A DNA stretch of 64,000 nucleotides from Aureispira sp. CCB-QB1 (GTDB lineage: Bacteria; Bacteroidota; Bacteroidia; Chitinophagales; Saprospiraceae). The notes under the pieces are model-generated. The model did not search any database and was not told the origin of the DNA. It worked only from the letters and a program-made list of their open reading frames with translations. Both the position numbers and the translations under genes were made by a program. The stretch's first letter is position 1. Each line of letters begins with the position of its first letter. Below are positions 1 through 64,000 of the stretch, in pieces. The stretch lies in the NCBI RefSeq assembly GCF_000724545.1, contig NZ_JHBV01000039.1:1-64000 (forward strand), read 5' to 3'.

Positions 1-349
1 TTTGTATAGATATTGAACACATCTTACAAATATAGTCTTCATTGTCTTTTTTTCTAACTTATCATACAATCTACATCACTACCGGAATGAGATTGTTTAT
101 AAAAATAAGAGTATATTTTTCCAAATTCAAATTATAGCTCTAAAAAAGTAAAGAATAATACATTCGTATTCCTAAATAACTAACATCTTGTTTATCATAT
201 ATAAAACGAAACGACCTTTTATGTTCCTATAAGTTCGTAGCAATAATACTATATAACAAGCAAATTTTTTTTATCTTTATGAATTGGCAAAAGTAGAAGT
301 TTAACAGGATGACTACTTTAAATGCTATTGTAAACCAAAATAGGATAGG
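1..349. other. Intergenic stretch at the window edge
   Basis: AT-rich stretch before the first gene. I see no convincing gene, RNA or repeat in it. A short reading frame of 20 codons begins with ATG at 309 and overlaps the next gene in another frame; it has no recognisable features. The promoter of the phosphatase gene presumably lies here, but I cannot pinpoint it. Confidence 0.5.
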
Positions 350-1630
350 GTGGATACCTCTCAAAACATAAATTTAAAGACAAGAGAAGAAATTCTAGAG
401 ACTAAGTTAACTTTGCAACAGTTACAATTTAATCGTGTGCTTGAAATTACACAAGCGATTAATAATAATATTGCGATTGCAGACTTGTTTAACCTATACA
501 AAGGGTTGTTAACTTGGGAGATGGGCATAAAAAAGTTTGCTCTGTATACTAGAAATAAGGATGCATGGGTTTGTGCTACATCGGCAGGAATAGAAGAAAA
601 ATGTTTGGAAGAAAATATTGAAGCTTATTTGCCTCATTATCAACGTCGACAATCTGTTGATGAACCTAGTCATCCTTTGCTACAACATTTTTCGGTGGTG
701 GTACCTGTTTACCACAAAGAGTATGCAATTGCCTACACATTCTTGGGATCAGATACCTTAGATGATTTAGATTCTCAAGGATATGATCCTATTTCCTTAA
801 TTTCAGCAATCACCAATGTCATTGCCGTAGCAATCGAAAATAAGCGTTTGTTTAAGCGTCAACTCGATCAAGAGCGTTTGAAGCGTGAGATGGAATTGGC
901 GGTGCAGGTTCAAAATATGCTTATTCCAAGCGAGCTACCGAATAACGATCAATACGAGTTTGCAGGAATTTATCAGCCGCATGAAGGAGTAGGTGGAGAT
1001 TATTATGATTTCTTTGAAGTAGGAAGTGGTGAAGTTGCTTTTTGTATTGCTGATATTTCGGGCAAAGGAATTGCTGCTGCTTTATTGATGTCTAATTTTC
1101 AAGCAAACTTGCAGACTTTAGTGCACCGAAAATATTTGAGTGTCAAGAAGTTTACCAATCGCTTGAATTCTTTAGTATTACGAACAACGCAAGGGGATAA
1201 GTTTATTACCTTTTTTATTGCTAGATACCATGTTCGTAAGAAACGCCTTCGTTACTTGTGTGCAGGGCATAATCCTCCGTTCATGTATACGCAAGGCAAA
1301 ATCCAACGACTAGATAAAGGTTGTACTATTTTAGGAGCATTCCCTAAAATTCCAGTGATTGAATTTGGAGAAATCTTCTTAGAAGACGATGCTTTGTTCT
1401 TGTTATATACAGATGGATTGACCGATTTGCAGAATGAAAATGATGATTATTTTGATGATGATCATGTTGAACAATTCATTCAAAAAAACAGCGATTTGCC
1501 TGTAAAAGCTTTTAATGAGAAACTAATGGAAGAAGTCAATACATTTAAGGGAAAAAGAAGTTTTCCAGATGATATTTCTGTTCTTACAGGTCGTTTGTTT
1601 GTCAACTCAAGTAAGAATACCGAAGCGTAA
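350..1630 (+). CDS. GAF-linked PP2C-type serine phosphatase (SpoIIE/RsbU family)
   Basis: Predicted cytoplasmic protein phosphatase of the kind that dephosphorylates anti-anti-sigma-type (STAS) proteins in partner-switching regulation. Residues about 25-165 look like a GAF sensor domain. A short coiled linker follows (about 165-195), then the PP2C-like SpoIIE domain to the end. The metal-binding acidic motifs are visible: GGDYYDFF near residue 214, DISGKG near 234 and LYTDGLTD near 353. The start is a GTG at 350, because an in-frame TAG lies nine bases upstream and no in-frame ATG fits. No anti-sigma or STAS partner is adjacent, although a possible STAS-like gene lies at 14968-15384. The family assignment is firm; the substrate is unknown. 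Confidence 0.85.
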   Translation: MDTSQNINLKTREEILETKLTLQQLQFNRVLEITQAINNNIAIADLFNLYKGLLTWEMGIKKFALYTRNKDAWVCATSAGIEEKCLEENIEAYLPHYQRRQSVDEPSHPLLQHFSVVVPVYHKEYAIAYTFLGSDTLDDLDSQGYDPISLISAITNVIAVAIENKRLFKRQLDQERLKREMELAVQVQNMLIPSELPNNDQYEFAGIYQPHEGVGGDYYDFFEVGSGEVAFCIADISGKGIAAALLMSNFQANLQTLVHRKYLSVKKFTNRLNSLVLRTTQGDKFITFFIARYHVRKKRLRYLCAGHNPPFMYTQGKIQRLDKGCTILGAFPKIPVIEFGEIFLEDDALFLLYTDGLTDLQNENDDYFDDDHVEQFIQKNSDLPVKAFNEKLMEEVNTFKGKRSFPDDISVLTGRLFVNSSKNTEA

Positions 1631-1813
1631 TTTTGTCCTTTTTTACTAAGGTTTTGTTAACAAAAATCGTCATTTTGGCTATTTGAAATGCTGCTATATA
1701 GACGTTTTGGCAGTTTTTTGAACATGGTGCATCCTTTGATTGTTATATAGGTGTAGATAGAATTTTATAGATGTTATTTTTAAAATTCTAATTGTTGACC
1801 AATTTAACCTATT

Positions 1814-2095
1814 ATGACAGCGATATTCTTAATTTTTTTCAGTGTTCTTTTTTATCAATTATTGATTAAACCAGCGTTTAATCCAACAACAATTCCTCAT
1901 ACGAATAGTAATTATAGCCGAGTACAGCAAGATGAAAATTTTATGCGTATGTGGCGTAATTTGCAACAATTTCAAGAAGAACGGAAAGAAAGAAAAGAGA
2001 AAACTAAGACAAAACAAGCCCAAAAAGAATCAGGTTCTAATAGACGTCCTGAAGGATTTCAAGGAGGAGAGTATATTGATTACGAGGAAATTTAA
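1814..2095 (+). CDS. Small membrane-anchored protein, DUF4834-like
   Basis: A 93-residue protein with one N-terminal membrane helix (about residues 3-20) and a long charged tail rich in Lys, Glu and Gln. It ends in an acidic motif, GEYIDYEEI. That layout, one helix and a terminal acidic GEY(V/I)D(F/Y)EE motif, matches my memory of the small Bacteroidota DUF4834 proteins, whose function is unknown. The gene stands alone, 183 bases after the phosphatase, and converges on the hydrolase gene across a terminator hairpin. The family call rests on recall of the tail motif and should be checked by profile search. Confidence 0.65.
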   Translation: MTAIFLIFFSVLFYQLLIKPAFNPTTIPHTNSNYSRVQQDENFMRMWRNLQQFQEERKERKEKTKTKQAQKESGSNRRPEGFQGGEYIDYEEI

Positions 2096-2154
2096 ACTCC
2101 TAGTTTAGACAAAAAGAAAGCAACTTCTATATCGAATACAATAAAAGAATAGAG

Positions 2155-2200
2155 TAGCCTTATTAGATGGATGTATCTGATAAGGCTATTTTTATTTTTT
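2155..2200. terminator. Bidirectional hairpin between convergent genes
   Basis: A 9-base inverted repeat (TAGCCTTAT at 2155-2163, ATAAGGCTA at 2180-2188) is followed by a T-rich run. It sits between the convergent genes ending at 2095 (+) and 2192 (-) and probably terminates the plus-strand transcript. Confidence 0.7.
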
Positions 2201-3040
2201 CTGCAAAAAAGCCATTAAGTCTTTCCCCGAAAGAGCAGGAATTTCTTCCATGGGTAAATGTCCAACACCTTCGTAAATGACTAACTCAGGGTTAGGGAGC
2301 ATTTTTTCAAATAGATAGGCATGTGCGGCACTAATCCAAGCGTCTTCTCTTCCCCACATAACCAAAGTAGGATGTTCAATTTGCTTCAAGAAATCGGTAT
2401 TGTCTTGAAAAGGGGCATTGACCAAATCAATAAACGCTTGACTATTTCCTTCTCTAGTAAATAAATCAAAATAACGATCTACCAATTTGGTATTTACTTT
2501 AGAAATATCATAATAGACTTGTTTGACAAATTGCTCTAAAATAGATTTTCGAACAATAAATTTTAAAACGCGTCCAGCCAGTGGCGATTGAGCTAGCTTG
2601 AAGGGCAAAGGCATGGTCTCTCTATCTACAAAGCCAGCAGCATCTATCAAAATAAGCTTGTGAATTCGTTGAGGATAACGGTATGCAAATTCCCAAGCCA
2701 ACCAGCCTCCAAGGGAACTTCCGCCTAAATGTGCTTTTTTTAGCCCTAGGATATTAAAAAATCGCTTGAGTACGCGAATATGATTTCCTATGGTATAGTC
2801 ACCCGTACTATTAGGACCTGTTAGACCAAAACCCATCAAATCTAAAGAAATGACTCGATAACGTTTTTGTAGAATCTTGGACCAATCATTAAATGTATGT
2901 AGGGACGAAAAGGCACCATGCAATAATACGATAGGAGTTCCTTTTCCCTCGTCTCTGTAGTGCACTAGCATATCGTCAATGACAAGAAATCGAGATTGAT
3001 CGGTTGTGTATTTGTGAATTAATTCTTGAAATGTCGCCAC
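2192..3040 (-). CDS. Alpha/beta hydrolase
   Basis: Serine hydrolase of the alpha/beta fold, 282 residues, with no signal peptide and so probably cytoplasmic. The oxyanion-hole segment LLHGAF is at about 39-44. The nucleophile elbow GSSLG puts the serine at residue 109. The acid is probably D233 (WGRED) and the histidine H261 (GVGHLP). Overall it resembles the small epoxide-hydrolase/meta-cleavage-hydrolase group. No neighbour suggests a substrate. It is transcribed alone, converging on the small membrane protein gene. Confidence 0.85.
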   Translation of the reverse strand: MATFQELIHKYTTDQSRFLVIDDMLVHYRDEGKGTPIVLLHGAFSSLHTFNDWSKILQKRYRVISLDLMGFGLTGPNSTGDYTIGNHIRVLKRFFNILGLKKAHLGGSSLGGWLAWEFAYRYPQRIHKLILIDAAGFVDRETMPLPFKLAQSPLAGRVLKFIVRKSILEQFVKQVYYDISKVNTKLVDRYFDLFTREGNSQAFIDLVNAPFQDNTDFLKQIEHPTLVMWGREDAWISAAHAYLFEKMLPNPELVIYEGVGHLPMEEIPALSGKDLMAFLQKK

Positions 3041-3697
3041 AGTAATTCGCTTTGTAAAATAGTAATTGATTGTACTTCATTTAAACCAATAAACCTTACA
3101 TTTGTTTTTGTAATACTTCGTGGCTTTTTACAAAAAAGCTAAAAAAGTATTTTTGGATTAGTTTAACTACGCTACTACAGCGTGGTTTTTACGAAGTAAT
3201 ATTCATTAGTCAATGAAGGAGAAGTGTCACATGATACGACATATTTCTTATTTAGACAATATTGTTTTGATAAATTAGGCGCACTATTCATTAAGTTAGT
3301 CAACGAATTAAGCATCGTATTCGATTATTTATTTTATGGACTCTGTTCCATGAGGTTGTTTTGTTAGCTATATAATCAGGCTGATGCAATTTTATCCTGA
3401 AACAATGTAAGATCAATAGTTTGTTGAAATTACGCAGTAGCAGCGAACCGAGCTATGCGAGCTCACGACCGCAGGGAGTGACAAAGCTAACTAATAGTGC
3501 AGCGCTCACGAAGTAATTAACGACCACAAAGTAGCAGCGCAGCTAACTACTATGAGATACAATAAATCTTAAAATAATTGCCTGCCATAGTTTTGTGAAT
3601 GGAAGGGCTTATTATAAAATAAAATCTATAGTTCTTGAAGGATGGTGTGAAACTCATTATTGCTTTTAATTCAAGAACTCAAATTATTAAAAATAGA
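3041..3697. other. Long intergenic region with dispersed repeat modules
   Basis: About 650 bases lie between divergent genes. They contain no convincing gene but two regions related to a repeat family found elsewhere in the window. One is a short inverted pair (tacttcgt at 3114-3121, acgaagta at 3191-3198). The other is a module array at about 3417-3550. The promoters of both flanking genes must also lie here. Confidence 0.6.
3417..3550. repeat. Dispersed intergenic repeat family 1, module array
   Basis: It contains the modules CTCACGACCGCAGGGA (3462-3477), AGCGCTCACGAAGTAAT (3501-3517) and AGCAGCGCAGCTAACTA (3533-3549), preceded by TAGTTTGTTGA. The same modules recur near-identically at 28293-28354 and 50591-50638, and in weaker form at 6651-6690 and 56428-56457. 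It is non-coding as far as I can see. Confidence 0.75.
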
Positions 3698-4480
3698 ATG
3701 AAGGATACATTAAAAATTGTTTCTTATAATTTAAATGGCATTCGTGCCGCTATCAAAAAAGATTGGATCAATTGGGTTGGAGAAAATGATTTTGACATTA
3801 TTGGAATACAAGAGACCAAAGCACAAGAAAATCAAGTAGACTTAGAGGAGCTAAAGGCACTGGGATTTGAACATTTATACTGGCACTCTGCTGAAAAAAA
3901 GGGATATAGTGGGGTAACTATTTTTTCTAAAATAAAGCCAGACTACGTTGAAATAGGAATGGGCGTAGAGCGATTTGACAAAGAGGGGAGAGTGATTCGA
4001 GCAGATTTTGGGGATTGGACTTTACTAAACTGTTATTTTCCCTCAGGTACTTCTGGTGATATCCGCCAAGATGTGAAATATGATTTTTTAGATACGTTTT
4101 ATGATTGGGCTCAAACGTTAAAAAAAGAACGCCCCAATTTAATTATCCAAGGCGATTACAATATTGCACATACCGAAATGGATATTCATAATCCTAAAAG
4201 CAATAAAAAAACCTCTGGCTTTTTGCCAGAAGAACGTGCTTGGATGGATAAGTGGTTTTCGGAAGGTGGTTTTGTGGACGCCTTTAGAAAGCAACATACC
4301 GATTTAGAAAAATACAGCTGGTGGAGTTATCGGGCTGGTGCTAGAGGCAAAAACAAAGGTTGGCGCATCGACTATCAAGCTGTTGCAAATAGCATGGAGG
4401 ATCGAATTGTCGCAACAGATTTGCTAAATGATGCCGTTCACTCAGATCACTGCCCTTGTTTACTAGAAATAAAAATATAA
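3698..4480 (+). CDS. xth: Exodeoxyribonuclease III / AP endonuclease
   Basis: Mg-dependent endonuclease/exonuclease/phosphatase-fold enzyme of base-excision repair, cleaving abasic sites and degrading DNA 3' to 5'. The protein opens with KIVSYNLNGIRAA, has the metal-binding glutamate in GIQETKA, the catalytic Asp/Asn in QGDYNIAH, and the C-terminal active-site SDHCP. The reading frame stays open upstream to a TTG at 3635, but the added 21 residues are unlike the family. The ATG at 3698 gives 260 residues, the usual ExoIII length, so I use it. It stands alone. Family membership is very secure; exact substrate preference is inferred. Confidence 0.93.
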   Translation: MKDTLKIVSYNLNGIRAAIKKDWINWVGENDFDIIGIQETKAQENQVDLEELKALGFEHLYWHSAEKKGYSGVTIFSKIKPDYVEIGMGVERFDKEGRVIRADFGDWTLLNCYFPSGTSGDIRQDVKYDFLDTFYDWAQTLKKERPNLIIQGDYNIAHTEMDIHNPKSNKKTSGFLPEERAWMDKWFSEGGFVDAFRKQHTDLEKYSWWSYRAGARGKNKGWRIDYQAVANSMEDRIVATDLLNDAVHSDHCPCLLEIKI

Positions 4481-4680
4481 AATACATTATTCCGTTTTTT
4501 TAAAAAAAAACATCTTGTATTAGTATATATATATTAACTTTTTATTCATAAATTAGCCTTATTAAATAATAATCCATTGACTAGTTAGGGTAATTATTTG
4601 ATTTCTAATAAGTTATTAATGGAGAGTTGCCAGAGTTTTATTAAGAATTAGAGCAACTCATAATAAGAAACAATTAGAAT

Positions 4681-5421
4681 ATGAAAAGTTTAGTTGGGTG
4701 TTTTACGGTTTTAGTAATTTTGTTAGGCGCTACGGCTTGTCAAACCACACAAGGATTACAAAAAAAGCTTCCCGATGCTTTGGTATACCAAAAAGCAATA
4801 GAAGATGCTATGTACGCTACAGAAGAGAAAGTTTATGACAAATTGGTCGTTATAGACAAGCAGAACAAAGATTTGGTTTGGAAAGAAATTAATGGTGAGG
4901 ACTATTTGTTAGTCGTAACGTGGAAGCAAAATATTTCTTATTACGAAAAATACTTAGACTCTAGTTTTTATAACACAGGAAACTATCCCATTTGGATTAC
5001 AACAGCTCCCGAATTGCTGAACAGAATGAAAAAAGACCCAACAACTGATGTTAATCGCCGATTAGTTCAGTTGTTGGGTTTGCCGCCGAATGCTACCTAT
5101 TCTTATTTTGTCGAATTTTGGGTAAAACCTGAAGATTTATTTCGTCCTTGTCCAGATCCAGAAATTACAGACTCAAAATGCTCTGTTTGTTTTCCTTCAA
5201 AAATAGATGAAAAACACATAACGTGGATTAACCAAAGCAGAATTGACCGTTATTACCCTTGTGATTTATACGATCAATACCCTTGGTCACAATTAGGGTA
5301 TACGTATGACTGGAACCCTAAGAATACTCAACATATAGGACTTAGTGAGTTTGTTATTGGGAAGAATAAAAAAATCGTTGTGCATAAGATTTATACAACG
5401 GAAGAATATCTTAAACAGTAG
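4681..5421 (+). CDS. Unrecognised lipoprotein
   Basis: A 246-residue protein with a lipoprotein signal peptide: basic start, hydrophobic stretch, and lipobox GATAC with the lipidated cysteine at about residue 20. It should be membrane-anchored in the envelope. The mature part is rich in aromatic and charged residues and has a cysteine-containing segment (CPDPEITDSKCSVC) that could form disulfides or bind metal. I recognise no family. The stop codon is followed at once by a copy of repeat family 2. Function unknown. Confidence 0.8.
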   Translation: MKSLVGCFTVLVILLGATACQTTQGLQKKLPDALVYQKAIEDAMYATEEKVYDKLVVIDKQNKDLVWKEINGEDYLLVVTWKQNISYYEKYLDSSFYNTGNYPIWITTAPELLNRMKKDPTTDVNRRLVQLLGLPPNATYSYFVEFWVKPEDLFRPCPDPEITDSKCSVCFPSKIDEKHITWINQSRIDRYYPCDLYDQYPWSQLGYTYDWNPKNTQHIGLSEFVIGKNKKIVVHKIYTTEEYLKQ

Positions 5422-5432
5422 AAAAGGGATAT

Positions 5433-5557
5433 TAAGTAAGTGGGCAGAAAAAAATATAGCTAAAAAATAGGCTTATTTTTAGTGCTAATCTAAGAGGAAC
5501 AGTGCAGCTTTAGCGGGCTAAAGCAAGATGTTTCGATGAAGAGTAGCGCAAAAAGAA
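5433..5557 (+). repeat. Dispersed intergenic repeat family 2, copy A
   Basis: About 125 bases. It begins TAAGTAAGTGGGCAGAAAAA, has TTTTTAGTGCT in the middle and the palindromic TTTAGCGGGCTAAA, and ends GATGAAGAGTAGCGCAAAAA. The same order of blocks is found inverted at 9604-9729, with a fragment at 15391-15416. It lies in the gap between convergent genes. Confidence 0.8.
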
Positions 5558-5596
5558 GGTTGTTTTTTATATAGTTTTTTCTGAACGATTACTTAT

Positions 5597-6019
5597 TTAT
5601 TCTTTTACATAGGTTTCGGCTACCTGCGTAGGCTTTCTATTTTCATCAATCGCAACAAACGTAAACATTCCCGTAATTGCTTTCATCCGACTTTCTTTGT
5701 ACATTTCTTCTAAGTAAATCTCAACTTGGACTTTGATGCTTGTATTACCAACGTATACGACTTTGGCAACTAACTCTATCAAGGTGCCAGCAGGAATAGC
5801 ATGTTTGAAATGAATTTGGTCTGAAGTTACCGTAACCATTCGTTTGCGGGCAAATCTTGTGGCACAAATAAAGGCTACCTCATCCATCATTTGCAAAGCT
5901 GTTCCACCAAATAAAGTGTTGTAGTGATTGGTCGTATTAGGCAATACTGCCTTGAATATTCTAGTAATAGAATTCTCAATTTTATCTTTTACTGTCATGT
6001 GATTGTCTGTTTTTGCCAT
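5597..6019 (-). CDS. Acyl-CoA thioesterase, hotdog fold (YciA/BFIT type)
   Basis: A 140-residue single hotdog-domain protein expected to hydrolyse acyl-CoA thioesters in the cytoplasm. The segment NHYNTLFGGTALQMMDEVAF carries the conserved asparagine, the GG turn and the acidic residue of the YciA-like acyl-CoA hydrolase family. IHFKHAIPAGTLIEL is the conserved second strand region. Length fits the family. A second in-frame ATG at residue 8 is possible. It is a single gene. Chain-length preference cannot be read from the sequence. Confidence 0.88.
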   Translation of the reverse strand: MAKTDNHMTVKDKIENSITRIFKAVLPNTTNHYNTLFGGTALQMMDEVAFICATRFARKRMVTVTSDQIHFKHAIPAGTLIELVAKVVYVGNTSIKVQVEIYLEEMYKESRMKAITGMFTFVAIDENRKPTQVAETYVKE

Positions 6020-6183
6020 TTATAATATAATTGGAGAAACTGCGTGTATTAGATTAGGGGAAGACTTTTGCAAAGCTAGTCTTTTTTGTGAAAGAACCCT
6101 ATTTTTGAAAATTAACTTTGATAACCTTCTATCGATCTAATTCCATTATTCAACAGAAATAGAAACCAAACCAAAAGCTTAAG

Positions 6184-6573
6184 ATGTTGGAACTGAATAA
6201 AATTCACCATATTGCAATTATTAGTAGTAATTATAAACGATCAAAATTTTTTTATACAAAACTACTAGGATTAACCATCAAAAATGAAGTCTATCGGGCA
6301 GATCGAGACTCTTACAAATTAGATTTGGAACTGAATGGCGAATATATTATTGAATTATTTTCTTTTCCAAAACCGCCCGCACGTTTGTCAAGACCAGAAG
6401 CAACTGGATTAAGGCATTTAGCTTTTGAAGTAAAGGATGTGGCGCAAGCCGTTCAGCAATTAGAGGATAATAATATAGAAGTGGAACCTATTCGAATAGA
6501 CCCTTATACACACAAAAAGTTTGCTTTTTTTACAGACCCAGATGGCTTGCCTATTGAGATTTATGAAGAATAA
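6184..6573 (+). CDS. gloA2: VOC-family protein, YaeR/GloA2-like
   Basis: A 129-residue vicinal-oxygen-chelate protein. It opens with IHHIAIISSNYKRSKFFY, in which His 9 is a likely metal ligand. It contains the segment FSFPKPPARLSRPEATGLRH, characteristic of the YaeR/GloA2 subgroup, and ends in DPDGLPIEIYEE with the terminal glutamate ligand. It probably binds a divalent metal and acts on a small molecule. The subgroup is often called a lactoylglutathione lyase, but the activity is not well established. Single gene, followed by a degenerate copy of repeat family 1. Confidence 0.85.
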   Translation: MLELNKIHHIAIISSNYKRSKFFYTKLLGLTIKNEVYRADRDSYKLDLELNGEYIIELFSFPKPPARLSRPEATGLRHLAFEVKDVAQAVQQLEDNNIEVEPIRIDPYTHKKFAFFTDPDGLPIEIYEE

Positions 6574-6650
6574 TTGTACCCGTTCTAGCTCTACTGACAG
6601 ATAGTTGTCAGTGGTCGAGCTTATATTTGTATCGTAAGTTATTATAGTAT

Positions 6651-6690
6651 GCTACTTCGTGGTCGTTGTTTACTTCAGGAGCGAAGCTAA
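6651..6690. repeat. Repeat family 1 fragment
   Basis: GCTACTTCGTGGTCGTT at 6651-6667 is the reverse complement, with one mismatch, of bases 3520-3536. The nearby AGCGAAGCTAACTA matches another module of the same family. Confidence 0.6.
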
Positions 6691-6731
6691 CTATTGATTA
6701 GTAAAACTAAATTTTAAATGCACTATAGGGG

Positions 6732-7097
6732 ATGATAAGAGAGTTAGATCAGTTTTATGCTAAAAAAGAAGAACCCAATAAAAGTTGCTTGTTGGCTTTA
6801 AGAACCATTATTTTGGGACAAGATGAGGCTGTTTCTGAAACAAGAAAGTATGGGATGCCTTGTTTTTGTTATCAAGGGAAAATGTTTTGCTACTTATGGG
6901 TAGACAAGAAGACCACAGAACCTTATTTGTTGATGGTAGAAGGAGATAAATTAGAGCATACTGAGTTGGAACAGGGGAGTCGTAAGCGAATGAAAATTCT
7001 GAGGGTTAATCCAACAAGAGATTTAGAGATCGAACGAATCCAAGTCATTTTGCAAGATGCCCTAGATTTATATCGAAAGGGAATTGTTAAAATTTAA
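6732..7097 (+). CDS. DUF1801 domain protein
   Basis: A 121-residue cytoplasmic protein of the DUF1801 (YdhG-like) fold. Typical features are the start (LDQFYAKKEEPNKSCLLALR), the central YGMPCFCYQGKMFCYL, where a tyrosine-glycine-x-proline turn is followed by a strand, and the helical end. Domain function is undefined. Three cysteines cluster in the central strands. It is followed 96 bases later by the AlkD-like gene on the same strand, so cotranscription is possible. Confidence 0.8.
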   Translation: MIRELDQFYAKKEEPNKSCLLALRTIILGQDEAVSETRKYGMPCFCYQGKMFCYLWVDKKTTEPYLLMVEGDKLEHTELEQGSRKRMKILRVNPTRDLEIERIQVILQDALDLYRKGIVKI

Positions 7098-7193
7098 TAA
7101 CAGGCAATTTGAAAAAAAATCGGAGTATCCTTTTACACGACTACATGACAAAATAGACTTATACATTGCACCTATCAAACTTAATACAGAACT

Positions 7194-7904
7194 ATGAAAC
7201 CGACCGTTGCTGCTGTTATAAAGGAATTAAGAGCGTTAGCCAATCCAGAAAAAGTTGATTTTAAACAAAAAAAGTTTGGTGTAATTGCTCAGAATGCTTT
7301 GGGCATTTATCAAAAAGATTTGAAAGAATTAGCAAAGGAAATAGGCAAAAATAGTGCGTTGGCAAAAGCACTTTTCGAGACCAATATTTACGAAGCAAGA
7401 TTGCTGTGTAGTAAATTGTTCAACCCAAAAGATTTGACAGAAGATTTGATGGAAAAATGGGTGGTGACGTTTGAGAATTGGGAAATTTGTGACTCTTTTA
7501 GCATGGGAGTTTTTGCTCGAAGTCCTTTGGCAATTCCCAAGGCAATCGAGTGGAGTACTCGAACAGAAGAGTTTGAAAAGCGAGCTAGTTTTGCCACGAT
7601 AGCAGGCTACTGTATGGCAGATAAAAAAGCAGCGAACAGTACTTTTGAACAATTTTTTCCTTTGCTTTATCAAGCTGCAGACGATCAACGTATTTATGTG
7701 AAAAAAGCGGTTAATTGGGCTCTAAGAAGTATTGGAAAACGCAATGTGGACTTGAATAAGCGGGCAATAGAAGAAGCTCAAAAAATAAAGCAATTAGAAT
7801 TTAAATCAGCTCAATGGATTGCTAAAGATGCTTTAAAAGAATTGGAAAAAGAAACGGTTAATATCTTAGATTATCCTAGATCAATTTATAGACCCAAGAA
7901 ATAA
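7194..7904 (+). CDS. DNA alkylation repair protein, AlkD-like
   Basis: A 236-residue all-helical protein of the AlkD/HEAT-like DNA glycosylase family, which removes bulky or cationic alkylated bases without base flipping. The NWEICDSF segment supplies the conserved Trp-x-x-x-Asp pair. A later NWALRSIGKRN supplies the second conserved tryptophan and an arginine. Length matches the family. It converges on the TetR gene, with about 20 bases between stop codons. Activity on any specific adduct is inferred from the family. Confidence 0.88.
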   Translation: MKPTVAAVIKELRALANPEKVDFKQKKFGVIAQNALGIYQKDLKELAKEIGKNSALAKALFETNIYEARLLCSKLFNPKDLTEDLMEKWVVTFENWEICDSFSMGVFARSPLAIPKAIEWSTRTEEFEKRASFATIAGYCMADKKAANSTFEQFFPLLYQAADDQRIYVKKAVNWALRSIGKRNVDLNKRAIEEAQKIKQLEFKSAQWIAKDALKELEKETVNILDYPRSIYRPKK

Positions 7905-7923
7905 ATTGAACGTTGTACACGTA

Positions 7924-8493
7924 TTATTTGCTATAAGGCAGCACAGTCTCTATTAAGGTGTTGATAATTATTTTTTTTGAAACAGGCAGCGCATTGCCCA
8001 TCAAGGAATAGCCCTCTACATAAGGCATTAATAAGCTAACAATTACCGCTGGTTGGGTACTATAAGGAGCTAGTTGTTGGCATAGCCAATCGTTGTATTG
8101 TTGATAATAGGAACGAACCAGTTCTGCTATACTTGGCATTTTAGTTGCCAGTGCCCAAATTTCTCGAAACATAGCACAGCGAGGGCTTGAATTGCCATCT
8201 ATCAGTGATTCTTCTAATATGATTTCTAATAAATTAGAGAAGGTAATATTATCAGGAAGTATCGCCAAATTTTCTGTTACGACCGCTTCATTTTGACGAA
8301 AATAATCTTCAATCGTTGCCTCTAACAAGGCATCTTTGTCCTTGTAGTAATATTGCAAGTTACTTAGCCTTATGTCGGATAGTTTGGCAACTTTCCGCAT
8401 CGTTAAGCCACCAGCTCCTTCTGTGCAAAGAATTTGAATGGTAGTTTGTATAATTTTAGATGTCTTTTCTGTTCGCTTGCTCATTTCTTTCAA
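7924..8493 (-). CDS. TetR-family transcriptional regulator
   Basis: A 189-residue repressor-type protein. The N-terminal helix-turn-helix (about residues 10-57) shows GAGGLTMRKVAKLSDIRLSN followed by LQYYYKDKDALLEATI, the classic TetR DNA-binding arrangement. The rest is a ligand-binding helical domain. A second ATG at residue 4 could be the true start. It is divergent from the quinone reductase at 8780, and the shared intergenic region holds two related palindromes, so it probably represses that gene and itself. The ligand is unknown. Confidence 0.9.
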   Translation of the reverse strand: MKEMSKRTEKTSKIIQTTIQILCTEGAGGLTMRKVAKLSDIRLSNLQYYYKDKDALLEATIEDYFRQNEAVVTENLAILPDNITFSNLLEIILEESLIDGNSSPRCAMFREIWALATKMPSIAELVRSYYQQYNDWLCQQLAPYSTQPAVIVSLLMPYVEGYSLMGNALPVSKKIIINTLIETVLPYSK

Positions 8494-8654
8494 TTATGGA
8501 AATCATTATGCCAAGTAGTCTGCTAAAAATCGTATTAGGAGGCGGTTGATTTTTAAATGACAGATGCTAAGGTACAAAGTATTTTTGATTAGTTGTTGGT
8601 CGTCTTGAACACTTTTGAGAGGTATTATTAGACAAAAGTAAGTATAAATTTGCA

Positions 8655-8706
8655 AAAGTTGGTCGAATGACCTATGTTTGTAAAAGTTGGTCATTTGACC
8701 AACTTT
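8655..8706. promoter_or_regulatory. Twin palindromic operators, probable TetR sites
   Basis: Bases 8683-8706 form a perfect palindrome with 11-base arms (AAAGTTGGTCA and its complement) around a two-base centre. A second, degenerate copy sharing AAAGTTGGTC and TGACC lies at 8655-8678, offset by 28 bases. Both lie between the divergent TetR and quinone reductase genes, 70-130 bases from the reductase start. Confidence 0.75.
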
Positions 8707-8779
8707 ATTTTTGTTCTAATATTTACCAAAGTTTGTCTAGTTAATTAGGCTACTAGATAGGCGATTAACAATAAAAACA

Positions 8780-9355
8780 ATGAATGTATTAATTATTAAT
8801 GGGCACCCAAAAGAGAAAAGTTATAATGATGCGCTTGCCCATGCGTACGAACAAGGTGCCTTGAGTTCCAATGCAGCTGTAGAAGTCCTGACACTTCGAG
8901 ATTTGAAATTTAATTTAAGTCTAGAAAATGCTTATGAGAAAGAAATGGATTTGGAGGACGATTTAAAAATGGCGATAGAAAAAATAAAATGGTGTCATCA
9001 TATGGTTTGGGTGCATCCGTTATGGTGGGCAGGTTATCCAGCTCTTATGAAAGGATTTATAGATCGAGCATTTTTGCCTGGAGTAACTTACAAATACGAA
9101 GGTAAATCCATTTTTCCTACCCCCTTGCTTAAAGGAAAAACAGCTCGAATTATTTGTACTGCCGATTCACCAAGTTGGTACAATACTTTGTTATTGGGAG
9201 CGCCCGCAACCAAGCAGCTCAAGAAGAATACATTAGAGTTTTGCGGCGTAAAACCTGTTCGTACGAATTTTATTGGACCAATTCGAAACTCTACAGTAGA
9301 ATTTAGAGAAAAGTGGTTGCAAAAAATTACCAATTTAGGAGCGCATTTGAGTTAA
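8780..9355 (+). CDS. NAD(P)H:quinone reductase, flavodoxin-like fold
   Basis: A 191-residue flavoprotein of the MdaB/KefF/NQO family. It starts MNVLIINGHPKEKSYNDAL, the phosphate loop of the flavin site. The segment VWVHPLWWAGYPALMKGFID is the hallmark flavin-contacting region, and FLPGVTYKY follows. The expected reaction is two-electron reduction of quinones or similar electrophiles in the cytoplasm. It is divergent from a TetR gene and downstream of its probable operators, suggesting induction by quinone or electrophile stress. The inducer is inferred, not seen. Confidence 0.88.
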   Translation: MNVLIINGHPKEKSYNDALAHAYEQGALSSNAAVEVLTLRDLKFNLSLENAYEKEMDLEDDLKMAIEKIKWCHHMVWVHPLWWAGYPALMKGFIDRAFLPGVTYKYEGKSIFPTPLLKGKTARIICTADSPSWYNTLLLGAPATKQLKKNTLEFCGVKPVRTNFIGPIRNSTVEFREKWLQKITNLGAHLS

Positions 9356-9754
9356 TAAAATGTACAAGTAGTCAATTGGCAAATGTTTTTACTTATCTTA
9401 AAGCAAGAACCATACTTGAGATGAATGACAAGGCAACAAGCAAGTGCATTGCAAATAAACAACAGAAAAGGTTTTAAGGATAGGAGAGGAATATTGATAT
9501 TCGTATTGTAAAGATGCCACGCCTTTTGAAAGAATAGTTGGTAGCGGTTCTTGTGGTATAGATAAATAAGTAATCGTTCATAAAAATTTATAGGCAAAAT
9601 AGAATTCTTTTTGCACTGTTCTTCATCAAAAAATCTCGTTTTAGCCCGCTAAAACTTCAATTCTTTTCTTTGAACAGCACTAAAAACAATTACATTTTTA
9701 ACTATACTTTTTTCTGTCCACTTACTTACATTGAAAAATTAAACGATATAGACA
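9356..9754. other. Intergenic region holding a repeat family 2 copy
   Basis: The first 245 bases hold only an unconvincing minus-strand frame with no recognisable features. The rest is the repeat copy at 9604-9729, which ends 26 bases before the next gene, so the promoter of that gene may lie within the repeat. Confidence 0.55.
9604..9729 (-). repeat. Dispersed intergenic repeat family 2, copy B (inverted)
   Basis: Read on the minus strand it begins GTAAGTGGACAGAAAAAAGT and contains TTTTTAGTGCTGTTC and TTTTAGCGGGCTAAAA. It ends GATGAAGAACAGTGCAAAAA. Block order and spacing match copy A at 5433-5557 over the full length. Confidence 0.8.
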
Positions 9755-10168
9755 ATGAAACAGTACATTGCAAATGTTGCTTTAGTTGTAAAAGATTACG
9801 ACGAAGCCATTGATTTTTATACAAAAAAACTGAATTTTAAATTACTGGAAGACACCCAATTGTCAGAGACTAAGCGTTGGGTTGTTGTTGCTCCTCCTGG
9901 AGCTAAAGAGTGTTGCCTTTTATTGGCAAAAGCAGCAAAAGTAGAACAAGTAGCTGCTATCGGAAATCAAACTGGTGGTCGAGTTGGCTTCTTTTTGTTT
10001 ACAGATGATTTTTGGAGGGATTACAAAGAAATGCAGGCGAAGGGAATTCATTTTGTACGAGAAGCGGTAGAAGAACCACATGGATGGGTGGCGGTGTTCG
10101 AAGATTTGTATGGCAATTTGTGGGATTTTATACAGCCTAGTCCTCAAAATAAAACTCGTTTGGTTTAA
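9755..10168 (+). CDS. VOC-family (glyoxalase/bleomycin-resistance-like) protein
   Basis: A 137-residue VOC-fold protein. It begins with YIANVALVVKDYDEAIDFYT, the usual first beta-alpha unit, and has the conserved GGRVGFFLF strand. It ends with EDLYGNLWDFIQP, where the glutamate and the terminal strand match the family. The first strand has Asn where many members have a His ligand, so metal binding is not assured. It resembles the broad YurT-like glyoxalase group. Single gene; substrate unknown. Confidence 0.82.
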   Translation: MKQYIANVALVVKDYDEAIDFYTKKLNFKLLEDTQLSETKRWVVVAPPGAKECCLLLAKAAKVEQVAAIGNQTGGRVGFFLFTDDFWRDYKEMQAKGIHFVREAVEEPHGWVAVFEDLYGNLWDFIQPSPQNKTRLV

Positions 10169-10332
10169 CCCAGCTCATAAATAAGGACTTGTATAGGAAC
10201 ACCCCAACGATACAGTAGTATGAAGTTAATTGTTAGTTACCTATTGAAAAAATAGTATTCTGTCTTTTATCTGGTACGAACGGCATGATTCTAGTTCTAA
10301 TTTAGAATAGAATGGATTAAACCCGTATTGAG

Positions 10333-11067
10333 ATGGAAAAGGAAAATAAAACTATCATAAATAGTCACAGCTCCATACTTAGAAAGGTATTAGCAGTTAC
10401 TATCCCTATATCATTTTTTGGAGTTTCTTTATGGCTAATTGCATGGATTGCTGATGGGCTAATGCTGCGAAATGCCAAAGAAACTCCTAAAAGCAAACGA
10501 GCGGTATTGGCAATACGAGATAGCGTACCCTCTTACGAGCAATTTGGGACAGAAATTTTTACAGAGCCTTACTTAAATGCGTATTACGACGAATCGTATT
10601 ATTTTACTCAAAAAGGACGTTATGACCAAAAAGAATTGATTCTAGAAAGCCTAGAACGATTGACAAAGGATTATGAGTGTGTGGATATTTTTATTCTAGC
10701 GCATACCAATCCTTATCTATATTGGTTCGAAACTTTGCCTAAAAAATTGCGTAAAAAAATACGATTGGTTTATAATACTGGTTGTAAAAATGCCAATCAA
10801 GGAAAACGATGGCTAAAATTAGGTGCTCAAGCTTATATTGGTCATAAAGGCAAAACTAGTCTGTCGCCTTTCTTCTATGTTTACTTCTTGAGGCGTTGGG
10901 TCAGTGGTTATCGCCTAGACAGAGCTGTAAAGGAATCGAACAAAATAGCTAGGGACGAAATTAACTTGTTTAAGGATAAATTGCCTGACCCTGGTGAAAT
11001 GGACTATACCGTACAAACTCATGCCCACCTTTTTGGTGTGCCCACCTTGCAAATTGATGAATTATGA
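10333..11067 (+). CDS. Membrane-anchored protein with a possible caspase/CHAT-like fold
   Basis: A 244-residue protein with one N-terminal membrane helix (about residues 20-42). The soluble part has a strand ending in a histidine (DIFILAHTN, H124). A second strand ends in a cysteine (IRLVYNTGC, C151), followed by LKLGAQAYIGHKGKT and a helix with WVSGYRLDRAVKESN. That order, a His-ending strand, a Cys-ending strand, then a Gly-Ala-x-Ala-x-Ile-Gly strand and an Ala-Val helix, is the plan of caspase-fold peptidases such as CHAT. The His lacks the usual following glycine, so the call is tentative. It overlaps the next gene by four bases. Confidence 0.6.
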   Translation: MEKENKTIINSHSSILRKVLAVTIPISFFGVSLWLIAWIADGLMLRNAKETPKSKRAVLAIRDSVPSYEQFGTEIFTEPYLNAYYDESYYFTQKGRYDQKELILESLERLTKDYECVDIFILAHTNPYLYWFETLPKKLRKKIRLVYNTGCKNANQGKRWLKLGAQAYIGHKGKTSLSPFFYVYFLRRWVSGYRLDRAVKESNKIARDEINLFKDKLPDPGEMDYTVQTHAHLFGVPTLQIDEL

Positions 11068-11405
11068 GGCATAAGGCACTGCTGCATAAAATTTTGAGAA
11101 AAACGCCTTGGGCGTTGCTGTCCTTGCTCATTCAGCTATTCGTTGTATGGGCAGCTTACTATTTGTATATCAATGATTATGGTTATGCTAGTGGTCGTTC
11201 TTTTAGTTACTTTTTATCTTTTAGTTATTTTGTGTTAGGAGTTGCAGGAATATTAGGACTTTGTTGCAGTTTGATTGGAATGAGTTATTCCATATTAACA
11301 GAACCTTGGTACAAAGTTTTGTTTAAACTACTATTTTATGTGCCTTCTTTATTTTTATCTGTAGTGTGGTGTTATCTATGGTTGGTTTTACTAGCTTGGA
11401 TATAG
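11064..11405 (+). CDS. Small multi-pass membrane protein
   Basis: A 113-residue protein with three predicted membrane helices (about residues 13-33, 50-72 and 88-112). It belongs to no family I recognise. Its ATG overlaps the stop of the preceding caspase-like gene (ATGA), so the two are translationally coupled and probably work together. Function unknown. Confidence 0.75.
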   Translation: MRHKALLHKILRKTPWALLSLLIQLFVVWAAYYLYINDYGYASGRSFSYFLSFSYFVLGVAGILGLCCSLIGMSYSILTEPWYKVLFKLLFYVPSLFLSVVWCYLWLVLLAWI

Positions 11406-11445
11406 GGATATAATTTAGTTTTGTAGGATGATTCTTATATAGAGC

Positions 11446-11498
11446 AAAAAAGGAGTGATCGTTCGGCACTAAAATACACGAACTACCACACCTTTTTT
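11446..11498. terminator. Hairpin between convergent genes
   Basis: AAAAAGGAGTG (about 11447-11457) and CACACCTTTTTT (11487-11498) can pair with one mismatch and would end in a U run on either strand. It sits between the genes ending at 11405 (+) and 11512 (-). Confidence 0.45.
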
Positions 11499-11511
11499 AT
11501 CGCTTCATTAG

Positions 11512-13437
11512 TTAGTTGGATACACCAGACAAATGTTCTTCAAATACAAAATCAAATTTCAAATCAGGATTATGTACTAAGCTACTCTTAAACAAATCAA
11601 CCTCATTTTGATTGAATCGAATGTCAAGCTTTCCTTCTGTATTGGTATAACAAAGTAGTTTAAGCAAGAAATTTCCTTTAACCACAACATCTTTTTCTTT
11701 TACCTTATGGCTATTAGATGAGGATTGAGTGCTTTTTTTAGCAGTTATTTTCTCTTCGTACTCATTAATTACTTTTTCGTAATTTTCTTGCGCTTTTTCA
11801 AGGTCTTTGTCTTCTACTTTTAGCGCTATAGTAGTTTCGCCAGAAGAAGAACTACTGCCTTTTCCAACGCCACCATTGCCAACAATGACCCCCTTTGCAT
11901 CAACTTCTAATTTAAGTGCTAACATAACCTTTGTTTTTACTTCATTGGTTAATGCGGTGCTGAATTCTACAGACCTTGAGTCAATTTCAGAGAGAACCAG
12001 TTTCCAACCTTTGTGTAACTGAACAAGTAGCTCTTTAAGTTCAGTTTTGGTGGTTGTAATAGTTTTTGGAGAAGCATCCTTCTTTTTGAACATGTCGTAA
12101 AGTTGCAAAATTTTGTTATTGACCGTCAGTAAAGTGTTGATGCGTCCAATAGGCAAAATTTTAATGATCTTACGCAAATAGTTCATTTTTTTAGGAATCG
12201 GTAGAATGTTGAGAATATTCTTGATTTTATCAATCTTACGCAAGACCTTTACCCATCTAGGCTCTTCGGTGCCCTTGGTTGGCGTTTCAACAGAAGTTAC
12301 TACTTCTTTTTGTTTAATATCTAAGGTGGTATCGTGCAATACCGTAATTTCACGAATAAAGTTTTGAGTAACAGTTAGTGCATTAGAGTATTCTGTCGAA
12401 AATTTATGTTGAAAATCAGCTTTGGTACTACCATCCAATTTGGCTTTTACACTGGCTCCCAATCCAAAATTAAGTCCCCATTTGCTTTGCTTGGTTTTGC
12501 TACTACGTTTATCTTTTACATCATTATAACTTTTGTGCATAAATTCCTGCATAATCTTAAACGATTCTTTGCGTTCCTCTTCCCATTCTTCTGTTTCGGT
12601 AGTGCTAAAAACGTGTGTAGCACTTTTAGATTTTTCACTGGTCAAGTCCAACTCATCCATAGCAAGCGCAAAGTCAGATTCTATCGAAAAGAAGCCTTCT
12701 TTCTTATTGTATTGCGTAGTATTTTTGATGATAATATCATCAATGAACGACTCTCTTAGAATTTTGTCGGTATTGTCATTAATCAAATACCAATGCCCTT
12801 CCTTGTCTTTTTGAAAATTGAATTTATATTTCAAGTTGGCAACCGTCTTAATACCATGTAGCGTACGAGTAACAGCAAGCTTAAAGTAGCGCTCTGTTTG
12901 ATCATAAACAATATCATTAAAGAGAATTTTCCAATCGGTATCTACCTTTTTAATTACCTCTTCAATATGTTGTAAATGATCTTGATATTTGCCAATAATC
13001 TCTTTGCTTTTTGTAATCTTATCTTTGGAATTTTTGAATGCCAACTGGCGATTTTCGGAAATTTTCTTTTTCTCTTCAACTAGAGCTTGATAAGAAGTAT
13101 TAAAACTATAAATCACGCCGTCCAATAGGCTATATTGAGGTTCTAACTCTTTAAGAGTCTCCATTTTTTGTCGAGAATGCTGCATATTAGCAAGACTATT
13201 CAACAACTGCCCAAAGATTTTTTCAGATTTTTCGAAGGCTTGTTTTGTTTCCGTAATCAGTTGTTTACGCTCTTTGATAGCCTCTACAAAAGCACTGCGA
13301 TTGGATTTTTTGTAGCAAACCTCACGAACCATCTTGAATACCTTTTCTTGAGGATAATCGGTAATTTTTCCACCACCTAAGTTTTTAATAACTAATTTCT
13401 TAACTTCCTCGATGTTTAAATTTATAATTGGTAACAT
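11512..13437 (-). CDS. Large coiled-coil protein of unknown function
   Basis: About 641 residues from the ATG at 13437; the open frame extends two codons to a TTG at 13443, which I do not favour. There is no signal peptide. Residues about 30-160 are a long charged coiled coil. Near 315-365 there is a low-complexity segment rich in Gly, Ser, Thr and Lys with alternating polarity (SKWGLNFGLGASVKAKLDGS). A second such segment near 520-535 is rich in Gly and Ser. More coiled coil and a beta-rich C-terminus follow. The gene starts 9 bases after the stop of the 335-residue gene, so they form an operon. I recognise no family. Confidence 0.8.
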   Translation of the reverse strand: MLPIINLNIEEVKKLVIKNLGGGKITDYPQEKVFKMVREVCYKKSNRSAFVEAIKERKQLITETKQAFEKSEKIFGQLLNSLANMQHSRQKMETLKELEPQYSLLDGVIYSFNTSYQALVEEKKKISENRQLAFKNSKDKITKSKEIIGKYQDHLQHIEEVIKKVDTDWKILFNDIVYDQTERYFKLAVTRTLHGIKTVANLKYKFNFQKDKEGHWYLINDNTDKILRESFIDDIIIKNTTQYNKKEGFFSIESDFALAMDELDLTSEKSKSATHVFSTTETEEWEEERKESFKIMQEFMHKSYNDVKDKRSSKTKQSKWGLNFGLGASVKAKLDGSTKADFQHKFSTEYSNALTVTQNFIREITVLHDTTLDIKQKEVVTSVETPTKGTEEPRWVKVLRKIDKIKNILNILPIPKKMNYLRKIIKILPIGRINTLLTVNNKILQLYDMFKKKDASPKTITTTKTELKELLVQLHKGWKLVLSEIDSRSVEFSTALTNEVKTKVMLALKLEVDAKGVIVGNGGVGKGSSSSSGETTIALKVEDKDLEKAQENYEKVINEYEEKITAKKSTQSSSNSHKVKEKDVVVKGNFLLKLLCYTNTEGKLDIRFNQNEVDLFKSSLVHNPDLKFDFVFEEHLSGVSN

Positions 13438-13446
13438 GATCAAATG

Positions 13447-14454
13447 TTATTTTGTAGCGTTTAGTGTTTCGTAAATGGCTTTTAGACGTTTTAAATCGGC
13501 TTGAAATTGATTGTGATTGTTGTTGAACTCACCCTCAATGGCTAGTTTAGTTTTTTCAATCCCTTGATCTTTCAACTCGGATTTCAGCTCCTTTTTTAAA
13601 TCTTTGTCCTCTTCTTTATCTAAATCCAGATTGTTGAGATAATCTCTAATCTCTTGAATATCTTTATTAAATTTAGCAGCTAGCTTTTTGACCTGTTCTG
13701 CTGCTTTGTCAATGGTGTAGTCGACTCCTTGTGCTAGTTTTCTATCAACATCCTTTTCAATGTCTTTAAGAATAGAGCGTACTTTTTTAGGTCGAATTGT
13801 GTTTGCCTTTAGTTTTGCTACCAGTTCTTTTAGTTCTGTTGCAATACTTTGCGCATTAGCTTTTAGAGTATTTTGAAGGTTTTCTAAAGCAATTTTTTCT
13901 GTTTGTAAAGCCTCCTTCTCAATAGTGTTGTCATAGTCGTTGGTCTCAGAGGTGTAGTCGTTAACTTCGTCCAACTGAATGTCCTCATCGCTAGTTGTAT
14001 TGGTATCTTCCAAATTTTCAGATTTGGGATCTACATTTCCAGTAGCATCCACAAAACGCAACTGAAGTTTAGCCAAAGGAACAACCTCTTTAAAGCTTTT
14101 TCGAATTTTTTTGAATTGTTTTTTTGTTTTTCCTTTTTCACAATAAATAAACAACTCGATATGATTTCCATTTTCAGCTGGAGCGGCATAACATAATCCA
14201 CTAACAGATTGTTTGCTTTGATCTGCAACGGATTTTTTAACATATGACCTCCAACCAGTTAAACGACCAAAGACCATTAAGCAATAGGTTTTGTCTGGAC
14301 TATCATTGTATTGAGCATTCAGGTCAAAATAAAAGGAAACAGCATTCTCAAAGTTATTGGCAACTTTTGATAATTTTTTAACCTGTTTTAAAAAATTACC
14401 CTTAAAAAAACTAAAGGAGCGTTCTTCTTGAGGCGATTTAAAAATTGGTTTCAT
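13447..14454 (-). CDS. Coiled-coil protein, first gene of an unrecognised operon
   Basis: 335 residues from the ATG at 14454; the frame is open to a TTG at 14493, but MKPIFKSPQEER is the more natural start. Residues 1-145 look like a mixed alpha/beta domain (strands around CLMVFGRLTGW and IELFIYCEKG). Then comes an acidic, Asn/Asp/Thr-rich linker (about 145-180), and the remainder is Lys/Glu-rich coiled coil. There are no membrane helices or signal. It lies directly upstream of the 641-residue coiled-coil gene, so the products probably act together. Function unknown. Confidence 0.8.
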   Translation of the reverse strand: MKPIFKSPQEERSFSFFKGNFLKQVKKLSKVANNFENAVSFYFDLNAQYNDSPDKTYCLMVFGRLTGWRSYVKKSVADQSKQSVSGLCYAAPAENGNHIELFIYCEKGKTKKQFKKIRKSFKEVVPLAKLQLRFVDATGNVDPKSENLEDTNTTSDEDIQLDEVNDYTSETNDYDNTIEKEALQTEKIALENLQNTLKANAQSIATELKELVAKLKANTIRPKKVRSILKDIEKDVDRKLAQGVDYTIDKAAEQVKKLAAKFNKDIQEIRDYLNNLDLDKEEDKDLKKELKSELKDQGIEKTKLAIEGEFNNNHNQFQADLKRLKAIYETLNATK

Positions 14455-14967
14455 AAGATAGGTTTGATTAAATTTTAATAAAACAAGCTGCAATATGGAG
14501 GAAAGACCTATTGATGCCCTATGCCTATATTACAAGCTTATTTAGCTCACTGAATAAAAGACAATATTCTTTAAACAGTGTTGTTTATAAGTTAACTGGA
14601 TATGTGCAGTTGATGTTAATATCTCAACTACATAATCTATTTCTAGTATCAAAGAGCAAATATAAATGAATTAATCATTTAAGTCAAATAGAAAAAACAA
14701 ATTAGTGATAATCCTAGCCTCCAAAATTTTACTAAAAAAAGAATTGCAAGCCAATATAATTAAATGTTTTTCTATGCTATTGCATTGATAAACAGAGCTA
14801 GATCTGTTTTTAGAGAATGATTTTTTTGTGATAAAAAAGATAGGTGCAAATAGCTTGAAATTAGGAAAAAAAATAACCTTTTAACATTTTTTGAAAGACA
14901 AGGAGAGGTGTATTGGTCTCATGACGAGATTATAGACCATAGAAAGCAAGACTGTAAAAAACTTATT
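14455..14967. other. Intergenic region without visible features
   Basis: About 510 AT-rich bases between two minus-strand genes. I see no gene, clear hairpin or repeat. The promoter of the coiled-coil operon should lie near its left end. Confidence 0.5.
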
Positions 14968-15384
14968 TTACTGCTTTTTAGCAGCCAAGTGTTCCAACAA
15001 CCATTTGATGGCAGCCTCTTTGTCTCTGAATACTTTTGATGGTTCTGGCGTTTCATTTCGCAATGTTAAGACTCGGCTTCTCATTGTTAATAGTAAATTA
15101 CCAATGATTTGAGAGGAAAAAGAATGGGTTAACATGGCAACAGCAACAACTTCTACATCTCGATTGGAGGCATATCCTTTTATGATACTTTTTTTTACAT
15201 AAAAAGAAGGCATATGCATGAGCGCAGCTTTGGGGGCATTGGTAGAATGATGGACTTCATTAGTTGCAGCGATGACTTCGGGAACGCCTTCTAAGCTTAA
15301 TTCTGTAATATCGTCATTGACTTTTGTTTCAACAATATTATCAGGACGAAGTGTAACGGTGATTTCTTTTGTTTTGCGTTGCAT
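14968..15384 (-). CDS. STAS/SpoIIAA-like small protein
   Basis: A 138-residue cytoplasmic protein. It has alternating strands and helices, including a central strand (DVEVVAVAMLTHSFSS) and a C-terminal helix introduced by KVFRDKEAAIKWLLEHL. That ending is typical of the SpoIIAA-like/STAS-SEC14-type small proteins of Bacteroidota. The function of that group is unclear. It follows a lipoprotein gene by 28 bases, a gap that contains a fragment of repeat family 2. The family call is from secondary-structure pattern and C-terminal motif only. Confidence 0.6.
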   Translation of the reverse strand: MQRKTKEITVTLRPDNIVETKVNDDITELSLEGVPEVIAATNEVHHSTNAPKAALMHMPSFYVKKSIIKGYASNRDVEVVAVAMLTHSFSSQIIGNLLLTMRSRVLTLRNETPEPSKVFRDKEAAIKWLLEHLAAKKQ

Positions 15385-15390
15385 TTTTTT

Positions 15391-15416
15391 CTATTTTTCT
15401 CTGCCCACTTACTTAT
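15391..15416 (-). repeat. Repeat family 2, fragment C
   Basis: Read on the minus strand, AATAAGTAAGTGGGCAGAGA matches the first block of repeat copies A and B. It overlaps the stop codon of the lipoprotein gene and fills the 28-base gap to the next gene. Confidence 0.6.
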
Positions 15417-15907
15417 TTTTTCAATTGACCACTATTTTTAATAGAACTGATAATATCATGGTACTGATGCAGCATTTCGGGAGAAGTTTCGGCTTCTTTG
15501 TAAGTGATTGAAATTAAAACCAGTACATTTTTTTTTCGATTGAGCCAGAATTCCCAAAGAAACTCACCTTCTTTAGAAGTTTCTTTGCAGGTTTGTTTCC
15601 AGACATTTTCCCTAATCTTAACAGGTTCACTAGTTGGTTCGTAGCGTTCAGTAAACATATTTAGTGTACTGACCATAATTTCATCTGTGACACCTTGTGC
15701 AAAGTAATAACTAGCTACAGTCATTGCAGAGCTGTTGTCGCCAGGGTTGATATTTAAGATATTCTTTTCGTAGGTCTGTTGAAGGGTTTCTGGGTATTCC
15801 AAAGAATAAAAACCATTGGCACTTTTAAACTCCTTTTTGACAACTTCGGATGCACAACTACTTATAAAAAAACAAAAAATAAAAAGGAATTTAAAATATT
15901 GGAACAT
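15413..15907 (-). CDS. Small lipoprotein of unknown function
   Basis: A 164-residue protein with a lipoprotein signal (FKFLFIFCFFISSC; lipidated cysteine about residue 18). The mature domain begins with ANGFYSLEYPETL, a phrase common in PsbP-like or photosystem-associated-like beta proteins that follow a lipobox, but I cannot confirm a family. It is likely envelope-anchored. It is followed by the STAS-like gene on the same strand. The stop codon lies inside a fragment of repeat family 2. Confidence 0.78.
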   Translation of the reverse strand: MFQYFKFLFIFCFFISSCASEVVKKEFKSANGFYSLEYPETLQQTYEKNILNINPGDNSSAMTVASYYFAQGVTDEIMVSTLNMFTERYEPTSEPVKIRENVWKQTCKETSKEGEFLWEFWLNRKKNVLVLISITYKEAETSPEMLHQYHDIISSIKNSGQLKK

Positions 15908-16001
15908 AATAAAATATTAAAAATGGTATCTAAAAAATAAGTATGTCATTGTAGCATTTTGTAGCTGTTTGATTTTTTGTCCAAACAACTACAAAATAAT
16001 G

Positions 16002-17963
16002 TTATTCAAAACGTTTGCTTAATTCTACCAAATCCATAGAAATAAACGTTTTATGTCCATTGGGACCAACATAAGGAACTTGACAGGCAAATAACTCATT
16101 AATTAATTGTTGCATTTCAACAGGCTCTAATGGTTTACCTGCTTTGATAGAAGCTTGATAGGCGAGAGAACGTGCAATATTATCATAAAGATCAATTTTT
16201 AGATCAATATTTTGCTTGAACTGTTCAATCAATTTGGTAATAATGGTTTGTTCATTTTGTTGGCTTAGCTCACTAGGCAAGCCGTGAACAATAAAGCTAT
16301 TGGTACCAAACTCTTTAATATCTAAGCCCAACTCATTTAATTGTGGCAGCAAATCTTTGAGCAAGGTAGCATCAGATACCGAAAGCTCTACAGTTTGCGG
16401 AAATAGAAGTTTTTGAGTGGTAGCTCGTTTGTTTTCAAATTGATATAAATAGCGTTCGTACATGATGCGCTGATGTGCTGTATGTTGGTCTATCAGCAAG
16501 AAACCAGACTTAATAGGACTGACAATATAGCGATTGTGCAATTGATATAAATGCTTGGTTGTGGCACTATCTACTGCTTGTTTAGTAGGGGGAGGTGTCG
16601 CAGAGGCTTTGCTAGAGAAAGTCATTTCTTGCGAGTTATCGTTGTCCTCGTGTCGTTCCTCGTCCCCAATAGCAGAAGAAAAGAGTGTTTGTTCCTCTTG
16701 TTCTAATTTTTGTCCTTGTTCCAGGGCCTCATTCTCGATATTTTCATACAGTTTCTCCCAATTTTGCAAATTGGAGAGTTCTGTTTCTGATTTTTGACGC
16801 TTGTGTTGCGTTGAAAAAGGCTGTTTGGAGGCACTCATTTTAGAACTAAATGTTTGTCCTTCTTGTGCCTCTTTTTTCGAAAAATTAAGATTTAATGCTG
16901 TTAGATCTAGGTTAGCATCGTCTAAGTGCTGCGAAATACCACTTTCTACTTCAAAGTCAAGGGTTGGAGTAATGCTGTTTTGAGCCAAAGCATGGCGAGC
17001 GGTAACTCTCAAATAATTGTAAACCAAACGTTCGTCTTCAAACTTGATTTCTTGTTTGGTAGGATGAACATTAACATCAATTTTCGCAGGGTCAATTTCA
17101 AAAAAAACGACATACAAAGGATAGACTTTTTCAGGCAACAAATCCTCGTAAGCACTTAAAATAGCATGATTTAGATAACCACTTTTGATGTATCGATTAT
17201 TGACAAAGAAAAACTGATCCCCTCTAGTTTTTTTAGCCGCATCGGGTTTCCCAATATAGCCTTTGATTTTGATAATATCGGTATCTTCTTGGATTGGAAT
17301 TAAGTTCTTATTGACCTTGTTGCCCAAAATACCGACAATACGTTGTCGCAAATTGGAAATAGGAAGGTGGTATAACTTAGCAGAGTTATGATGCAAAGAA
17401 AAGAAAATATCAGGATGAGCTAAGGCCACGTGCTGAAACTCATCGATAATATGTCGCATCTCAACCGTATCAGACTTTAAAAAGTTACGACGAGCAGGGA
17501 CGTTAAAAAACAAATTTTTAACAGAAATAGACGTACCTGCTGCTGTTTGACAAGGCTCTTGAGTAACAATTCGAGAGCCTGCAATTTTAATTTGTATGCC
17601 CAACTCTTCTTGTTGTTGTTTGGTACGCATCTCGACTTGTGCTACCGCCGCAATCGAAGCCATTGCTTCGCCTCGGAAACCTTTAGTTCGGATAGAGAAC
17701 AAATCTTCTGTTTGGCGTATTTTGGAAGTCGCATGACGTTCAAAACACATACGGGCATCCGTTTCAGACATTCCAATTCCATCGTCAACAACTTGAATAA
17801 GCGTTTTACCCGCATTTTTGATGATTAGACGGATGTTTTTAGCGCCTGCATCAATCGAGTTTTCTAGCAATTCTTTGACAACAGATGCAGGGCGTTGAAC
17901 AACCTCTCCTGCTGCAATCTGATTAGCAATGTGGTCAGGTAATAATTGTATTAAATCTGCCAT
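16002..17963 (-). CDS. mutL: DNA mismatch repair protein MutL
   Basis: A 653-residue GHKL ATPase that links MutS recognition of mismatches to downstream repair. The N-terminal ATPase shows ELLENSIDAGAK, VDDGIGM and TKGFRGEA. The transducer domain follows to about 330, then a charged, Gln/Ser/Glu-rich linker to about 465, then the C-terminal dimerisation domain. The C-terminal endonuclease signature is altered: the sequence reads DQHTAHQRIMYE where DQHA-x2-E-x4-E is expected, so nicking activity is doubtful. It is the last gene of a probable operon with a small membrane protein and a J-domain protein (gap 16 bases on this start, or less). Confidence 0.95.
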   Translation of the reverse strand: MADLIQLLPDHIANQIAAGEVVQRPASVVKELLENSIDAGAKNIRLIIKNAGKTLIQVVDDGIGMSETDARMCFERHATSKIRQTEDLFSIRTKGFRGEAMASIAAVAQVEMRTKQQQEELGIQIKIAGSRIVTQEPCQTAAGTSISVKNLFFNVPARRNFLKSDTVEMRHIIDEFQHVALAHPDIFFSLHHNSAKLYHLPISNLRQRIVGILGNKVNKNLIPIQEDTDIIKIKGYIGKPDAAKKTRGDQFFFVNNRYIKSGYLNHAILSAYEDLLPEKVYPLYVVFFEIDPAKIDVNVHPTKQEIKFEDERLVYNYLRVTARHALAQNSITPTLDFEVESGISQHLDDANLDLTALNLNFSKKEAQEGQTFSSKMSASKQPFSTQHKRQKSETELSNLQNWEKLYENIENEALEQGQKLEQEEQTLFSSAIGDEERHEDNDNSQEMTFSSKASATPPPTKQAVDSATTKHLYQLHNRYIVSPIKSGFLLIDQHTAHQRIMYERYLYQFENKRATTQKLLFPQTVELSVSDATLLKDLLPQLNELGLDIKEFGTNSFIVHGLPSELSQQNEQTIITKLIEQFKQNIDLKIDLYDNIARSLAYQASIKAGKPLEPVEMQQLINELFACQVPYVGPNGHKTFISMDLVELSKRFE

Positions 17964-17979
17964 GTATTGTTTAATGTGG

Positions 17980-18339
17980 TTAATTATACTCTTCTAAAAG
18001 TTCGTATTCTTGGCTTTCTAAAGGAAACCATTGTTTCATTAACTTAGGCAATAAACTATCTAATATAAAATAGCTAGCAACAGACAAAGCAATGATAATC
18101 AGCAAAAGTCTAAAAGAGGAAGAACTAGTGAAGCCTTTTCTTTTGTGTTTGCTGTCTGAATATTTATAATTTCCAAACTCTTGGCGAATGCGCATTTTTG
18201 TCAAATCGCCATCTGCATTTTGGTTTTGTCTACTTTTTATACGACGTTCTAAAGCTTCTTTGTCAGCGTCATAAAAACGAGGCTTATAGCCAAATTCTCT
18301 GGGTTTAAATTTTGTAGTACTATTAAATAACTTTAACAT
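17980..18339 (-). CDS. Small membrane protein, basic N-terminus
   Basis: 119 residues from the ATG at 18339; the frame is open 11 codons further to a TTG at 18372. A basic N-terminal region (KFKPREFGYKPRFYDADKEA, then Arg/Lys/Gln-rich) precedes one membrane helix (about residues 77-97) and an acidic C-terminal tail. Small proteins of this layout next to mutL are common in Bacteroidota, but I know of no function. It lies 16 bases upstream of mutL and 37 bases downstream of the J-domain gene, all on one strand. Confidence 0.78.
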   Translation of the reverse strand: MLKLFNSTTKFKPREFGYKPRFYDADKEALERRIKSRQNQNADGDLTKMRIRQEFGNYKYSDSKHKRKGFTSSSSFRLLLIIIALSVASYFILDSLLPKLMKQWFPLESQEYELLEEYN

Positions 18340-18376
18340 AAGGTCATTTTTTGAACAAAATAATACAATCAAGCAT

Positions 18377-19183
18377 CTAAAACATAGGATTCATACGATG
18401 CATTGCAAATAGCAAAATGATAATTATAAAAAACATCATCGCAATTAAAACATAAGCAATCCCTTGTTCTCCACGTCGATTGACAGCTTGTTTTTGAGCA
18501 ACGGAAGTAGAAGCTGTTGATGTTGCAATAGGTTTACGGGGAGATTTTGTTTTTGTTTTTTTCTTTTGGGGCTTTTTTTCTATTGTGTGTTTGTCTTTTT
18601 GTTGTTTCGTTGTCTCCAAAAGCCCATCTTGACGTTGTTTGACGGCAGCTTTTTGAGGTGAATAATCTAAGTTTTTGAGGGCTAGGTTTTTGGTACTTGT
18701 CTTGTTAGAATGGCTATTACTAGCTTTGAGTGTTAATGTTAATCGTTCTTGCGTAACATCTATTTCAGAGAGTCGAATGGTTTGAGTACCATTCGAAGCA
18801 ACCTGCCCAATTAAATTAATTTCAACCAACTCGGCATTTAAAACTTCCCAAGAAATGGTTAACAAGTCGTTTTTTCGGACCGATTTTTTGGAAGCAAAAA
18901 AAGAAGCAATGACAGGGGCAGGTCCCGCTAATATTTCATTGACTTCTGCATCCAATTCTTTGCTCAAAGCTTTGTCATACCTAAATCGTTTGTGATCATC
19001 ACTCAATACTTCATAGGCTTCTTTAATTTTGCCATAATGCATGACAAAAAAGGGATCGTTACCGTTTTCTTTAGGATGAAATTTGAGCGATAGTTTTTGA
19101 TAAGCTCGTTGAATTTCGGATAGGGTAGCGTTTTTGGAGATGCCTAATATGTAATAATAGTCTTTCACAGAACAAATATACAT
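18377..19183 (-). CDS. Membrane-anchored J-domain protein
   Basis: 268 residues. The J domain (about residues 7-72) has the [14 protein letters not shown] start and the [19 protein letters not shown] end. Its signature tripeptide reads HPK (36-38) instead of HPD; the Asp normally stimulates Hsp70 ATPase. A beta-rich middle (about 85-160) and a Lys/Gln/Thr-rich linker lead to a C-terminal membrane helix (about 243-263). It would present a J-like domain at the membrane. The start could also be a GTG at residue 6. It probably heads the operon with the small membrane protein and mutL. Confidence 0.85.
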
Positions 19184-19249
19184 TTTTTTAAGGGAAGAAG
19201 GAAGTGGTTTTTTAAGTAAAACTACTCAAAAGAAAAATTTAATCTAAGC

Positions 19250-21049
19250 TTAATTCGTTGTCGGTTGTTCTGGCGGGATACCACAAGGCAAGGCAATGCT
19301 AGCCAATCGACCAATGAATGCCAAATCATCCCTTAGTTGTTTTCTTCTAAGCTCTTCGGCATAAAAAGCAGCTTGATATTCTAAGTCTACACGAATCTTG
19401 TTAAACTTCGTATGGTTTGATTCCATTTTTTGTAACGTTTGGTTCAAGGCTTGTGCCGTTATCGGTTGAGGATTTAGGCGTACTCGAATGGTGGGGGTGA
19501 CTTTAAAATTAGTTTGGTCATGAAAAGCCTCTTTTCCCTGATAGGCAACAACGACAGCCTGTGCGGTTTGCATTTTTTTATAGAGCAGAAAAGGGTCACC
19601 ACGATAGCCCTCTTTAAATAATTCTTTATCGGCACTTTTGAAGGCAAAAATACTACTGATATTGGGATCGACACTATAAACGTGTACTCGATCGTATTGT
19701 TTGCCATTGGTAACACGAATTTCTAAATCAAACTTATCCAAAGGCTTTAGAGTTTCGGCTACAGTGATCCAACCCATTTTATCTAGCTTGAAACCAAATT
19801 TATTCAAACGGTAAGTTGCTCGTTTTTGTAAAACTTTTTGATAGTCTGTTCGTATTTTTTTTGCAGCCTTAGCTTTCTTTTCAAGCTCTTTATCCAATGC
19901 TTTTTTGAGTTCAACTAATTGTGTTCTTGTTTTTTTGAGCTGTTGGCTATAATAATTACCTAAATTCTTAACAGAAGGAGGCAAGTCTTTTATATTGCCC
20001 AAGTTTTCTCTAGCAAAGGCTTTGAATTGCATCTGATAATCAGAATTGCTGCCTAGTAATTGAGCAACTTTTTCGTCACAACGTGCCATATCCCAATCTA
20101 GGTGGTTGATATAAATATCCAAGGCAGCTTGTTCTCTAGCCAAATGGAGGTAGTGCAGGCGTTGTTCAAAAGCTTTGGTGGCAATTAAGGTATTGGCAAA
20201 CTGTCTTTTTTTGATCACTTTGATGGCACTAGGGTCTATACCTGTGCAGCTTATAATGGAATCTATACCATGGTCAGCATGACTGCCTTCATCTTGAAAA
20301 AAATTAAAACTTGTGTTGGGCAAGGCTGGTTTTTTCTGTGAATTTCTATCATGAGGATACATGGCACCAAAACTATAATACAAGCTATCTAAAAGTGCTG
20401 TAGTCGCTACTTTATAATTGCGAAAAGGCAAATGTTTTTGTGCGGTATTGGCAAAGTTTGGGGGTAAAAAATCAAGTTCTTCCAGATCAACAGGAATTAA
20501 ATATTGTTTGGGTGGGGTAGGCTTTAGCCATTGCATTTCTCCTTGAGGATTGCGAATTCCTTCAAAAATAAGCGGATTTTTTAGTTCTGTTTGTCGATTA
20601 GTTGCGATATAAACGGGATTACTTTGATTAAATGCGAGTTGTTCACCATCGGCAGTAGCATTGATAAAAAGTGTTGCCCCATTTTTTAAGACAGCATCTT
20701 TGTACTGACCACTAATGTTTGACTGAATTTGCTCTTCTAAATTAGCAATATCTGTTACCTCTATGGTAATTTCTTTTTCTACGATACGTCCATTTTTGTC
20801 TCGAAATGCTCCCTTGGGAATAGACAAGATGGTGCCGTTGGTAGTTTCTACAACATGATCCTCCAAGCCACTTAGCTTAAAAAATTCACTTTTTTTGAAT
20901 GTTTCTATAAAAGGGTCGCCAGGGTGGTATTTTATTTTTTCTGTGAAGGCATTTATATCAATGGCAACCTTAGAATCGGTATTGGAGTCATCAGAGTTAC
21001 AAGCTATAAATGCAATCGTCAGTAGGCAGAATATTAAATATGGTTTCAT
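19250..21049 (-). CDS. Large lipoprotein of unknown function
   Basis: A 599-residue envelope protein with a lipoprotein signal (IFCLLTIAFIAC; lipidated cysteine about residue 17). Residues about 60-170 are beta-rich and contain TILSIPKGAFRDKNGRIV, a phrase like the ZU5-type or carboxypeptidase-regulatory-like folds of Bacteroidota lipoproteins. Residues about 290-410 include a Lys/Ala/Glu-rich coiled coil. Another beta-rich part follows to about 540. It has no catalytic motif I recognise. It lies downstream of the ABC transporter gene on the same strand with a 99-base gap, so it may be its own unit. Confidence 0.78.
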   Translation of the reverse strand: MKPYLIFCLLTIAFIACNSDDSNTDSKVAIDINAFTEKIKYHPGDPFIETFKKSEFFKLSGLEDHVVETTNGTILSIPKGAFRDKNGRIVEKEITIEVTDIANLEEQIQSNISGQYKDAVLKNGATLFINATADGEQLAFNQSNPVYIATNRQTELKNPLIFEGIRNPQGEMQWLKPTPPKQYLIPVDLEELDFLPPNFANTAQKHLPFRNYKVATTALLDSLYYSFGAMYPHDRNSQKKPALPNTSFNFFQDEGSHADHGIDSIISCTGIDPSAIKVIKKRQFANTLIATKAFEQRLHYLHLAREQAALDIYINHLDWDMARCDEKVAQLLGSNSDYQMQFKAFARENLGNIKDLPPSVKNLGNYYSQQLKKTRTQLVELKKALDKELEKKAKAAKKIRTDYQKVLQKRATYRLNKFGFKLDKMGWITVAETLKPLDKFDLEIRVTNGKQYDRVHVYSVDPNISSIFAFKSADKELFKEGYRGDPFLLYKKMQTAQAVVVAYQGKEAFHDQTNFKVTPTIRVRLNPQPITAQALNQTLQKMESNHTKFNKIRVDLEYQAAFYAEELRRKQLRDDLAFIGRLASIALPCGIPPEQPTTN

Positions 21050-21148
21050 GAGTATGGATTTTATTATGATTAAGATGAGTGTCGTTCTCTAAAATGTTAT
21101 TAATAAAGATGTATTTATGATCGTTTTTGGTGCTTTTGGGAATAAGAA

Positions 21149-22963
21149 CTACATCATTTGCAGTTGCACCAACCGTTGATAAATGCCTTTGGCTGCCAAC
21201 AATTCCTGATGAGTGCCCTGTTCAACAATTTTTCCTTCTTGCAACACCACAATTTTGTCTACATGTTGGATGGTCGAAAGGCGATGTGCAATGACAATCG
21301 AAGTTCGATTTTGCATCACTCGAAGCAATGCTTCTTGAACCAATCGTTCGGAAGCAGAATCTAGGGCAGATGTTGCTTCGTCTAAAATGAGGATTGGTGG
21401 ATTTCTGAGAATGGCCCTTGCAATCGTAATGCGCTGTCGTTGTCCTCCACTTAGTTTATTGCCTCGATCTCCAATAGAGGTTTGATACCCTTGTTCCATT
21501 TGAACAATAAACTCGTGGGCATTGGCAATTTTGGCAGCCGCTTCAACTTCTTCTTTTCGAACATTTTCTAAGCCAAATACAATATTATTATAAATGGTAT
21601 CATTAAAAAGAATTGCTTCTTGAGAAACCATACTCATCAATCCTCGAAGCGCTTTGAGTTGGTAGTTTTTGATATTAATACCATCCAACAAAATTTCACC
21701 TTCTGTTAAATCATAAAAACGAGGAATTAAGTCAATTAAGGTTGATTTTCCAGCGCCAGAAGCTCCAACTAAGGCAATCGAGCTGCCTTTGGGAATAGTT
21801 AAGTTAATATCGTGTAGGATTGTTCGCTCTTGGTTGTACTGAAAATGGACATTTTTAAAGCTGATTTCTTTGGAGAAATTTTGTATGTTTTGAGCATTGG
21901 GCAAATCATCAATACCAATAGGCGCGTTCAAAATGTCGTTGATACGCTCAATTGCTGCGCTTCCTTTTTGAATGGCATAATAGGCACTAGAAAATGATTT
22001 TGCAGGATCAATAATATTGTAAAACATACTAATAAACACCACAAATGTAGAGGCTTCAAAGGTACCTTGAAAAACTAGAGAACCGCCAAACATTAAAAGT
22101 ACGACAACAACCGAAACGCCTAAAAATTCAGTTAGGGGAGAGGATAAATCTTTGCGGCGCATAATGCGTACCATCGTTTGTTCATAATGATGATTTTCTG
22201 TTTCAAAGTTATTTTCTTGATACCTTTCTGCGTTAAAAGCACGCACAATTCTAAGTCCTCCTAGTGCCTCGTCCAAAATAGAAAGTAAACGACCTTGAGA
22301 TTCTTGGGCAGCAGTAGATTTTCGTTTTAATGTCCGAGCAATCCCTCCTATAATCAAACCCACAAATAAGATTAAAATAAATGAAAATCCAGTTAATAAG
22401 GGGCTAATATAAAGCATGACAAGCAAAGAGCCTATAATCATGATGGGAGAACGAACAACTGTTTCTACAGATTGCAAGACAGACCATTGAATTTCCTGCA
22501 CATCAATGGTTATCCTTGACATTAAGTCCCCTTTGCGTTCTTCTGAAAAATAGGAAAGTGGCAAGTACAAGAGTTTTTCAAAAACCGCTTTTCGAATTCT
22601 TTTTTCAATGCCATATCGAACCGGTGTCATGACGTACAGTGCCAAGTATCGAAATAAATTTTTGAACAAAAAAGTACCCACTACAATAGCAGAAACTAAA
22701 ATCAATCCCGCTTCTTTGCCGTTTTCAATGATGTACTGATTCAAACTAGTATTAAAATACTGTTTCCAGCCAGCAATAAAACCTTGTTCCGTTACAGCAC
22801 TATGTGTTATGGCTTCTGTTGCAAATAAAATGTCTAAAAATGGCTTTAGAACCAAAAAAGAAGCAATGGTAAATAAGGCGGCAAGAATATTAAAAAGCAC
22901 ATTTAGAGCCGCATAAGATTTATAAAATTGTAGATAGTGTAATGTCTTTAGAAAATGCTGCAT
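21149..22963 (-). CDS. ABC transporter, MsbA-type exporter half-transporter
   Basis: A 604-residue fused exporter, working as a homodimer or paired half-transporter in the inner membrane. Residues about 15-325 form the six-helix membrane domain. The nucleotide-binding domain has the Walker A GASGAGKST near residue 394, the signature LSGGQRQR, the Walker B ILILDEATSALD and the switch histidine in IVIAHRLSTI. It fits the MsbA/LmrA group, which exports lipids or hydrophobic compounds. The first in-frame ATG is used. It is transcribed alone, with repeat-bearing DNA upstream. Substrate is not determinable. Confidence 0.92.
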   Translation of the reverse strand: MQHFLKTLHYLQFYKSYAALNVLFNILAALFTIASFLVLKPFLDILFATEAITHSAVTEQGFIAGWKQYFNTSLNQYIIENGKEAGLILVSAIVVGTFLFKNLFRYLALYVMTPVRYGIEKRIRKAVFEKLLYLPLSYFSEERKGDLMSRITIDVQEIQWSVLQSVETVVRSPIMIIGSLLVMLYISPLLTGFSFILILFVGLIIGGIARTLKRKSTAAQESQGRLLSILDEALGGLRIVRAFNAERYQENNFETENHHYEQTMVRIMRRKDLSSPLTEFLGVSVVVVLLMFGGSLVFQGTFEASTFVVFISMFYNIIDPAKSFSSAYYAIQKGSAAIERINDILNAPIGIDDLPNAQNIQNFSKEISFKNVHFQYNQERTILHDINLTIPKGSSIALVGASGAGKSTLIDLIPRFYDLTEGEILLDGINIKNYQLKALRGLMSMVSQEAILFNDTIYNNIVFGLENVRKEEVEAAAKIANAHEFIVQMEQGYQTSIGDRGNKLSGGQRQRITIARAILRNPPILILDEATSALDSASERLVQEALLRVMQNRTSIVIAHRLSTIQHVDKIVVLQEGKIVEQGTHQELLAAKGIYQRLVQLQMM

Positions 22964-23643
22964 TCATTTTGGTTTATTAGAAAAGTAATACGCTATAATT
23001 TGTGGTGCTATTCTATCGAAATAGAATATTTGAGAATGTACTAAGCCAAAGAACGTTATTTTTTGGTTGGTTAGAGAGAATACGGTCTGGATTTTTTGAT
23101 TCGGTACTTATTTCGGTACTTTTTTGAAAGCCCAATCAACTTAGTGGATTTGTTGTTCATTACTCCGTTGAAAAATCGTATTAGTTTGATTATCAGTAAG
23201 ATGTACTTTTGCTAACCTTTGCACTAAAAGACTGATAATCAAACTAATGCAAGATGCTTTTTTACGTTTTTCGTAGGAAAACTAAAAAATCAACGGAGTA
23301 TTAGTTGTTGTAAGATGAGGAATTAATTGGTTTGGTTTTAATGTTTTGGTTATCATTGTTTTATGTGTTGGTTTCGTTCTCTTTAAATGATTGTAAGTAT
23401 ACTGTTCAAAAAAAATAAAAAAAAAGTAGACGAAAAAGCAACTTTATGAAAACAATTATCGTTTATGGGCATATTCTGATCGTGTTCAGTGTAATTTTAT
23501 TAAATTAATTTAATTATCCTATGCGTTGAGTTTTATGTAAAAGTTGTTGGTAATTCATTAATAAAAATAACTTTTAGAAACAGTTCTCCCCTCAACGCTT
23601 TTATCCTTTTTCTTTTTAATTTTAAACTTAAAATCTAAGTACT
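22964..23643. other. Long intergenic region with a palindromic repeat element
   Basis: About 680 bases between the divergent ABC transporter and PepSY-like genes. The only structure I see is the inverted-repeat element at 23161-23300. The rest is AT-rich and featureless to my eye; promoters for both genes must lie here. Confidence 0.6.
23161..23300. repeat. MITE-like palindromic element, related to repeat family 1
   Basis: Outer inverted repeats TACTCCGTTGA (23161-23171) and TCAACGGAGTA (23290-23300) enclose an inner perfect 18-base inverted repeat (ATTAGTTTGATTATCAGT at 23180-23197, complement at 23231-23248). The outer termini recur at 51292-51360, and a related pair bounds 50425-50648. 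Confidence 0.8.
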
Positions 23644-24132
23644 ATGAAATACTTGGTAATGGTCGCTGCTACGCTTATGTTAAGTGTAGGGCAAGGAAAT
23701 GGACAGATGGCTACTTCTATTGATGTGGTAGATGTTCCTAAAAAAGTGCTGGCTACTTTTAACAAAAATGGCAAGGTTGAGCAAGTCGATTGGACATTGG
23801 AAAAAGAGCAGTATATTGCCAGTTTCTACGATGAAACGAAATTGGTTTTTCTGCAACTTTATTATAATGAAGAAGGCAAATGGTTGAAAACTCAAAAAGA
23901 GTTGGAAGAAGATAAGTTGCCAACGCCTATTGCGACTAGTTTGAGCGAAATTTATGGAGAAAATTATGCCATTCTGTTGATTACAGAAGCTTCATATCCA
24001 GACAAAGTAGAGTATCAAGTTGAGATTGAGTATTCAGAAGAAATGCTACAATTGTTGTTTGATAAGAATGGCAAATTGCTATCAAAAGTAGCGCTTGAAG
24101 AAGAAATTGAAATATTTGAAGATGAGGATTGA
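23644..24132 (+). CDS. Secreted PepSY-like protein (DUF2874 type)
   Basis: A 162-residue protein with a signal peptide (about residues 1-21, cleavage after GNG-Q). Two repeats of the PepSY-like or BLIP-like fold follow. Each shows a Val-x-x-x-Val-x-Ala-x-Phe-x-x-x-type start (VPKKVLATFNKNGKVEQVDW) and an extended strand pair (ASFYDETKLVFLQLYYNEEG, then YQVEIEYSEEMLQLLFDKNG). It is periplasmic or surface. This family is often called beta-lactamase-inhibitor-like, with no proven role in Bacteroidota. A terminator hairpin follows. Confidence 0.75.
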   Translation: MKYLVMVAATLMLSVGQGNGQMATSIDVVDVPKKVLATFNKNGKVEQVDWTLEKEQYIASFYDETKLVFLQLYYNEEGKWLKTQKELEEDKLPTPIATSLSEIYGENYAILLITEASYPDKVEYQVEIEYSEEMLQLLFDKNGKLLSKVALEEEIEIFEDED

Positions 24133-24195
24133 TGTTATTACTGCTATGTAAATATTAGAACAATATAGAGTAACTGATCGTGTAATGAACTTATT

Positions 24196-24240
24196 TCGGA
24201 ATAAAGCAATTTTGTTTTATTCCGATTTTTTATTTTTTTT
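24196..24240 (+). terminator. Rho-independent terminator
   Basis: TCGGAATAAA (24196-24205) pairs with TTTATTCCGA (24216-24225), a perfect 10-base stem with a 10-base loop, followed by a T-rich run. It lies between the PepSY-like gene and the next gene. Confidence 0.85.
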
Positions 24241-24255
24241 AATCCGAATTTTAGA

Positions 24256-24744
24256 ATGAAATACTATCCAATTTGCACCTTTAAAGAATTTTATGTAGAT
24301 GTCTCAGTAGCAAAGAGGGAGCTAACGGAATGGTGGAACTGGAAATTATGGAATCCTTTGTGCCTTGTTGAGACCAACCCTAAAGATGATTCGTTGAAAC
24401 TTCGGTTTAGTACAGAATTATTCAAAGATATACGTACTGTATGGACCTTGTCTATAAACAGTCTGTCAGAAGATGTTGTTATAACAAGTAGACCTTTAGG
24501 GAATGGAGATTTAAATTTGACGTGGAACATAACAATTAAAGGAAAAAATAAGGAACAATTATTAATTAGTACTATTTTGCTAGAGGGTAATTTAGCAGGG
24601 CTTTACTACGAGCGTTATGCCGTTTGTTGGACGAAGCTGTTAAAAAATATGAATCGCGATTTTATTCATTATTTGAATCGAAAATATTTAAGTACAACCT
24701 TTATGGTAGAGGATGGATGTACGGAGTATTATCCTATTGTGTGA
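24256..24744 (+). CDS. Protein of unknown function
   Basis: 162 residues with no signal peptide and no membrane helix; rich in Trp and Tyr, with a beta-rich middle (SLKLRFSTELFK, TVWTLSINSLSEDVVITSRP, LNLTWNITI). The C-terminal helix is GLYYERYAVCWTKLLKNMNR. The strand pattern and terminal helix could suit a small SRPBCC/START-like domain, but I would not assign one. The start codon lies 16 bases after the terminator run, so transcription may begin within that gap. Function unknown. Confidence 0.65.
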   Translation: MKYYPICTFKEFYVDVSVAKRELTEWWNWKLWNPLCLVETNPKDDSLKLRFSTELFKDIRTVWTLSINSLSEDVVITSRPLGNGDLNLTWNITIKGKNKEQLLISTILLEGNLAGLYYERYAVCWTKLLKNMNRDFIHYLNRKYLSTTFMVEDGCTEYYPIV

Positions 24745-24904
24745 GATTAATATTTCATAGAATTTAATGCTTAAGGTGGTTGTCGATGAACTATATTCCT
24801 ACTGCGTAGTATTGATTTTGTACATTTTGTTTCATGAGCGTTACGCCATTGATTATTTGAATCTTCTGGAAGGAAATTCGCCAAGTATTAATAACAAAAG
24901 CTAG

Positions 24905-25768
24905 ATGAAAAAAACATTTATACAAGCCTTAGCCATTGTAACGATTATGATTTTTAAGCGTTACAAAATCCATCTGTTAAACAACAATCAGATAGAATGG
25001 GTAAAAGAAATAGATGTTGCTTTTGTGGATGTTTTGTTAAATTATGTTTATTTTCTTTTGATACTTAGTTTTGCCAAAGGAGCTATTTTCTTTTGGTATC
25101 GAAAAAGCAAGAAAATCCCTCAAGAAAGATCTGACAATATTATTTTGGGGGTGAACAATATTCATGCTTTGGTTGTCGGAGTGGTAACTGTCCTAACAGG
25201 GCTTGCCTTGATGGGAATTGATGTGAAAGCCTTTTTTGCTTCATTGAGTATCATAGCAGCCGCTATTGCTATTATTTCGAAGGACTATATTTCCAACGTC
25301 ATAGGAGGAATGCTGATTGCCTTTTCGAATGATGTGAATCTTGGAGATTATATCAAGGTAGGGGGCAACAAAGGGAAGGTAATAGATATGTCGATTACCA
25401 TGTTTAGTTTGTTGACGGACGATGATGATGTGGTTATTATTCCGAATAATATGGTATATGCTTTGGATGTTATTAATTATACCAAAAGAGCTATAAAAAA
25501 GACCAGTATAGAGTTTGAAATAAGTTTAGACGCAATTGCTACAGTGAGTCAGTTAGAAGCAGATTTAATTGCTACTTTAAACGAATTTGACCCTATTATT
25601 CAAAGTGATTCTTACAACCTAAAAGCAGTGGGAATTAAAAAAGACTATGTAGAATTTAAGTTTCAATATATTTTAGATATACCCGACCGAGAGAAAGAAA
25701 AAGATATTCGAAAGAAAGTAATTCGGAGAGTAGTACAAATTATCAAAAAAGTTGATTCTTCTCTGTAA
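24905..25768 (+). CDS. MscS-family mechanosensitive channel
   Basis: A 287-residue membrane channel that would open on membrane tension and release small osmolytes. Hydrophobic segments lie at about 5-17 (short), 42-62 and 82-102, and the pore-lining third helix is about 105-140 (AFFASLSIIAAAIAIISKDY). The MscS hallmark ISNVIGGMLIAFSNDVNLGDYIKV follows, then the small beta domain and a C-terminal alpha/beta domain. It is shorter than many paralogues. It precedes the ATP-grasp cassette by 65 bases on the same strand, so cotranscription is possible. Confidence 0.9.
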   Translation: MKKTFIQALAIVTIMIFKRYKIHLLNNNQIEWVKEIDVAFVDVLLNYVYFLLILSFAKGAIFFWYRKSKKIPQERSDNIILGVNNIHALVVGVVTVLTGLALMGIDVKAFFASLSIIAAAIAIISKDYISNVIGGMLIAFSNDVNLGDYIKVGGNKGKVIDMSITMFSLLTDDDDVVIIPNNMVYALDVINYTKRAIKKTSIEFEISLDAIATVSQLEADLIATLNEFDPIIQSDSYNLKAVGIKKDYVEFKFQYILDIPDREKEKDIRKKVIRRVVQIIKKVDSSL

Positions 25769-25832
25769 AGAGACATTGACAGACATATATATTTAGCGAA
25801 CACACAATTCCATTTTTGGAAAAAAAACAATC

Positions 25833-27293
25833 ATGAACAGAAAAATCCAAGTTATTCAACCAGGCACTTTTGAAGGAGAAAATCATTGGTATCCAAAGGC
25901 TTTAAATGCGACCATTCATCCAATGGTTAGCTTTTTTTTGAACCTAGATACTAAGCGAATTATCAATCGTTATTGCCATTTGCATCCCAAAGTGAATCGA
26001 GAAAAGCTATCAGAAATTTTAACATACAAATGCAAGCATTTTTTGTGGTGTGGGGCAGATTTAATTAATGCTACTTCTGCGAATGGTTTTAAAAGAATGG
26101 TTGTGATTGAAAATAATTCAAGTCCATCAGGGCAAAAATCAATGCCATTGTTGGATGATAACAAGGAAGATGGTTCGTACCGTTTGTTGGTAGAGCGAAC
26201 ATTTAAGCCTTATATTAGAAATAAAAAAGGGAAAGCAAAGGTAGAGGGGAAACTAGCTGTCCTATATGATAAAAACTTCATGGAGGTATCTGGTTATGGA
26301 CATGTTATCTCTGATGTAATGGGAGAAGAGTGCTTTTTGGTACCTTACTTCTATGGAGAAGACAACAAGCATATAAAAGTAGAGGATGATCAAATGCATT
26401 TTCAAACAGAAGATGGTACTTGGCATCCATTAAGAGCTGTTTTTCGCTATGTAACTCAACGTCCTTGGACAAGGTTTCCGTTACATTCTAAAACTAAGAT
26501 TTTAAATCCAATTGCTGCTTGTTTGGCGGGAGGTCGTAACAAAATGGTTGCTGCCAAAGCTTATGATTTGTACAATGCACAATTAGAGCCTTATGGTTTG
26601 CAAATTAATATTCCAGAAACAATATGGGATGTGAATAAAGCTGAAATTCCATTATGGGTAACCAAAATGGGAGGGCATGCGGTTATTAAAATTCCTTATA
26701 GCAACGCTGGGCAAGGTGTCTTCACGATTACGAGTGAAGAGGAGTTGGATGCTTTTATGGAAATGGAGTTTGATTATGAACGTTTTATTGTTCAAAGTCT
26801 AATAGGGAATTATAATTGGAGTTCGACAGGCAATAAAGGAAAGTTTTATCATGTAGGGACAATTCCCAATCAAAAAGGCGAAACTTTTGTCACGGATATT
26901 CGAATGATGGCAAGCAGTACTGTAGATGGTATTCGCCCTTTGTGTGTTTACTCTCGAAGAGCAGCAAAACCGTTGGTAGATCACCTCAAAGAAGGTGCTG
27001 AATCTTGGGATATGCTAGGTACCAATTTATCTGTAAAAGAAGGAACTAATGTTTGGTCAAGTGATACCAATCGCCTGATGTTAATGGATCGTCGAGACTT
27101 TAATAAATTAGGAATAGGTTTAGATGATTTGATAGAATGCTATATTCAGACGGTATTATCTATGGTTGCTATTGATAAAATGTGTATTAAGTTATATAAT
27201 AGCAAAGGTAAATTTAGAATGCGTTTGTTCAAATCTTTAAATGACGATGCCACTTTGTTGAATGAAATATTAGAAGGAAATGAAAAAGTATAA
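25833..27293 (+). CDS. ATP-grasp family protein, uncharacterised ligase
   Basis: 486 residues. The N-terminal half (1-215) is unlike known families and contains IENNSSPSGQKSMP near residue 92. The second half has ATP-grasp features: a conserved region NPIAACLAGGRNKMV (225-239), the nucleotide-binding lysine and glycine loop VIKIPYSNAGQG (284-294, K286), FIVQSLIG (318-325), and a later TDIRMMAS segment (354-361). ATP-grasp enzymes join a carboxylate to an amine with ATP. It overlaps the next ATP-grasp gene by 14 bases, so the two are translationally coupled. Substrates unknown. Confidence 0.7.
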   Translation: MNRKIQVIQPGTFEGENHWYPKALNATIHPMVSFFLNLDTKRIINRYCHLHPKVNREKLSEILTYKCKHFLWCGADLINATSANGFKRMVVIENNSSPSGQKSMPLLDDNKEDGSYRLLVERTFKPYIRNKKGKAKVEGKLAVLYDKNFMEVSGYGHVISDVMGEECFLVPYFYGEDNKHIKVEDDQMHFQTEDGTWHPLRAVFRYVTQRPWTRFPLHSKTKILNPIAACLAGGRNKMVAAKAYDLYNAQLEPYGLQINIPETIWDVNKAEIPLWVTKMGGHAVIKIPYSNAGQGVFTITSEEELDAFMEMEFDYERFIVQSLIGNYNWSSTGNKGKFYHVGTIPNQKGETFVTDIRMMASSTVDGIRPLCVYSRRAAKPLVDHLKEGAESWDMLGTNLSVKEGTNVWSSDTNRLMLMDRRDFNKLGIGLDDLIECYIQTVLSMVAIDKMCIKLYNSKGKFRMRLFKSLNDDATLLNEILEGNEKV

Positions 27294-28293
27294 TTTTTTG
27301 GTGTTAACAGAACATACAAAGCACAGCGATCAAAATTCTTTGTATGCATTGGTAGCTGAACTTGCTAGACATGAAGAATCAGGGCAAGTATATGTTGCCA
27401 GTCGAGGCAATGCTAAAAATAAGTGTTTTTTTGAAGACAGAACATCGTCTGAAGTAGAAGCTACTCTGGCGACTTCTTCTTTTGCTTTTCAAAGCGATGG
27501 AGCTCAGTTCTTAGAGGACACTACGACAATAGACATTCAATCGGTCGATGTTGTTTTTATGCGCTTGCCAAGACCTGCTACGGATGAGTTTTTGGAGCAT
27601 TTGGTAAGCATAGCACCAAAGCAAGTATTTGTCAATAACCCCAAAGGTATTGTCAAAACAAGTACCAAGGAGTTTTTATTGAACTTCCCATCGGTATGCC
27701 CGCCAATGAAGTTTTGCCGATCTGTCATAGATGTGCTCAACTTTGCTTCCAAATATCCTATTGTGCTGAAGCCATTGCGAGAATATGGAGGAAAAGGGGT
27801 GGTAAAAGTGCAAGACCATTATGTTTTTGCAGGAGATGGTCGTCCTCAACCTATCAAAGAGTATTTGATGGAAATCAAACAAGAATTGGAAACCAATGGA
27901 TATTTGGCAATGAAATTCTTGAAGAATGTATCGGAAGGTGACAAGCGCATTTTGGTTGTAAATGGTGAGATTCTAGCGAGTTCTTTGCGCTTGCCTGCAC
28001 CAGATTCTTGGTTGTGTAATGTTGCACAGGGAGGAACTTCGGTGCCTTCTACTGTTAGCCCAGAAGAAGTGGAAATTATTGAACAAATAACTCCTACGCT
28101 ATTAAAAGAGGGAATTGTAATGTTTGGTGCAGATACCTTGGTGGGAGATGATGGAAAACGGATCTTGTCGGAAGTAAATACGTTGAGTATAGGCGGTTTC
28201 CCACAAGCAGCAGAGCAAACAGGAACTCCTGTCGTTAAAAAGGCAATTAATAATATAATAGCTTATGTCAATAGTCAACAACCTAGGGCTTAA
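27280..28293 (+). CDS. Glutathione synthetase-like ATP-grasp ligase
   Basis: A 337-residue ATP-grasp protein resembling prokaryotic glutathione synthetase (GshB/RimK group). PIVLKPLREYGGKGVVKV (K164) is the ATP-binding strand and glycine loop. DKRILVVNGEIL is a conserved central strand, and SEVNTLSIGGF is the C-terminal Mg- and ATP-binding motif, with Glu and Asn in place. The start ATG lies inside the end of the upstream ATP-grasp gene. Because gshA is not seen and the partner genes are an ATP-grasp and an amidohydrolase, true glutathione synthesis is doubtful. It is followed by a repeat family 1 module. Confidence 0.82.
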   Translation: MKKYNFLVLTEHTKHSDQNSLYALVAELARHEESGQVYVASRGNAKNKCFFEDRTSSEVEATLATSSFAFQSDGAQFLEDTTTIDIQSVDVVFMRLPRPATDEFLEHLVSIAPKQVFVNNPKGIVKTSTKEFLLNFPSVCPPMKFCRSVIDVLNFASKYPIVLKPLREYGGKGVVKVQDHYVFAGDGRPQPIKEYLMEIKQELETNGYLAMKFLKNVSEGDKRILVVNGEILASSLRLPAPDSWLCNVAQGGTSVPSTVSPEEVEIIEQITPTLLKEGIVMFGADTLVGDDGKRILSEVNTLSIGGFPQAAEQTGTPVVKKAINNIIAYVNSQQPRA

Positions 28294-28354
28294 GTTCGTT
28301 GCAAACACGCAGTAGCAGCGCAGCTAACTAAAAGCAAAGTGCTCATGAAGTAAT
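28293..28354. repeat. Repeat family 1 module copy
   Basis: AGTTCGTTG (28293-28301) is followed by CGCAGTAGCAGCGCAGCTAACTA (28308-28330) and GCTCATGAAGTAAT (28341-28354). The same modules occur at 3417-3550 and 50591-50638. It sits between two genes that would otherwise look cotranscribed. Confidence 0.75.
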
Positions 28355-28395
28355 CTACAGCGTATTAATTTTACTAAATTAAGAATTTATAGTTA

Positions 28396-29364
28396 ATGGA
28401 AGAACCTAAGGTAATTCAGCAATTTAATTTGTCTGATACCCCCCCTAAATCTATTCGACACTATTGGGTCGATTTAATTACGGATGGCATGAACAATCCT
28501 ATGCGTGTGCCGATTATGGTAGCAAGAGGTAGTCAAGATTTTCCGATCTTAGGACTCACAGCAGCCGTTCATGGCAATGAATTGAATGGCATTCCTGTGA
28601 TTCAGCGTTTGTTTTCAGAAATAGAGGTAGAGGATTTAAAAGGAACAATAGTGGGAGTTCCTGTTGTTAATATTCCTTCATTTGTACGCAAAAAAAGGCG
28701 TTTTAATGATGGAGTCGATCTCAATCATATTATGCCAGGCAAAGCAGATGGAAACGTGAGTCAAGTATATGCTTACCGTTTCTTTCATAAGCTAGTCAAG
28801 CATTTCGATTATTTGTTGGATTTGCACACTGCTAGTTTAGGGCGAATCAACTCTTACTATGTTAGAGCAGATATGAAACATCCTGTTACTAGAAAATTAG
28901 CGATGCTTCAAGGAGCGCAGTTGATTGTGCATAATCCTCCTTCAGATGGTACATTGAGAGGGGCAGCAGATGAAATTGATATTCCTGCTATTACACTGGA
29001 AGTGGGGAATCCCAATACGTTTCAACGTAAGATGATTAAGTCTGGAATTATTGGAGTACACAATGTGTTGTCTTATTTAGAAATGACAGACGACGAAGCA
29101 ATAATGCCTGAAATTCCAACTGTAGTATGTCAGCGATCTTATTGGATTTATACTGATATAGGGGGCTTGCTGCAAGTGCATGTAGATTTGATGGAAAGAG
29201 TAGAGGAGGGAACATTGATTGCTTCGATGCGAGATGTGTTTGGCAATTTGGTAAAAGAGTATTTTGCGCCAGAAGATGGTGTTGTAATCGGAAAAAGTGT
29301 TAGTCCTGTGAATCAAACTGGAGGACGTATTTTACACTTGGGCATCGTTAGGAAAAATACATAA
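28396..29364 (+). CDS. Aspartoacylase/succinylglutamate desuccinylase-like zinc amidohydrolase
   Basis: 322 residues of the M14-like AstE/AspA family, which cleaves N-acyl groups from amino acids. Visible zinc ligands are H59 and E62 (HGNE) and H144 (LDLHTAS); the general base is E202 (ITLEVGN). NIPSFVRKKRRFNDGVDLNH is the conserved substrate-loop region. A C-terminal lipoyl-like beta domain (about 250-320) is present. It comes 102 bases after the tandem ATP-grasp genes on the same strand, so it probably deacylates a product of that pair or a precursor. A strong hairpin follows. Confidence 0.85.
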   Translation: MEEPKVIQQFNLSDTPPKSIRHYWVDLITDGMNNPMRVPIMVARGSQDFPILGLTAAVHGNELNGIPVIQRLFSEIEVEDLKGTIVGVPVVNIPSFVRKKRRFNDGVDLNHIMPGKADGNVSQVYAYRFFHKLVKHFDYLLDLHTASLGRINSYYVRADMKHPVTRKLAMLQGAQLIVHNPPSDGTLRGAADEIDIPAITLEVGNPNTFQRKMIKSGIIGVHNVLSYLEMTDDEAIMPEIPTVVCQRSYWIYTDIGGLLQVHVDLMERVEEGTLIASMRDVFGNLVKEYFAPEDGVVIGKSVSPVNQTGGRILHLGIVRKNT

Positions 29365-29382
29365 TCTCAAAAAGAAACAAAT

Positions 29383-29418
29383 AACCCAGTTAAGTGTATC
29401 AATAAACTTAACTGGGTT
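29383..29418 (+). terminator. Hairpin terminator after the amidohydrolase gene
   Basis: AACCCAGTTAAGT (29383-29395) and ACTTAACTGGGTT (29406-29418) form a perfect 13-base stem with a 10-base loop. The following run is only moderately T-rich, so termination strength is uncertain. Confidence 0.7.
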
Positions 29419-29578
29419 GATAAATTTTATACCTGTATTCTAAAAAAAGTTTTGATTGCTGAATTAAAATGACGAATTTCGCTCTGCCAAATTCAAATGT
29501 TTGAATAGGGTGGAAAAATGGATTATTGGATATAGCTATTCTTGCCTTAAGCAAGAAAAGAATGCTCTAAATAGATAA

Positions 29579-30985
29579 ATGAAGAACACGTATACAGACT
29601 TAATAGAACAAAGCTATTATTTTCCTCAAGAGGGCTTTGATTTGAACAATGAATATTTGACTTTTCATGGGGTGTCTCTCAAATATTTGATTGAAAAATA
29701 CGGCACACCCTTTAAATTTATATACCTGCCCAAAATCGGGGACCAGATAAAAAAAGCTCGAAATCTATTTAAACGAGCCATTAAAAAGAACAAATACCAA
29801 GGGAATTACCACTTTTGTTACTGTACTAAGTGTAATCACTTTTATCACGTTGTTAGTGAGGCTTTAAAGCATAAGGTCAATTTGGAAACTTCTTCTTCTT
29901 TTGATATTGATTTAATTCTGAAATTATACAAAGAGAAAAAACTCAACAAAAAGTGCATCATTCTTCACAATGGTTATAAAACAGATGAATATCTACGAAA
30001 AATCCTAGAGCTAAATGAAATGGGATTCGAAAACTCTGTTATCATTTTGGATAGTACCGATGAGCTGACACGAATCGAAGCGATTAGTAAGGAGAATACC
30101 AAAAAAATTAAGATTGGCGTTCGAATGGCAATCAATGAGGAAGCTCAATCGGCTTATTATACGTCTCGATTAGGTATTCCACAAAAAGAGATGTTGGACT
30201 TTTTTCACAATCGAATCAAAGATAATGACAAATTTGAGTTAAAAATGTTGCACTTTTTTGTCGATTCGGGAATCAAAGATACTTTGTATTATTGGGGAGA
30301 ATTTCAACGTGCCTTGAGTCTGTACATTGAGATGAAAAAAGATGCGCCCAAATTGTCTTCTTTTAATTTAGGTGGTGGCTTCCCAATTCGAAATCACTTA
30401 GGGTTTGAGTATGATTACGAATATATGATCAATGAAATAGTGAGCAATATCAAAGAAGCTTGCGCCCAAGAAGGGATAGAAGAACCTAATATTTTTACAG
30501 AGTTTGGAAAGTATACGGTAGGAGAGTCAGGAGCGATTATTTTTGAGGTTTTAGAACAAAAACAGCAGAACGATACAGAAGCTTGGTATATTATTAATAA
30601 TAGCTTGATGAATACGATTCCTGATGCTTGGTCTATTCACGAAAAATTTATTCTGCTGCCAATCAACAAATGGTCAAACAACTATCAGCGAGTCAATATA
30701 GGAGGTATTAGTTGCGATCACTCAGATTACTACAATTCCGAAGATTTTAATCAAGAAATCCTTTTGCCCAAATATCCCAAAGATGATAAGGAGCCATTGT
30801 ATTTAGGCTTTTTTCATACGGGAGCTTATCAAGATGCGATTAGTGGATACGGAGGCATCAAACATTGCTTAATTCCTTCGCCCAAACAAGTAATTATTGA
30901 TCGGGATGAGAAAGGAAACTTCATAGATTATGTTTATCGAGAGGAGCAATCTGTTCAAGAAATGTTTAAGATTTTGGGCTATTGA
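29579..30985 (+). CDS. speA: PLP-dependent arginine decarboxylase-type enzyme
   Basis: A 468-residue fold-type III (alanine-racemase-like) decarboxylase, expected to be cytoplasmic and to make a polyamine precursor. YHFCYCTKCNHFYHV carries the PLP lysine (K84). The barrel includes HFFVDSG and NLGGGFPI, the cofactor phosphate site, and the C-terminal domain has FFHTGAYQDAISGYGG. The start (DLIEQSYYFPQEGFDL) resembles Bacteroidota biosynthetic arginine decarboxylases. It is preceded by a terminator hairpin, so it is probably its own unit. Substrate is inferred from sequence style; lysine or ornithine cannot be excluded. Confidence 0.78.
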   Translation: MKNTYTDLIEQSYYFPQEGFDLNNEYLTFHGVSLKYLIEKYGTPFKFIYLPKIGDQIKKARNLFKRAIKKNKYQGNYHFCYCTKCNHFYHVVSEALKHKVNLETSSSFDIDLILKLYKEKKLNKKCIILHNGYKTDEYLRKILELNEMGFENSVIILDSTDELTRIEAISKENTKKIKIGVRMAINEEAQSAYYTSRLGIPQKEMLDFFHNRIKDNDKFELKMLHFFVDSGIKDTLYYWGEFQRALSLYIEMKKDAPKLSSFNLGGGFPIRNHLGFEYDYEYMINEIVSNIKEACAQEGIEEPNIFTEFGKYTVGESGAIIFEVLEQKQQNDTEAWYIINNSLMNTIPDAWSIHEKFILLPINKWSNNYQRVNIGGISCDHSDYYNSEDFNQEILLPKYPKDDKEPLYLGFFHTGAYQDAISGYGGIKHCLIPSPKQVIIDRDEKGNFIDYVYREEQSVQEMFKILGY

Positions 30986-31294
30986 GTGTAGCACAAGACT
31001 AGTGTTAATTGAGATTCGTATGGCTTATTCTGTCGTGTTTGGTAATGGTAAAATTTACTAGAATAAGTTAATTGTTTAATGCATTGGTAGTGAGAAATAT
31101 AGTTAAAATAAAACAGTTTATGAAATATTTAATTTGTTAAGAATAGAAGATTTTTTTCATAAAATCACCCAATTGGCTTGGAAGTGTAAAATATTTTATA
31201 TCTTGAGCCTATCATGGGTTTTAGGGTTTAGTTTTCTGGTCAAGTTGCTCCTGCAACTTGGCCTTTTTTTTTAATTTAAATAAAAAGGAGACCA
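30986..31294. other. Intergenic region with hairpins
   Basis: A weak 8-base hairpin (CTTATTCT at 31024-31031 and AGAATAAG at 31060-31067) could end the decarboxylase transcript. The strong hairpin at 31238-31263 lies near the right end. I see nothing else. Confidence 0.5.
31238..31272 (+). terminator. Strong hairpin with T run just upstream of a gene start
   Basis: GGTCAAGTTGC (31238-31248) pairs with GCAACTTGGCC (31253-31263) with a single G-U mismatch and a four-base loop, followed by nine T residues. It looks like a classic terminator, yet it ends only 22 bases before the GTG start of the metalloprotease gene. Confidence 0.75.
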
Positions 31295-33439
31295 GTGAAA
31301 ATACTACTAACAAAAATAGGGATTTATTGGCTATTGTTACTGGGCTTAGTCCCGATTGTAACAGCCCAAGAAAAAGCCACACCTCCTAAAATCCCTTATG
31401 CACCTTATGGAGGCGTATTTACCCCCAAAGGAACCTTGCGAGTACTGCTAGTTTTTGTTACTTATAAAGATAATAATACCGCAAATCCTGCCTTTGAAAA
31501 TCAAAAAAATCCACTACCTCGTTGGAATTATAGCGAAAATAATAAACTACCCGATTTTGTTAATCCGAAAACAGGAGCTTGCCCCAATTACATTTTTAAT
31601 TCTGCTTCCGATTTTGAACAAGAAATGGATTTGGTGGCAAATAATTTTTCAAAGGAATTTGCCTTAATGTCTAATGGAAAATTTAAAATGATAGGGGAGG
31701 TATTTACAAATGCAGAAGGAAAACCCACAGTGGTAGAAATTGATCCAGCTGGAGGTTATTCGTGGACGCACCTTAATGGACGTGCTGTAGAGGCAATGCA
31801 AAAGATAAATCCTAAAATGGATTATTCCCGTTTTGATCAGCGTAAAAACTTACCTAATTTTAAATTTGATAATTCGGATACCACACAACATAAACCAGAT
31901 AAAATTATAGATTTTGTCGTATTTGTTCATCGCTACAACAAAGGTTGGAATCAAGAACCCAAGCCAGGAATGCGAGGATGGGTTGGTTCAGGAGGTGGTT
32001 TTGCATCTACAGGTGTCTTGCCCCAAAATACAGTGAATGGCTATCGGATAGCAGAAGGATTCACGATGACGTATAATTCTGGAGTTTTTATACACGAAGT
32101 TGCTCATGTTTTGTTTAATGCACCTCATATAATGGGAGTTAATAATGTTGTTGGGAATTATTTTTATCTGCTGAGTGCTGGTTGGGGGGTTATGGCGCCG
32201 AATAGTATCTTTTCTGGGTTTAATGCTTGGGAACGTTGGTATGTTGGATTTATTGATTTGGTAGCAGACATACAGAAGCCAAAAGATGTGGAAGAACAGC
32301 CTATTTTTGTCTTGAGAGATTTTTTCACAACAGGTGATGCTATGCGAATCAAAATACCTTTTTCGGGTGGGCAATATCTTTGGCTAGAGAACCATGCTAA
32401 GTTGCACGAATTGGATGAACATCCATGGAGTGGCAAAGTATTGGGCAAAGGCGACACGGTTGCTCGTTCTGCAGCAGGAATTTATGCTTATGTAGAAGGG
32501 ATTGAAAGCAGCCGAAATACGATCTTTTCGGCTTTGTCGGATCGAGCCAATGGAATTAAAGTACTGCATGCTGGAGGAAATTACGACTACTACATGTACG
32601 AAGATATACCAGACCAAAGAAATAATTGGGGAAATGTGATGAAAAGCTTTCGGAGATTGGAAGAAAATCCTATATCTGGAACAAACAATTTGTATCGTTA
32701 TCCTTATGATAACAACAAAGATGGCGTTATTAAGATTGATCCCAATTACAACTCTAGTAAAACAGAATGGTATGCCCCTATTTTTAGAGAGGAAATTAGT
32801 CCTGACTCTTTTGTTAATTTGTATGGTTGTTTTGGAGTGTACGATGCCAAGAAGTCGGAAGGTTATATAGGTCCTGTTGCCTTTAAAGATGGGGACTATC
32901 TGGATTTGAATTCTAATCCAATGCCTTTGAATTATCCTCGTTATGACCTTAAAAAGAACAAATTAGCCCCTTACATTTTGAATGGTTTAGCGTTAAAGTT
33001 TTCTGCAATAGAAAATAGTTCTGATATGCAGGTAGAGGTACGATTTGAAGAAGTTAAGTTATGCCAGAATAAGCGTTGGACTGGAAATATAGAATTGCCT
33101 GATATAACCAAAGATGAACGCCCAGACTTGGAACTCGCCAATTGTGTGCAGTTGGTGTTGAATAAAAGTGGTACTGTCAACACACATGTTCAAACAACAG
33201 CAGGTGACTTTATTCATCCGACGGTTTTTACAGTAAAAAAAGGAGCCACATTGTATTTGAATAAACGCTCAAAACTAATTCTCGAAGATGCAACTACGTT
33301 GATTGTAGAGGAGGGAGGAAAGGTCGTTTTAGGTCAGCAGGCTCAAATTGTAGTTAAACCAAATGCAAAACTAATTATAGATGAGGATATGCTTCAAATG
33401 GGGAAGCATGCAAAAGTCATTAGACAAGGGCAAAAATAG
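31295..33439 (+). CDS. Secreted zinc metalloprotease (M6-like)
   Basis: A 714-residue protein with a signal peptide (about residues 1-24, cleavage after VTA-QE). The zinc motif HEVAH is at 267-271, followed by H278, and GWGVMAPNSIFSGFNAWERW (about 295-314) is typical of the M6-like InhA-type region. The C-terminal 80 residues form a repetitive beta segment (LYLNKRSKLILEDATTLIVE, then KVVLGQQAQIVVKPNAKLII) like a beta-solenoid. No type IX sorting domain is visible. The start is a GTG at 31295 with AAGGAG five bases upstream, unusual here. It follows a terminator-like hairpin. Confidence 0.75.
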   Translation: MKILLTKIGIYWLLLLGLVPIVTAQEKATPPKIPYAPYGGVFTPKGTLRVLLVFVTYKDNNTANPAFENQKNPLPRWNYSENNKLPDFVNPKTGACPNYIFNSASDFEQEMDLVANNFSKEFALMSNGKFKMIGEVFTNAEGKPTVVEIDPAGGYSWTHLNGRAVEAMQKINPKMDYSRFDQRKNLPNFKFDNSDTTQHKPDKIIDFVVFVHRYNKGWNQEPKPGMRGWVGSGGGFASTGVLPQNTVNGYRIAEGFTMTYNSGVFIHEVAHVLFNAPHIMGVNNVVGNYFYLLSAGWGVMAPNSIFSGFNAWERWYVGFIDLVADIQKPKDVEEQPIFVLRDFFTTGDAMRIKIPFSGGQYLWLENHAKLHELDEHPWSGKVLGKGDTVARSAAGIYAYVEGIESSRNTIFSALSDRANGIKVLHAGGNYDYYMYEDIPDQRNNWGNVMKSFRRLEENPISGTNNLYRYPYDNNKDGVIKIDPNYNSSKTEWYAPIFREEISPDSFVNLYGCFGVYDAKKSEGYIGPVAFKDGDYLDLNSNPMPLNYPRYDLKKNKLAPYILNGLALKFSAIENSSDMQVEVRFEEVKLCQNKRWTGNIELPDITKDERPDLELANCVQLVLNKSGTVNTHVQTTAGDFIHPTVFTVKKGATLYLNKRSKLILEDATTLIVEEGGKVVLGQQAQIVVKPNAKLIIDEDMLQMGKHAKVIRQGQK

Positions 33440-33527
33440 GTTTTCGAGCCTTTGTTTAGATTTATTCTAAATAGAGATAGGTGTTAACAAAACGCTAAAA
33501 TAGATACAGGAAAACGAAACGAAATTT

Positions 33528-33535
33528 TATATTTG
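33528..33535 (+). promoter_or_regulatory. Candidate Bacteroidota -7 element for the nqr operon
   Basis: TATATTTG matches the TAnnTTTG consensus and lies 70 bases upstream of nqrA. I see no matching -33 TTG at the usual spacing, so support is partial. Confidence 0.45.
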
Positions 33536-33605
33536 CAGCACGTCTGATATCTATTGTCAGAATTTAATCATTTATTTACATTATATTAATTTATATACAA
33601 GCTAT

Positions 33606-35219
33606 ATGACACTCTCAACAGGTCTTATCTTTGGTATAATTTTCATTTTGATGTTTATTGTTGTAATGGCAACAGTATCAGAAGGTTTGGTGAAAATCGC
33701 AGCAAAACATCACGGTGAAAATCCAGAGAACTACGGCGTCTTACCAAATGACTTGCCAAGTATGCTTAAACGAGGTGAAGGTTCCCCTGATTATGTTTCT
33801 CACAACGATCATTTTATTGATTTAAAAAAGGGTTTTGATATTAACCTTTTAGGAGAAGCATCATTGGAGCGTGGAATTGAATCCGTACACTCCTCAACTT
33901 ATGCGCTAAAACCAAAGGATTTTATAGGCATGATGCCAATTCCTAAAGTGGTTGTAGAAGAAGGAGGCGCTCTAAAAGCTGGAGACGTTCTTTTTTATGA
34001 TAAAAAACGCCCAGAAATTAAATATGCAGCACCTGTTAGTGGAGAAATGCTAAAAATCCAAAGAGGAGAAAAGCGTTCGATTAATGAGGTGGTTATTTTG
34101 GCAGATAAAGAGATTGAATACCGTTCGTACAATCTTCCAGATTTGAATACTGTAAGCCGTGAAGAATTAGTGGCTTTCTTGTTAGATTCTGGAGCTTGGC
34201 CTTTTATTCGTCAGCGTCCATTTGATATTGTGGCAGAGCACGAAAAAACGCCTAAGTCTATCTTTGTAACAACATTTGACACGGCACCATTGGCACCAAG
34301 TTTCAACCTAACTGTTCAAGGGAAAGAAGCTGACTTCCAAAAAGGTTTGGATGTATTGGCAAAATTGACAGATGGTGCTTTGCACTTAGGATTGGACGGT
34401 AGAGGAAACCAAAACCCTTCAAAAGCATTTACTGATGCTACGGGTGTTGAAAAACACTGGTTCAATGGTCCTCACCCAGCAGGAAATGTAGGGGTACACA
34501 TTCATCACATCGATCCACTAAATACAGGTGAAACAGTGTGGCACTTGGACGTACATGGAGTATTAGTGATTGGTACTTTATTTAATAAAGGTATTTTTGA
34601 TACAGAACGTGTCATTGCGTTGACAGGATATGAAATGCCAAATCCTCGTTATATCAGAGCACACCAAGGACTTTGTATTGAAAAATTAGTTGCAGAGGTT
34701 AAATTTGAAGAACAAATAGCAACAACAGATAAAGAAGGAAAACCAGTAAGTGGAACTAGAAAAGCAGTTCGTTTAATTTCTGGAGATCCATTGACTGGAA
34801 AAGAAATTACTCCAAATGGTTATTTGGGCTTCTTTGACGACCAAATTATGACCATTGAAGAGGGAGATTACTACGAATTATTTGGTTGGTTATTGCCAAG
34901 AACAGGACACCCAACACAGAATCGTACTTTCCCAGGTGCTTTTGTACCTAGCTCTGTCTACAAAGCGGATACTCAACAAAATGGAGAGCACAGAGCATTT
35001 GTGGTTTCTGGAGAATACGAAAGTGTTTTGCCAATGGATATCTACCTACAATATTTGCTAAGAGCTGTTCAAGCCAATGACTTTGAAAGAATGGAAGGTT
35101 TGGGAATCTTAGAATTGGGTGAAGAAGATGTGGCTTTGTGTGAGTATGTATGTACTTCTAAGCATCCTGTTCAAAAAACACTTCGTCAAGGATTGGATAT
35201 GTTAAGAGAGCAGGGATAG
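33606..35219 (+). CDS. nqrA: Na+-translocating NADH:quinone reductase subunit A, with N-terminal membrane helix
   Basis: 537 residues, longer than the usual 445-450. The standard protein aligns from about residue 69, where FIDLKKGFDINLLGEA matches the normal N-terminus. The extra N-terminal part begins MTLSTGLIFGIIFILMFIVV, a membrane helix at about 6-25, and a soluble linker follows. NqrA is a peripheral cytoplasmic subunit, so a membrane anchor is unusual. It starts the operon nqrABCDEF and is followed by nqrB after 65 bases. A later ATG at residue 53 could restore a more normal length, but the hydrophobic segment looks genuine. Confidence 0.9.
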   Translation: MTLSTGLIFGIIFILMFIVVMATVSEGLVKIAAKHHGENPENYGVLPNDLPSMLKRGEGSPDYVSHNDHFIDLKKGFDINLLGEASLERGIESVHSSTYALKPKDFIGMMPIPKVVVEEGGALKAGDVLFYDKKRPEIKYAAPVSGEMLKIQRGEKRSINEVVILADKEIEYRSYNLPDLNTVSREELVAFLLDSGAWPFIRQRPFDIVAEHEKTPKSIFVTTFDTAPLAPSFNLTVQGKEADFQKGLDVLAKLTDGALHLGLDGRGNQNPSKAFTDATGVEKHWFNGPHPAGNVGVHIHHIDPLNTGETVWHLDVHGVLVIGTLFNKGIFDTERVIALTGYEMPNPRYIRAHQGLCIEKLVAEVKFEEQIATTDKEGKPVSGTRKAVRLISGDPLTGKEITPNGYLGFFDDQIMTIEEGDYYELFGWLLPRTGHPTQNRTFPGAFVPSSVYKADTQQNGEHRAFVVSGEYESVLPMDIYLQYLLRAVQANDFERMEGLGILELGEEDVALCEYVCTSKHPVQKTLRQGLDMLREQG

Positions 35220-35284
35220 TTACTTGCTGCTGAGATAAAAATAAAATTAATAATAGAAACGAATACTAATAATAAAGTAACCTT

Positions 35285-36538
35285 ATGGGACTTTTTGATG
35301 TAGAATTTTGGAAAAAGATAGAGCCTAGCAAAGATAAAAAATTTGCTCACGGTCTTTACGACGGTGTATTTACGCTCTTTTTTAAGCCGAATGAGGTAAA
35401 CCACACTGGTACTCATATTAAGGGTCCAATGGACCTGAAACGTTTGATGATACATGTTGTAATTGCATTACAAGCTTGTTATCTAATCGGGTCATACAAT
35501 ATTGGCCACCAACATTTTTTAGCACTAGGCGAACACACAGGTGTTTTGGATGCAGTCCATCTAAAATTAGTCATTGGTTTGATGTCTATTTTGCCTTTGT
35601 TTATTGTATCTAACTTAGTAGGTTTGGCTATTGAGTTTTACTTTGCGTCACAAAAAGGGCATCCGATAGAGGAGGGGTATTTGGTAACAGGTGCCTTGAT
35701 TCCTTTGATTATGCCACCAGATGTTCCGTTGTGGATGTTGACACTGTCTATTATTTTTGCTGTATTGTTGGCAAAAGAGGCTTTTGGAGGAACAGGAATG
35801 AACGTGGTTAATATAGCTTTGATGGCACGTGCCTTTATTTTCTTTGCTTATCCTACTGAAATTTCTGGAGATGCTCCATGGGTATCTGCAATTGATTTTA
35901 ATAATGGAGTAACAGACTATAGCTTCTTGCATACTATGTTTAATGGTTTGTTTGAGAGTTTGGGATGGAGTACTTTTATTAATGGACAACCTTTGTTAGA
36001 GTCTTTTACTGGTGCAACACCATTGGTATTGGCTAGAACAGGTGGATGGGAAGCCGTTACAGAAGTGTATTCTTCTACAGCAATGTTTGTTGGAGGAATT
36101 CCTGGTTGTGTTGGTGAAACTTCAAAATTAGCCATTATTCTAGGTATTGCTATCTTGTTGGTAACTCGTGTTGCTAGTTGGAGAATTATGTTCTCAATGG
36201 CATTGGGAGTTGCTGTAACAGGTATGTTGTTTAATGTATGGGGCTTCAATGCTTATATGGATGTACCTTGGTATAACCACTTCTTGATGGGAGGTTTGAT
36301 GTTTGCTTTGGCATTTATGGCAACCGATCCTGTTACTGCTTGTGGAACCAATACAGGAAAATGGATTTATGGATTCTTGATTGGTTTCTTCGGAATGGTT
36401 ATTCGTGTGATGAATCCTGCTTACGCAGAAGGATGGATGTTGGCAATCTTGTTGATGAACGTATTTGCGCCAACAATTGATTTCTATGTAGTAGATGCAA
36501 ATATTAATAGACGTTTAAAAAGAGCTAAAGCTGAATAA
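35285..36538 (+). CDS. nqrB: Na+-translocating NADH:quinone reductase subunit B
   Basis: A 417-residue inner-membrane subunit with many helices. It binds riboflavin and covalent FMN and forms the main sodium path together with NqrD and NqrE. The covalent FMN threonine is expected in the segment FTGATPL near residue 242, which fits the SGAT-like flavinylation motif with a Thr instead of Ser. The N-terminus is cytoplasmic with a soluble region before the first helix. It is followed two bases later by nqrC. Length and order are normal for the family. Confidence 0.95.
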   Translation: MGLFDVEFWKKIEPSKDKKFAHGLYDGVFTLFFKPNEVNHTGTHIKGPMDLKRLMIHVVIALQACYLIGSYNIGHQHFLALGEHTGVLDAVHLKLVIGLMSILPLFIVSNLVGLAIEFYFASQKGHPIEEGYLVTGALIPLIMPPDVPLWMLTLSIIFAVLLAKEAFGGTGMNVVNIALMARAFIFFAYPTEISGDAPWVSAIDFNNGVTDYSFLHTMFNGLFESLGWSTFINGQPLLESFTGATPLVLARTGGWEAVTEVYSSTAMFVGGIPGCVGETSKLAIILGIAILLVTRVASWRIMFSMALGVAVTGMLFNVWGFNAYMDVPWYNHFLMGGLMFALAFMATDPVTACGTNTGKWIYGFLIGFFGMVIRVMNPAYAEGWMLAILLMNVFAPTIDFYVVDANINRRLKRAKAE

Positions 36539-36540
36539 AA

Positions 36541-37293
36541 ATGGGAGAGAAAAAAGAAATGAATGTTTACGCGTATGTATTTATGATTACATCCGTAACC
36601 GCTTTAATCTTATCGCTTTTGTATACTAGTCTCAATCCAATTTTTGAAGCTAATAAAGCGGAAGCTAAAAAAGTAGCTATTTTGAGTTGTTTACCCGACT
36701 CTATGGATTTAGACAAACCAGAAGTTGTACAGGATGCTTACGGAAAAGTAAAAATGTATGCTGTAACAGAAAGTGGTAAAGTTTATACCAACGATGATTT
36801 AGAAAAAATCAATGACTTGGCTACCAATGGAGCCAAAAAATACGGTGCATTAGCAGAGCTAGACTTGGCTAATGAGGAAAAAAGAAAGGAAGAAAACCGT
36901 TTGTATCCAGTCTATGAGTACGATGGTGCAGAAGGAAAAACTTACGTTGTTGCTATTCGTGGAAATGGTCTTTGGGACAAAATCTGGGGATACATTGCCC
37001 TTAAATCTGATTTGAATACAATTGCTGGTGTTTACTTTGACCACAAAAATGAAACACCAGGTTTGGGTGCCGAAATTAAGGATAGCGATAAGTTCAAGGC
37101 TCAATTTATTGGGAAGAAAGTTTTTGAAGGAGAGAATGTAGCGTTGACGGTACTAAAGCGTCCTAAAAAAGGAGAGCATTATGTAACAGGTATTTCTGGT
37201 GCCACAATTACTAGTGATGGGGTTACTGAAATGTTCCGAAAAGGAATGAGTAAGTACGAAACGCACTTTGAGCAGTTGAAAAATAAAAAATAA
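36541..37293 (+). CDS. nqrC: Na+-translocating NADH:quinone reductase subunit C
   Basis: A 250-residue subunit with one N-terminal membrane helix (about residues 10-30) and a periplasmic FMN-binding domain. The flavinylation motif SGATITS lies near residue 220, and its threonine should carry covalent FMN attached by ApbE. No apbE gene is visible in this window. It lies two bases after nqrB and 55 bases before nqrD, in order with the rest of the operon. Confidence 0.95.
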   Translation: MGEKKEMNVYAYVFMITSVTALILSLLYTSLNPIFEANKAEAKKVAILSCLPDSMDLDKPEVVQDAYGKVKMYAVTESGKVYTNDDLEKINDLATNGAKKYGALAELDLANEEKRKEENRLYPVYEYDGAEGKTYVVAIRGNGLWDKIWGYIALKSDLNTIAGVYFDHKNETPGLGAEIKDSDKFKAQFIGKKVFEGENVALTVLKRPKKGEHYVTGISGATITSDGVTEMFRKGMSKYETHFEQLKNKK

Positions 37294-37348
37294 ATTGCGA
37301 TTCGCAATCGAATAAAAAAAATTATAAACTATAAATAATTATAGCGCA

Positions 37349-38002
37349 ATGGCTGATACTATAGTTGATTCAAAAAAACAAGGAGGATTACTTGGAAAGC
37401 AAGAAATGAAGCTTCTTAAAGATCCATTACACAGTAATAATCCAATTACCATCCAAGTTTTGGGAATTTGTTCTGCTTTGGCTGTAACAGGTTCTGTTTA
37501 CAAATCTTTGGTTATGGCAGTAGCACTAATTTTTGTATGTGCTGCTTCTAGTTTAATTATTTCTTTGTTGAGAAATTCTATTCCTAGTTCTATTCGTATG
37601 ATTGTACAATTACTTGTTATTGCAGGTTTGGTACAAATTGTAGAAATTGTATTAGGAGCATTTGCTTATACTGCGTACGTAGAACTTTCTGTATTTATTG
37701 GTCTTATTATCACCAACTGTATTGTAATGGGGCGTTTGGAAGCCTTTGCTATGGGAAACAACCCTTGGCAATCATTCTTAGATGGTGTTGGTAATGGACT
37801 AGGCTATGGTTGGATTTTGGTAGCTATGGCAGTAGTACGTGAGTTGTTTGGTAAAGGTACATTCATGGGATGGGAAATTCTATCACCAGATTGGTACGTT
37901 GCCAATAACTTGATGGTTTTACCTGCTTCTTCTTTATTTGTAATTGGTGTCTTTATCTGGATACAACGTGCATTAGATCCTGAATTAGTAGATAAATCTT
38001 AA
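37349..38002 (+). CDS. nqrD: Na+-translocating NADH:quinone reductase subunit D
   Basis: A 217-residue membrane subunit with about six helices. It shows the conserved NCIVMGRLEAFAMGNNPW segment, which carries the cysteine that helps hold the membrane-embedded Fe site shared with NqrE. It belongs to the NqrDE/RnfAE family. Normal length and position, 59 bases before nqrE. Confidence 0.95.
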   Translation: MADTIVDSKKQGGLLGKQEMKLLKDPLHSNNPITIQVLGICSALAVTGSVYKSLVMAVALIFVCAASSLIISLLRNSIPSSIRMIVQLLVIAGLVQIVEIVLGAFAYTAYVELSVFIGLIITNCIVMGRLEAFAMGNNPWQSFLDGVGNGLGYGWILVAMAVVRELFGKGTFMGWEILSPDWYVANNLMVLPASSLFVIGVFIWIQRALDPELVDKS

Positions 38003-38061
38003 TTCATACCAATCAACTTAACATCTTGTAAAAATAATATTACTATAAATCTAACGATAAA

Positions 38062-38670
38062 ATGGGCGAGACATTAAATATATTTATCAAAGCGGCCTTT
38101 ATTGATAACATGATTTTGGCATATTTCTTAGGAATGTGTTCTTATCTGGCAGTATCCAAAACAGTTAAAACAGCTGTAGGTCTAGGATTAGCAGTTATCT
38201 TTGTATTGGGAATTACAATGCCTATCAACTGGGCAATCAATACCTATCTTTTGTCTGATGGTGCAATCATTGAAGGAATCAACCTGACTTTTTTGCGCTT
38301 AATTTTGTTTATTGCTGTAATTGCGTCTATGGTGCAATTGGTAGAGATGATCATTGAGAAGGTCTCTCCTGCATTATATAACTCACTAGGAATTTTCCTT
38401 CCTCTGATTACTGTAAACTGTGCCATTCTTGGAGGTTCTCTGTTTATGGTATCTAGAGAGTATGGATTTGCTGAATCAGTTTCTTTTGGTTTAGGATCTG
38501 GATTTGGTTGGTTCTTGGCGATTGTTGCAATTGCTTCTATTCGTGAAAAATTGCGTACTGCTGATGTTCCTCCTGCATTGAGAGGACTGGGTATTGCATT
38601 TATCATTACAGGACTAATGGGAATTGCCTTTATGAGCTTGGCTGGATTAAACCCTGGCGATTTTAATTAA
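38062..38670 (+). CDS. nqrE: Na+-translocating NADH:quinone reductase subunit E
   Basis: A 202-residue membrane subunit, inverted-topology partner of NqrD. It has the conserved [10 protein letters not shown] segment with its cysteine in helix IV, plus an N-terminal cysteine in [12 protein letters not shown], the two that supply the Fe site. About six helices. It lies 59 bases before nqrF. Nothing unusual. Confidence 0.95.
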
Positions 38671-38729
38671 TTATGACTTCTTCTTTATAGAGAAGACTTA
38701 AGAGCTGATTAGTAAAAAAAATCATACTT

Positions 38730-40070
38730 ATGTTATTAATATCTAATATTTACTTAATACCAATATCAATAGTTGTATTCTCTGTATTGATTTTGGTTCT
38801 ATCATCAGGATTGTTAGCCGCAAGAAAACGACTGTTGCCACAAGGTGATGTAACGTTGTCCATTAATGGAGATAAAGAAATTGAGGTTAAGCCTGGTGCT
38901 ACTTTGTTGGGCGCATTGTCAACAGATAATATCTTCTTGCCATCTGCTTGTGGTGGTGGTGGAACTTGTGCCATGTGTAAATGTCAAGTAATCTCTGGTG
39001 GTGGAGAGCCTTTAGCAACAGAAATGAATCACTTGACACGTAAAGAAGCTGCTGAACATTGGCGTTTGGCTTGTCAGGTAAAAGTTCGTTCTGACATGGA
39101 GGTGGAAGTTCCTGCCGAAATCTTTGGTATCAAAAAATGGGAATGTGAAGTTATTTCAAACTACAACGTGGCTACATTTATCAAAGAATTCGTCGTAAGA
39201 GTTCCTGAGCCAGTATCTTTTGAAGCTGGGGGATACATCCAAATTGATGTACCAGCAATTACTGTAGATTATAAGGATATGAACATTGATTCGCATCCAA
39301 GAATGGGGAAAGCCAAAGATGAGTTTGAAGCAGAATGGAATGCTTTGGATATGCGTCAATTTACAATGGTTAATGAGGAGCCTATCTTCCGTGCTTACTC
39401 AATGGCCAACCACCCTAAAGAGGCAGAAGAGCAACAAATTATTATGTTGAACATTCGTGTAGCACCACCACCACCAATTTTCCATGTGGTAGATGGTAAG
39501 CGTCAATTCAAAGAATACATGGATGTAAATCCTGGAATTTGTTCTTCTTATGTATTTGGTTGCAAACCTGGAGATAAAGTTACTATTTCTGGTCCTTATG
39601 GTGAATTCCATATCAAGCCAACCAAAAAAGAAATGGTTTATATTGGAGGTGGTGCAGGTATGGCTCCATTGCGTTCGCACTTATTCCACCTATTCCATAC
39701 CTTAAAAACAAGAGATCGTAAAGTTTGTTATTGGTATGGAGGTCGTGCTCCTCGTGAGTTGTTCTACATTGATGACTTTAGACAAATTGAAGCAGAATTC
39801 GATAACTTCTCTTTCTTCATTACTATTGATAGAGACCCACAAGATCCTAACTGGGTAGAGAAAAAAGATATCCATGATGAAAATGGAAACTGTTTCTTTG
39901 GTTTTGTAATGCCTGAGTTGAAGAGACATTATTTAGATCAACACCCTGAGCCAGAAGAAATCGAATACTACTTCTGTGGTCCTCCAATGATGGCTCAATC
40001 TATCTTTACAGCCCTAGACCAATTGGGCGTTCCTAAAGAAAACATTGCATTTGATGACTTTGGTGAGTAA
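38730..40070 (+). CDS. nqrF: Na+-translocating NADH:quinone reductase subunit F
   Basis: A 446-residue NADH-oxidising subunit with one N-terminal membrane helix (about residues 8-30) facing a cytoplasmic domain. The ferredoxin part binds a 2Fe-2S cluster through C74, C80, C83 and C115. The flavin reductase part has RAYSMAN for FAD, and GGAGMAPLRSHLFH and FCGPPMMAQSI for NADH. This is the electron entry point of the complex. It ends the operon, followed by a strong terminator. Confidence 0.96.
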   Translation: MLLISNIYLIPISIVVFSVLILVLSSGLLAARKRLLPQGDVTLSINGDKEIEVKPGATLLGALSTDNIFLPSACGGGGTCAMCKCQVISGGGEPLATEMNHLTRKEAAEHWRLACQVKVRSDMEVEVPAEIFGIKKWECEVISNYNVATFIKEFVVRVPEPVSFEAGGYIQIDVPAITVDYKDMNIDSHPRMGKAKDEFEAEWNALDMRQFTMVNEEPIFRAYSMANHPKEAEEQQIIMLNIRVAPPPPIFHVVDGKRQFKEYMDVNPGICSSYVFGCKPGDKVTISGPYGEFHIKPTKKEMVYIGGGAGMAPLRSHLFHLFHTLKTRDRKVCYWYGGRAPRELFYIDDFRQIEAEFDNFSFFITIDRDPQDPNWVEKKDIHDENGNCFFGFVMPELKRHYLDQHPEPEEIEYYFCGPPMMAQSIFTALDQLGVPKENIAFDDFGE

Positions 40071-40437
40071 TCCTTGCTAGAATTATCATAGTTCAAATAT
40101 AGGCACCTTTCACATCTTGTGGAAGGTGCTTTTTATTTTTTAGATATTAGAATTGGGAGAAGTAATAAAACTGATTTTATAGGTTTAATGTATTGTTTTT
40201 GTGTAGTACAATGTTTTGGCTACCAATTTCTTATACTTATTGAAAAAGATTGAATTGCTGAAAAAGACATTATTTTTGACTTTTATGATAGTGGTAGAGG
40301 TTTTACTTTTGTTGGTTTATAGAGTATTGGTAGCACACTAGGTTAGTTTGTGCTCTATTAATAATTTGATAAACAACCTATTAATTACAATTTATAAGGT
40401 GTATTAACAACAAGATAATAAATTCAAAATACCACAA
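40071..40437. other. Intergenic region with terminator
   Basis: The terminator of the nqr operon lies at 40103-40141. The remaining 290 AT-rich bases hold no feature I can recognise; they must contain the promoter for the giant surface protein gene. Confidence 0.55.
40103..40141 (+). terminator. Rho-independent terminator of the nqr operon
   Basis: GCACCTTTCAC (40103-40113) pairs with GTGGAAGGTGC (40119-40129) with one G-U pair and a five-base loop, followed by a T-rich tract. Confidence 0.88.
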
Positions 40438-43400
40438 ATGAACTCAAAGATTTACTTTATATGTTTAATTTTATTATTCAGCTTAATAAAGGATGGGACG
40501 GCTCAAAAAACAATAGAGGAGTCTCCAATAATGTTAAAAAATTACCCAGATAAAATTGATTTTATTTCTAATCAAGGACAATGGGAGGAAGCTATTCTTT
40601 ATCAAGCAGAGATTGCTAAAACACAAGTTCGATTTTTAAAGGATAAAATCAGCTTTGGGGCATTAACAGAGTGCAATATCCCTGAGCGGTCTAACTTAGA
40701 TAGCATTGAAAAAGCGAGTAAAACAAAAGAGGAGGCTTTATTAAAAATAAAAGAAGTAGAAGAAGCTTATGCTCAAGAAAAAGGTAGTATTAAAGGCTTT
40801 GTTTGGAATATGCATTTTGACGGTGCTAATAGTAAGAGTCAAATATTGGGAAAAGAGGAAAAAGAAGCTCAATACAATTATTATTTAGGGAGTTTAAAAG
40901 CAGAACGCATTGGTGCAATGGGGGAAGTTTGGTATAAAGATATTTATCCAAATACAGATGTACGCTTTTATAGTGCAAGGGAAGGACTAGAGTATGATAT
41001 TATTTTGTACCCCAAAGCTAAATCAGAAAATGTTAGAATAGAACTAGAAGGAATCGAAAAAATTCGTTTGGATGAAGAAGGAAATCTAGTCTATAATACT
41101 CCTTGGGGGGAAATGGTGAAGAAGGCGCCTTACGCTTATCAAATGATTGAGGGGCAAGAAGTAGCTATAAGTACAAAATATCGATTGGATGGCAACTATA
41201 TTGGGTTTGAAATACTAGAAGATTATAATCAAAACAAACCATTAATTATAGATCCCCTAATTTTAAAGTGGAGCACGTATTTGGGAGGCGCAGGAAATGA
41301 TAATTTGCGTTCATCAGGAGTGCATAATGAGGAACTATATCTTCATGGAACAACGCTTTCTATAGCTTACCCAACTACAGCAGGGAGTTTTCAACAAATT
41401 TATGGAGGTGGCTCAACAGATGTTTTCTTTTCTAAGTTAGACAAGGATGGTAATTTGTTGGTATCTACTTTTATTGGTGGAAATGATGAAGATTATACAG
41501 GTTGGAGTATGTTTCAAAATGGAACGTGGTACGTAGAAGGTTCCGTTAAATCGACGGATTTTCCAGTTACGGCAGGTGCTTATCAAACTACTTATGGAGG
41601 AGGAAGTAGCGATGCTTTTTTCCTAGAAGTAAACTCAAATTTGCAATTAGAATATTCTACTTATTTAGGAGGTGGAAACTATGATGGACTTGCTCAAGGT
41701 ATTTATCACACAGGAAATAATATGCTTTATGTAGAAGGTAGCACAGGTGATAACACAACTTTTCCTTCCACCAAGAATGCTTTAAATAATCTATCTGGAA
41801 GTAGCAACTTTATCCTTGCCTACAATACGGCAGGTCATCAAGTAGAAGAAGTGGCAATGGTTTCTCCAGAATTTAATATAGATGATTTAGTATTTGATGG
41901 TACAAACGTTTTTGCATTAGGAAGAATTGATGCTAGTGCTGTTGGTTATACGACACAAGGAGCTTTCCAAAGAACTTATGGTGGAGGTTCACAAGACGTT
42001 TATATACTAAAATTGGACAATGTGCTAGATCCAATATTTGCAACTTATATAGGAGGAAGTGGATATGAGGAGATAAAGTCTTTTGAAATTAAAAACAATA
42101 GTTTATACCTTTTGGGAGTGTCAACTTCTAATGATTTCCCAACAACGGCAGGAGTATTTCAAACTACTTATGGTGGTGGTTATAGAGATTTATTTGCTGT
42201 TAAAATGGATTTATTAGGAAATGTACTTTATAGTACCTACATAGGAGGAGGAGATGTAGAAGACCTTAGTGTTTTTGTAGGTTATAGGGGAATAGTCGAA
42301 GGCGATGATTTTTATGTATTGGGACGGACTGAATCTGCAGACTTTCCTACAACAGCAGGAGCTTTTCAACCTAATTATAGAGCGAGCGAGGATAATTTTA
42401 TCGTAAAACTCAATTCAAGTGGACAAGCGGATTGGGCAACTTATTTTGCTGGATATGGAATAGATGGGTTATTAGATTATACCATTTTAAACAATGAACT
42501 AGTTATTTTAGGCTACAGTACTTCATTTACTTTTCCAACAACAGCAGGGGCATATCAAACAAGTCGAGGTGGTTCTTTCGATTGGACTTTCTCTAGATTA
42601 AATTTGTCAACAGGCTATCCTAACTACAGTACTTATATTGGAGGAAGCCGCAGTGAGTTTAGTGGAGATGATCACTTGTATATAGATGGAACAGATATTT
42701 ATATTGTAGGAGAGACCAGATCTAGTGACTTCCCTGTTACACCAGGAGCTGCTCAATCGAATAGTGGGGGGCGAGATGATTGGGCAATTGTAAAAATTAA
42801 TCAAAACAATACTTTTGAGTATGCAACCTATTTAGGAGGAAATGCCTCAGATGTATTGGGTGATAACGTGAGATTGGAAAATGGCAAAATACACTTGTTG
42901 GGAGGAACCAATTTTTTTAGCACGCTTAGTTCTTTTAATACTTATCCGACTACGGTTACTGCTTTTCAAAATACTCATAGGCAAACGACAGAAGGTGATT
43001 TTTATTACTCTCAACTAGATGCTTCTACAGGAACCTTGTTGTACAGTACATTGATAGGAGGAAGTGGTGACGACTCTTATTTAGATGGGCTTGAAATGGT
43101 TGTTTCTGGAGAAGATATTTATATAGTCGGAGGAACCAAATCGGTAGATTTTCCTGTCACGCAAGGTGCCATACAGACAATTTACGGAGGAGGTAAAGAT
43201 ATTTTTGCTTTAAAATTATCTCCTTGTGTAGACAGTATCCAGCCAGACACCATATTGCCATTATCACAGACTGTATGTCGAGAAGCGACCGTAGAGCCTT
43301 TGATTGGAGGTAATACAATGACTGCGTTCCCAACTGTATTAAGAAATAATGTTCTTGATAATCATACTCCAGGTTCTCCATCCTTTCCATATCAATGGCA

Positions 43401-46400
43401 AGATAGTATAGCAGGAGGAAATTGGACGATTATTACAGGAGCTACAGGCAAAGATTATTTGCCACCAGAGTTGACAATAACTACTTATTATAGAAGAGTT
43501 GTGTTGAATACCTGTGGGGATGTTATAGGTTATTCTAATGAATCTGTTATCAATGTAACGAGTGATCAAGCTCCTGTCGTAGATGGGGGTGATAATTTAT
43601 TGGTGTGCACAGGTGGAAGTATCCAAATAGGTGCTCCAACAACAGGAGGAACTCCAGGGTACACATATGCATGGACTCCAACACTTGGGCTAGATGATCC
43701 GACTATTGAACAACCAACCGCTACCGTTACAAGTTCTACGGTATATACGGTACAAGTAACGGATGCCAATGGTTGCATACACAAAGATCAAGCCCTTGTA
43801 AATGTAATGACGGCTTCTGCTGGACCAGATGTATTTGCTTGTCAAGGATCAGGTGTCAGAATCGGAAGTCCTGCGCCAGCAGGAGCAACAATACTGACTT
43901 ATGCATGGTCTCCCACAACAGGTTTGAGCGATCCTTCTATTGCGCAACCAATAGCCAACCCCGTCAGCACAACAACGTATACCGTAACAGTTACAGGACC
44001 GAATGGCTGTCCTTTGGTCGATGACGTTGAGGTAACTCCAGTAAGCTTGCCTACGGCAGGAAGCAATGAAACGACTTGTTTGGGAACAAGTGTCACCTTA
44101 GGGCAACCAAGCTTGGCAGGGTATAGTTATGAATGGACGCCAAATTTGTACCTGAGCAACTCTTCTATCGCACAACCAACTTTTACAGCAACGAGTATTC
44201 CCAATCCAAACCCATTAACTTATAGTTTAACAGCGATTCACAATGCTTCGGGTTGTGTAGCGACATCATCTATAGAAGTGACGGCAAGTGGTGCCAATGC
44301 TGGCATTGATGGTTGTGGACCTAGAACAATCGGCACGCCAGACGAGTCGGGAGGAACGGCTACTTATTCATGGTCTGTGGTCTCAGGAGATGCAGCAAGT
44401 TTGACAACGCCTACTGTTCCAGAGCCTATTGTTAACCCTACGGTTAATACTATTTATGAACTGAGTGTTGCTCGAAATGGAATAGTTTGTACGGATCAAG
44501 TATTGGTAACAGCCAATTGTGGTTGTCCTGCCTTTAGTTTAACAGCAGATTCAGATGTAAATTGTGCCATTGGAGATTCGTTGGCAAATACTACTTTGAG
44601 TGCTACTTTTACAGACACTGCCAATTATTTATTTAGTTGGTCGCCTGCTACAGATTTAAGTAGCACAAATATGCCAAACACTTCCATTGTAGGTACTTTT
44701 ACTAATAATCGTATTTATACTTTGACAATTACTAATAAATTAGATCCAGCTATAACTTGCTCTCAAAGCATCCAAGTTTTTGGAAGTAATACCAGCTTAC
44801 CAGAAGTACAAATAAACGATACGATAGCTTGTATAGGCGTTGGTGTGCAGATTGGGACGAGTCCTGTTGCAGGACGTTCGTATCAATGGTTTCCTTCTAC
44901 CGACCTAAATGACCCTAGTATTGCCGACCCTATCGCAACATTAGACCATTCAAGATTATATGTTCTAGAAGTTACAGATAATGCCACAGGTTGTTCGGGA
45001 CGAGATACGATGATTGTCGTTGTGCGTGCTGTTGGCGCAAATGCAGGAGAAGATGCAGAGTTTTGTGATGGAGCAGTTATAACATTGGGAACATCGGCAC
45101 TACCGAACCGAACCTATGCTTGGGAACCAGCTAACGCATTGGGAGCCCCTAATGAGGCACAACCTACAGATACTATCTTTATTACCACAGATTATTACCT
45201 TACAGTAACAGATACCCTAAGTGGTTGTATAGAACGTGATACTATTACCTTTACAGAGAGAACGGCACCTGTTGCTGATGCAGGAGTTGATTCCGTAAGT
45301 ATTTGTCGAGGAGGAGGAGTAAGAATTGGAACGCCAGCTGTTGCAGGTGTGACATACACGTGGCTGCCAACAACAGGTTTAAGTAATCCTAATATTGCCC
45401 AACCAATTGCTAGCCCAACCAATACAACAACTTACCAATTAATTGCAAGCATAGAAGGCATTGGTTGTTATTCTGTTGATGAAATAAAAGTCAAAATATC
45501 CTCTAATAATGCACCACCAATTGGCGCAGGAAATGACCAAAATATTTGTTTGGGAGGTTCGGCAACACTAGGTATTGTAGGTAGCCCTAACTTGGTTTAT
45601 GCTTGGTCACCAGCTACAGGACTAAATGATTCTACTTTAGCTCAGCCAACAGCAACGCCAACTGATACAACGGTTTATAGCTTGATGGTTACAGATACCA
45701 TAACAGGATGTACCAATGAGGACGATGTAGTTTTGTTTGTAGGAGACTTGCCAACAGTAGATGCAGGGAGTAACAAAACGATTTGTGCTAATTCTTCGTT
45801 TGCAGGAATAGGACCATATTCATCGAAGCCTGGGTATACTTATAGCTGGAGCCCAACGACTGGATTAGATGACCCGAATACCAATAGGGCTTATATAGAA
45901 GGATTGAGTCCTAATAGTAATATATTGTATACCTTACTAGTGACAGACGCTGCGGGGTGTATGGCAAGTGATACTGTTCGAGTGATTGTACGGTCTAACC
46001 CTATTGCAGACGCAGGACCAGATGTTACGGCTTGCTCTTCGGCTCAAATTGGGACAGCCGCTATTAGTGGCTATTCATACAGTTGGATCCCTTCTACTGG
46101 CTTAAGTTCTAGTTCTGTTGCACAGCCAACGGCTACCATTCAATCAGAAATGACGTATATAGTAAGAGTTTATGACTCTAATTTTTGTTCTGTAGACGAT
46201 ACTGTTGTTGTAAGACCAACTACTGTCGCTAATGCTGGAAACGATGTCGTAATTTGCAATGGAGAACGTTCATTAATTGGTACTCCTGCCAAAACAGGAA
46301 CAACTTACACATGGTATCCAAGCGCAGGGTTAGACAACCCCAATATTGCACAGCCAATGGCTAGCCCTACAACAACGACAACATATGTTGTTATGGCTTC

Positions 46401-48471
46401 TAATAATGGCTGTGTAAAAATGGATACAATGGAAGTAACAGTATTAAACCCAACCATTGATTTAGGAGGTGATGTATTGGTTTGTAATGGGAGTTGTACT
46501 ACAATAGGTATTCCTGCCAAAGCAAATAAATCCTATCAATGGTCGCCTAACACAGGAGTAAGTTTGCCCAATAATGCAACAACCAATGTTTGCCCAACAG
46601 CAACAACAACATATACTTTGGTTGAAACAGATCTTATATTGGGATGTGTCGCTACAGATGATATTATTGTAGAGGTAGGAACAGCTATCCCACCAGTTGC
46701 GAATGCAGGAAGAGACACAAGCATTTGCCCAGGGAATGCTACTTCTATCGGAAGTGTTGCCATGCCGAATTATACGTATACTTGGTCGCCTGTTGCGGGA
46801 TTAGACAATCCTTATATTGCTCGCCCAATCGCAACACCGAGTGCTACTACTACTTATGTGGTAACGGTAGTTGATAATGCAACAGGTTGCTCAGATACCG
46901 ACACCATTCGAGTAGAAATAGGAACGACTCCTACTGTACCAACATGGAACGATATAACGATTTGTTCTGGAAGTTCTTCCTTGATAGGAACTGCTATGAG
47001 TGATAATAATATTAGATATAATTGGAGTCCGACAAGTGGTTTGAGTAATCCAGCTATTTCTAATCCCATAGCTTCTCCAAATGCTACAACAACATATCAG
47101 TTGACGGTTACTGATACACTTTCTGGCTGTACCAATTCGACAAGTTTAGTGGTTAATGTTGTTAATGGCACACCAGTTATTGCAGATGCAGGTACCGACA
47201 TCAACGCTTGTGTTGGAGATGTGGTTACATTAGGTTCGACTAATACAACTAGTGGCGCAACGTATACTTGGTCACCAAGTACACTTTTATCTTCTGGAAG
47301 TGTGGCACAACCGAATAAAACGATTCCTAACTACTGGACATCTGGAATCTATCGCTTGACAGTAACTTTAGGAGGTTGTACTTCTATAGATGAAGTGGTT
47401 GTGAATGCCAAACCAGAAGTTATTATAGAGGCAGGAGATGACAAAGTTATTTGTAATACAGCAACGGTACTAGAGGCTGAGCCAACTTCTGTAACGAATC
47501 AGTGGTCTGTTGTTTCAGGACCGAATACACCTATCTTTGGAGATATTAATAACGCTGCTTCGACATTGAGTGGTTTGATTCCTGGGGTATATGTTTTAAG
47601 ATGGAATGTTTCTGGAAGTAATATTTGCAATGCGGGATATGACCAAGTGCAAATTACAGTAGGTGCTGTTCCTCAGTTGAATATTACCAATCCTGCAACT
47701 GCTTGTCCAACGGTAGATATTACAGCACCATTGGTGACTTCAGGGAGCACATTGCATGGCGCTACACTTTCTTATTGGACAGATTCAGTAGTAACTATTC
47801 CTGTCAACAATCCTACTGATGTCGGTTTTAGTGGTACTTATTTTATTCAAGCACGTACTAATTTAGGTTGTAAGGCAGTTGAAGCGGTTCAGGTAGATAT
47901 TGATTGTAGTAATATTTTCTTGCCAATTGAATTATTAGAATTTACGGCTCAATTACAAAATAAAAATACAGCTTTATTAAATTGGAAGGCGATTGAAGAA
48001 CTTGGAGTGGTAGGGTTTGAAATTGAGCAAGCTATGCCTTCGTCAGGAACACCTACGTTTGAAAAAATTGCTTGGGTTGAAAGTCAAGCCATGAAAAACA
48101 CCTTGCAGCATTATTATTATGAGGTACCTAACTTAACAGAAGGAACGCATTACTTTAGATTAAAACAATTGGAGGCAAATGGCTTGTATTCTTATTCGGA
48201 AATAAGGGCTCTAACAGTGGACAAAAGTACAGCAACGATTGTGATGTATCCTAATCCAGCCAAAGATCAGGTGATAATTGAATTGTCTGAAATGCCTAAG
48301 GGAAAAGTTCATATTCAAGTCATGAATGCATTAGGACAGATGCTTTGGGAACAATATCATGAGCCAACTCAGTTCTTGAATTTGAACCTTACGGATCTAG
48401 TGCCTGCCAGTTATATGGTTAAAGTACAATTTGAAAATGAAGTAAAGGTGTTTAAATTGATTAAAGAATAA
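40438..48471 (+). CDS. Giant secreted repeat protein with type IX secretion sorting domain
   Basis: A 2677-residue surface protein. A signal peptide (about 1-22) is followed by an N-terminal DUF7948-like domain (about 40-275). Then come about ten SBBP-type beta-propeller units (about 275-930), each marked by STYLGG- or STYIGG-like motifs. Next are roughly 17 Ig/PKD-like modules of about 70-85 residues (about 1040-2340), whose shared pattern is AGxDxxxCxGxxxxIGTP, YxWxPxxGLxxPxxAxP and TTTYxxxVTD. Last comes a linker and a C-terminal type A sorting domain (about 2605-2677, YPNPAKDQVIIEL to YMVKVQFENEVKVFKLIKE). It is probably an adhesin or matrix protein exported by T9SS. Function beyond that is unknown. 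Confidence 0.9.
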   Translation: MNSKIYFICLILLFSLIKDGTAQKTIEESPIMLKNYPDKIDFISNQGQWEEAILYQAEIAKTQVRFLKDKISFGALTECNIPERSNLDSIEKASKTKEEALLKIKEVEEAYAQEKGSIKGFVWNMHFDGANSKSQILGKEEKEAQYNYYLGSLKAERIGAMGEVWYKDIYPNTDVRFYSAREGLEYDIILYPKAKSENVRIELEGIEKIRLDEEGNLVYNTPWGEMVKKAPYAYQMIEGQEVAISTKYRLDGNYIGFEILEDYNQNKPLIIDPLILKWSTYLGGAGNDNLRSSGVHNEELYLHGTTLSIAYPTTAGSFQQIYGGGSTDVFFSKLDKDGNLLVSTFIGGNDEDYTGWSMFQNGTWYVEGSVKSTDFPVTAGAYQTTYGGGSSDAFFLEVNSNLQLEYSTYLGGGNYDGLAQGIYHTGNNMLYVEGSTGDNTTFPSTKNALNNLSGSSNFILAYNTAGHQVEEVAMVSPEFNIDDLVFDGTNVFALGRIDASAVGYTTQGAFQRTYGGGSQDVYILKLDNVLDPIFATYIGGSGYEEIKSFEIKNNSLYLLGVSTSNDFPTTAGVFQTTYGGGYRDLFAVKMDLLGNVLYSTYIGGGDVEDLSVFVGYRGIVEGDDFYVLGRTESADFPTTAGAFQPNYRASEDNFIVKLNSSGQADWATYFAGYGIDGLLDYTILNNELVILGYSTSFTFPTTAGAYQTSRGGSFDWTFSRLNLSTGYPNYSTYIGGSRSEFSGDDHLYIDGTDIYIVGETRSSDFPVTPGAAQSNSGGRDDWAIVKINQNNTFEYATYLGGNASDVLGDNVRLENGKIHLLGGTNFFSTLSSFNTYPTTVTAFQNTHRQTTEGDFYYSQLDASTGTLLYSTLIGGSGDDSYLDGLEMVVSGEDIYIVGGTKSVDFPVTQGAIQTIYGGGKDIFALKLSPCVDSIQPDTILPLSQTVCREATVEPLIGGNTMTAFPTVLRNNVLDNHTPGSPSFPYQWQDSIAGGNWTIITGATGKDYLPPELTITTYYRRVVLNTCGDVIGYSNESVINVTSDQAPVVDGGDNLLVCTGGSIQIGAPTTGGTPGYTYAWTPTLGLDDPTIEQPTATVTSSTVYTVQVTDANGCIHKDQALVNVMTASAGPDVFACQGSGVRIGSPAPAGATILTYAWSPTTGLSDPSIAQPIANPVSTTTYTVTVTGPNGCPLVDDVEVTPVSLPTAGSNETTCLGTSVTLGQPSLAGYSYEWTPNLYLSNSSIAQPTFTATSIPNPNPLTYSLTAIHNASGCVATSSIEVTASGANAGIDGCGPRTIGTPDESGGTATYSWSVVSGDAASLTTPTVPEPIVNPTVNTIYELSVARNGIVCTDQVLVTANCGCPAFSLTADSDVNCAIGDSLANTTLSATFTDTANYLFSWSPATDLSSTNMPNTSIVGTFTNNRIYTLTITNKLDPAITCSQSIQVFGSNTSLPEVQINDTIACIGVGVQIGTSPVAGRSYQWFPSTDLNDPSIADPIATLDHSRLYVLEVTDNATGCSGRDTMIVVVRAVGANAGEDAEFCDGAVITLGTSALPNRTYAWEPANALGAPNEAQPTDTIFITTDYYLTVTDTLSGCIERDTITFTERTAPVADAGVDSVSICRGGGVRIGTPAVAGVTYTWLPTTGLSNPNIAQPIASPTNTTTYQLIASIEGIGCYSVDEIKVKISSNNAPPIGAGNDQNICLGGSATLGIVGSPNLVYAWSPATGLNDSTLAQPTATPTDTTVYSLMVTDTITGCTNEDDVVLFVGDLPTVDAGSNKTICANSSFAGIGPYSSKPGYTYSWSPTTGLDDPNTNRAYIEGLSPNSNILYTLLVTDAAGCMASDTVRVIVRSNPIADAGPDVTACSSAQIGTAAISGYSYSWIPSTGLSSSSVAQPTATIQSEMTYIVRVYDSNFCSVDDTVVVRPTTVANAGNDVVICNGERSLIGTPAKTGTTYTWYPSAGLDNPNIAQPMASPTTTTTYVVMASNNGCVKMDTMEVTVLNPTIDLGGDVLVCNGSCTTIGIPAKANKSYQWSPNTGVSLPNNATTNVCPTATTTYTLVETDLILGCVATDDIIVEVGTAIPPVANAGRDTSICPGNATSIGSVAMPNYTYTWSPVAGLDNPYIARPIATPSATTTYVVTVVDNATGCSDTDTIRVEIGTTPTVPTWNDITICSGSSSLIGTAMSDNNIRYNWSPTSGLSNPAISNPIASPNATTTYQLTVTDTLSGCTNSTSLVVNVVNGTPVIADAGTDINACVGDVVTLGSTNTTSGATYTWSPSTLLSSGSVAQPNKTIPNYWTSGIYRLTVTLGGCTSIDEVVVNAKPEVIIEAGDDKVICNTATVLEAEPTSVTNQWSVVSGPNTPIFGDINNAASTLSGLIPGVYVLRWNVSGSNICNAGYDQVQITVGAVPQLNITNPATACPTVDITAPLVTSGSTLHGATLSYWTDSVVTIPVNNPTDVGFSGTYFIQARTNLGCKAVEAVQVDIDCSNIFLPIELLEFTAQLQNKNTALLNWKAIEELGVVGFEIEQAMPSSGTPTFEKIAWVESQAMKNTLQHYYYEVPNLTEGTHYFRLKQLEANGLYSYSEIRALTVDKSTATIVMYPNPAKDQVIIELSEMPKGKVHIQVMNALGQMLWEQYHEPTQFLNLNLTDLVPASYMVKVQFENEVKVFKLIKE
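43570..47450 (+). repeat. Tandem Ig-like repeats within the giant protein gene
   Basis: About 17 diverged in-frame copies of a 210-255-base unit encode Ig/PKD-like modules. Each copy has a Cys-Gly/Asn motif, then an Ile-Gly-Thr turn and Tyr-x-Trp-x-Pro. Copies are recognisable at protein level but not identical at DNA level, so the array is old rather than freshly duplicated. Confidence 0.85.
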
Positions 48472-48488
48472 TATGCTGTGTTGTTTTT

Positions 48489-48551
48489 TAGCAATTCTCG
48501 GTTTGTAAAATAAATTTCATATGTTATTTTTTGCAAATCGAGAATCGCTGA
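48489..48551 (+). terminator. Long imperfect inverted repeat after the giant protein gene
   Basis: A 25-base arm at 48489-48513 and its imperfect complement at 48524-48551 (sharing ATTCTCG and ATTTGCAAA-type blocks) can form a long stem just after the stop codon at 48471. It probably acts as a terminator or mRNA 3' end, although no clean T run follows. Confidence 0.6.
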
Positions 48552-48568
48552 TTAAATCCTAAACAGAT

Positions 48569-48900
48569 ATGAAAAATTACTTATGTAATCTTTGATTTAT
48601 CTTGCTCATTTTATTGATATGTAGTATACTAGTGGTACTTCTTCTGCAAGTTTTATTGTCATGGAAGTTAAAACTTCTTCCAAAGATGCTTCTTTAGTTG
48701 GAAAAACTGGAATAATGAAAGTAGAAGAATTAGAAGACAAAGAAGCTATGGTAGGAAATGCCTATCAATTTAGGGTAAAGGATTTTGCGGCGTATTATAT
48801 TTGTAGAATTAAGAATATAGAGGCTGTTTACCACGAAACACAGGCAGCTCGGGATGTGGAAATTGAGGAATTAAAGGCGTTATTAAAAGAAGATAAGTAA
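48569..48900 (+). pseudogene. Probable decayed lipoprotein gene
   Basis: The plus frame starting with ATG at 48569 reads MKNYLCNL, then a TGA, then the hydrophobic stretch FILLILLICS, like a lipoprotein signal with its cysteine. Shifting frame near 48623-48640 leads into the 79-codon frame 48661-48900 (MEVKTSSKDASLVGKTG...), which alone has no signal. One nonsense and one frameshift would explain the layout. The 79-codon frame could instead be a small intact cytosolic gene with ATG at 48661. I cannot decide from sequence alone. The visible part is charged and has no recognised domain. Confidence 0.5.
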
Positions 48901-48963
48901 TCAATCGTTCAAAAAATAAAGAACTTTCTAGGAAAGCCTCTAAAGCTTTCCTAGAATTAAAAT

Positions 48964-49425
48964 CTACTCATGTATAGCTACCAAAATATCAACCTCTGCA
49001 TTGGCTCGATCCATAGATTTTGGTCCATGAATTTCAAAATCTGCTGTAAATTTACGATCTAAGTCGGTATTCCAAATCTCTAACCATGTCTGATAAATAA
49101 TGTTATCGTCCAAATTTCCTTTGGATGTAAATTTAGCCATTTTACCACCTTCAAATGCTTGCCCAATCATTCCTTCAGGAATTTCATCCAAGGTGCTTAC
49201 TTTGCAGCCCAAAATAGTGTCATAGGGTTGTGTATGGTCTCCTTCATAATTTGTATAAATAGAATAAACCTCTAATCCTGTTCTATTGGGAATTTTCTCC
49301 ATAATGTTTTCAGAGATAAATCGATTCCAAAGTGCAGGAATATCTTTGGCTGCTTGATTCTCTTGATTGCTTGTGCGAACAGCAATACCAATAATTTGAA
49401 AAGGGGCAATTGTTTCTTGTTGCAT
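48964..49425 (-). CDS. GyrI-like effector-binding domain protein
   Basis: A 153-residue protein of the GyrI-like / AraC effector-binding (SOUL-like) fold. It begins with APFQIIGIAVRTSNQENQ, a strand and turn typical of the family. IPEGMIGQAFEGGKMAKFTS is the central ligand-loop strand, and the C-terminal IYQTWLEIWNTD helix leads to the final EVDILVAIHE strand. No DNA-binding domain is attached. Such stand-alone proteins bind small hydrophobic or cyclic molecules. Single gene on this strand. Confidence 0.85.
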   Translation of the reverse strand: MQQETIAPFQIIGIAVRTSNQENQAAKDIPALWNRFISENIMEKIPNRTGLEVYSIYTNYEGDHTQPYDTILGCKVSTLDEIPEGMIGQAFEGGKMAKFTSKGNLDDNIIYQTWLEIWNTDLDRKFTADFEIHGPKSMDRANAEVDILVAIHE

Positions 49426-49615
49426 GATGTGTTATTTTTGATAATATTTAATACGCTGCAAAAAGTTAAAAGCTTTTGTTGCAGTGTATAATTCCTAATG
49501 AAGATTTATTCTTCATCCCAAAAGTAGGAGTACAAGATGACAGCCCTGTGTCAGTAGGTGAGTAGAATTTATAAAAAGGTGGGTAGGTAGTTGATCATGT
49601 TTTTACTAAAAACAA

Positions 49616-49650
49616 AAAAAGCGTTCAATCCAATGGACTGAACGCTTTTT
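49616..49650. terminator. Bidirectional terminator of the rpmI-rplT operon
   Basis: AAAAAGCGTTCA (49616-49627) and TGAACGCTTTTT (49639-49650) form a 12-base perfect stem with an 11-base loop. On the minus strand a U run follows the stem, 19 bases after the rplT stop. Confidence 0.88.
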
Positions 49651-49668
49651 ATAATAAGGTTATTACGC

Positions 49669-50013
49669 TTATTTTACTGCATCGATGATTGCTTTGAAAG
49701 CTTCTGGCTCATTCATTGCTAAATCAGCTAGAACTTTACGGTTCAACTCGATACCTTGTTGGTTTAACTTGTGCATGAACTGAGAATAAGAAAGTCCATA
49801 CTCACGAGCACCAGCATTGATACGAGTGATCCACAAGCTACGGAAATTGCGTTTCTTTTGTTTACGGTCGCGGTAAGCATATTGTAAACCTCTTTCAACA
49901 GCATTTTTGGCTACCGTGTAGACTTTTGATCTAGCACCAAAGTAACCTTTCGCTTGCTTTAATATTTTCTTTCTTCTTTTTCTTGATGCAACAGAATTAA
50001 CTGAACGTGGCAT
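49669..50013 (-). CDS. rplT: 50S ribosomal protein L20
   Basis: A 114-residue basic ribosomal protein that binds 23S rRNA early in large-subunit assembly. The sequence begins [20 protein letters not shown] and has [21 protein letters not shown], both classic for L20. It is the second gene of rpmI-rplT, with a 132-base spacer between them. A terminator follows. Length and motifs are typical. In other bacteria L20 represses its own operon by binding a leader; I see no clear L20-type mimic here. Confidence 0.97.
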
Positions 50014-50145
50014 ACTAATTAAATTTTAAAAAAATAAACTAATTTGAAAAGCAGGGGTGCTAGGCAAAGAAGACGCCCACACTTGTCCTCTGTTTTCAAT
50101 CTTTCACGATGGAGATAAACTCCTACACTTCTTTAATGCTTAAAA

Positions 50146-50340
50146 TTACTTAGCAAGTAATTCCTTAATACGTTTCTCATCATGTTTGTGTACAAGAGCA
50201 TCGTGTCCTGCTAACAATTTACGTTTTTTCGACTTTTTAGTCAAAATGTGACGCAAACCAGCTCTACGACGTTTGATCTTGCCAGAACCTGTTAATTTGA
50301 AACGCTTTTTAGCACCAGAATGTGATTTCATTTTTGGCAT
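50146..50340 (-). CDS. rpmI: 50S ribosomal protein L35
   Basis: A 64-residue basic ribosomal protein. It starts [20 protein letters not shown] and contains [20 protein letters not shown], diagnostic for L35. infC normally precedes rpmI; here the next gene upstream is the IscA-type gene and repeat-bearing DNA fills the gap. The candidate promoter at 50394-50424 lies 54 bases upstream of the start. Confidence 0.97.
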
Positions 50341-50393
50341 AATAACGAATTCTTTATATTAGGGAAACCCTAATGGTTTATTAAAAAGCGTTG

Positions 50394-50424
50394 CGAAGAT
50401 AATGATTTTGCTTGGAAATAACAA
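50394..50424 (-). promoter_or_regulatory. Candidate promoter for rpmI-rplT
   Basis: On the minus strand a TTG (50424-50422) is followed after 20 bases by TATCTTCG (50401-50394), close to the Bacteroidota -33/-7 pattern of TTG and TAnnTTTG. The element abuts the terminus of the repeat element at 50425. Confidence 0.55.
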
Positions 50425-50648
50425 TAGTTCGTTGAAAAACTTTATTAGTTTACTTCGTGAGTGCTGCGCAGTTGATAATTAATAAATTATTATTTTATTG
50501 CATTTTGTGTTAAAATTTTTATTATCAAACTAATATAAATGTGCTTTTTTATCTTTTTGGTAAAAAAGCAAACAACTAAGCGATAGCGATCTCACGACCG
50601 CAGGGAGCTAACTAAAAGCGAAGCGCTCACGAAGTAATCAACGAACTA
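50425..50648. repeat. Repeat family 1, full element with inverted termini
   Basis: TAGTTCGTTGA (50425-50435) and TCAACGAACTA (50638-50648) are perfect 11-base inverted termini. Inside are a TTATTAGTTT...ATTATCAAACTAAT-type partial palindrome and the module string at 50591-50638 (CTCACGACCGCAGGGA, AGCTAACTA, AAGCGCTCACGAAGTAAT). No gene is inside. It looks like a MITE-like element. Confidence 0.78.
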
Positions 50649-50657
50649 CTAAAATAA

Positions 50658-50709
50658 AAAACGAACCACTAAAAGTTTGCACGATAATGCATTTTTAACG
50701 GTTCGTTTT
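50658..50709 (-). terminator. Hairpin downstream of the IscA-type gene
   Basis: AAAACGAACC (50658-50667) and GGTTCGTTTT (50700-50709) form a 10-base stem with a 32-base loop, 57 bases after the stop of the minus-strand IscA-like gene. On the minus strand a U run follows the stem. Confidence is moderate because the loop is long. Confidence 0.55.
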
Positions 50710-50765
50710 GTGCTTATTAACTAAGCAACACCTTTATTGTTGATGTATTAGGAGCATTTTTAAGT

Positions 50766-51107
50766 TTATGCAGAAAATGAAGTTCCACATCCACAGCTTT
50801 CTTTTGCATTGGGATTGTTGAAGGTAAACCCTCTATTCTGTAAGCCATCTAAGAAATCAATCTCGATGCCTACCAAATAAATTGCATGTGCTTTGTTCAT
50901 AATAACACGAAGTCCACCTGTTTCAAATTCATCATCATTTTCTTTCTTCTCGTCAAAACCCAAAATATATGTAAATCCAGAACATCCGCCACCTTTGACA
51001 CCTACACGCAATCCGTGTTTGTCTGTAACGTTTTGTTCTGCCATGATCTTCTTTAGCTGTGTGATCGCTCCTTCTGTTAATTTTACTGGAGTTTCCAAAT
51101 CAGTCAT
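50766..51107 (-). CDS. HesB/IscA-family iron-sulfur carrier
   Basis: A 113-residue A-type Fe-S carrier that accepts a cluster from a scaffold and passes it to apoproteins. The three conserved cysteines are C42 (GGGCSGFTY) and C105 and C107 (ESCGCGTSF). Length is typical. It matches the ErpA/IscA/SufA group, but the exact branch cannot be told. No scaffold (SufB or IscU) is next to it; Mrp and an NfuA-like protein lie about 10 kb away. A hairpin follows it. Confidence 0.93.
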   Translation of the reverse strand: MTDLETPVKLTEGAITQLKKIMAEQNVTDKHGLRVGVKGGGCSGFTYILGFDEKKENDDEFETGGLRVIMNKAHAIYLVGIEIDFLDGLQNRGFTFNNPNAKESCGCGTSFSA

Positions 51108-51291
51108 AATTTTTTATTTTATATAATTAGCAGTCTACTGGTTTTAGTTCTTTTAAAAAAAATAACCATCAAATTAATTATGATGTAGCAACAGACTATT
51201 GATAATAATACGATTGTTTGTAAAATTAGATGCGTTTTACCCAACAGTTTGTCAAAAAATAAGAAATAATTAACAAACTATTACGACACAT

Positions 51292-51360
51292 TACTCCGTT
51301 GAAAATTGTATTGGGTTATAATTATCAGCATAACTTGTTTATGGAATACTCAACGAAGTA
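51292..51360. repeat. Short repeat family 1 element with inverted termini
   Basis: TACTCCGTTGA (51292-51302) and TCAACGAAGTA (51350-51360) are inverted copies with one mismatch. They repeat the termini of the element at 23161-23300. The interior (ATTATCAGCATA) recalls its TTATCAG arm, but the element is shortened. Confidence 0.65.
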
Positions 51361-51585
51361 TTAACGACAAATATACAAATTATATACTAAACACAGTGTA
51401 ACTAAAATTAGTTCATTGCATTTTTATATAAAAGCGTACAAAAATACGCCTTAAAACGCGTTTAATTGCTTATCCTGAAGATACTATTTAATAATAAGAC
51501 GAAAAAATGACATTTTATACCTCTAAGACCAAAAGAGATTAGGATAAAAAAACAACGAACTATTAAAAAATAAAAAACAACCTAT

Positions 51586-51593
51586 TATCTTTG
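51586..51593 (+). promoter_or_regulatory. Candidate Bacteroidota -7 element
   Basis: TATCTTTG matches TAnnTTTG exactly, 52 bases before the ATG at 51645. A -33 TTG at the right spacing is not clear. Confidence 0.45.
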
Positions 51594-51644
51594 CATCGCT
51601 CACGTTTAAGGGTGGAAAATAACTATAAATATTTATACTTATAT

Positions 51645-52232
51645 ATGGAAGCTACGATTGAAATATTAAAATTATTATTGCCTTCACTTTTTGTGTTTTT
51701 GACAGCTTGGTTGGTCTTGCGTGCTTTTCTGAATCGAGAAACAGATGTTGTACAAGGCTTATTGGCACGTGATGCTGAAAATAGAAGAGTCGATTTATTA
51801 AAAACAACAAATGAGACCTTATTACCCATGCGTTTGCAAGCCTATGAACGCATGACTTTGTTTTGCTCTAGAATGGAAATAGGGCAGTTGGTAACGAATA
51901 CAGATGCCACTCCTAATATGACAGCAGAGATGTACAAGACGGCTTTAGTTTTGCAAGTAGAGGAGGAGTTCAATCACAACATTACACAGCAAGTATATAT
52001 GACAGATGATTTGTGGAATATCATTTTGTTGGCTAAAAAGGAAGTGACTCAAATTTGTCAAAAAATATACAACGACTTGATGAACGAGCATCAGAACAAA
52101 GGACAAGAAGGAGTGCCTTCTGCAAAAGATTTTTTAGATGCTTTGGTTGCTTATTTGCAACAAAATCCACAAATTGGCTATATTCAAGCATTGGGAGCAA
52201 TCAAGAAAGAAGTGGGCGTGTTGTTCAACTAA
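51645..52232 (+). CDS. Membrane-anchored protein of unknown function
   Basis: 195 residues from the ATG at 51645; the frame runs 18 codons further upstream to a TTG at 51591, which would lie in the promoter region. One N-terminal membrane helix (about residues 6-25, KLLLPSLFVFLTAWLVLRAF) precedes a helical cytoplasmic domain with RVDLLKTTNETLLPMRLQAY and repeated Glu/Gln-rich helices. Similar proteins seem common in Bacteroidota, but I know of no function. A strong terminator follows. Confidence 0.78.
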   Translation: MEATIEILKLLLPSLFVFLTAWLVLRAFLNRETDVVQGLLARDAENRRVDLLKTTNETLLPMRLQAYERMTLFCSRMEIGQLVTNTDATPNMTAEMYKTALVLQVEEEFNHNITQQVYMTDDLWNIILLAKKEVTQICQKIYNDLMNEHQNKGQEGVPSAKDFLDALVAYLQQNPQIGYIQALGAIKKEVGVLFN

Positions 52233-52280
52233 AAGATAATAAATATCAATAAGTAGGATACAAAACCAATCCTAATTACA

Positions 52281-52336
52281 AAGCTTAATTTAGAGTAGAA
52301 GGCGATAAAAGGGCCACTCTAAATTAAGCTTTTTTA
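52281..52336 (+). terminator. Rho-independent terminator
   Basis: AAGCTTAATTTAGAGT (52281-52296) and ACTCTAAATTAAGCTT (52316-52331) form a perfect 16-base stem with a 19-base loop and end in a T run. It follows the membrane-anchored protein gene by 48 bases. Confidence 0.9.
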
Positions 52337-52513
52337 TTTTTATAATAATACTTAATTGAGCGGCTATTGTGTGGGCGTTAAATATTTATTTTCAATAACC
52401 GTGGAATTATTTTGAACAAGATGTTGTTTCTATGTTTTGTGCTCAAAAAAACATTTACCTAGAATCGTCTCAAAATGAGTTGTATTCTATTTTCAATCAA
52501 AAGAATCTAAATC

Positions 52514-54280
52514 ATGGAACCTTCTGTTTTTCAAGTCAACCTGACTGGAATATTAAAAATTTTATCTGATAATCTTTATAGCCAAAAGGAGGTGTTTATA
52601 CGGGAGTTGCTTCAAAACTCTGTTGATGCCATCCAAGCTCGAAGAAAAATGGAAGCCTTTGAGCCTTATATTCGGGTAGATTATTACCAAAATAATGAAG
52701 GCAAAGGCTTGGTTTTGAGTGATAATGGAATTGGTTTGACATTGAGTGAAGTAGAAGAGTTTTTATCAAAAATAGGTTCTAGCTCCAAATCAATAGATGT
52801 TGTTCAAGGCCAAACCGATGATTTTATTGGGCAGTTTGGGATTGGATTGTTGTCTTGTTTTATGGTTAGTGATGAGATTGTAGTAAAAACACAGGTAAAA
52901 GAAGCAACTGAAACAGTAAAATGGGTTGGACACATCAACGGAACCTACGAGACAATTGTATCTATTCCACCAGAAGAGTTTGTCGGGACACGTGTTATCT
53001 TAAAACTGAGACCCGAATTGGATTTGAATCCTTCCAAAATTCAACATTTATTGGAACTGTATGGAACATTTTTACAAATACCGATTCATTATGAAGTGAA
53101 TGGTCATCCTCAGGCTACTATAGGACGTAGTTTTCCTTGGGAAAAGCAGAAAAATGGCGATGCTATTTTGAACTTTGGACGAACTGTTTTTCAACAAAAC
53201 TTTTCTAATTATATCGAATTGTCTGATCGTACTGGGCAAACAACTGGGGTAGCTTATATTTTGCCCCATCCAGTACATTTTGCCGCCATTCAGAATAACC
53301 ATGTTTATATTAAAAATATGTTTATTACTGATCACGCACAAGATTTGCTGCCAGATTGGGCGTTTTTTGTTCGGGGAATTGTGAATTCCAAAAACTTATC
53401 TCCAACAGCGTCTAGAGAAGAAATTTATAAAAATGAGACAGCACAGCAAGTGCAAGAAGATTTAGGCAATTGCATAAAAGATTATTTAAAAAATCTGAGT
53501 GTTGAGCATCCCGAACAGCTTACGTACATCCTTAAGACGCATAGCAACGCGCTCAAGTCGCTGGCTTTGGCGGATACCAATTTTTTAGAATTTATTGCCA
53601 ATTGGTTTGTCTTGCCTACGACAGAAGGAGAATATACCATTAAGGATATTAAGACAAAAAGTAAGACAGTTTTGTTTGTTCCCGATTTGGATGAATTTCG
53701 TCAATTGGTGCCGATTGCTAGAGCAAATGGACAATTGGTAGTTAATGCTGGCTATATTTACGATACCGAGCTTTTAGAACGCCTAAAACAGCAAGATACG
53801 AATACTTTGTACCAACGTATTGATGTCAATTATTTTGGTAATATTTTGCAAGATGTGGCGGTGGAAGATTATGACTTGTATGCTGATCAATTGGGAGTAC
53901 TTCAAGAATATATGGCAGCATTTGATTGTGAGCTGGAGTTGAAACAGTATTTGCCGGAAGAAATTCCTGCTATATTCCATTTGTCACAAGAAACCTTACG
54001 AAATCGAGACCTAAATCAAATTAAAGACAACAGCAACGCACTTTGGTCAAGTGTAACGGATTCTCTTTTTCAAGAAACACAGTCGTATCGTTCTAAGTTA
54101 TTTTTGAATTTTAAGAATCCAATTGTTCAAAAAATTCTTCAAGACCAAAAAGGACAAGAGCGGCTGTTTCTCGAAACGGTTTATATCAATGCGATGTTGA
54201 TGGGGCATTATCCTCTCAATCAGATGGAGTTGGATGCTATGAATCGCAATCTATTATTATTACTAAACAAAACCCTATAA
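52514..54280 (+). CDS. Hsp90-family protein (HtpG paralogue)
   Basis: A 588-residue Hsp90-type ATPase. The ATP site shows FIRELLQNSVDAIQ (Glu and Asn for Mg and water), SDNGIGLTL and IGQFGIGLLSCFMVSD. The middle domain has the catalytic-arginine region LSPTASREEI near residue 298. It is shorter and more diverged than housekeeping HtpG (about 620 residues), particularly in the C-terminal third, suggesting a specialised role. It is followed two bases later by the helical-repeat gene, so the two form an operon. Cytoplasmic; client unknown. Confidence 0.88.
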   Translation: MEPSVFQVNLTGILKILSDNLYSQKEVFIRELLQNSVDAIQARRKMEAFEPYIRVDYYQNNEGKGLVLSDNGIGLTLSEVEEFLSKIGSSSKSIDVVQGQTDDFIGQFGIGLLSCFMVSDEIVVKTQVKEATETVKWVGHINGTYETIVSIPPEEFVGTRVILKLRPELDLNPSKIQHLLELYGTFLQIPIHYEVNGHPQATIGRSFPWEKQKNGDAILNFGRTVFQQNFSNYIELSDRTGQTTGVAYILPHPVHFAAIQNNHVYIKNMFITDHAQDLLPDWAFFVRGIVNSKNLSPTASREEIYKNETAQQVQEDLGNCIKDYLKNLSVEHPEQLTYILKTHSNALKSLALADTNFLEFIANWFVLPTTEGEYTIKDIKTKSKTVLFVPDLDEFRQLVPIARANGQLVVNAGYIYDTELLERLKQQDTNTLYQRIDVNYFGNILQDVAVEDYDLYADQLGVLQEYMAAFDCELELKQYLPEEIPAIFHLSQETLRNRDLNQIKDNSNALWSSVTDSLFQETQSYRSKLFLNFKNPIVQKILQDQKGQERLFLETVYINAMLMGHYPLNQMELDAMNRNLLLLLNKTL

Positions 54281-54282
54281 GT

Positions 54283-55401
54283 ATGAATTGGCAAAATCTT
54301 CAAAGCATAGAAGATTTAGAATTGGCTTTGGAGCATTTAGAAGGAGCTAAAGAATCATTTGAAAATAGAGATTTGGCGTTCAAGTGTATCCAAAAAGCTA
54401 AAGCATTTAAGAATGTACACTTGGAATTTGATGCCCGAATGTCTTATGTTCGACAGTCTGTCTTTTTGAATCAATATCAAGAAGCGATAGGAATGTTTCC
54501 TTGGTTTTTGAATGAATGTGATAACAAAGAAAACTATTTTAAATACATACAAGTCTTGTGGACATTCAAGTGGATTATTAATTCACTGACAGATTTTCAT
54601 ACGATCTCGCTCGAAAAAATAGAAGGCTTGTTTCAGGAGTTTGAACGCCGTTTCAAAGAATTTGGAACAGGAGATCGGGTAATCAATTATTTTAAAGCGC
54701 AACGAGAATCACAGCTAGGAAATGTTGAAAGGTCGTTGGAATTAGCAGAGCGCTATTTTAATGACACTAAAACATGTATGTTGGATGATTGTGCCGCTTG
54801 TCAACCTAATAACATTTCCAGAGTGTTCTTAGTAGCAGAACAATACGACCGTATGATGGAGTGCATCCAACCTATTCTAGATGGACGATTGACCTGTCAT
54901 GTTGTGCCTCATACAACATTTCCAAAAGCAGCGTATGCAAGCATGAGAACAGGGGAATGGGAGAAAGCAGGGCATTACGTACAATCCACGTACAAGCATT
55001 TGGATTTTTCAACACCAGATTTATACGAAGCTTCGGTTTTATTACTCTACCATGCTTGTCAAAAAGAATTCTTAAAAGGACGAAAGTTGATGCAAAAACA
55101 ACTTTCTTTTGCTTTAGAATTGAATTCTAGCGGGGAGGTATATGATTTTTATTTTAGTTGTGCTTTGTTTATGCAAGCGTATATCAAGGCAGGGCATAAG
55201 GAGATGAAAATACAGGTGAACTCCAAAACGACGGATTTTGTCACAGCATTAAAGGAAAACTCCTATGATGCTGCAACGTTACAAAAATGGTTTAGAGAAA
55301 CAGCATACAAACATGCAAGTCTGTTGGACAACCGAAATCGAAATACTTTTTTGAACGATTATTTTGAGAAAGTAGAAAAGTGGTTTGAAGCCTTTGTTTG
55401 A
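54283..55401 (+). CDS. Helical-repeat (TPR-like) partner of the Hsp90 paralogue
   Basis: 372 residues of almost pure alpha helix in antiparallel pairs, with TPR-like spacing (for example AFKCIQKAKAFKNVHLEFDA, then QYQEAIGMFPWFLNEC, then NVERSLELAERYFND). Near residues 164-173 there is a cysteine cluster, TCMLDDCAACQ, that could bind metal. No signal or membrane helix. It starts two bases after the stop of the Hsp90-family gene. TPR proteins are frequent Hsp90 co-chaperones in eukaryotes, so a chaperone partner is a natural but unproven reading. Confidence 0.75.
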   Translation: MNWQNLQSIEDLELALEHLEGAKESFENRDLAFKCIQKAKAFKNVHLEFDARMSYVRQSVFLNQYQEAIGMFPWFLNECDNKENYFKYIQVLWTFKWIINSLTDFHTISLEKIEGLFQEFERRFKEFGTGDRVINYFKAQRESQLGNVERSLELAERYFNDTKTCMLDDCAACQPNNISRVFLVAEQYDRMMECIQPILDGRLTCHVVPHTTFPKAAYASMRTGEWEKAGHYVQSTYKHLDFSTPDLYEASVLLLYHACQKEFLKGRKLMQKQLSFALELNSSGEVYDFYFSCALFMQAYIKAGHKEMKIQVNSKTTDFVTALKENSYDAATLQKWFRETAYKHASLLDNRNRNTFLNDYFEKVEKWFEAFV

Positions 55402-55503
55402 GTTGGTTGATTAATACATAACATTTTTGAGGTAGGAAGGTTTTAAGAGATGTTTGGTAGTGGTAACACTATATTAGGACAAGGCATCATAAAGATAAAA
55501 AAG

Positions 55504-55536
55504 AAAGTACAAGCTTCTTGCAGGTGCTTTTTTTTT
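55504..55536 (+). terminator. Terminator of the Hsp90-like operon
   Basis: AAAGTAC (55504-55510) pairs with GTGCTTT (55524-55530) with one G-U pair. A run of nine T follows directly. It lies 103 bases after the stop of the TPR-like gene. Confidence 0.7.
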
Positions 55537-55664
55537 GTTATTATGGGGCTGCTAATTTCTAAAGGCTTAAAAAAATAAAAGTCTAATAGATTAAAAAGTT
55601 GGTTGTTAGTTAGGTATGTTATGCTAGCAGCTTATTAATGTCATCAATGTTTAACGCATCAATC

Positions 55665-56411
55665 ATGTTTAAATCTACTTTTATATCCTTATGCTGTATT
55701 TTATTTTTTGTGTCTTGTCAACCACAAGTACATTTGGTAAAATCAGATAATCACTACCAAGAAATCAAGACAATAGAAGGGGAGGATACCAGTATAGTAT
55801 CTTTGATTGCTCCTTATAAAAAAGATATGGAAAAGGAGATGAATACCGTTATTGGTGAAATGGCAAAAATGTTGACAAAGGCACAACCTGAGTCTACTTT
55901 AGGGAATTGGGCAACCGACTTGGTGCATCAAAAATGCGAGGATTATTTGGATCGTAAAATTGATTTTGCTGTTTTGAATTATGGAGGTTTGAGAATTACT
56001 TCTATTCCTAAAGGTCCCGTAACAAAAGGAAAGATTTTTGAATTAATGCCTTTTGATAATCTTTTGGTCGTAATAGAGATGAAAGGAAGCGAACTGCCCG
56101 CTTTGTTTAATCATATTGCTGCCAATGGCGGTTGGCCTCTAAGCAAGCAGATAGAAATGACAGCGCACCGAAACAAAGCAGTGGATGTGCGGATTAATGG
56201 TCGAAAAGTAGAAAATGATCGAATTTATAGTTTTGCTACCAATGATTATATTGCTAATGGGGGAGACAAATGCACTTTTTTAAAAGACAAAAAACAAATT
56301 CCTACGGGTGTTTTGTTTAGAGATGCCATCCTTCAATATGTTCAAGAGCAAACAAAAGCTGGTAAAAAACTAGATGCGAACCTAAGTAAACGTATTTTTG
56401 TTTTAAAGTAG
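55665..56411 (+). CDS. Lipoprotein: stand-alone 5'-nucleotidase C-terminal domain
   Basis: About 248 residues from the ATG at 55665; an earlier in-frame ATG at 55638 only adds nine residues before the signal. Lipobox FFVSC puts the lipidated cysteine about residue 18. The remainder matches the substrate-binding C-terminal domain of UshA-type 5'-nucleotidases: NYGGLR, ELMPFDN and FATNDYIANGGD are all present. The catalytic metallophosphatase domain is absent, and no gene for it lies next door. It would bind a nucleotide-type ligand in the envelope. Followed by nth after 66 bases. Confidence 0.88.
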   Translation: MFKSTFISLCCILFFVSCQPQVHLVKSDNHYQEIKTIEGEDTSIVSLIAPYKKDMEKEMNTVIGEMAKMLTKAQPESTLGNWATDLVHQKCEDYLDRKIDFAVLNYGGLRITSIPKGPVTKGKIFELMPFDNLLVVIEMKGSELPALFNHIAANGGWPLSKQIEMTAHRNKAVDVRINGRKVENDRIYSFATNDYIANGGDKCTFLKDKKQIPTGVLFRDAILQYVQEQTKAGKKLDANLSKRIFVLK

Positions 56412-56427
56412 ACTTTTGACACAAATG

Positions 56428-56457
56428 AACGACCAAGTAGTAGCAACACAGTTAGCT
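56428..56457. repeat. Repeat family 1 fragment
   Basis: AACGACCAAGTAGTAGCAAC followed by ACAGTTAGCT resembles bases 3520-3548 (AACGACCACAAAGTAGCAGC then GCAGCTAACT). It lies between the lipoprotein and nth genes. Confidence 0.5.
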
Positions 56458-56477
56458 ATTCTTAAAAAATATAAAAC

Positions 56478-57143
56478 ATGAAAAAAGCTGAAATTGTAGC
56501 AACGATTCAAGAGCGCTTAGAGGCACTTTATCCAGAAACTCCCGTACCATTGGATCATAAGGACCCTTATACGTTATTGGTCGCCGTTTTGTTATCTGCT
56601 CAATGTACCGATGCTCGTGTCAATACGGTTACGCCTGCACTTTTTGATTTAGCAGACAACCCAAAAGATATGGCAGCTGTAGAAGTAGATAAGATTCGTG
56701 AAATTATCCGTCCATGTGGTTTGTCTCCTCGTAAGTCTAAGGCTATTTCAGAACTTTCTAAAATATTAATTGAAAAGTATGATGGCAAGGTGCCCCAAGA
56801 TATGGCGGCACTGGAAGAACTGCCAGGAGTTGGGCATAAGACTGCTTCGGTTGTGATGTCTCAAGCCTTTGGAGAGCCTGCTTTTCCTGTTGATACGCAC
56901 ATTCATCGTTTGGGGTATCGTTGGAAATTGACGAATGGTAAAAATGTAGCGCAAACCGAAAAAGACTTAAAGCGCTTATTCCCCAAAGAAAGCTGGAATA
57001 AGTTGCATTTGCAGATAATCTTCTTTGGAAGAGAATATTGTCCCGCACGAGGGCACAACCCTTATGAATGCCCTATCTGTAAAGATTTTGGTCGCAAAGA
57101 AATGTTCAAAGAATACGACAAGGCGCAAGCAAAAAAGAAATAA
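56478..57143 (+). CDS. nth: Endonuclease III
   Basis: A 221-residue DNA glycosylase/AP lyase for oxidised pyrimidines. The helix-hairpin-helix LEELPGVGHKTASVV holds the catalytic Lys (K121), and the catalytic Asp is D139 (FPVDTHIHR). SAQCTDARVN is the usual N-terminal motif. The C-terminal Fe-S region has only three cysteines, C188, C198 and C201 (YCPARGHNPYECPICKD), in a C-x9-C-x2-C spacing instead of the classical C-x6-C-x2-C-x5-C. The cluster may be incomplete or absent. Otherwise a normal member. Confidence 0.94.
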   Translation: MKKAEIVATIQERLEALYPETPVPLDHKDPYTLLVAVLLSAQCTDARVNTVTPALFDLADNPKDMAAVEVDKIREIIRPCGLSPRKSKAISELSKILIEKYDGKVPQDMAALEELPGVGHKTASVVMSQAFGEPAFPVDTHIHRLGYRWKLTNGKNVAQTEKDLKRLFPKESWNKLHLQIIFFGREYCPARGHNPYECPICKDFGRKEMFKEYDKAQAKKK

Positions 57144-57179
57144 GTGACCACATTCTACCTCAAAGGCAATTCTAAAAGA

Positions 57180-57791
57180 TTATACAGCGATAATCTGAGT
57201 AAATGTTTCAAGGCTGGGGCGTAGGGTTGTTTTTTGTAAAGGGGTCATTTTTAGTGTTTGTAAAGGGTTCTTAGTAAAATCTAGACCAAATAATTTATGA
57301 TAAGGACTGAGGTCAAAATGACTTAGATGATTAGAAGTGGCATACAAGTGGGTGAGGAGAGGAGCTTCAATTTGTAGTTGGTTTAATTGATTGTTGACAC
57401 AACTTAGATAGATTAAACTAGGACATTGTTCGACATTTAATTGGTTGAGATGATCATTATTACAACAATATAAATAGGTCAAATTGGGGCAGTTCGAAAT
57501 ATGAAAGTTGCGCAACTGATGATGTTTTTGACAACTTAGTGATCGAACATTGGGAAGATTTTTGACATGGATTTGTGTGGTATTTTTTTGATTGCATACA
57601 ATATGAGTCGCTAGCAAAAGTTCTTCGATTGCCCTACTTGCTGTTTGGCGCAAGAGGTCGGCATGTTCAACTTCTAGTGCTTGCTTAACTCTACCGTGAT
57701 TTTGAGACTTGTCCAAAAGCCAACCCAAATCTTGAGTTTCTTTTGAAGAAGAAAAGAGTAAAGACCGAATTTTTTTTTCTATTGAACGCAT
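57180..57791 (-). CDS. Small leucine-rich repeat protein
   Basis: 203 residues from the ATG at 57791; the frame runs further to a TTG at 57845. There is no signal peptide. The N-terminal third is charged and helical. From about residue 75 there are five or six LRR units of 20-22 residues, such as LRNFHISNCPNLTYLYCCNN and LNVEQCPSLIYLSCVNNQL, in which Leu alternates with Asn and Cys. It would form a small solenoid for protein binding, cytoplasmic. No partner is evident; it converges on nth. Confidence 0.75.
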   Translation of the reverse strand: MRSIEKKIRSLLFSSSKETQDLGWLLDKSQNHGRVKQALEVEHADLLRQTASRAIEELLLATHIVCNQKNTTQIHVKNLPNVRSLSCQKHHQLRNFHISNCPNLTYLYCCNNDHLNQLNVEQCPSLIYLSCVNNQLNQLQIEAPLLTHLYATSNHLSHFDLSPYHKLFGLDFTKNPLQTLKMTPLQKTTLRPSLETFTQIIAV

Positions 57792-57929
57792 AAATATAGA
57801 TGATTTTTGATAGTTCCGAATGGTGTGGAAGTTATCAAAGAACAATTTTTAGAAAATTATGGAGTTCAAATAAGCTTTAGCTCAAGTTGTCAAAGAGGAA
57901 CACTTTTGGACAGCTACTCAAGTACAGGT

Positions 57930-59204
57930 TTAGTGACGTTTCTTTTTTTTCTTACTAGGTTTTTTGCCGTATAGTTTTTGTTCTAATTCAATTTGTTTTA
58001 AATCTTCTTGGATTAACTTTTTCCAATCCAATCCTTTGGTATCTTTGGTAAAGTCAAGTGTATCGGCATAATCTATTTTGTCAATATTTAAGACCTCAAT
58101 TTTGCCACCAATATAAAACTCAATTTCTGCTAACAACTCCTTTTCATCAGAACTGCAAAAAGAAATAGCATTTCCTCTATTATTACCCCGACCAGTTCGA
58201 CCAACACGATGTACGTAATTTTCTGCTTGTTCTGGCAAGTCATAATTGACAACATATTCAACTTTTGGAATGTCTACTCCTCTGGCGCTGACATCGGTTG
58301 CAATAAGCAAACGAATTTTACCACTTTTAAAGTCATTTAATGCAGAACTTCGTTCCTTTTGCGATTTATCGCCATGCAAGGTTCGACTAAAAATATCGAC
58401 TCGTTCCATTGCTTTTAACAAGCGTTCAGCTCGAACTTTTGTCCGTACAAAGACCAGTATTTTAGCATTTTTTTGCTCTCTATACAGACGTTCTAAAAAA
58501 TAACGTTTGTCCTCCATTTCGATAAACCCAACCTTGTGGTCTACATTTTTGGCAACTGGATTCTTGGGGGCAATTTGAATACGAATGGCATTGCTCTGAA
58601 TTAAAGAATATGCTAACTTTTTGATTTCTTTGTCGATGGTAGCTGAAAAGAATAAGGTTTGACGACGTTTGGGTAAATAACGCAGGACATCTTTTATATC
58701 TTTGATAAAACCTTTGTCTAACATATGATCTGCCTCATCTAAGATCAAGGTCTCTACACGATGCAAATCTAAGTGTCCTTGACTGCGCAAGTCGAACATA
58801 CGTCCAGGGGTCGTTACTAAAATATCAGCCCCTTTCTCTAGTAGTGCAATTTGGGGATCTTGTTCCACACCACCAAAAATACAAATCGCTTTTATTAACG
58901 TATGTTTGGATAAATTGTTCAACACTTCGGTCACTTGAATGGCTAATTCATGTGTTGGCACCATAACCAAGCACTTGATGCCATCTTTGCGACGTGCTTT
59001 GGCTTTCCAAGTTTGTAGTTTGTGAATGATTGGAATACCATAAGCAGCTGTTTTTCCAGTTCCTGTTTGTGCAATAGCCAAGACATCTTCCCCTTTTAAA
59101 ATATAGGGAATGGACTTAAATTGGATGTCTGTTGGACGTTTAAAGCCTAGTTTGTTTAAATTCTTCTTAAGTTCTGGGCTAATATTATATTCTGAAAATT
59201 TCAT
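57930..59204 (-). CDS. DEAD-box RNA helicase, RhlE type
   Basis: A 424-residue ATP-dependent RNA unwinding enzyme. Motifs in order are the Q motif KRPTDIQFKSIP, AQTGTGKTAA (Walker A), VPTHELAIQ, TPGR, DEAD (VLDEADHM region), SAT, then RGVDIPKVEYVVNYDLP and HRVGRTGR in the second domain. The C-terminal tail is short and ends Lys-rich (KKPSKKKKKRH), an RNA-binding extension. It resembles RhlE. Cytoplasmic, single gene. Homologues act in ribosome assembly or RNA decay, which I cannot resolve. Confidence 0.93.
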   Translation of the reverse strand: MKFSEYNISPELKKNLNKLGFKRPTDIQFKSIPYILKGEDVLAIAQTGTGKTAAYGIPIIHKLQTWKAKARRKDGIKCLVMVPTHELAIQVTEVLNNLSKHTLIKAICIFGGVEQDPQIALLEKGADILVTTPGRMFDLRSQGHLDLHRVETLILDEADHMLDKGFIKDIKDVLRYLPKRRQTLFFSATIDKEIKKLAYSLIQSNAIRIQIAPKNPVAKNVDHKVGFIEMEDKRYFLERLYREQKNAKILVFVRTKVRAERLLKAMERVDIFSRTLHGDKSQKERSSALNDFKSGKIRLLIATDVSARGVDIPKVEYVVNYDLPEQAENYVHRVGRTGRGNNRGNAISFCSSDEKELLAEIEFYIGGKIEVLNIDKIDYADTLDFTKDTKGLDWKKLIQEDLKQIELEQKLYGKKPSKKKKKRH

Positions 59205-59343
59205 GATTTCTTTTTTAGCTTACAAAGATAAGCTTTTCACAAAGAAGTCGAAGTAAAAAACAATCGAAATATTGGAAGTAAAAAAAGTAGACTGCAAAGA
59301 GTAGCCTTTTCGATTTTTATTGAATACGATATAAGAACAGCAT

Positions 59344-60636
59344 TTATGGTATAATAACACTTGAATTGGAGTCAACAATGAGTTCGCTGCAAAATGTCAA
59401 ATCTTTATCCAATCGCCGTGTAATGGATTGATAGACTGTTTTGATTTTTCGAGAGACAAGCCCTTCAAATATTTTATTTCCTTGGTATTGAATGATGATA
59501 GGTTGGTCTAAATTTAGCATTTCATCGTTGAGATAAATAGATAGTTTAGGGCTATAGTTCTCGAGTATATTGATGGTGTTATGCTTACGTTCAACGACGA
59601 TTCGTTTGCCTGTTTGAATGTATTGATTGGGAACTCCAAGCCAATAAAAATTATGATGATGACAATCATCTTGTTTCCACACAATTTTATTGGGCAAAGG
59701 AGTTCTTGTAAATTGAGCCATCCATTCCATCGCAATGGTATCTGCTCTATCCATCCAATGTCCTTTGTTGGGAACCAGCTGTACTTGATGAACATAACCT
59801 TTAGGGTCTAGTGTTTGTAAACTATCTAGCCAAATACCCCAATCTTTAGCCCGTGCATTTCGTTCGTAGGCAGCATCATTAGCACCCATAAAAATAGCAA
59901 AAGGTAAGTTTCTAAGACCATCGGGAGTAGTTTCGTTTGGGTGTCCTGCCATCATCGCTGCTGCGGCAAAATAGTCCGCCATTCTAGGAGCTAGTTGAAA
60001 GGTACCGTCACCACCAGCTGAGTATCCTGTCAAATAAATTTTATTAGGATTGACTCCTGCAACAAGAACAGCAGCTTGAATTAACTGTTCAAACAAGGCA
60101 TCAATATGAGCCTGATGCCAAAGATTCCATGTATTGGTTGGTGCACGTGGAGCAACATAAATACCTTCTTTAAGTTGATAAAGATTGATTTGATTGTTCC
60201 ATTGCTGGTCGTTTGCGTCAGAAGTAGTGCCACCACCACCATGCATCGAAATATAAAGTGAGTGTCCATCAACTGGGGCTTTTCCAAATGTTTTGATCTG
60301 AATAGGCATGCTAAATTCTTGGTAAGAGAATAATTTATTATCCCAATTTTTCTTTAACTGCTCAAATCGTTGATGGGTTATGTCGTTAAATAGTAATTTT
60401 TTTGCCTCTTTTATATCTTGTTTGGTACTATTTTGATTGTAAAAAGGCTCTTCAGAAATAGGCTTGCGCTCATTGATAGGAGTAGACAACCAATTTTCTA
60501 ATGTGGAAATAGTAGTGTTATTAGCTTTGTTGGAGGTTGTTTTGGCAGGCGTGCAGCTTGTTTTTAGAGTGCAAATACTGATAAAAATAACAAGGGATAA
60601 GAAGTAGTGCATTTTATTGGTTTTATATTTAGACAA
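59344..60636 (-). CDS. Lipoprotein esterase, PHB-depolymerase/feruloyl-esterase-like
   Basis: A 430-residue serine hydrolase with a lipoprotein-type signal (LSLVIFISICTLKTSC); an alternative ATG at 60612 gives a cleaner start. The oxyanion segment is LYISMHGGGGTTSD. The nucleophile elbow is YLTGYSAGGDG with serine in GYSAG. A likely acid lies in the FMGANDAAY strand and the histidine in KGHWMD. A beta-rich C-terminal part (about 335-430) may bind substrate. It would act outside the cytoplasm on a polymer or ester. Divergent from mrp. Substrate unknown. Confidence 0.8.
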   Translation of the reverse strand: MSKYKTNKMHYFLSLVIFISICTLKTSCTPAKTTSNKANNTTISTLENWLSTPINERKPISEEPFYNQNSTKQDIKEAKKLLFNDITHQRFEQLKKNWDNKLFSYQEFSMPIQIKTFGKAPVDGHSLYISMHGGGGTTSDANDQQWNNQINLYQLKEGIYVAPRAPTNTWNLWHQAHIDALFEQLIQAAVLVAGVNPNKIYLTGYSAGGDGTFQLAPRMADYFAAAAMMAGHPNETTPDGLRNLPFAIFMGANDAAYERNARAKDWGIWLDSLQTLDPKGYVHQVQLVPNKGHWMDRADTIAMEWMAQFTRTPLPNKIVWKQDDCHHHNFYWLGVPNQYIQTGKRIVVERKHNTINILENYSPKLSIYLNDEMLNLDQPIIIQYQGNKIFEGLVSRKIKTVYQSITRRLDKDLTFCSELIVDSNSSVIIP

Positions 60637-60666
60637 GTTCTAAACAAAGTTATAAAATTGCAACTA

Positions 60667-60682
60667 TAAATTTGTATCTTTG
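60667..60682 (+). promoter_or_regulatory. Candidate -7 elements for mrp
   Basis: TAAATTTG (60667-60674) and TATCTTTG (60675-60682) both match TAnnTTTG and lie 78-93 bases upstream of mrp. A minus-strand TAACTTTG at 60652-60645 may serve the divergent esterase gene. Spacing to a -33 TTG is not convincing for any of them. Confidence 0.4.
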
Positions 60683-60759
60683 TTCTATTCTATACAAGTT
60701 TAGAAAAATACAATTAGGTCTTTGTGAATCGATGGATTCAAAAATGAAGCAAGAATAAA

Positions 60760-61854
60760 ATGGAATTTGACAAATCAAAAATTATAGAAGCTTTGCGTAC
60801 AGTTAATGATCCTGATACTGGACAGGATATTATCAGTGTACGTATGGTGGAAAACTTACAAGTAAAAGGGAAGGATATTAGTTTTACAATCATTGTTCCC
60901 TCTTTAAAATCTCCGATCAAAAATCAATTGACTTTTGCCTGTATTGGTGCTGTTAATTCGGTTTATCCAGAAGCAGAAGTACATGTACATTCTAAGCCTA
61001 GAGAAGGAGGAGAAACGAATCGACCTCAAAGCCCTGTTCCACATATTAAAAATATTATTGCAGTGGCATCAGGAAAAGGAGGGGTAGGAAAATCTACGGT
61101 AGCAGTTAATTTAGCATTGAGTTTGAAAGCAATGGGAGCTAGTGTAGGATTGATGGATATTGATTTGTATGGTCCATCTATTCCGACAATGTTAGGAATG
61201 CAAGGTCAACGTCCTAAGATTCAAGATGTTCACGGAAAGCCTAAAATGGTTCCAATTGAAAAGTTTGGGATCCCTACGATCTCAATTGGATATATGATTG
61301 AACCGCAACAGGCAGTTGTGTTGCGTGGTCCTCGTTTGGGAGGAATTGTTAAGCAGTTCTTTCAAGAGTGTTTGTGGCCTAAATTGGATTATCTAATTCT
61401 AGATTTGCCTCCTGGAACAGGAGATATTCACTTGACATTAGTGCAAACGGTACCTGTTACAGGAATTGTTATGGTAACAACACCACAAGAAGTGGCGTAT
61501 ACGGATGCAATTAAAGGAATGAACATGTTCCGATTGGAAAATATTAACGTGCCAATTTTGGGTGTAGTAGAGAATATGGCTTGGTTTACTCCTAAAGAGT
61601 TGCCTAATAACAAATACTATATCTTTGGAGAAGGGGGCGGTAAGCGATTGGCAAAAGAAGCAAATACCATGCTACTTGGGCAAATTCCAATTGTTCAAGG
61701 AATTCGAGAAGGAGGAGATAAGGGAGTACCTGCGGCAGTAGGTGAGGAACCTATTTCTAAAGAGGCTTTCTTGAATGTTGCTAAAAATGTATTACGCCAA
61801 GTTGCAGTAAGAAATGAAATGATAGAAGCAACAAAAGTCGTTAAGACTACTTAG
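60760..61854 (+). CDS. mrp: Mrp/NBP35-family Fe-S carrier ATPase
   Basis: A 364-residue P-loop ATPase that carries and transfers Fe-S clusters. An N-terminal MIP18-like (DUF59) domain occupies about 1-80. The deviant Walker A SGKGGVGKST is at 104-113, followed by GLMDIDLYGPSIP and DLPPGTGDIHLT. The C-terminal region lacks the CxxC that bridges clusters in ApbC/NBP35; at that place it reads VENMAWFTPKELPNNKYYIFG. Cytoplasmic. The NfuA-like gene follows after 126 bases, so both may serve Fe-S delivery. Confidence 0.93.
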   Translation: MEFDKSKIIEALRTVNDPDTGQDIISVRMVENLQVKGKDISFTIIVPSLKSPIKNQLTFACIGAVNSVYPEAEVHVHSKPREGGETNRPQSPVPHIKNIIAVASGKGGVGKSTVAVNLALSLKAMGASVGLMDIDLYGPSIPTMLGMQGQRPKIQDVHGKPKMVPIEKFGIPTISIGYMIEPQQAVVLRGPRLGGIVKQFFQECLWPKLDYLILDLPPGTGDIHLTLVQTVPVTGIVMVTTPQEVAYTDAIKGMNMFRLENINVPILGVVENMAWFTPKELPNNKYYIFGEGGGKRLAKEANTMLLGQIPIVQGIREGGDKGVPAAVGEEPISKEAFLNVAKNVLRQVAVRNEMIEATKVVKTT

Positions 61855-61980
61855 TAGTTTGTTCGATAAATGATGAACCTTTTTTACACGGTTACTGCGT
61901 GGTTTTAACAGAGTGATGTTATAGAAACAGGAAATCATTGAACGAATTATTATGCGAATGTTGCATCAAAAAATAATATT

Positions 61981-62241
61981 ATGAGTTTAGAAAAAGAAGA
62001 AATTTTACAACGAGTAGAACAAGCATTAACTACGTTGCGTCCTCACTTAGAAATAGATGGCGGAGATATCGAAATCGTTGAATTGACGGATGATATGGTC
62101 CTTCGTTTCCGATGGTTGGGCAACTGTGAAACTTGTTCGATGAGTACTATGACAATGAAAGGTGGTGTCGAACATACTATCTTGTCTTTTGTACCAGAAA
62201 TTAAAGCAGTAGAGGCTGTTAATGGACTTTTTATTGCTTAA
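61981..62241 (+). CDS. NfuA/NifU C-terminal domain protein
   Basis: An 86-residue Fe-S scaffold or carrier domain. The CxxC cluster ligands are C49 and C52 (NCETCSMSTMTM), preceded by the conserved HLEIDGGDIEIVE. The length equals the bare NifU C-terminal domain, with no N-terminal part. It probably works as a dimer sharing a 4Fe-4S cluster. It lies 126 bases downstream of mrp on the same strand, and the nearby IscA-type gene could complete a transfer set. Highly typical. Confidence 0.94.
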   Translation: MSLEKEEILQRVEQALTTLRPHLEIDGGDIEIVELTDDMVLRFRWLGNCETCSMSTMTMKGGVEHTILSFVPEIKAVEAVNGLFIA

Positions 62242-62304
62242 ATTCAAAGACTAGTATTGACAATTGGTTCTCTTATGTTATCCATAAACGATTAAAACTA
62301 TTTT

Positions 62305-62979
62305 ATGCATCCATCTTATTCTCAGTGGTTTTTATGGGTTTGGTGTTGCCTTATGGGAGGCTTTACTTCTTGTGGAGGAAAGCCAGAACCGCCAATAGTA
62401 GAAGAAACTCCAATAAAAACGTCTTGGACACAATCCGAATTGGATAAAATGGATGTATATGCAATCGCAGGAGATTATTATGAGATTCAAATTGGTATCA
62501 AAGGCAAAGAGTTAACAGGTGTGTATCGAGACCCTAAGGCAAAGAATGTGCAAGATTGTCTTTTCTTTTTTGAAGGTATCATTGGAAACAAAAATCCTAT
62601 AGAGGTACAATGTTACAACCCAACCAATACAAAGGCTGCTTTTAAGGGGTATTTTAAAATATTAGGCGATGCAATGATTATTCAGTTGGCAACCTTGCCT
62701 TCTGCACAGTGTGATACAGAATTTACCGATAATGTAGGGCATTCTGTTGTTTTGGATTCTAAGAAAGAATGGTCGGCTATTCGAATGGTACAACACTCTA
62801 CAGGTTTGCACGAACAACCAATTGTAGAAAGCCCAAAATTAGGAGAAGCACTTCAACGAGGTGTTGCGGTTGGGGTATTAGAACAGCGGAATACTTGGTT
62901 TCGAGTAGAAGTACTTGATGGAAGTGACTCACAAGGCTGGATTTCTGGGCATGGTTTGTATCCATTAATAGAATTATAA
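62305..62979 (+). CDS. Lipoprotein with bacterial SH3 domain
   Basis: A 224-residue lipoprotein (signal ends GGFTSC, cysteine about residue 23). The mature N-terminal domain (about 45-150) is beta-rich with several cysteines and resembles no family I know. The C-terminal 60 residues (about 160-220) are a bacterial SH3 domain, with GLHEQPIVESPKLGEALQRG and RVEVLDGSDSQGWISG. SH3 domains of this kind usually bind cell-wall peptides or proteins. It is followed four bases later by the phosphatase gene, suggesting cotranscription. Confidence 0.8.
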   Translation: MHPSYSQWFLWVWCCLMGGFTSCGGKPEPPIVEETPIKTSWTQSELDKMDVYAIAGDYYEIQIGIKGKELTGVYRDPKAKNVQDCLFFFEGIIGNKNPIEVQCYNPTNTKAAFKGYFKILGDAMIIQLATLPSAQCDTEFTDNVGHSVVLDSKKEWSAIRMVQHSTGLHEQPIVESPKLGEALQRGVAVGVLEQRNTWFRVEVLDGSDSQGWISGHGLYPLIEL

Positions 62980-62983
62980 AAAC

Positions 62984-63709
62984 ATGGGAATATATCTACC
63001 AGCGCCACCCGATGGGCGCCAGTTAGTTATTGGAGATGTACACGGCTGTTTCGACACGTTAAAAGCTCTGATAGAAGAACAAATTCAATTGACGCAATCT
63101 GACCAATTGATTTTTTTAGGAGATTTGATTAATCGTGGCAAAGACAGCAAGAAAGTACTGGATTATTTGATGCAGTTGGAGTTAGAGTATGAATTGTATT
63201 GTATCAAAGGAAATCATGAGCACAATTTATTAACCGCTTACGATTGTGGAATGGATTTTTTCGAAAACTTTTTGCACGAGTACAACTCAGATGACTTAAT
63301 GCAAGGGGATTTGTATGCCTACTTGGATTTTTGTGCACAGATGCCTTATTTCATAGAAACACCAACTCATATTTTTTCTCATATGGGATTTACGTTGAAA
63401 GAACCTAGACCGATTACCGATACTCGGGCTTATTTTCACAATCAATCGTTGCAGATCTCAAACGATTCTATTCAGAGTAAAAAACAAGTACAGGGACATA
63501 CCACAATGGCATTAAGCCAAATCAGTAAGGTAGTAGAAGCAGAACAAGCTGTTGTGAATATTGATGCAGGGTGCTACTATAAATCTGTTGATGGATTAGG
63601 TTATTTGTGCGCCTTAGAGACGAAGAACAACTTGTTATATGTCCAACGCAATATAGAAAAGATAACTAAAGTAGGAGCGCATCAAAGCGACCTTCCATCA
63701 ATCCAATAG
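62984..63709 (+). CDS. Calcineurin-like metallophosphatase (PP-type Ser/Thr phosphatase)
   Basis: A 241-residue dinuclear metallophosphatase of the PrpA/ApaH-like serine-threonine phosphatase group. The metal and phosphate motifs are GDVHGCFD near residue 19, FLGDLINRGKDS near 46, and GNHEHN near 77. A further conserved motif, GHTTM, lies near 169. It is 4 bases after the SH3 lipoprotein gene, and the aroQ start follows by 3 bases, so the three genes may be cotranscribed. Substrate could be phosphoproteins or dinucleotides. Confidence 0.88.
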   Translation: MGIYLPAPPDGRQLVIGDVHGCFDTLKALIEEQIQLTQSDQLIFLGDLINRGKDSKKVLDYLMQLELEYELYCIKGNHEHNLLTAYDCGMDFFENFLHEYNSDDLMQGDLYAYLDFCAQMPYFIETPTHIFSHMGFTLKEPRPITDTRAYFHNQSLQISNDSIQSKKQVQGHTTMALSQISKVVEAEQAVVNIDAGCYYKSVDGLGYLCALETKNNLLYVQRNIEKITKVGAHQSDLPSIQ

Positions 63710-63712
63710 TGT

Positions 63713-64000
63713 ATGAAAATTTTAATTATCAATGGCCCTAATTTAAATCTATTGGGTAAACGAGAACCTGAGATTTATGGGACAACAACCTTTGATGGAT
63801 ATTTAGCCACGTTACGAAAGCTATTTCCTCAGTTGGAGTTAAGCTATTATCAAAGCAATGTAGAAGGACATTTGATAGACAAGTTACATGAAGTCGGTTT
63901 TGATTGGGATGGAATTATTCTAAACGCAGGGGCATATACGCATACATCTTTAGCATTGGGAGATGCTATTGCTGCAATTAAAACACCTGTTGTAGAAGTG
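63713..64000 (+). CDS. aroQ: 3-dehydroquinate dehydratase type II (truncated by window edge)
   Basis: The first 96 codons of the shikimate-pathway enzyme that dehydrates 3-dehydroquinate. It starts MKILIINGPNLNLLGKREPE, with the conserved GPNLNLLGxREPxxYG, and has the catalytic Tyr region and NAGAYTHTSLAL, the His/Asn substrate-binding loop. The gene continues beyond the right edge. The ATG lies 3 bases after the phosphatase stop. Family identity is certain from these motifs. Confidence 0.96.
   Translation, partial: MKILIINGPNLNLLGKREPEIYGTTTFDGYLATLRKLFPQLELSYYQSNVEGHLIDKLHEVGFDWDGIILNAGAYTHTSLALGDAIAAIKTPVVEV

Follow-up and report, generated by a model that had tools for sequence, protein, structure and literature searches.

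The three-gene cassette described here lies in a window of 64,000 nucleotides, i.e., the whole stretch of DNA that was analysed (positions 1 to 64,000 of contig NZ_JHBV01000039.1 from Aureispira sp. CCB-QB1). Genes A and B code for two predicted ATP-grasp ligases and gene C for a zinc amidohydrolase (Table 1). The layout given in the original prediction, with open reading frames of 486 and 337 residues that overlap by 14 bases (27280-27293 in ORF coordinates) and a hydrolase gene next to them, was confirmed along with its coordinates, as was the MscS-type channel in front of A. A PLP decarboxylase had been placed behind the cassette and is indeed present, but it is set apart from C by 214 bp, and the gap contains a stable hairpin (17-nt arms, 94% complementary; -19.3 kcal/mol; z -5.2), which is absent from the output of a consensus terminator scan. 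Because of this gap and its hairpin, the decarboxylase probably does not share a transcript with C at the Aureispira locus.

Table 1. Features in and around the cassette (window coordinates).
Feature	Coordinates	Strand	Description
MscS-type channel	24905..25768	+	Upstream of A; MS_channel_2nd, 57.7 bits (cut-off 20.2)
Gene A, 486 aa	25833..27293	+	ATP-grasp ligase; sequence family absent from Pfam; GshA/glutathione-synthetase-like predicted fold
A residues 92-105, IENNSSPSGQKSMP	26106..26147	+	Conserved strand-loop-helix motif (conservation and model)
Gene B, 337 aa	27280..28293	+	GshB-like ATP-grasp ligase; GSH-S_ATP, 94.2 bits (Pfam cut-off 23)
Dispersed repeat, about 60 bp	28293..28376		B-C gap; 44 or more additional matches elsewhere in the genome
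Gene C, 322 aa	28396..29364	+	DoeB/aspartoacylase-type zinc amidohydrolase; AstE_AspA_cat, 117.3 bits (Pfam cut-off 25)
Hairpin 3' of C	29383..29418	+	Possible terminator, between C and decarboxylase
PLP decarboxylase, 468 aa	29579..30985	+	Arginine-decarboxylase-like; often adjoins the cassette

A Pfam search with the A protein of the window gave nothing at E <= 1, and its NCBIfam matches are all sub-threshold (RimK family, E 0.012; MptN, 0.016; glutathione synthase, 0.056). When 35 members of the family were compared with Pfam, RimK was found in two and ATP-grasp in two, with a best E-value of 0.037, and neither the single protein nor a 35-member profile retrieved a solved-structure sequence at E <= 10. 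Among the matches listed, the AlphaFold model (pTM 0.88) is nearest to GshA 3k1t, a member of PF08886 (VIA Z 16.4; 329 of 486 residues aligned, model residues 45-455 on chain residues 16-423), and the other 49 structures listed, all with Z >= 11.1, are ATP-grasp-type ligases or synthetases by title. Next best after GshA, among these matches, are LysX/ArgX (Z 13.4-13.5); GspS, YjfC and YgiC reach 11.7-12.4, the score of GspS (12.4) being lower than that of GshA and level with other ligases. The title of 3vpb names the LysW carrier protein. Foldseek returned 1m0w (E 1.6e-7), followed by 3n6x, a putative glutathionylspermidine synthase (E 4e-7), and 5i47 (E 5e-6). By its predicted structure, A is an ATP-grasp protein and a member of this superfamily; the ATP-grasp features ascribed to it earlier are borne out by the modelled fold, in a protein with no Pfam match, and the possibility that the family lacks such a fold was examined and is contradicted by the model.

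The relationship to GshA is confined to structure. PF08886 is not among the 14 Pfam families matched at E <= 1 by any of the 35 A members, an hhalign comparison of A with ten PF08886 members, in which both alignments were shallow, gave a probability of 1.2%, and PF08886 was above cut-off in none of 14 A-bearing genomes. In the Aureispira genome, the search for GshA families covered PF08886. Profile comparisons of A with B and of PF08886 with B found nothing. As no sequence relation to GshA is detectable, the function of GshA cannot be transferred to A. The original prediction had also singled out a distinctive N-terminal half of A. This holds for the motif IENNSSPSGQKSMP, in which 12 of 14 positions show full or at least 90% conservation across 35 sequences; E93, N95, S96 and P98-L106 are invariant in 13 members with identity down to 45%, and the model places a strand at 87-94 and a helix at 99-103. 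A separate, unplaced domain is not seen, however: since the model aligns with 3k1t over the range given above, the N-terminal half appears to be largely part of the GshA/glutathione-synthetase-like ATP-grasp fold.

The ATP-grasp features claimed for B rest on a GSH-S_ATP domain above the Pfam cut-off, and the nearest solved chain is 1gsa, E. coli glutathione synthetase (E 7e-16). B stays below the glutathione synthase equivalog cut-offs (PRK05246, 129.3 of 272 bits; TIGR01380, 123.7 of 299.05 bits), GshB models outscore RimK models, and the Aureispira genome contains no second B match at E <= 1e-5. The third protein was correctly assigned to the AstE/AspA family of zinc hydrolases. Its nearest solved chains are 3na6 and then DoeB 6twm, aligned from residue 36 to 316-318, and it scores 68.6 bits against the DoeB equivalog (cut-off 402.7). 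The zinc ligands H59, E62 and H144 and the catalytic E202, whose roles were assigned by motif with human residues from the literature, are all kept in 69 of 69 sequences.

Residues 109-111 of C read LNH instead of LNR. We take the LNR motif of the C family to be the substrate-contact site that N70/R71 form in the human enzyme. Position 111 was equated with human R71 through the C/DoeB alignment and the LNR motif. R71, of the N70-R71 pair, contacts the substrate, according to excerpts of PMC10998430. The Asn is kept in 69 of 69 C sequences, and the Arg is replaced by His in 60 of them, the Aureispira protein included. In a count of 84 rows, from which eight paralogues were left out, 71 have His together with B, 11 have a residue other than His and lack B, and two (L042, L022) have Arg despite B. 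For ten of the 11 non-His rows the absence of B was judged within the fetched stretch, and for L043 (G025) genome-wide. One of these ten, L091, has nearby a distant RimK-like ligase, which aligns with B over 151 residues at 23% identity and was not counted as B; scoring this locus as B-bearing changes the counts to 71/10/3. Judged from these sequences, the Arg of C is usually His where B occurs. On the tree, the His/Arg switch changes four times and B three times, with one independent pair on well-supported branches and three on all branches, and because these events are so few, the link between His/Arg and B is beyond the reach of a sign test.

Within a set of 60 genomes, the Aureispira genome included, 17 carry A, B and C, 39 carry none of them and four hold a mixture; A homologues occur in 20. 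The idea of a cassette had been made dependent on co-occurrence of the three genes in other genomes, and with these counts it stands. Taken by pairs (both genes/first only/second only/neither), the distribution is 17/3/1/39 for A-B (Fisher p 5e-11), 18/2/1/39 for A-C (p 4e-12) and 18/0/1/41 for B-C (p 2e-14). When each genus is represented by a single genome, p is 5e-9 (A-B) and 5e-10 (A-C), figures that still contain the kinship between genera. Species-representative genomes contain 518 stretches that encode relatives of A; in the best 80 of these 518, A is joined by C in 71 of 72 evaluable loci and by B in 69 of 76 (the L091 ligase not counted), after eight loci for the C count and four for the B count had been set aside as contig ends just past A. 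Co-occurrence amounts to more than adjacency, because the genes are dispersed over contigs in five genomes: in G008 and G027 each of the three has a contig to itself, in G029 and G033 B and A are on separate contigs, and in G002 C and A are. A genome of the same genus assembled in three contigs (G003) is without A, B and C and keeps the order of the PLP gene, a 714-aa gene and nqrAB.

A is present in 9 of 395 sampled genomes of the Aureispira phylum, its own included, and at full length in one of 398 Proteobacteria genomes, G451, the source of locus L084, which served as the centre in the Proteobacteria search. G451 is a metagenome assembly titled Alcanivoracaceae, and a mis-binned contig is possible. 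Four other Proteobacteria gave matches of 21-24 bits to A, in one ATP-grasp stretch only, and a search of plasmids, phages and viral contigs found no A.

It is very likely that A, B and C share one common pathway. Among relatives the three genes tend to be acquired or lost as a set, and their products probably make and recycle one small molecule. The chances are about even that the three are the enzymes of a small-molecule pathway composed of a glutathione-like ligase pair and a dedicated amidase. A, which likely forms an amide, would make the first amide bond at the expense of ATP. B might transfer a second group onto the product of A, probably at a free carboxylate; whether B acts on this product is an evenly balanced question. 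C would hydrolyse an amide of that compound, whether for release, recycling or editing, so that A and C would constitute the core and B an extension. The change from Arg to His in the presence of B could mean that the substrate is without the group that the Arg would bind, and the product would be expected to behave as a glutathione-type peptide or conjugate. A cassette for building and editing a small peptide or amide, as originally suggested, is still the best reading of these co-inherited genes. The analysis shows the families and folds, the joint inheritance, the order of the genes and the conservation of residues; the chemistry, the order of the steps and the amine partner are what we infer.

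The amine partner is suggested by the genes nearby. The PLP enzyme (Orn_Arg_deC_N, 77 bits; Pfam cut-off 23.4) is below the equivalog cut-offs of PRK05354 (192 of 369 bits) and speA (181 of 624 bits) and has 104 bits for lysA; its nearest solved chains are arginine decarboxylases (3nzp). It is classed as arginine-decarboxylase-like and belongs to a polyamine cluster that frequently neighbours the cassette. Of 32 fully flanked loci among the best 80 of 518, 16 have an arginine-decarboxylase gene no more than 6 kb from the cassette, at varying positions (downstream of C, upstream of A or divergent from A), and in 4 of 37 PLP-bearing loci it is found with agmatinase and a DHS-like gene between A and B-C. 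Since the arginine decarboxylase and its followers recur beside or inside the cassette, the partner could plausibly be an arginine-derived amine (agmatine, putrescine or a polyamine derived from these), and a polyamine or agmatine may form part of the product, a suggestion we hold tentatively and at less than even chances. The decarboxylase itself is near-universal (52 of 60 genomes), so its link to the cassette is positional; on the A tree its presence changes ten times, compared to a shuffled mean of 12.5, in a biased set (37 vs 14) that retained contig-edge loci only if positive. The DHS-like homospermidine gene does not follow A: it occurs in 5 of the 20 A-bearing genomes and in 18 of the 40 others (p 0.17). 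An obligate link between the cassette and homospermidine synthesis is ruled out by this distribution.

A first alternative, which we regard as somewhat unlikely, is a cycle of polyamine conjugation and deconjugation for storage and release, as known from glutathionylspermidine synthetase/amidase. Here A would join an acid to agmatine, putrescine or (homo)spermidine, the conjugate would be extended by B, and C would be the amidase that frees the amine. Besides the polyamine genes at these loci, it draws on the second place of 3n6x in Foldseek and the Z-scores of GspS, YjfC and YgiC, but GSH-synthetase-like folds score similarly. The loss of the substrate-contacting Arg from C would suit an amine without a carboxylate. 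Against it, A shows no correlation with the DHS gene, and the Aureispira genome has no deoxyhypusine-synthase-family gene and only agmatinase-family matches below the family cut-off. A precedent exists in beta-Proteobacteria, where clustering of hss and gss points to potential glutathionylhomospermidine, as far as excerpts of PMC9992855 go.

An osmolyte pathway is improbable. A and B would make a compatible-solute peptide that C degrades and the MscS channel releases on downshock, which would fit Aureispira, a marine organism, the nearest named relative of C, DoeB, an enzyme of ectoine breakdown, and the position of MscS immediately upstream of A, seen here and in three others (L047, L048, L051) of the best 80 of 518 loci. 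However, no more than eight of these 80 loci have an MscS-family gene next to A, B or C, and these genes belong to two different families and vary in position. Tagging of a protein or peptide is very unlikely: A and B would act like RimK on a protein end, possibly that of an acidic 90-145-aa protein (comp 5) whose gene neighbours the cassette, and C would trim the tag. This agrees with the fold scores of LysX/ArgX, which act on a carrier protein, and with the presence of the acidic protein in 24 of the best 80 of 518 loci, but this protein is absent from the window and also accompanies polyamine genes apart from C, and B scores higher against GshB than RimK models. Plain glutathione synthesis by divergent enzymes, with A forming gamma-glutamylcysteine and B adding glycine, is highly improbable: GshA is the best fold match of A among those listed, B is GshB-like and without a second match at E <= 1e-5 in its genome, and gshA-gshB tandems are known elsewhere (4 of 10 PF08886 loci), but B falls far short of the glutathione synthase cut-offs, and a hydrolase with A in nearly all loci, as well as lineages without B, are unsuited to this pathway.

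Titles and abstract openings of mostly open-access literature contained no description of the cassette. A search there for ATP-grasp with succinylglutamate desuccinylase found nothing, one for ATP-grasp and aspartoacylase gene neighbourhoods yielded only work on another protein, and one for Aureispira and polyamine only work on Xenorhabdus. Iyer and colleagues reportedly surveyed the neighbourhoods of ATP-grasp amidoligases in 2009. An ATP-grasp family that Pfam does not cover, and whose relatives number in the hundreds, hereby gains a fold, a set of partners and a testable idea. Should the product prove to be a new glutathione-like or polyamine-linked molecule, Saprospiraceae and some Flavobacteria would contain an unseen metabolite pool. 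The His/Arg variation offers a direct mutational handle on whether B and C share a substrate.

Each part of the cassette can be set beside a known system. PF08886 GshA has the fold nearest to A among the matches listed, and the gshB genes adjoining it are a precedent for a ligase-ligase tandem; however, A has no sequence match to it and comes with a zinc hydrolase. B shares the ATP domain of GshB, but its equivalog scores do not come to half of the cut-offs. C, to be compared with DoeB, AstE and aspartoacylase, aligns with 3na6 and DoeB 6twm and keeps the zinc and catalytic residues, but differs from DoeB, the N-acetyl-diaminobutanoate deacetylase, in its low equivalog score and in LNH replacing LNR. 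A parallel in organization is glutathionylspermidine synthetase/amidase, together with hss-gss, where an ATP-grasp ligase of similar fold has polyamine genes nearby and an amide hydrolase as its partner. The cassette, in contrast, consists of separate genes without sequence match to that system, and a polyamine is a candidate substrate. The hydrolase fold of glutathionylspermidine amidase differs from that of C. In its most specific form, which is unlikely to hold in full, our proposal is a new Bacteroidota conjugate system in which A and a GshB-like ligase would assemble a peptide onto an arginine-derived amine, while a dedicated aspartoacylase-like amidase, re-tuned from Arg to His along with the second ligase, would dismantle it. 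If true, such a system would correspond to glutathionylspermidine in function but be made of different parts.

The two tandem ligases A (486 aa) and B (337 aa, GshB-like) and the DoeB/aspartoacylase-type zinc hydrolase C (322 aa) form a cassette that is real, conserved and co-inherited. The three open reading frames (ORFs) and the 14-base overlap of A and B lie where the original prediction placed them, and both tests set for it beforehand came out in its favor: the fold of A is predicted to be ATP-grasp, and the three genes co-occur. Among 60 genomes including the window's own, each searched with A, B and C, 17 carry all three and 39 none. The mixed genomes carry A and C (G025), B and C (G015, a draft), only a divergent A of 46% identity (G020), or A at a contig end (G022). 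Co-inheritance is independent of adjacency, because the genes sit on separate contigs in several genomes: all three apart in G008 and G027, B apart from A in G029 and G033, and C apart from A in G002. The Fisher tests on co-inheritance ignore kinship beyond genus level. G003, a three-contig genome of the window's genus, is without A, B and C, and retains the decarboxylase, the 714-aa gene and nqrAB, ordered as in the window.

Neighborhoods were compared in the best 80 of 518 stretches encoding relatives of A, where the closest named relatives belong to uncultured Aureispira (89–90% identity). C is found in 71/80 loci and B in 69/80, a distant RimK-like ligase in L091 being uncounted. Contig ends account for eight of the nine missing C and four of the 11 missing B, and the true exceptions are L123 (no C) and L084, L088, L089, L090, L091, L092 and L126 (no B). 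In the 32 loci flanked by 6 kb or more on each side, C is present in 32 and B in 27 (26 without L091). Upstream of the decarboxylase in L091, and a few kb away from A-C, the RimK-like protein (302 aa) precedes a distant C paralogue; this pair is possibly a parallel version of B-C. The L084 contig, on which A and C lie, comes from a metagenome assembly that bears the title Alcanivoracaceae; it may be mis-binned, since full-length A occurs in 0/397 other Proteobacteria genomes sampled. Three metagenome assemblies, identified by accession prefix, each hold two different A copies (L049+L074, L052+L058, L064+L071), either paralogues or mixed strains. A divergent A branch (45–46% identity; L046 from G020, L144 from G329) has no B or C nearby and is flanked, as judged by eye, by a 251-aa membrane-like protein and a response-regulator-like gene; it possibly has a separate function within the family.

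In the window, part of a 7.4-Mb genome, B and C are 102 bases apart. Among the fetched loci, predicted ORFs (starts set mechanically) overlap in 47/65 adjacent A/B pairs and 52/64 adjacent B/C pairs. A-B-C look like a single transcript ending upstream of the decarboxylase, since a hairpin stands between C and that gene; this hairpin is absent from the consensus terminator scan.

Coordinates of the cassette and associated features (window positions unless a locus is named)
Feature	Position	Context	Remark
A	25833-27293		ATP-grasp ligase (predicted)
B	27280-28293		GshB-like
Dispersed repeat, ~60 bp	28293-28376	B-C gap	at least 44 further matches in same genome
C	28396-29364		zinc hydrolase
Hairpin	29383-29418	3' of C	-19.3 kcal/mol, z -5.2
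Decarboxylase	29579-30985		PLP enzyme
Terminator-like hairpin	31238-31263	3' of decarboxylase gene	T-rich tail
Terminator-like hairpin	24196-24225	between two 162-aa genes	T-rich tail
C paralogues	L040:13486-14556, L125:1189-2238, L175:3399-4502, L179:3490-4563		possibly exported
RimK-like/C-paralogue pair	L091:12163-14012
Divergent A	L046:4728-7531, L144:8697-11260
Acidic protein	L055:10171-10521, L049:8652-9077		examples
GNAT/carbon-nitrogen-hydrolase fusion	L049:12266-13792, L060:16450-17985	between agmatinase and DHS-like gene

Window A matches no Pfam family at E ≤ 1; among 35 family members, RimK and ATP-grasp were each reached by two (best E 0.037), and no solved chain matched A by sequence. 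The AlphaFold model (35 sequences; pTM 0.88, mean pLDDT 82.5) supports the ATP-grasp assignment originally predicted. Foldseek returned yeast glutathione synthase (E 1.6e-7), a putative glutathionylspermidine synthase (E 4e-7) and a RimK-domain protein (E 5e-6) among its best matches. In VIA-align, 3k1t ranked first (Z 16.4, 329 residues, 4.3 Å), followed by LysX/ArgX (Z 13.4–13.5), human glutathione synthetase (Z 13.0) and GspS (Z 12.4). The N-terminal half, which the original prediction could not place, indeed has no Pfam match, but is not a separate part: much of it would belong to the fold, because model residues 45–455 match 16–423 of the 3k1t chain and human glutathione synthetase aligns from residue 14. 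The A ligase family has a fold assigned from the model and no Pfam entry.

B scores far under the glutathione synthase cut-offs. C aligns to DoeB-type enzymes over residues 36 to 316–318, and its zinc ligands (H59, E62, H144) and catalytic E202 are retained in 69/69 sequences. At DoeB's LNR position, C has LNH; in human aspartoacylase, Arg63, Asn70, Arg71, Arg168 and Tyr288 are described as interacting with the substrate (PMC10998430, PMC5412892). Among 92 C-family proteins, His coincides with B directly upstream in 67 and lacks an adjacent B in four; Arg occurs with A upstream and no B in 10, with neither in eight and beside a B-family neighbor in two, and Ala with A in one. Eight paralogues were excluded from the tree: L040, L125, L175 and L179, which carry LNR and, by eye, an N-terminal hydrophobic signal-like stretch and are possibly an exported version of the hydrolase; L172 and L178 (LNRIAPG); L180; and the L091 copy beside the RimK-like ligase (L091_13077). 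B was scored as present in L022, L168, L169 and L171 (B elsewhere in the genome) and in L106 (behind one intervening ORF). In the 84 rows kept, His goes with B in 71, a non-His residue with the absence of B in 11, and Arg with B in two (L042, L022). This tree requires four changes of the residue and three of B. There is one independent pair on well-supported branches (agreeing in 196/200 pairings) and there are three when all branches count, numbers much too low to reach significance. The pattern is suggestive: B probably modifies the molecule in the region that C recognizes.

The closest relatives of the decarboxylase are arginine decarboxylases. It occurs in 37/80 loci (16 of the 32 fully flanked), downstream of C, upstream of A or divergent from A, and between A and B-C in L099, L103, L119 and L121. 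Agmatinase (component 4; the single tested member clears its cut-off) is found in 28/80 loci (14/32), and a deoxyhypusine-synthase-like (DHS-like) protein (component 6; one member tested) in 23/80 (10/32). An acidic protein of 90–145 aa with a D/E-rich tail (24/80; 12/32; no Pfam match in two members tested) stands with the cassette or with polyamine genes. Decarboxylase and agmatinase are also close to A-C in L141, L142 and L143, three loci that come from other families within the phylum and have no B in the vicinity. SpeY proteins are described as DHS-like proteins forming homospermidine, and hss-gss clusters are interpreted in the same source as potential for glutathionylhomospermidine (PMC9992855). 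An amine partner of the cassette product is no more than a hypothesis, since several results count against a polyamine product: the window's genome has no DHS and only sub-cut-off agmatinase-family matches, DHS does not track A (5/20 A-bearing genomes vs 18/40 without A; p 0.17), and the decarboxylase is present in 52/60 genomes, including 20/20 with A (p 0.043).

Among known systems, 3k1t is a GshA of Pfam PF08886, recovered by a ten-protein PF08886 profile at E 2e-194. The A motif IENNSSPSGQKSMP, a strand-loop-helix in the AlphaFold model and near-invariant down to members of 45% identity, resembles by eye VDTNxFPxGFNNL of PF08886; profile comparison of the two families finds no relation, so this likeness is a lead only. 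The genes of ATP-grasp gshA (PF08886) are adjoined by gshB in 4/10 loci (L149, L150, L153, L158), a tandem laid out like A-B.
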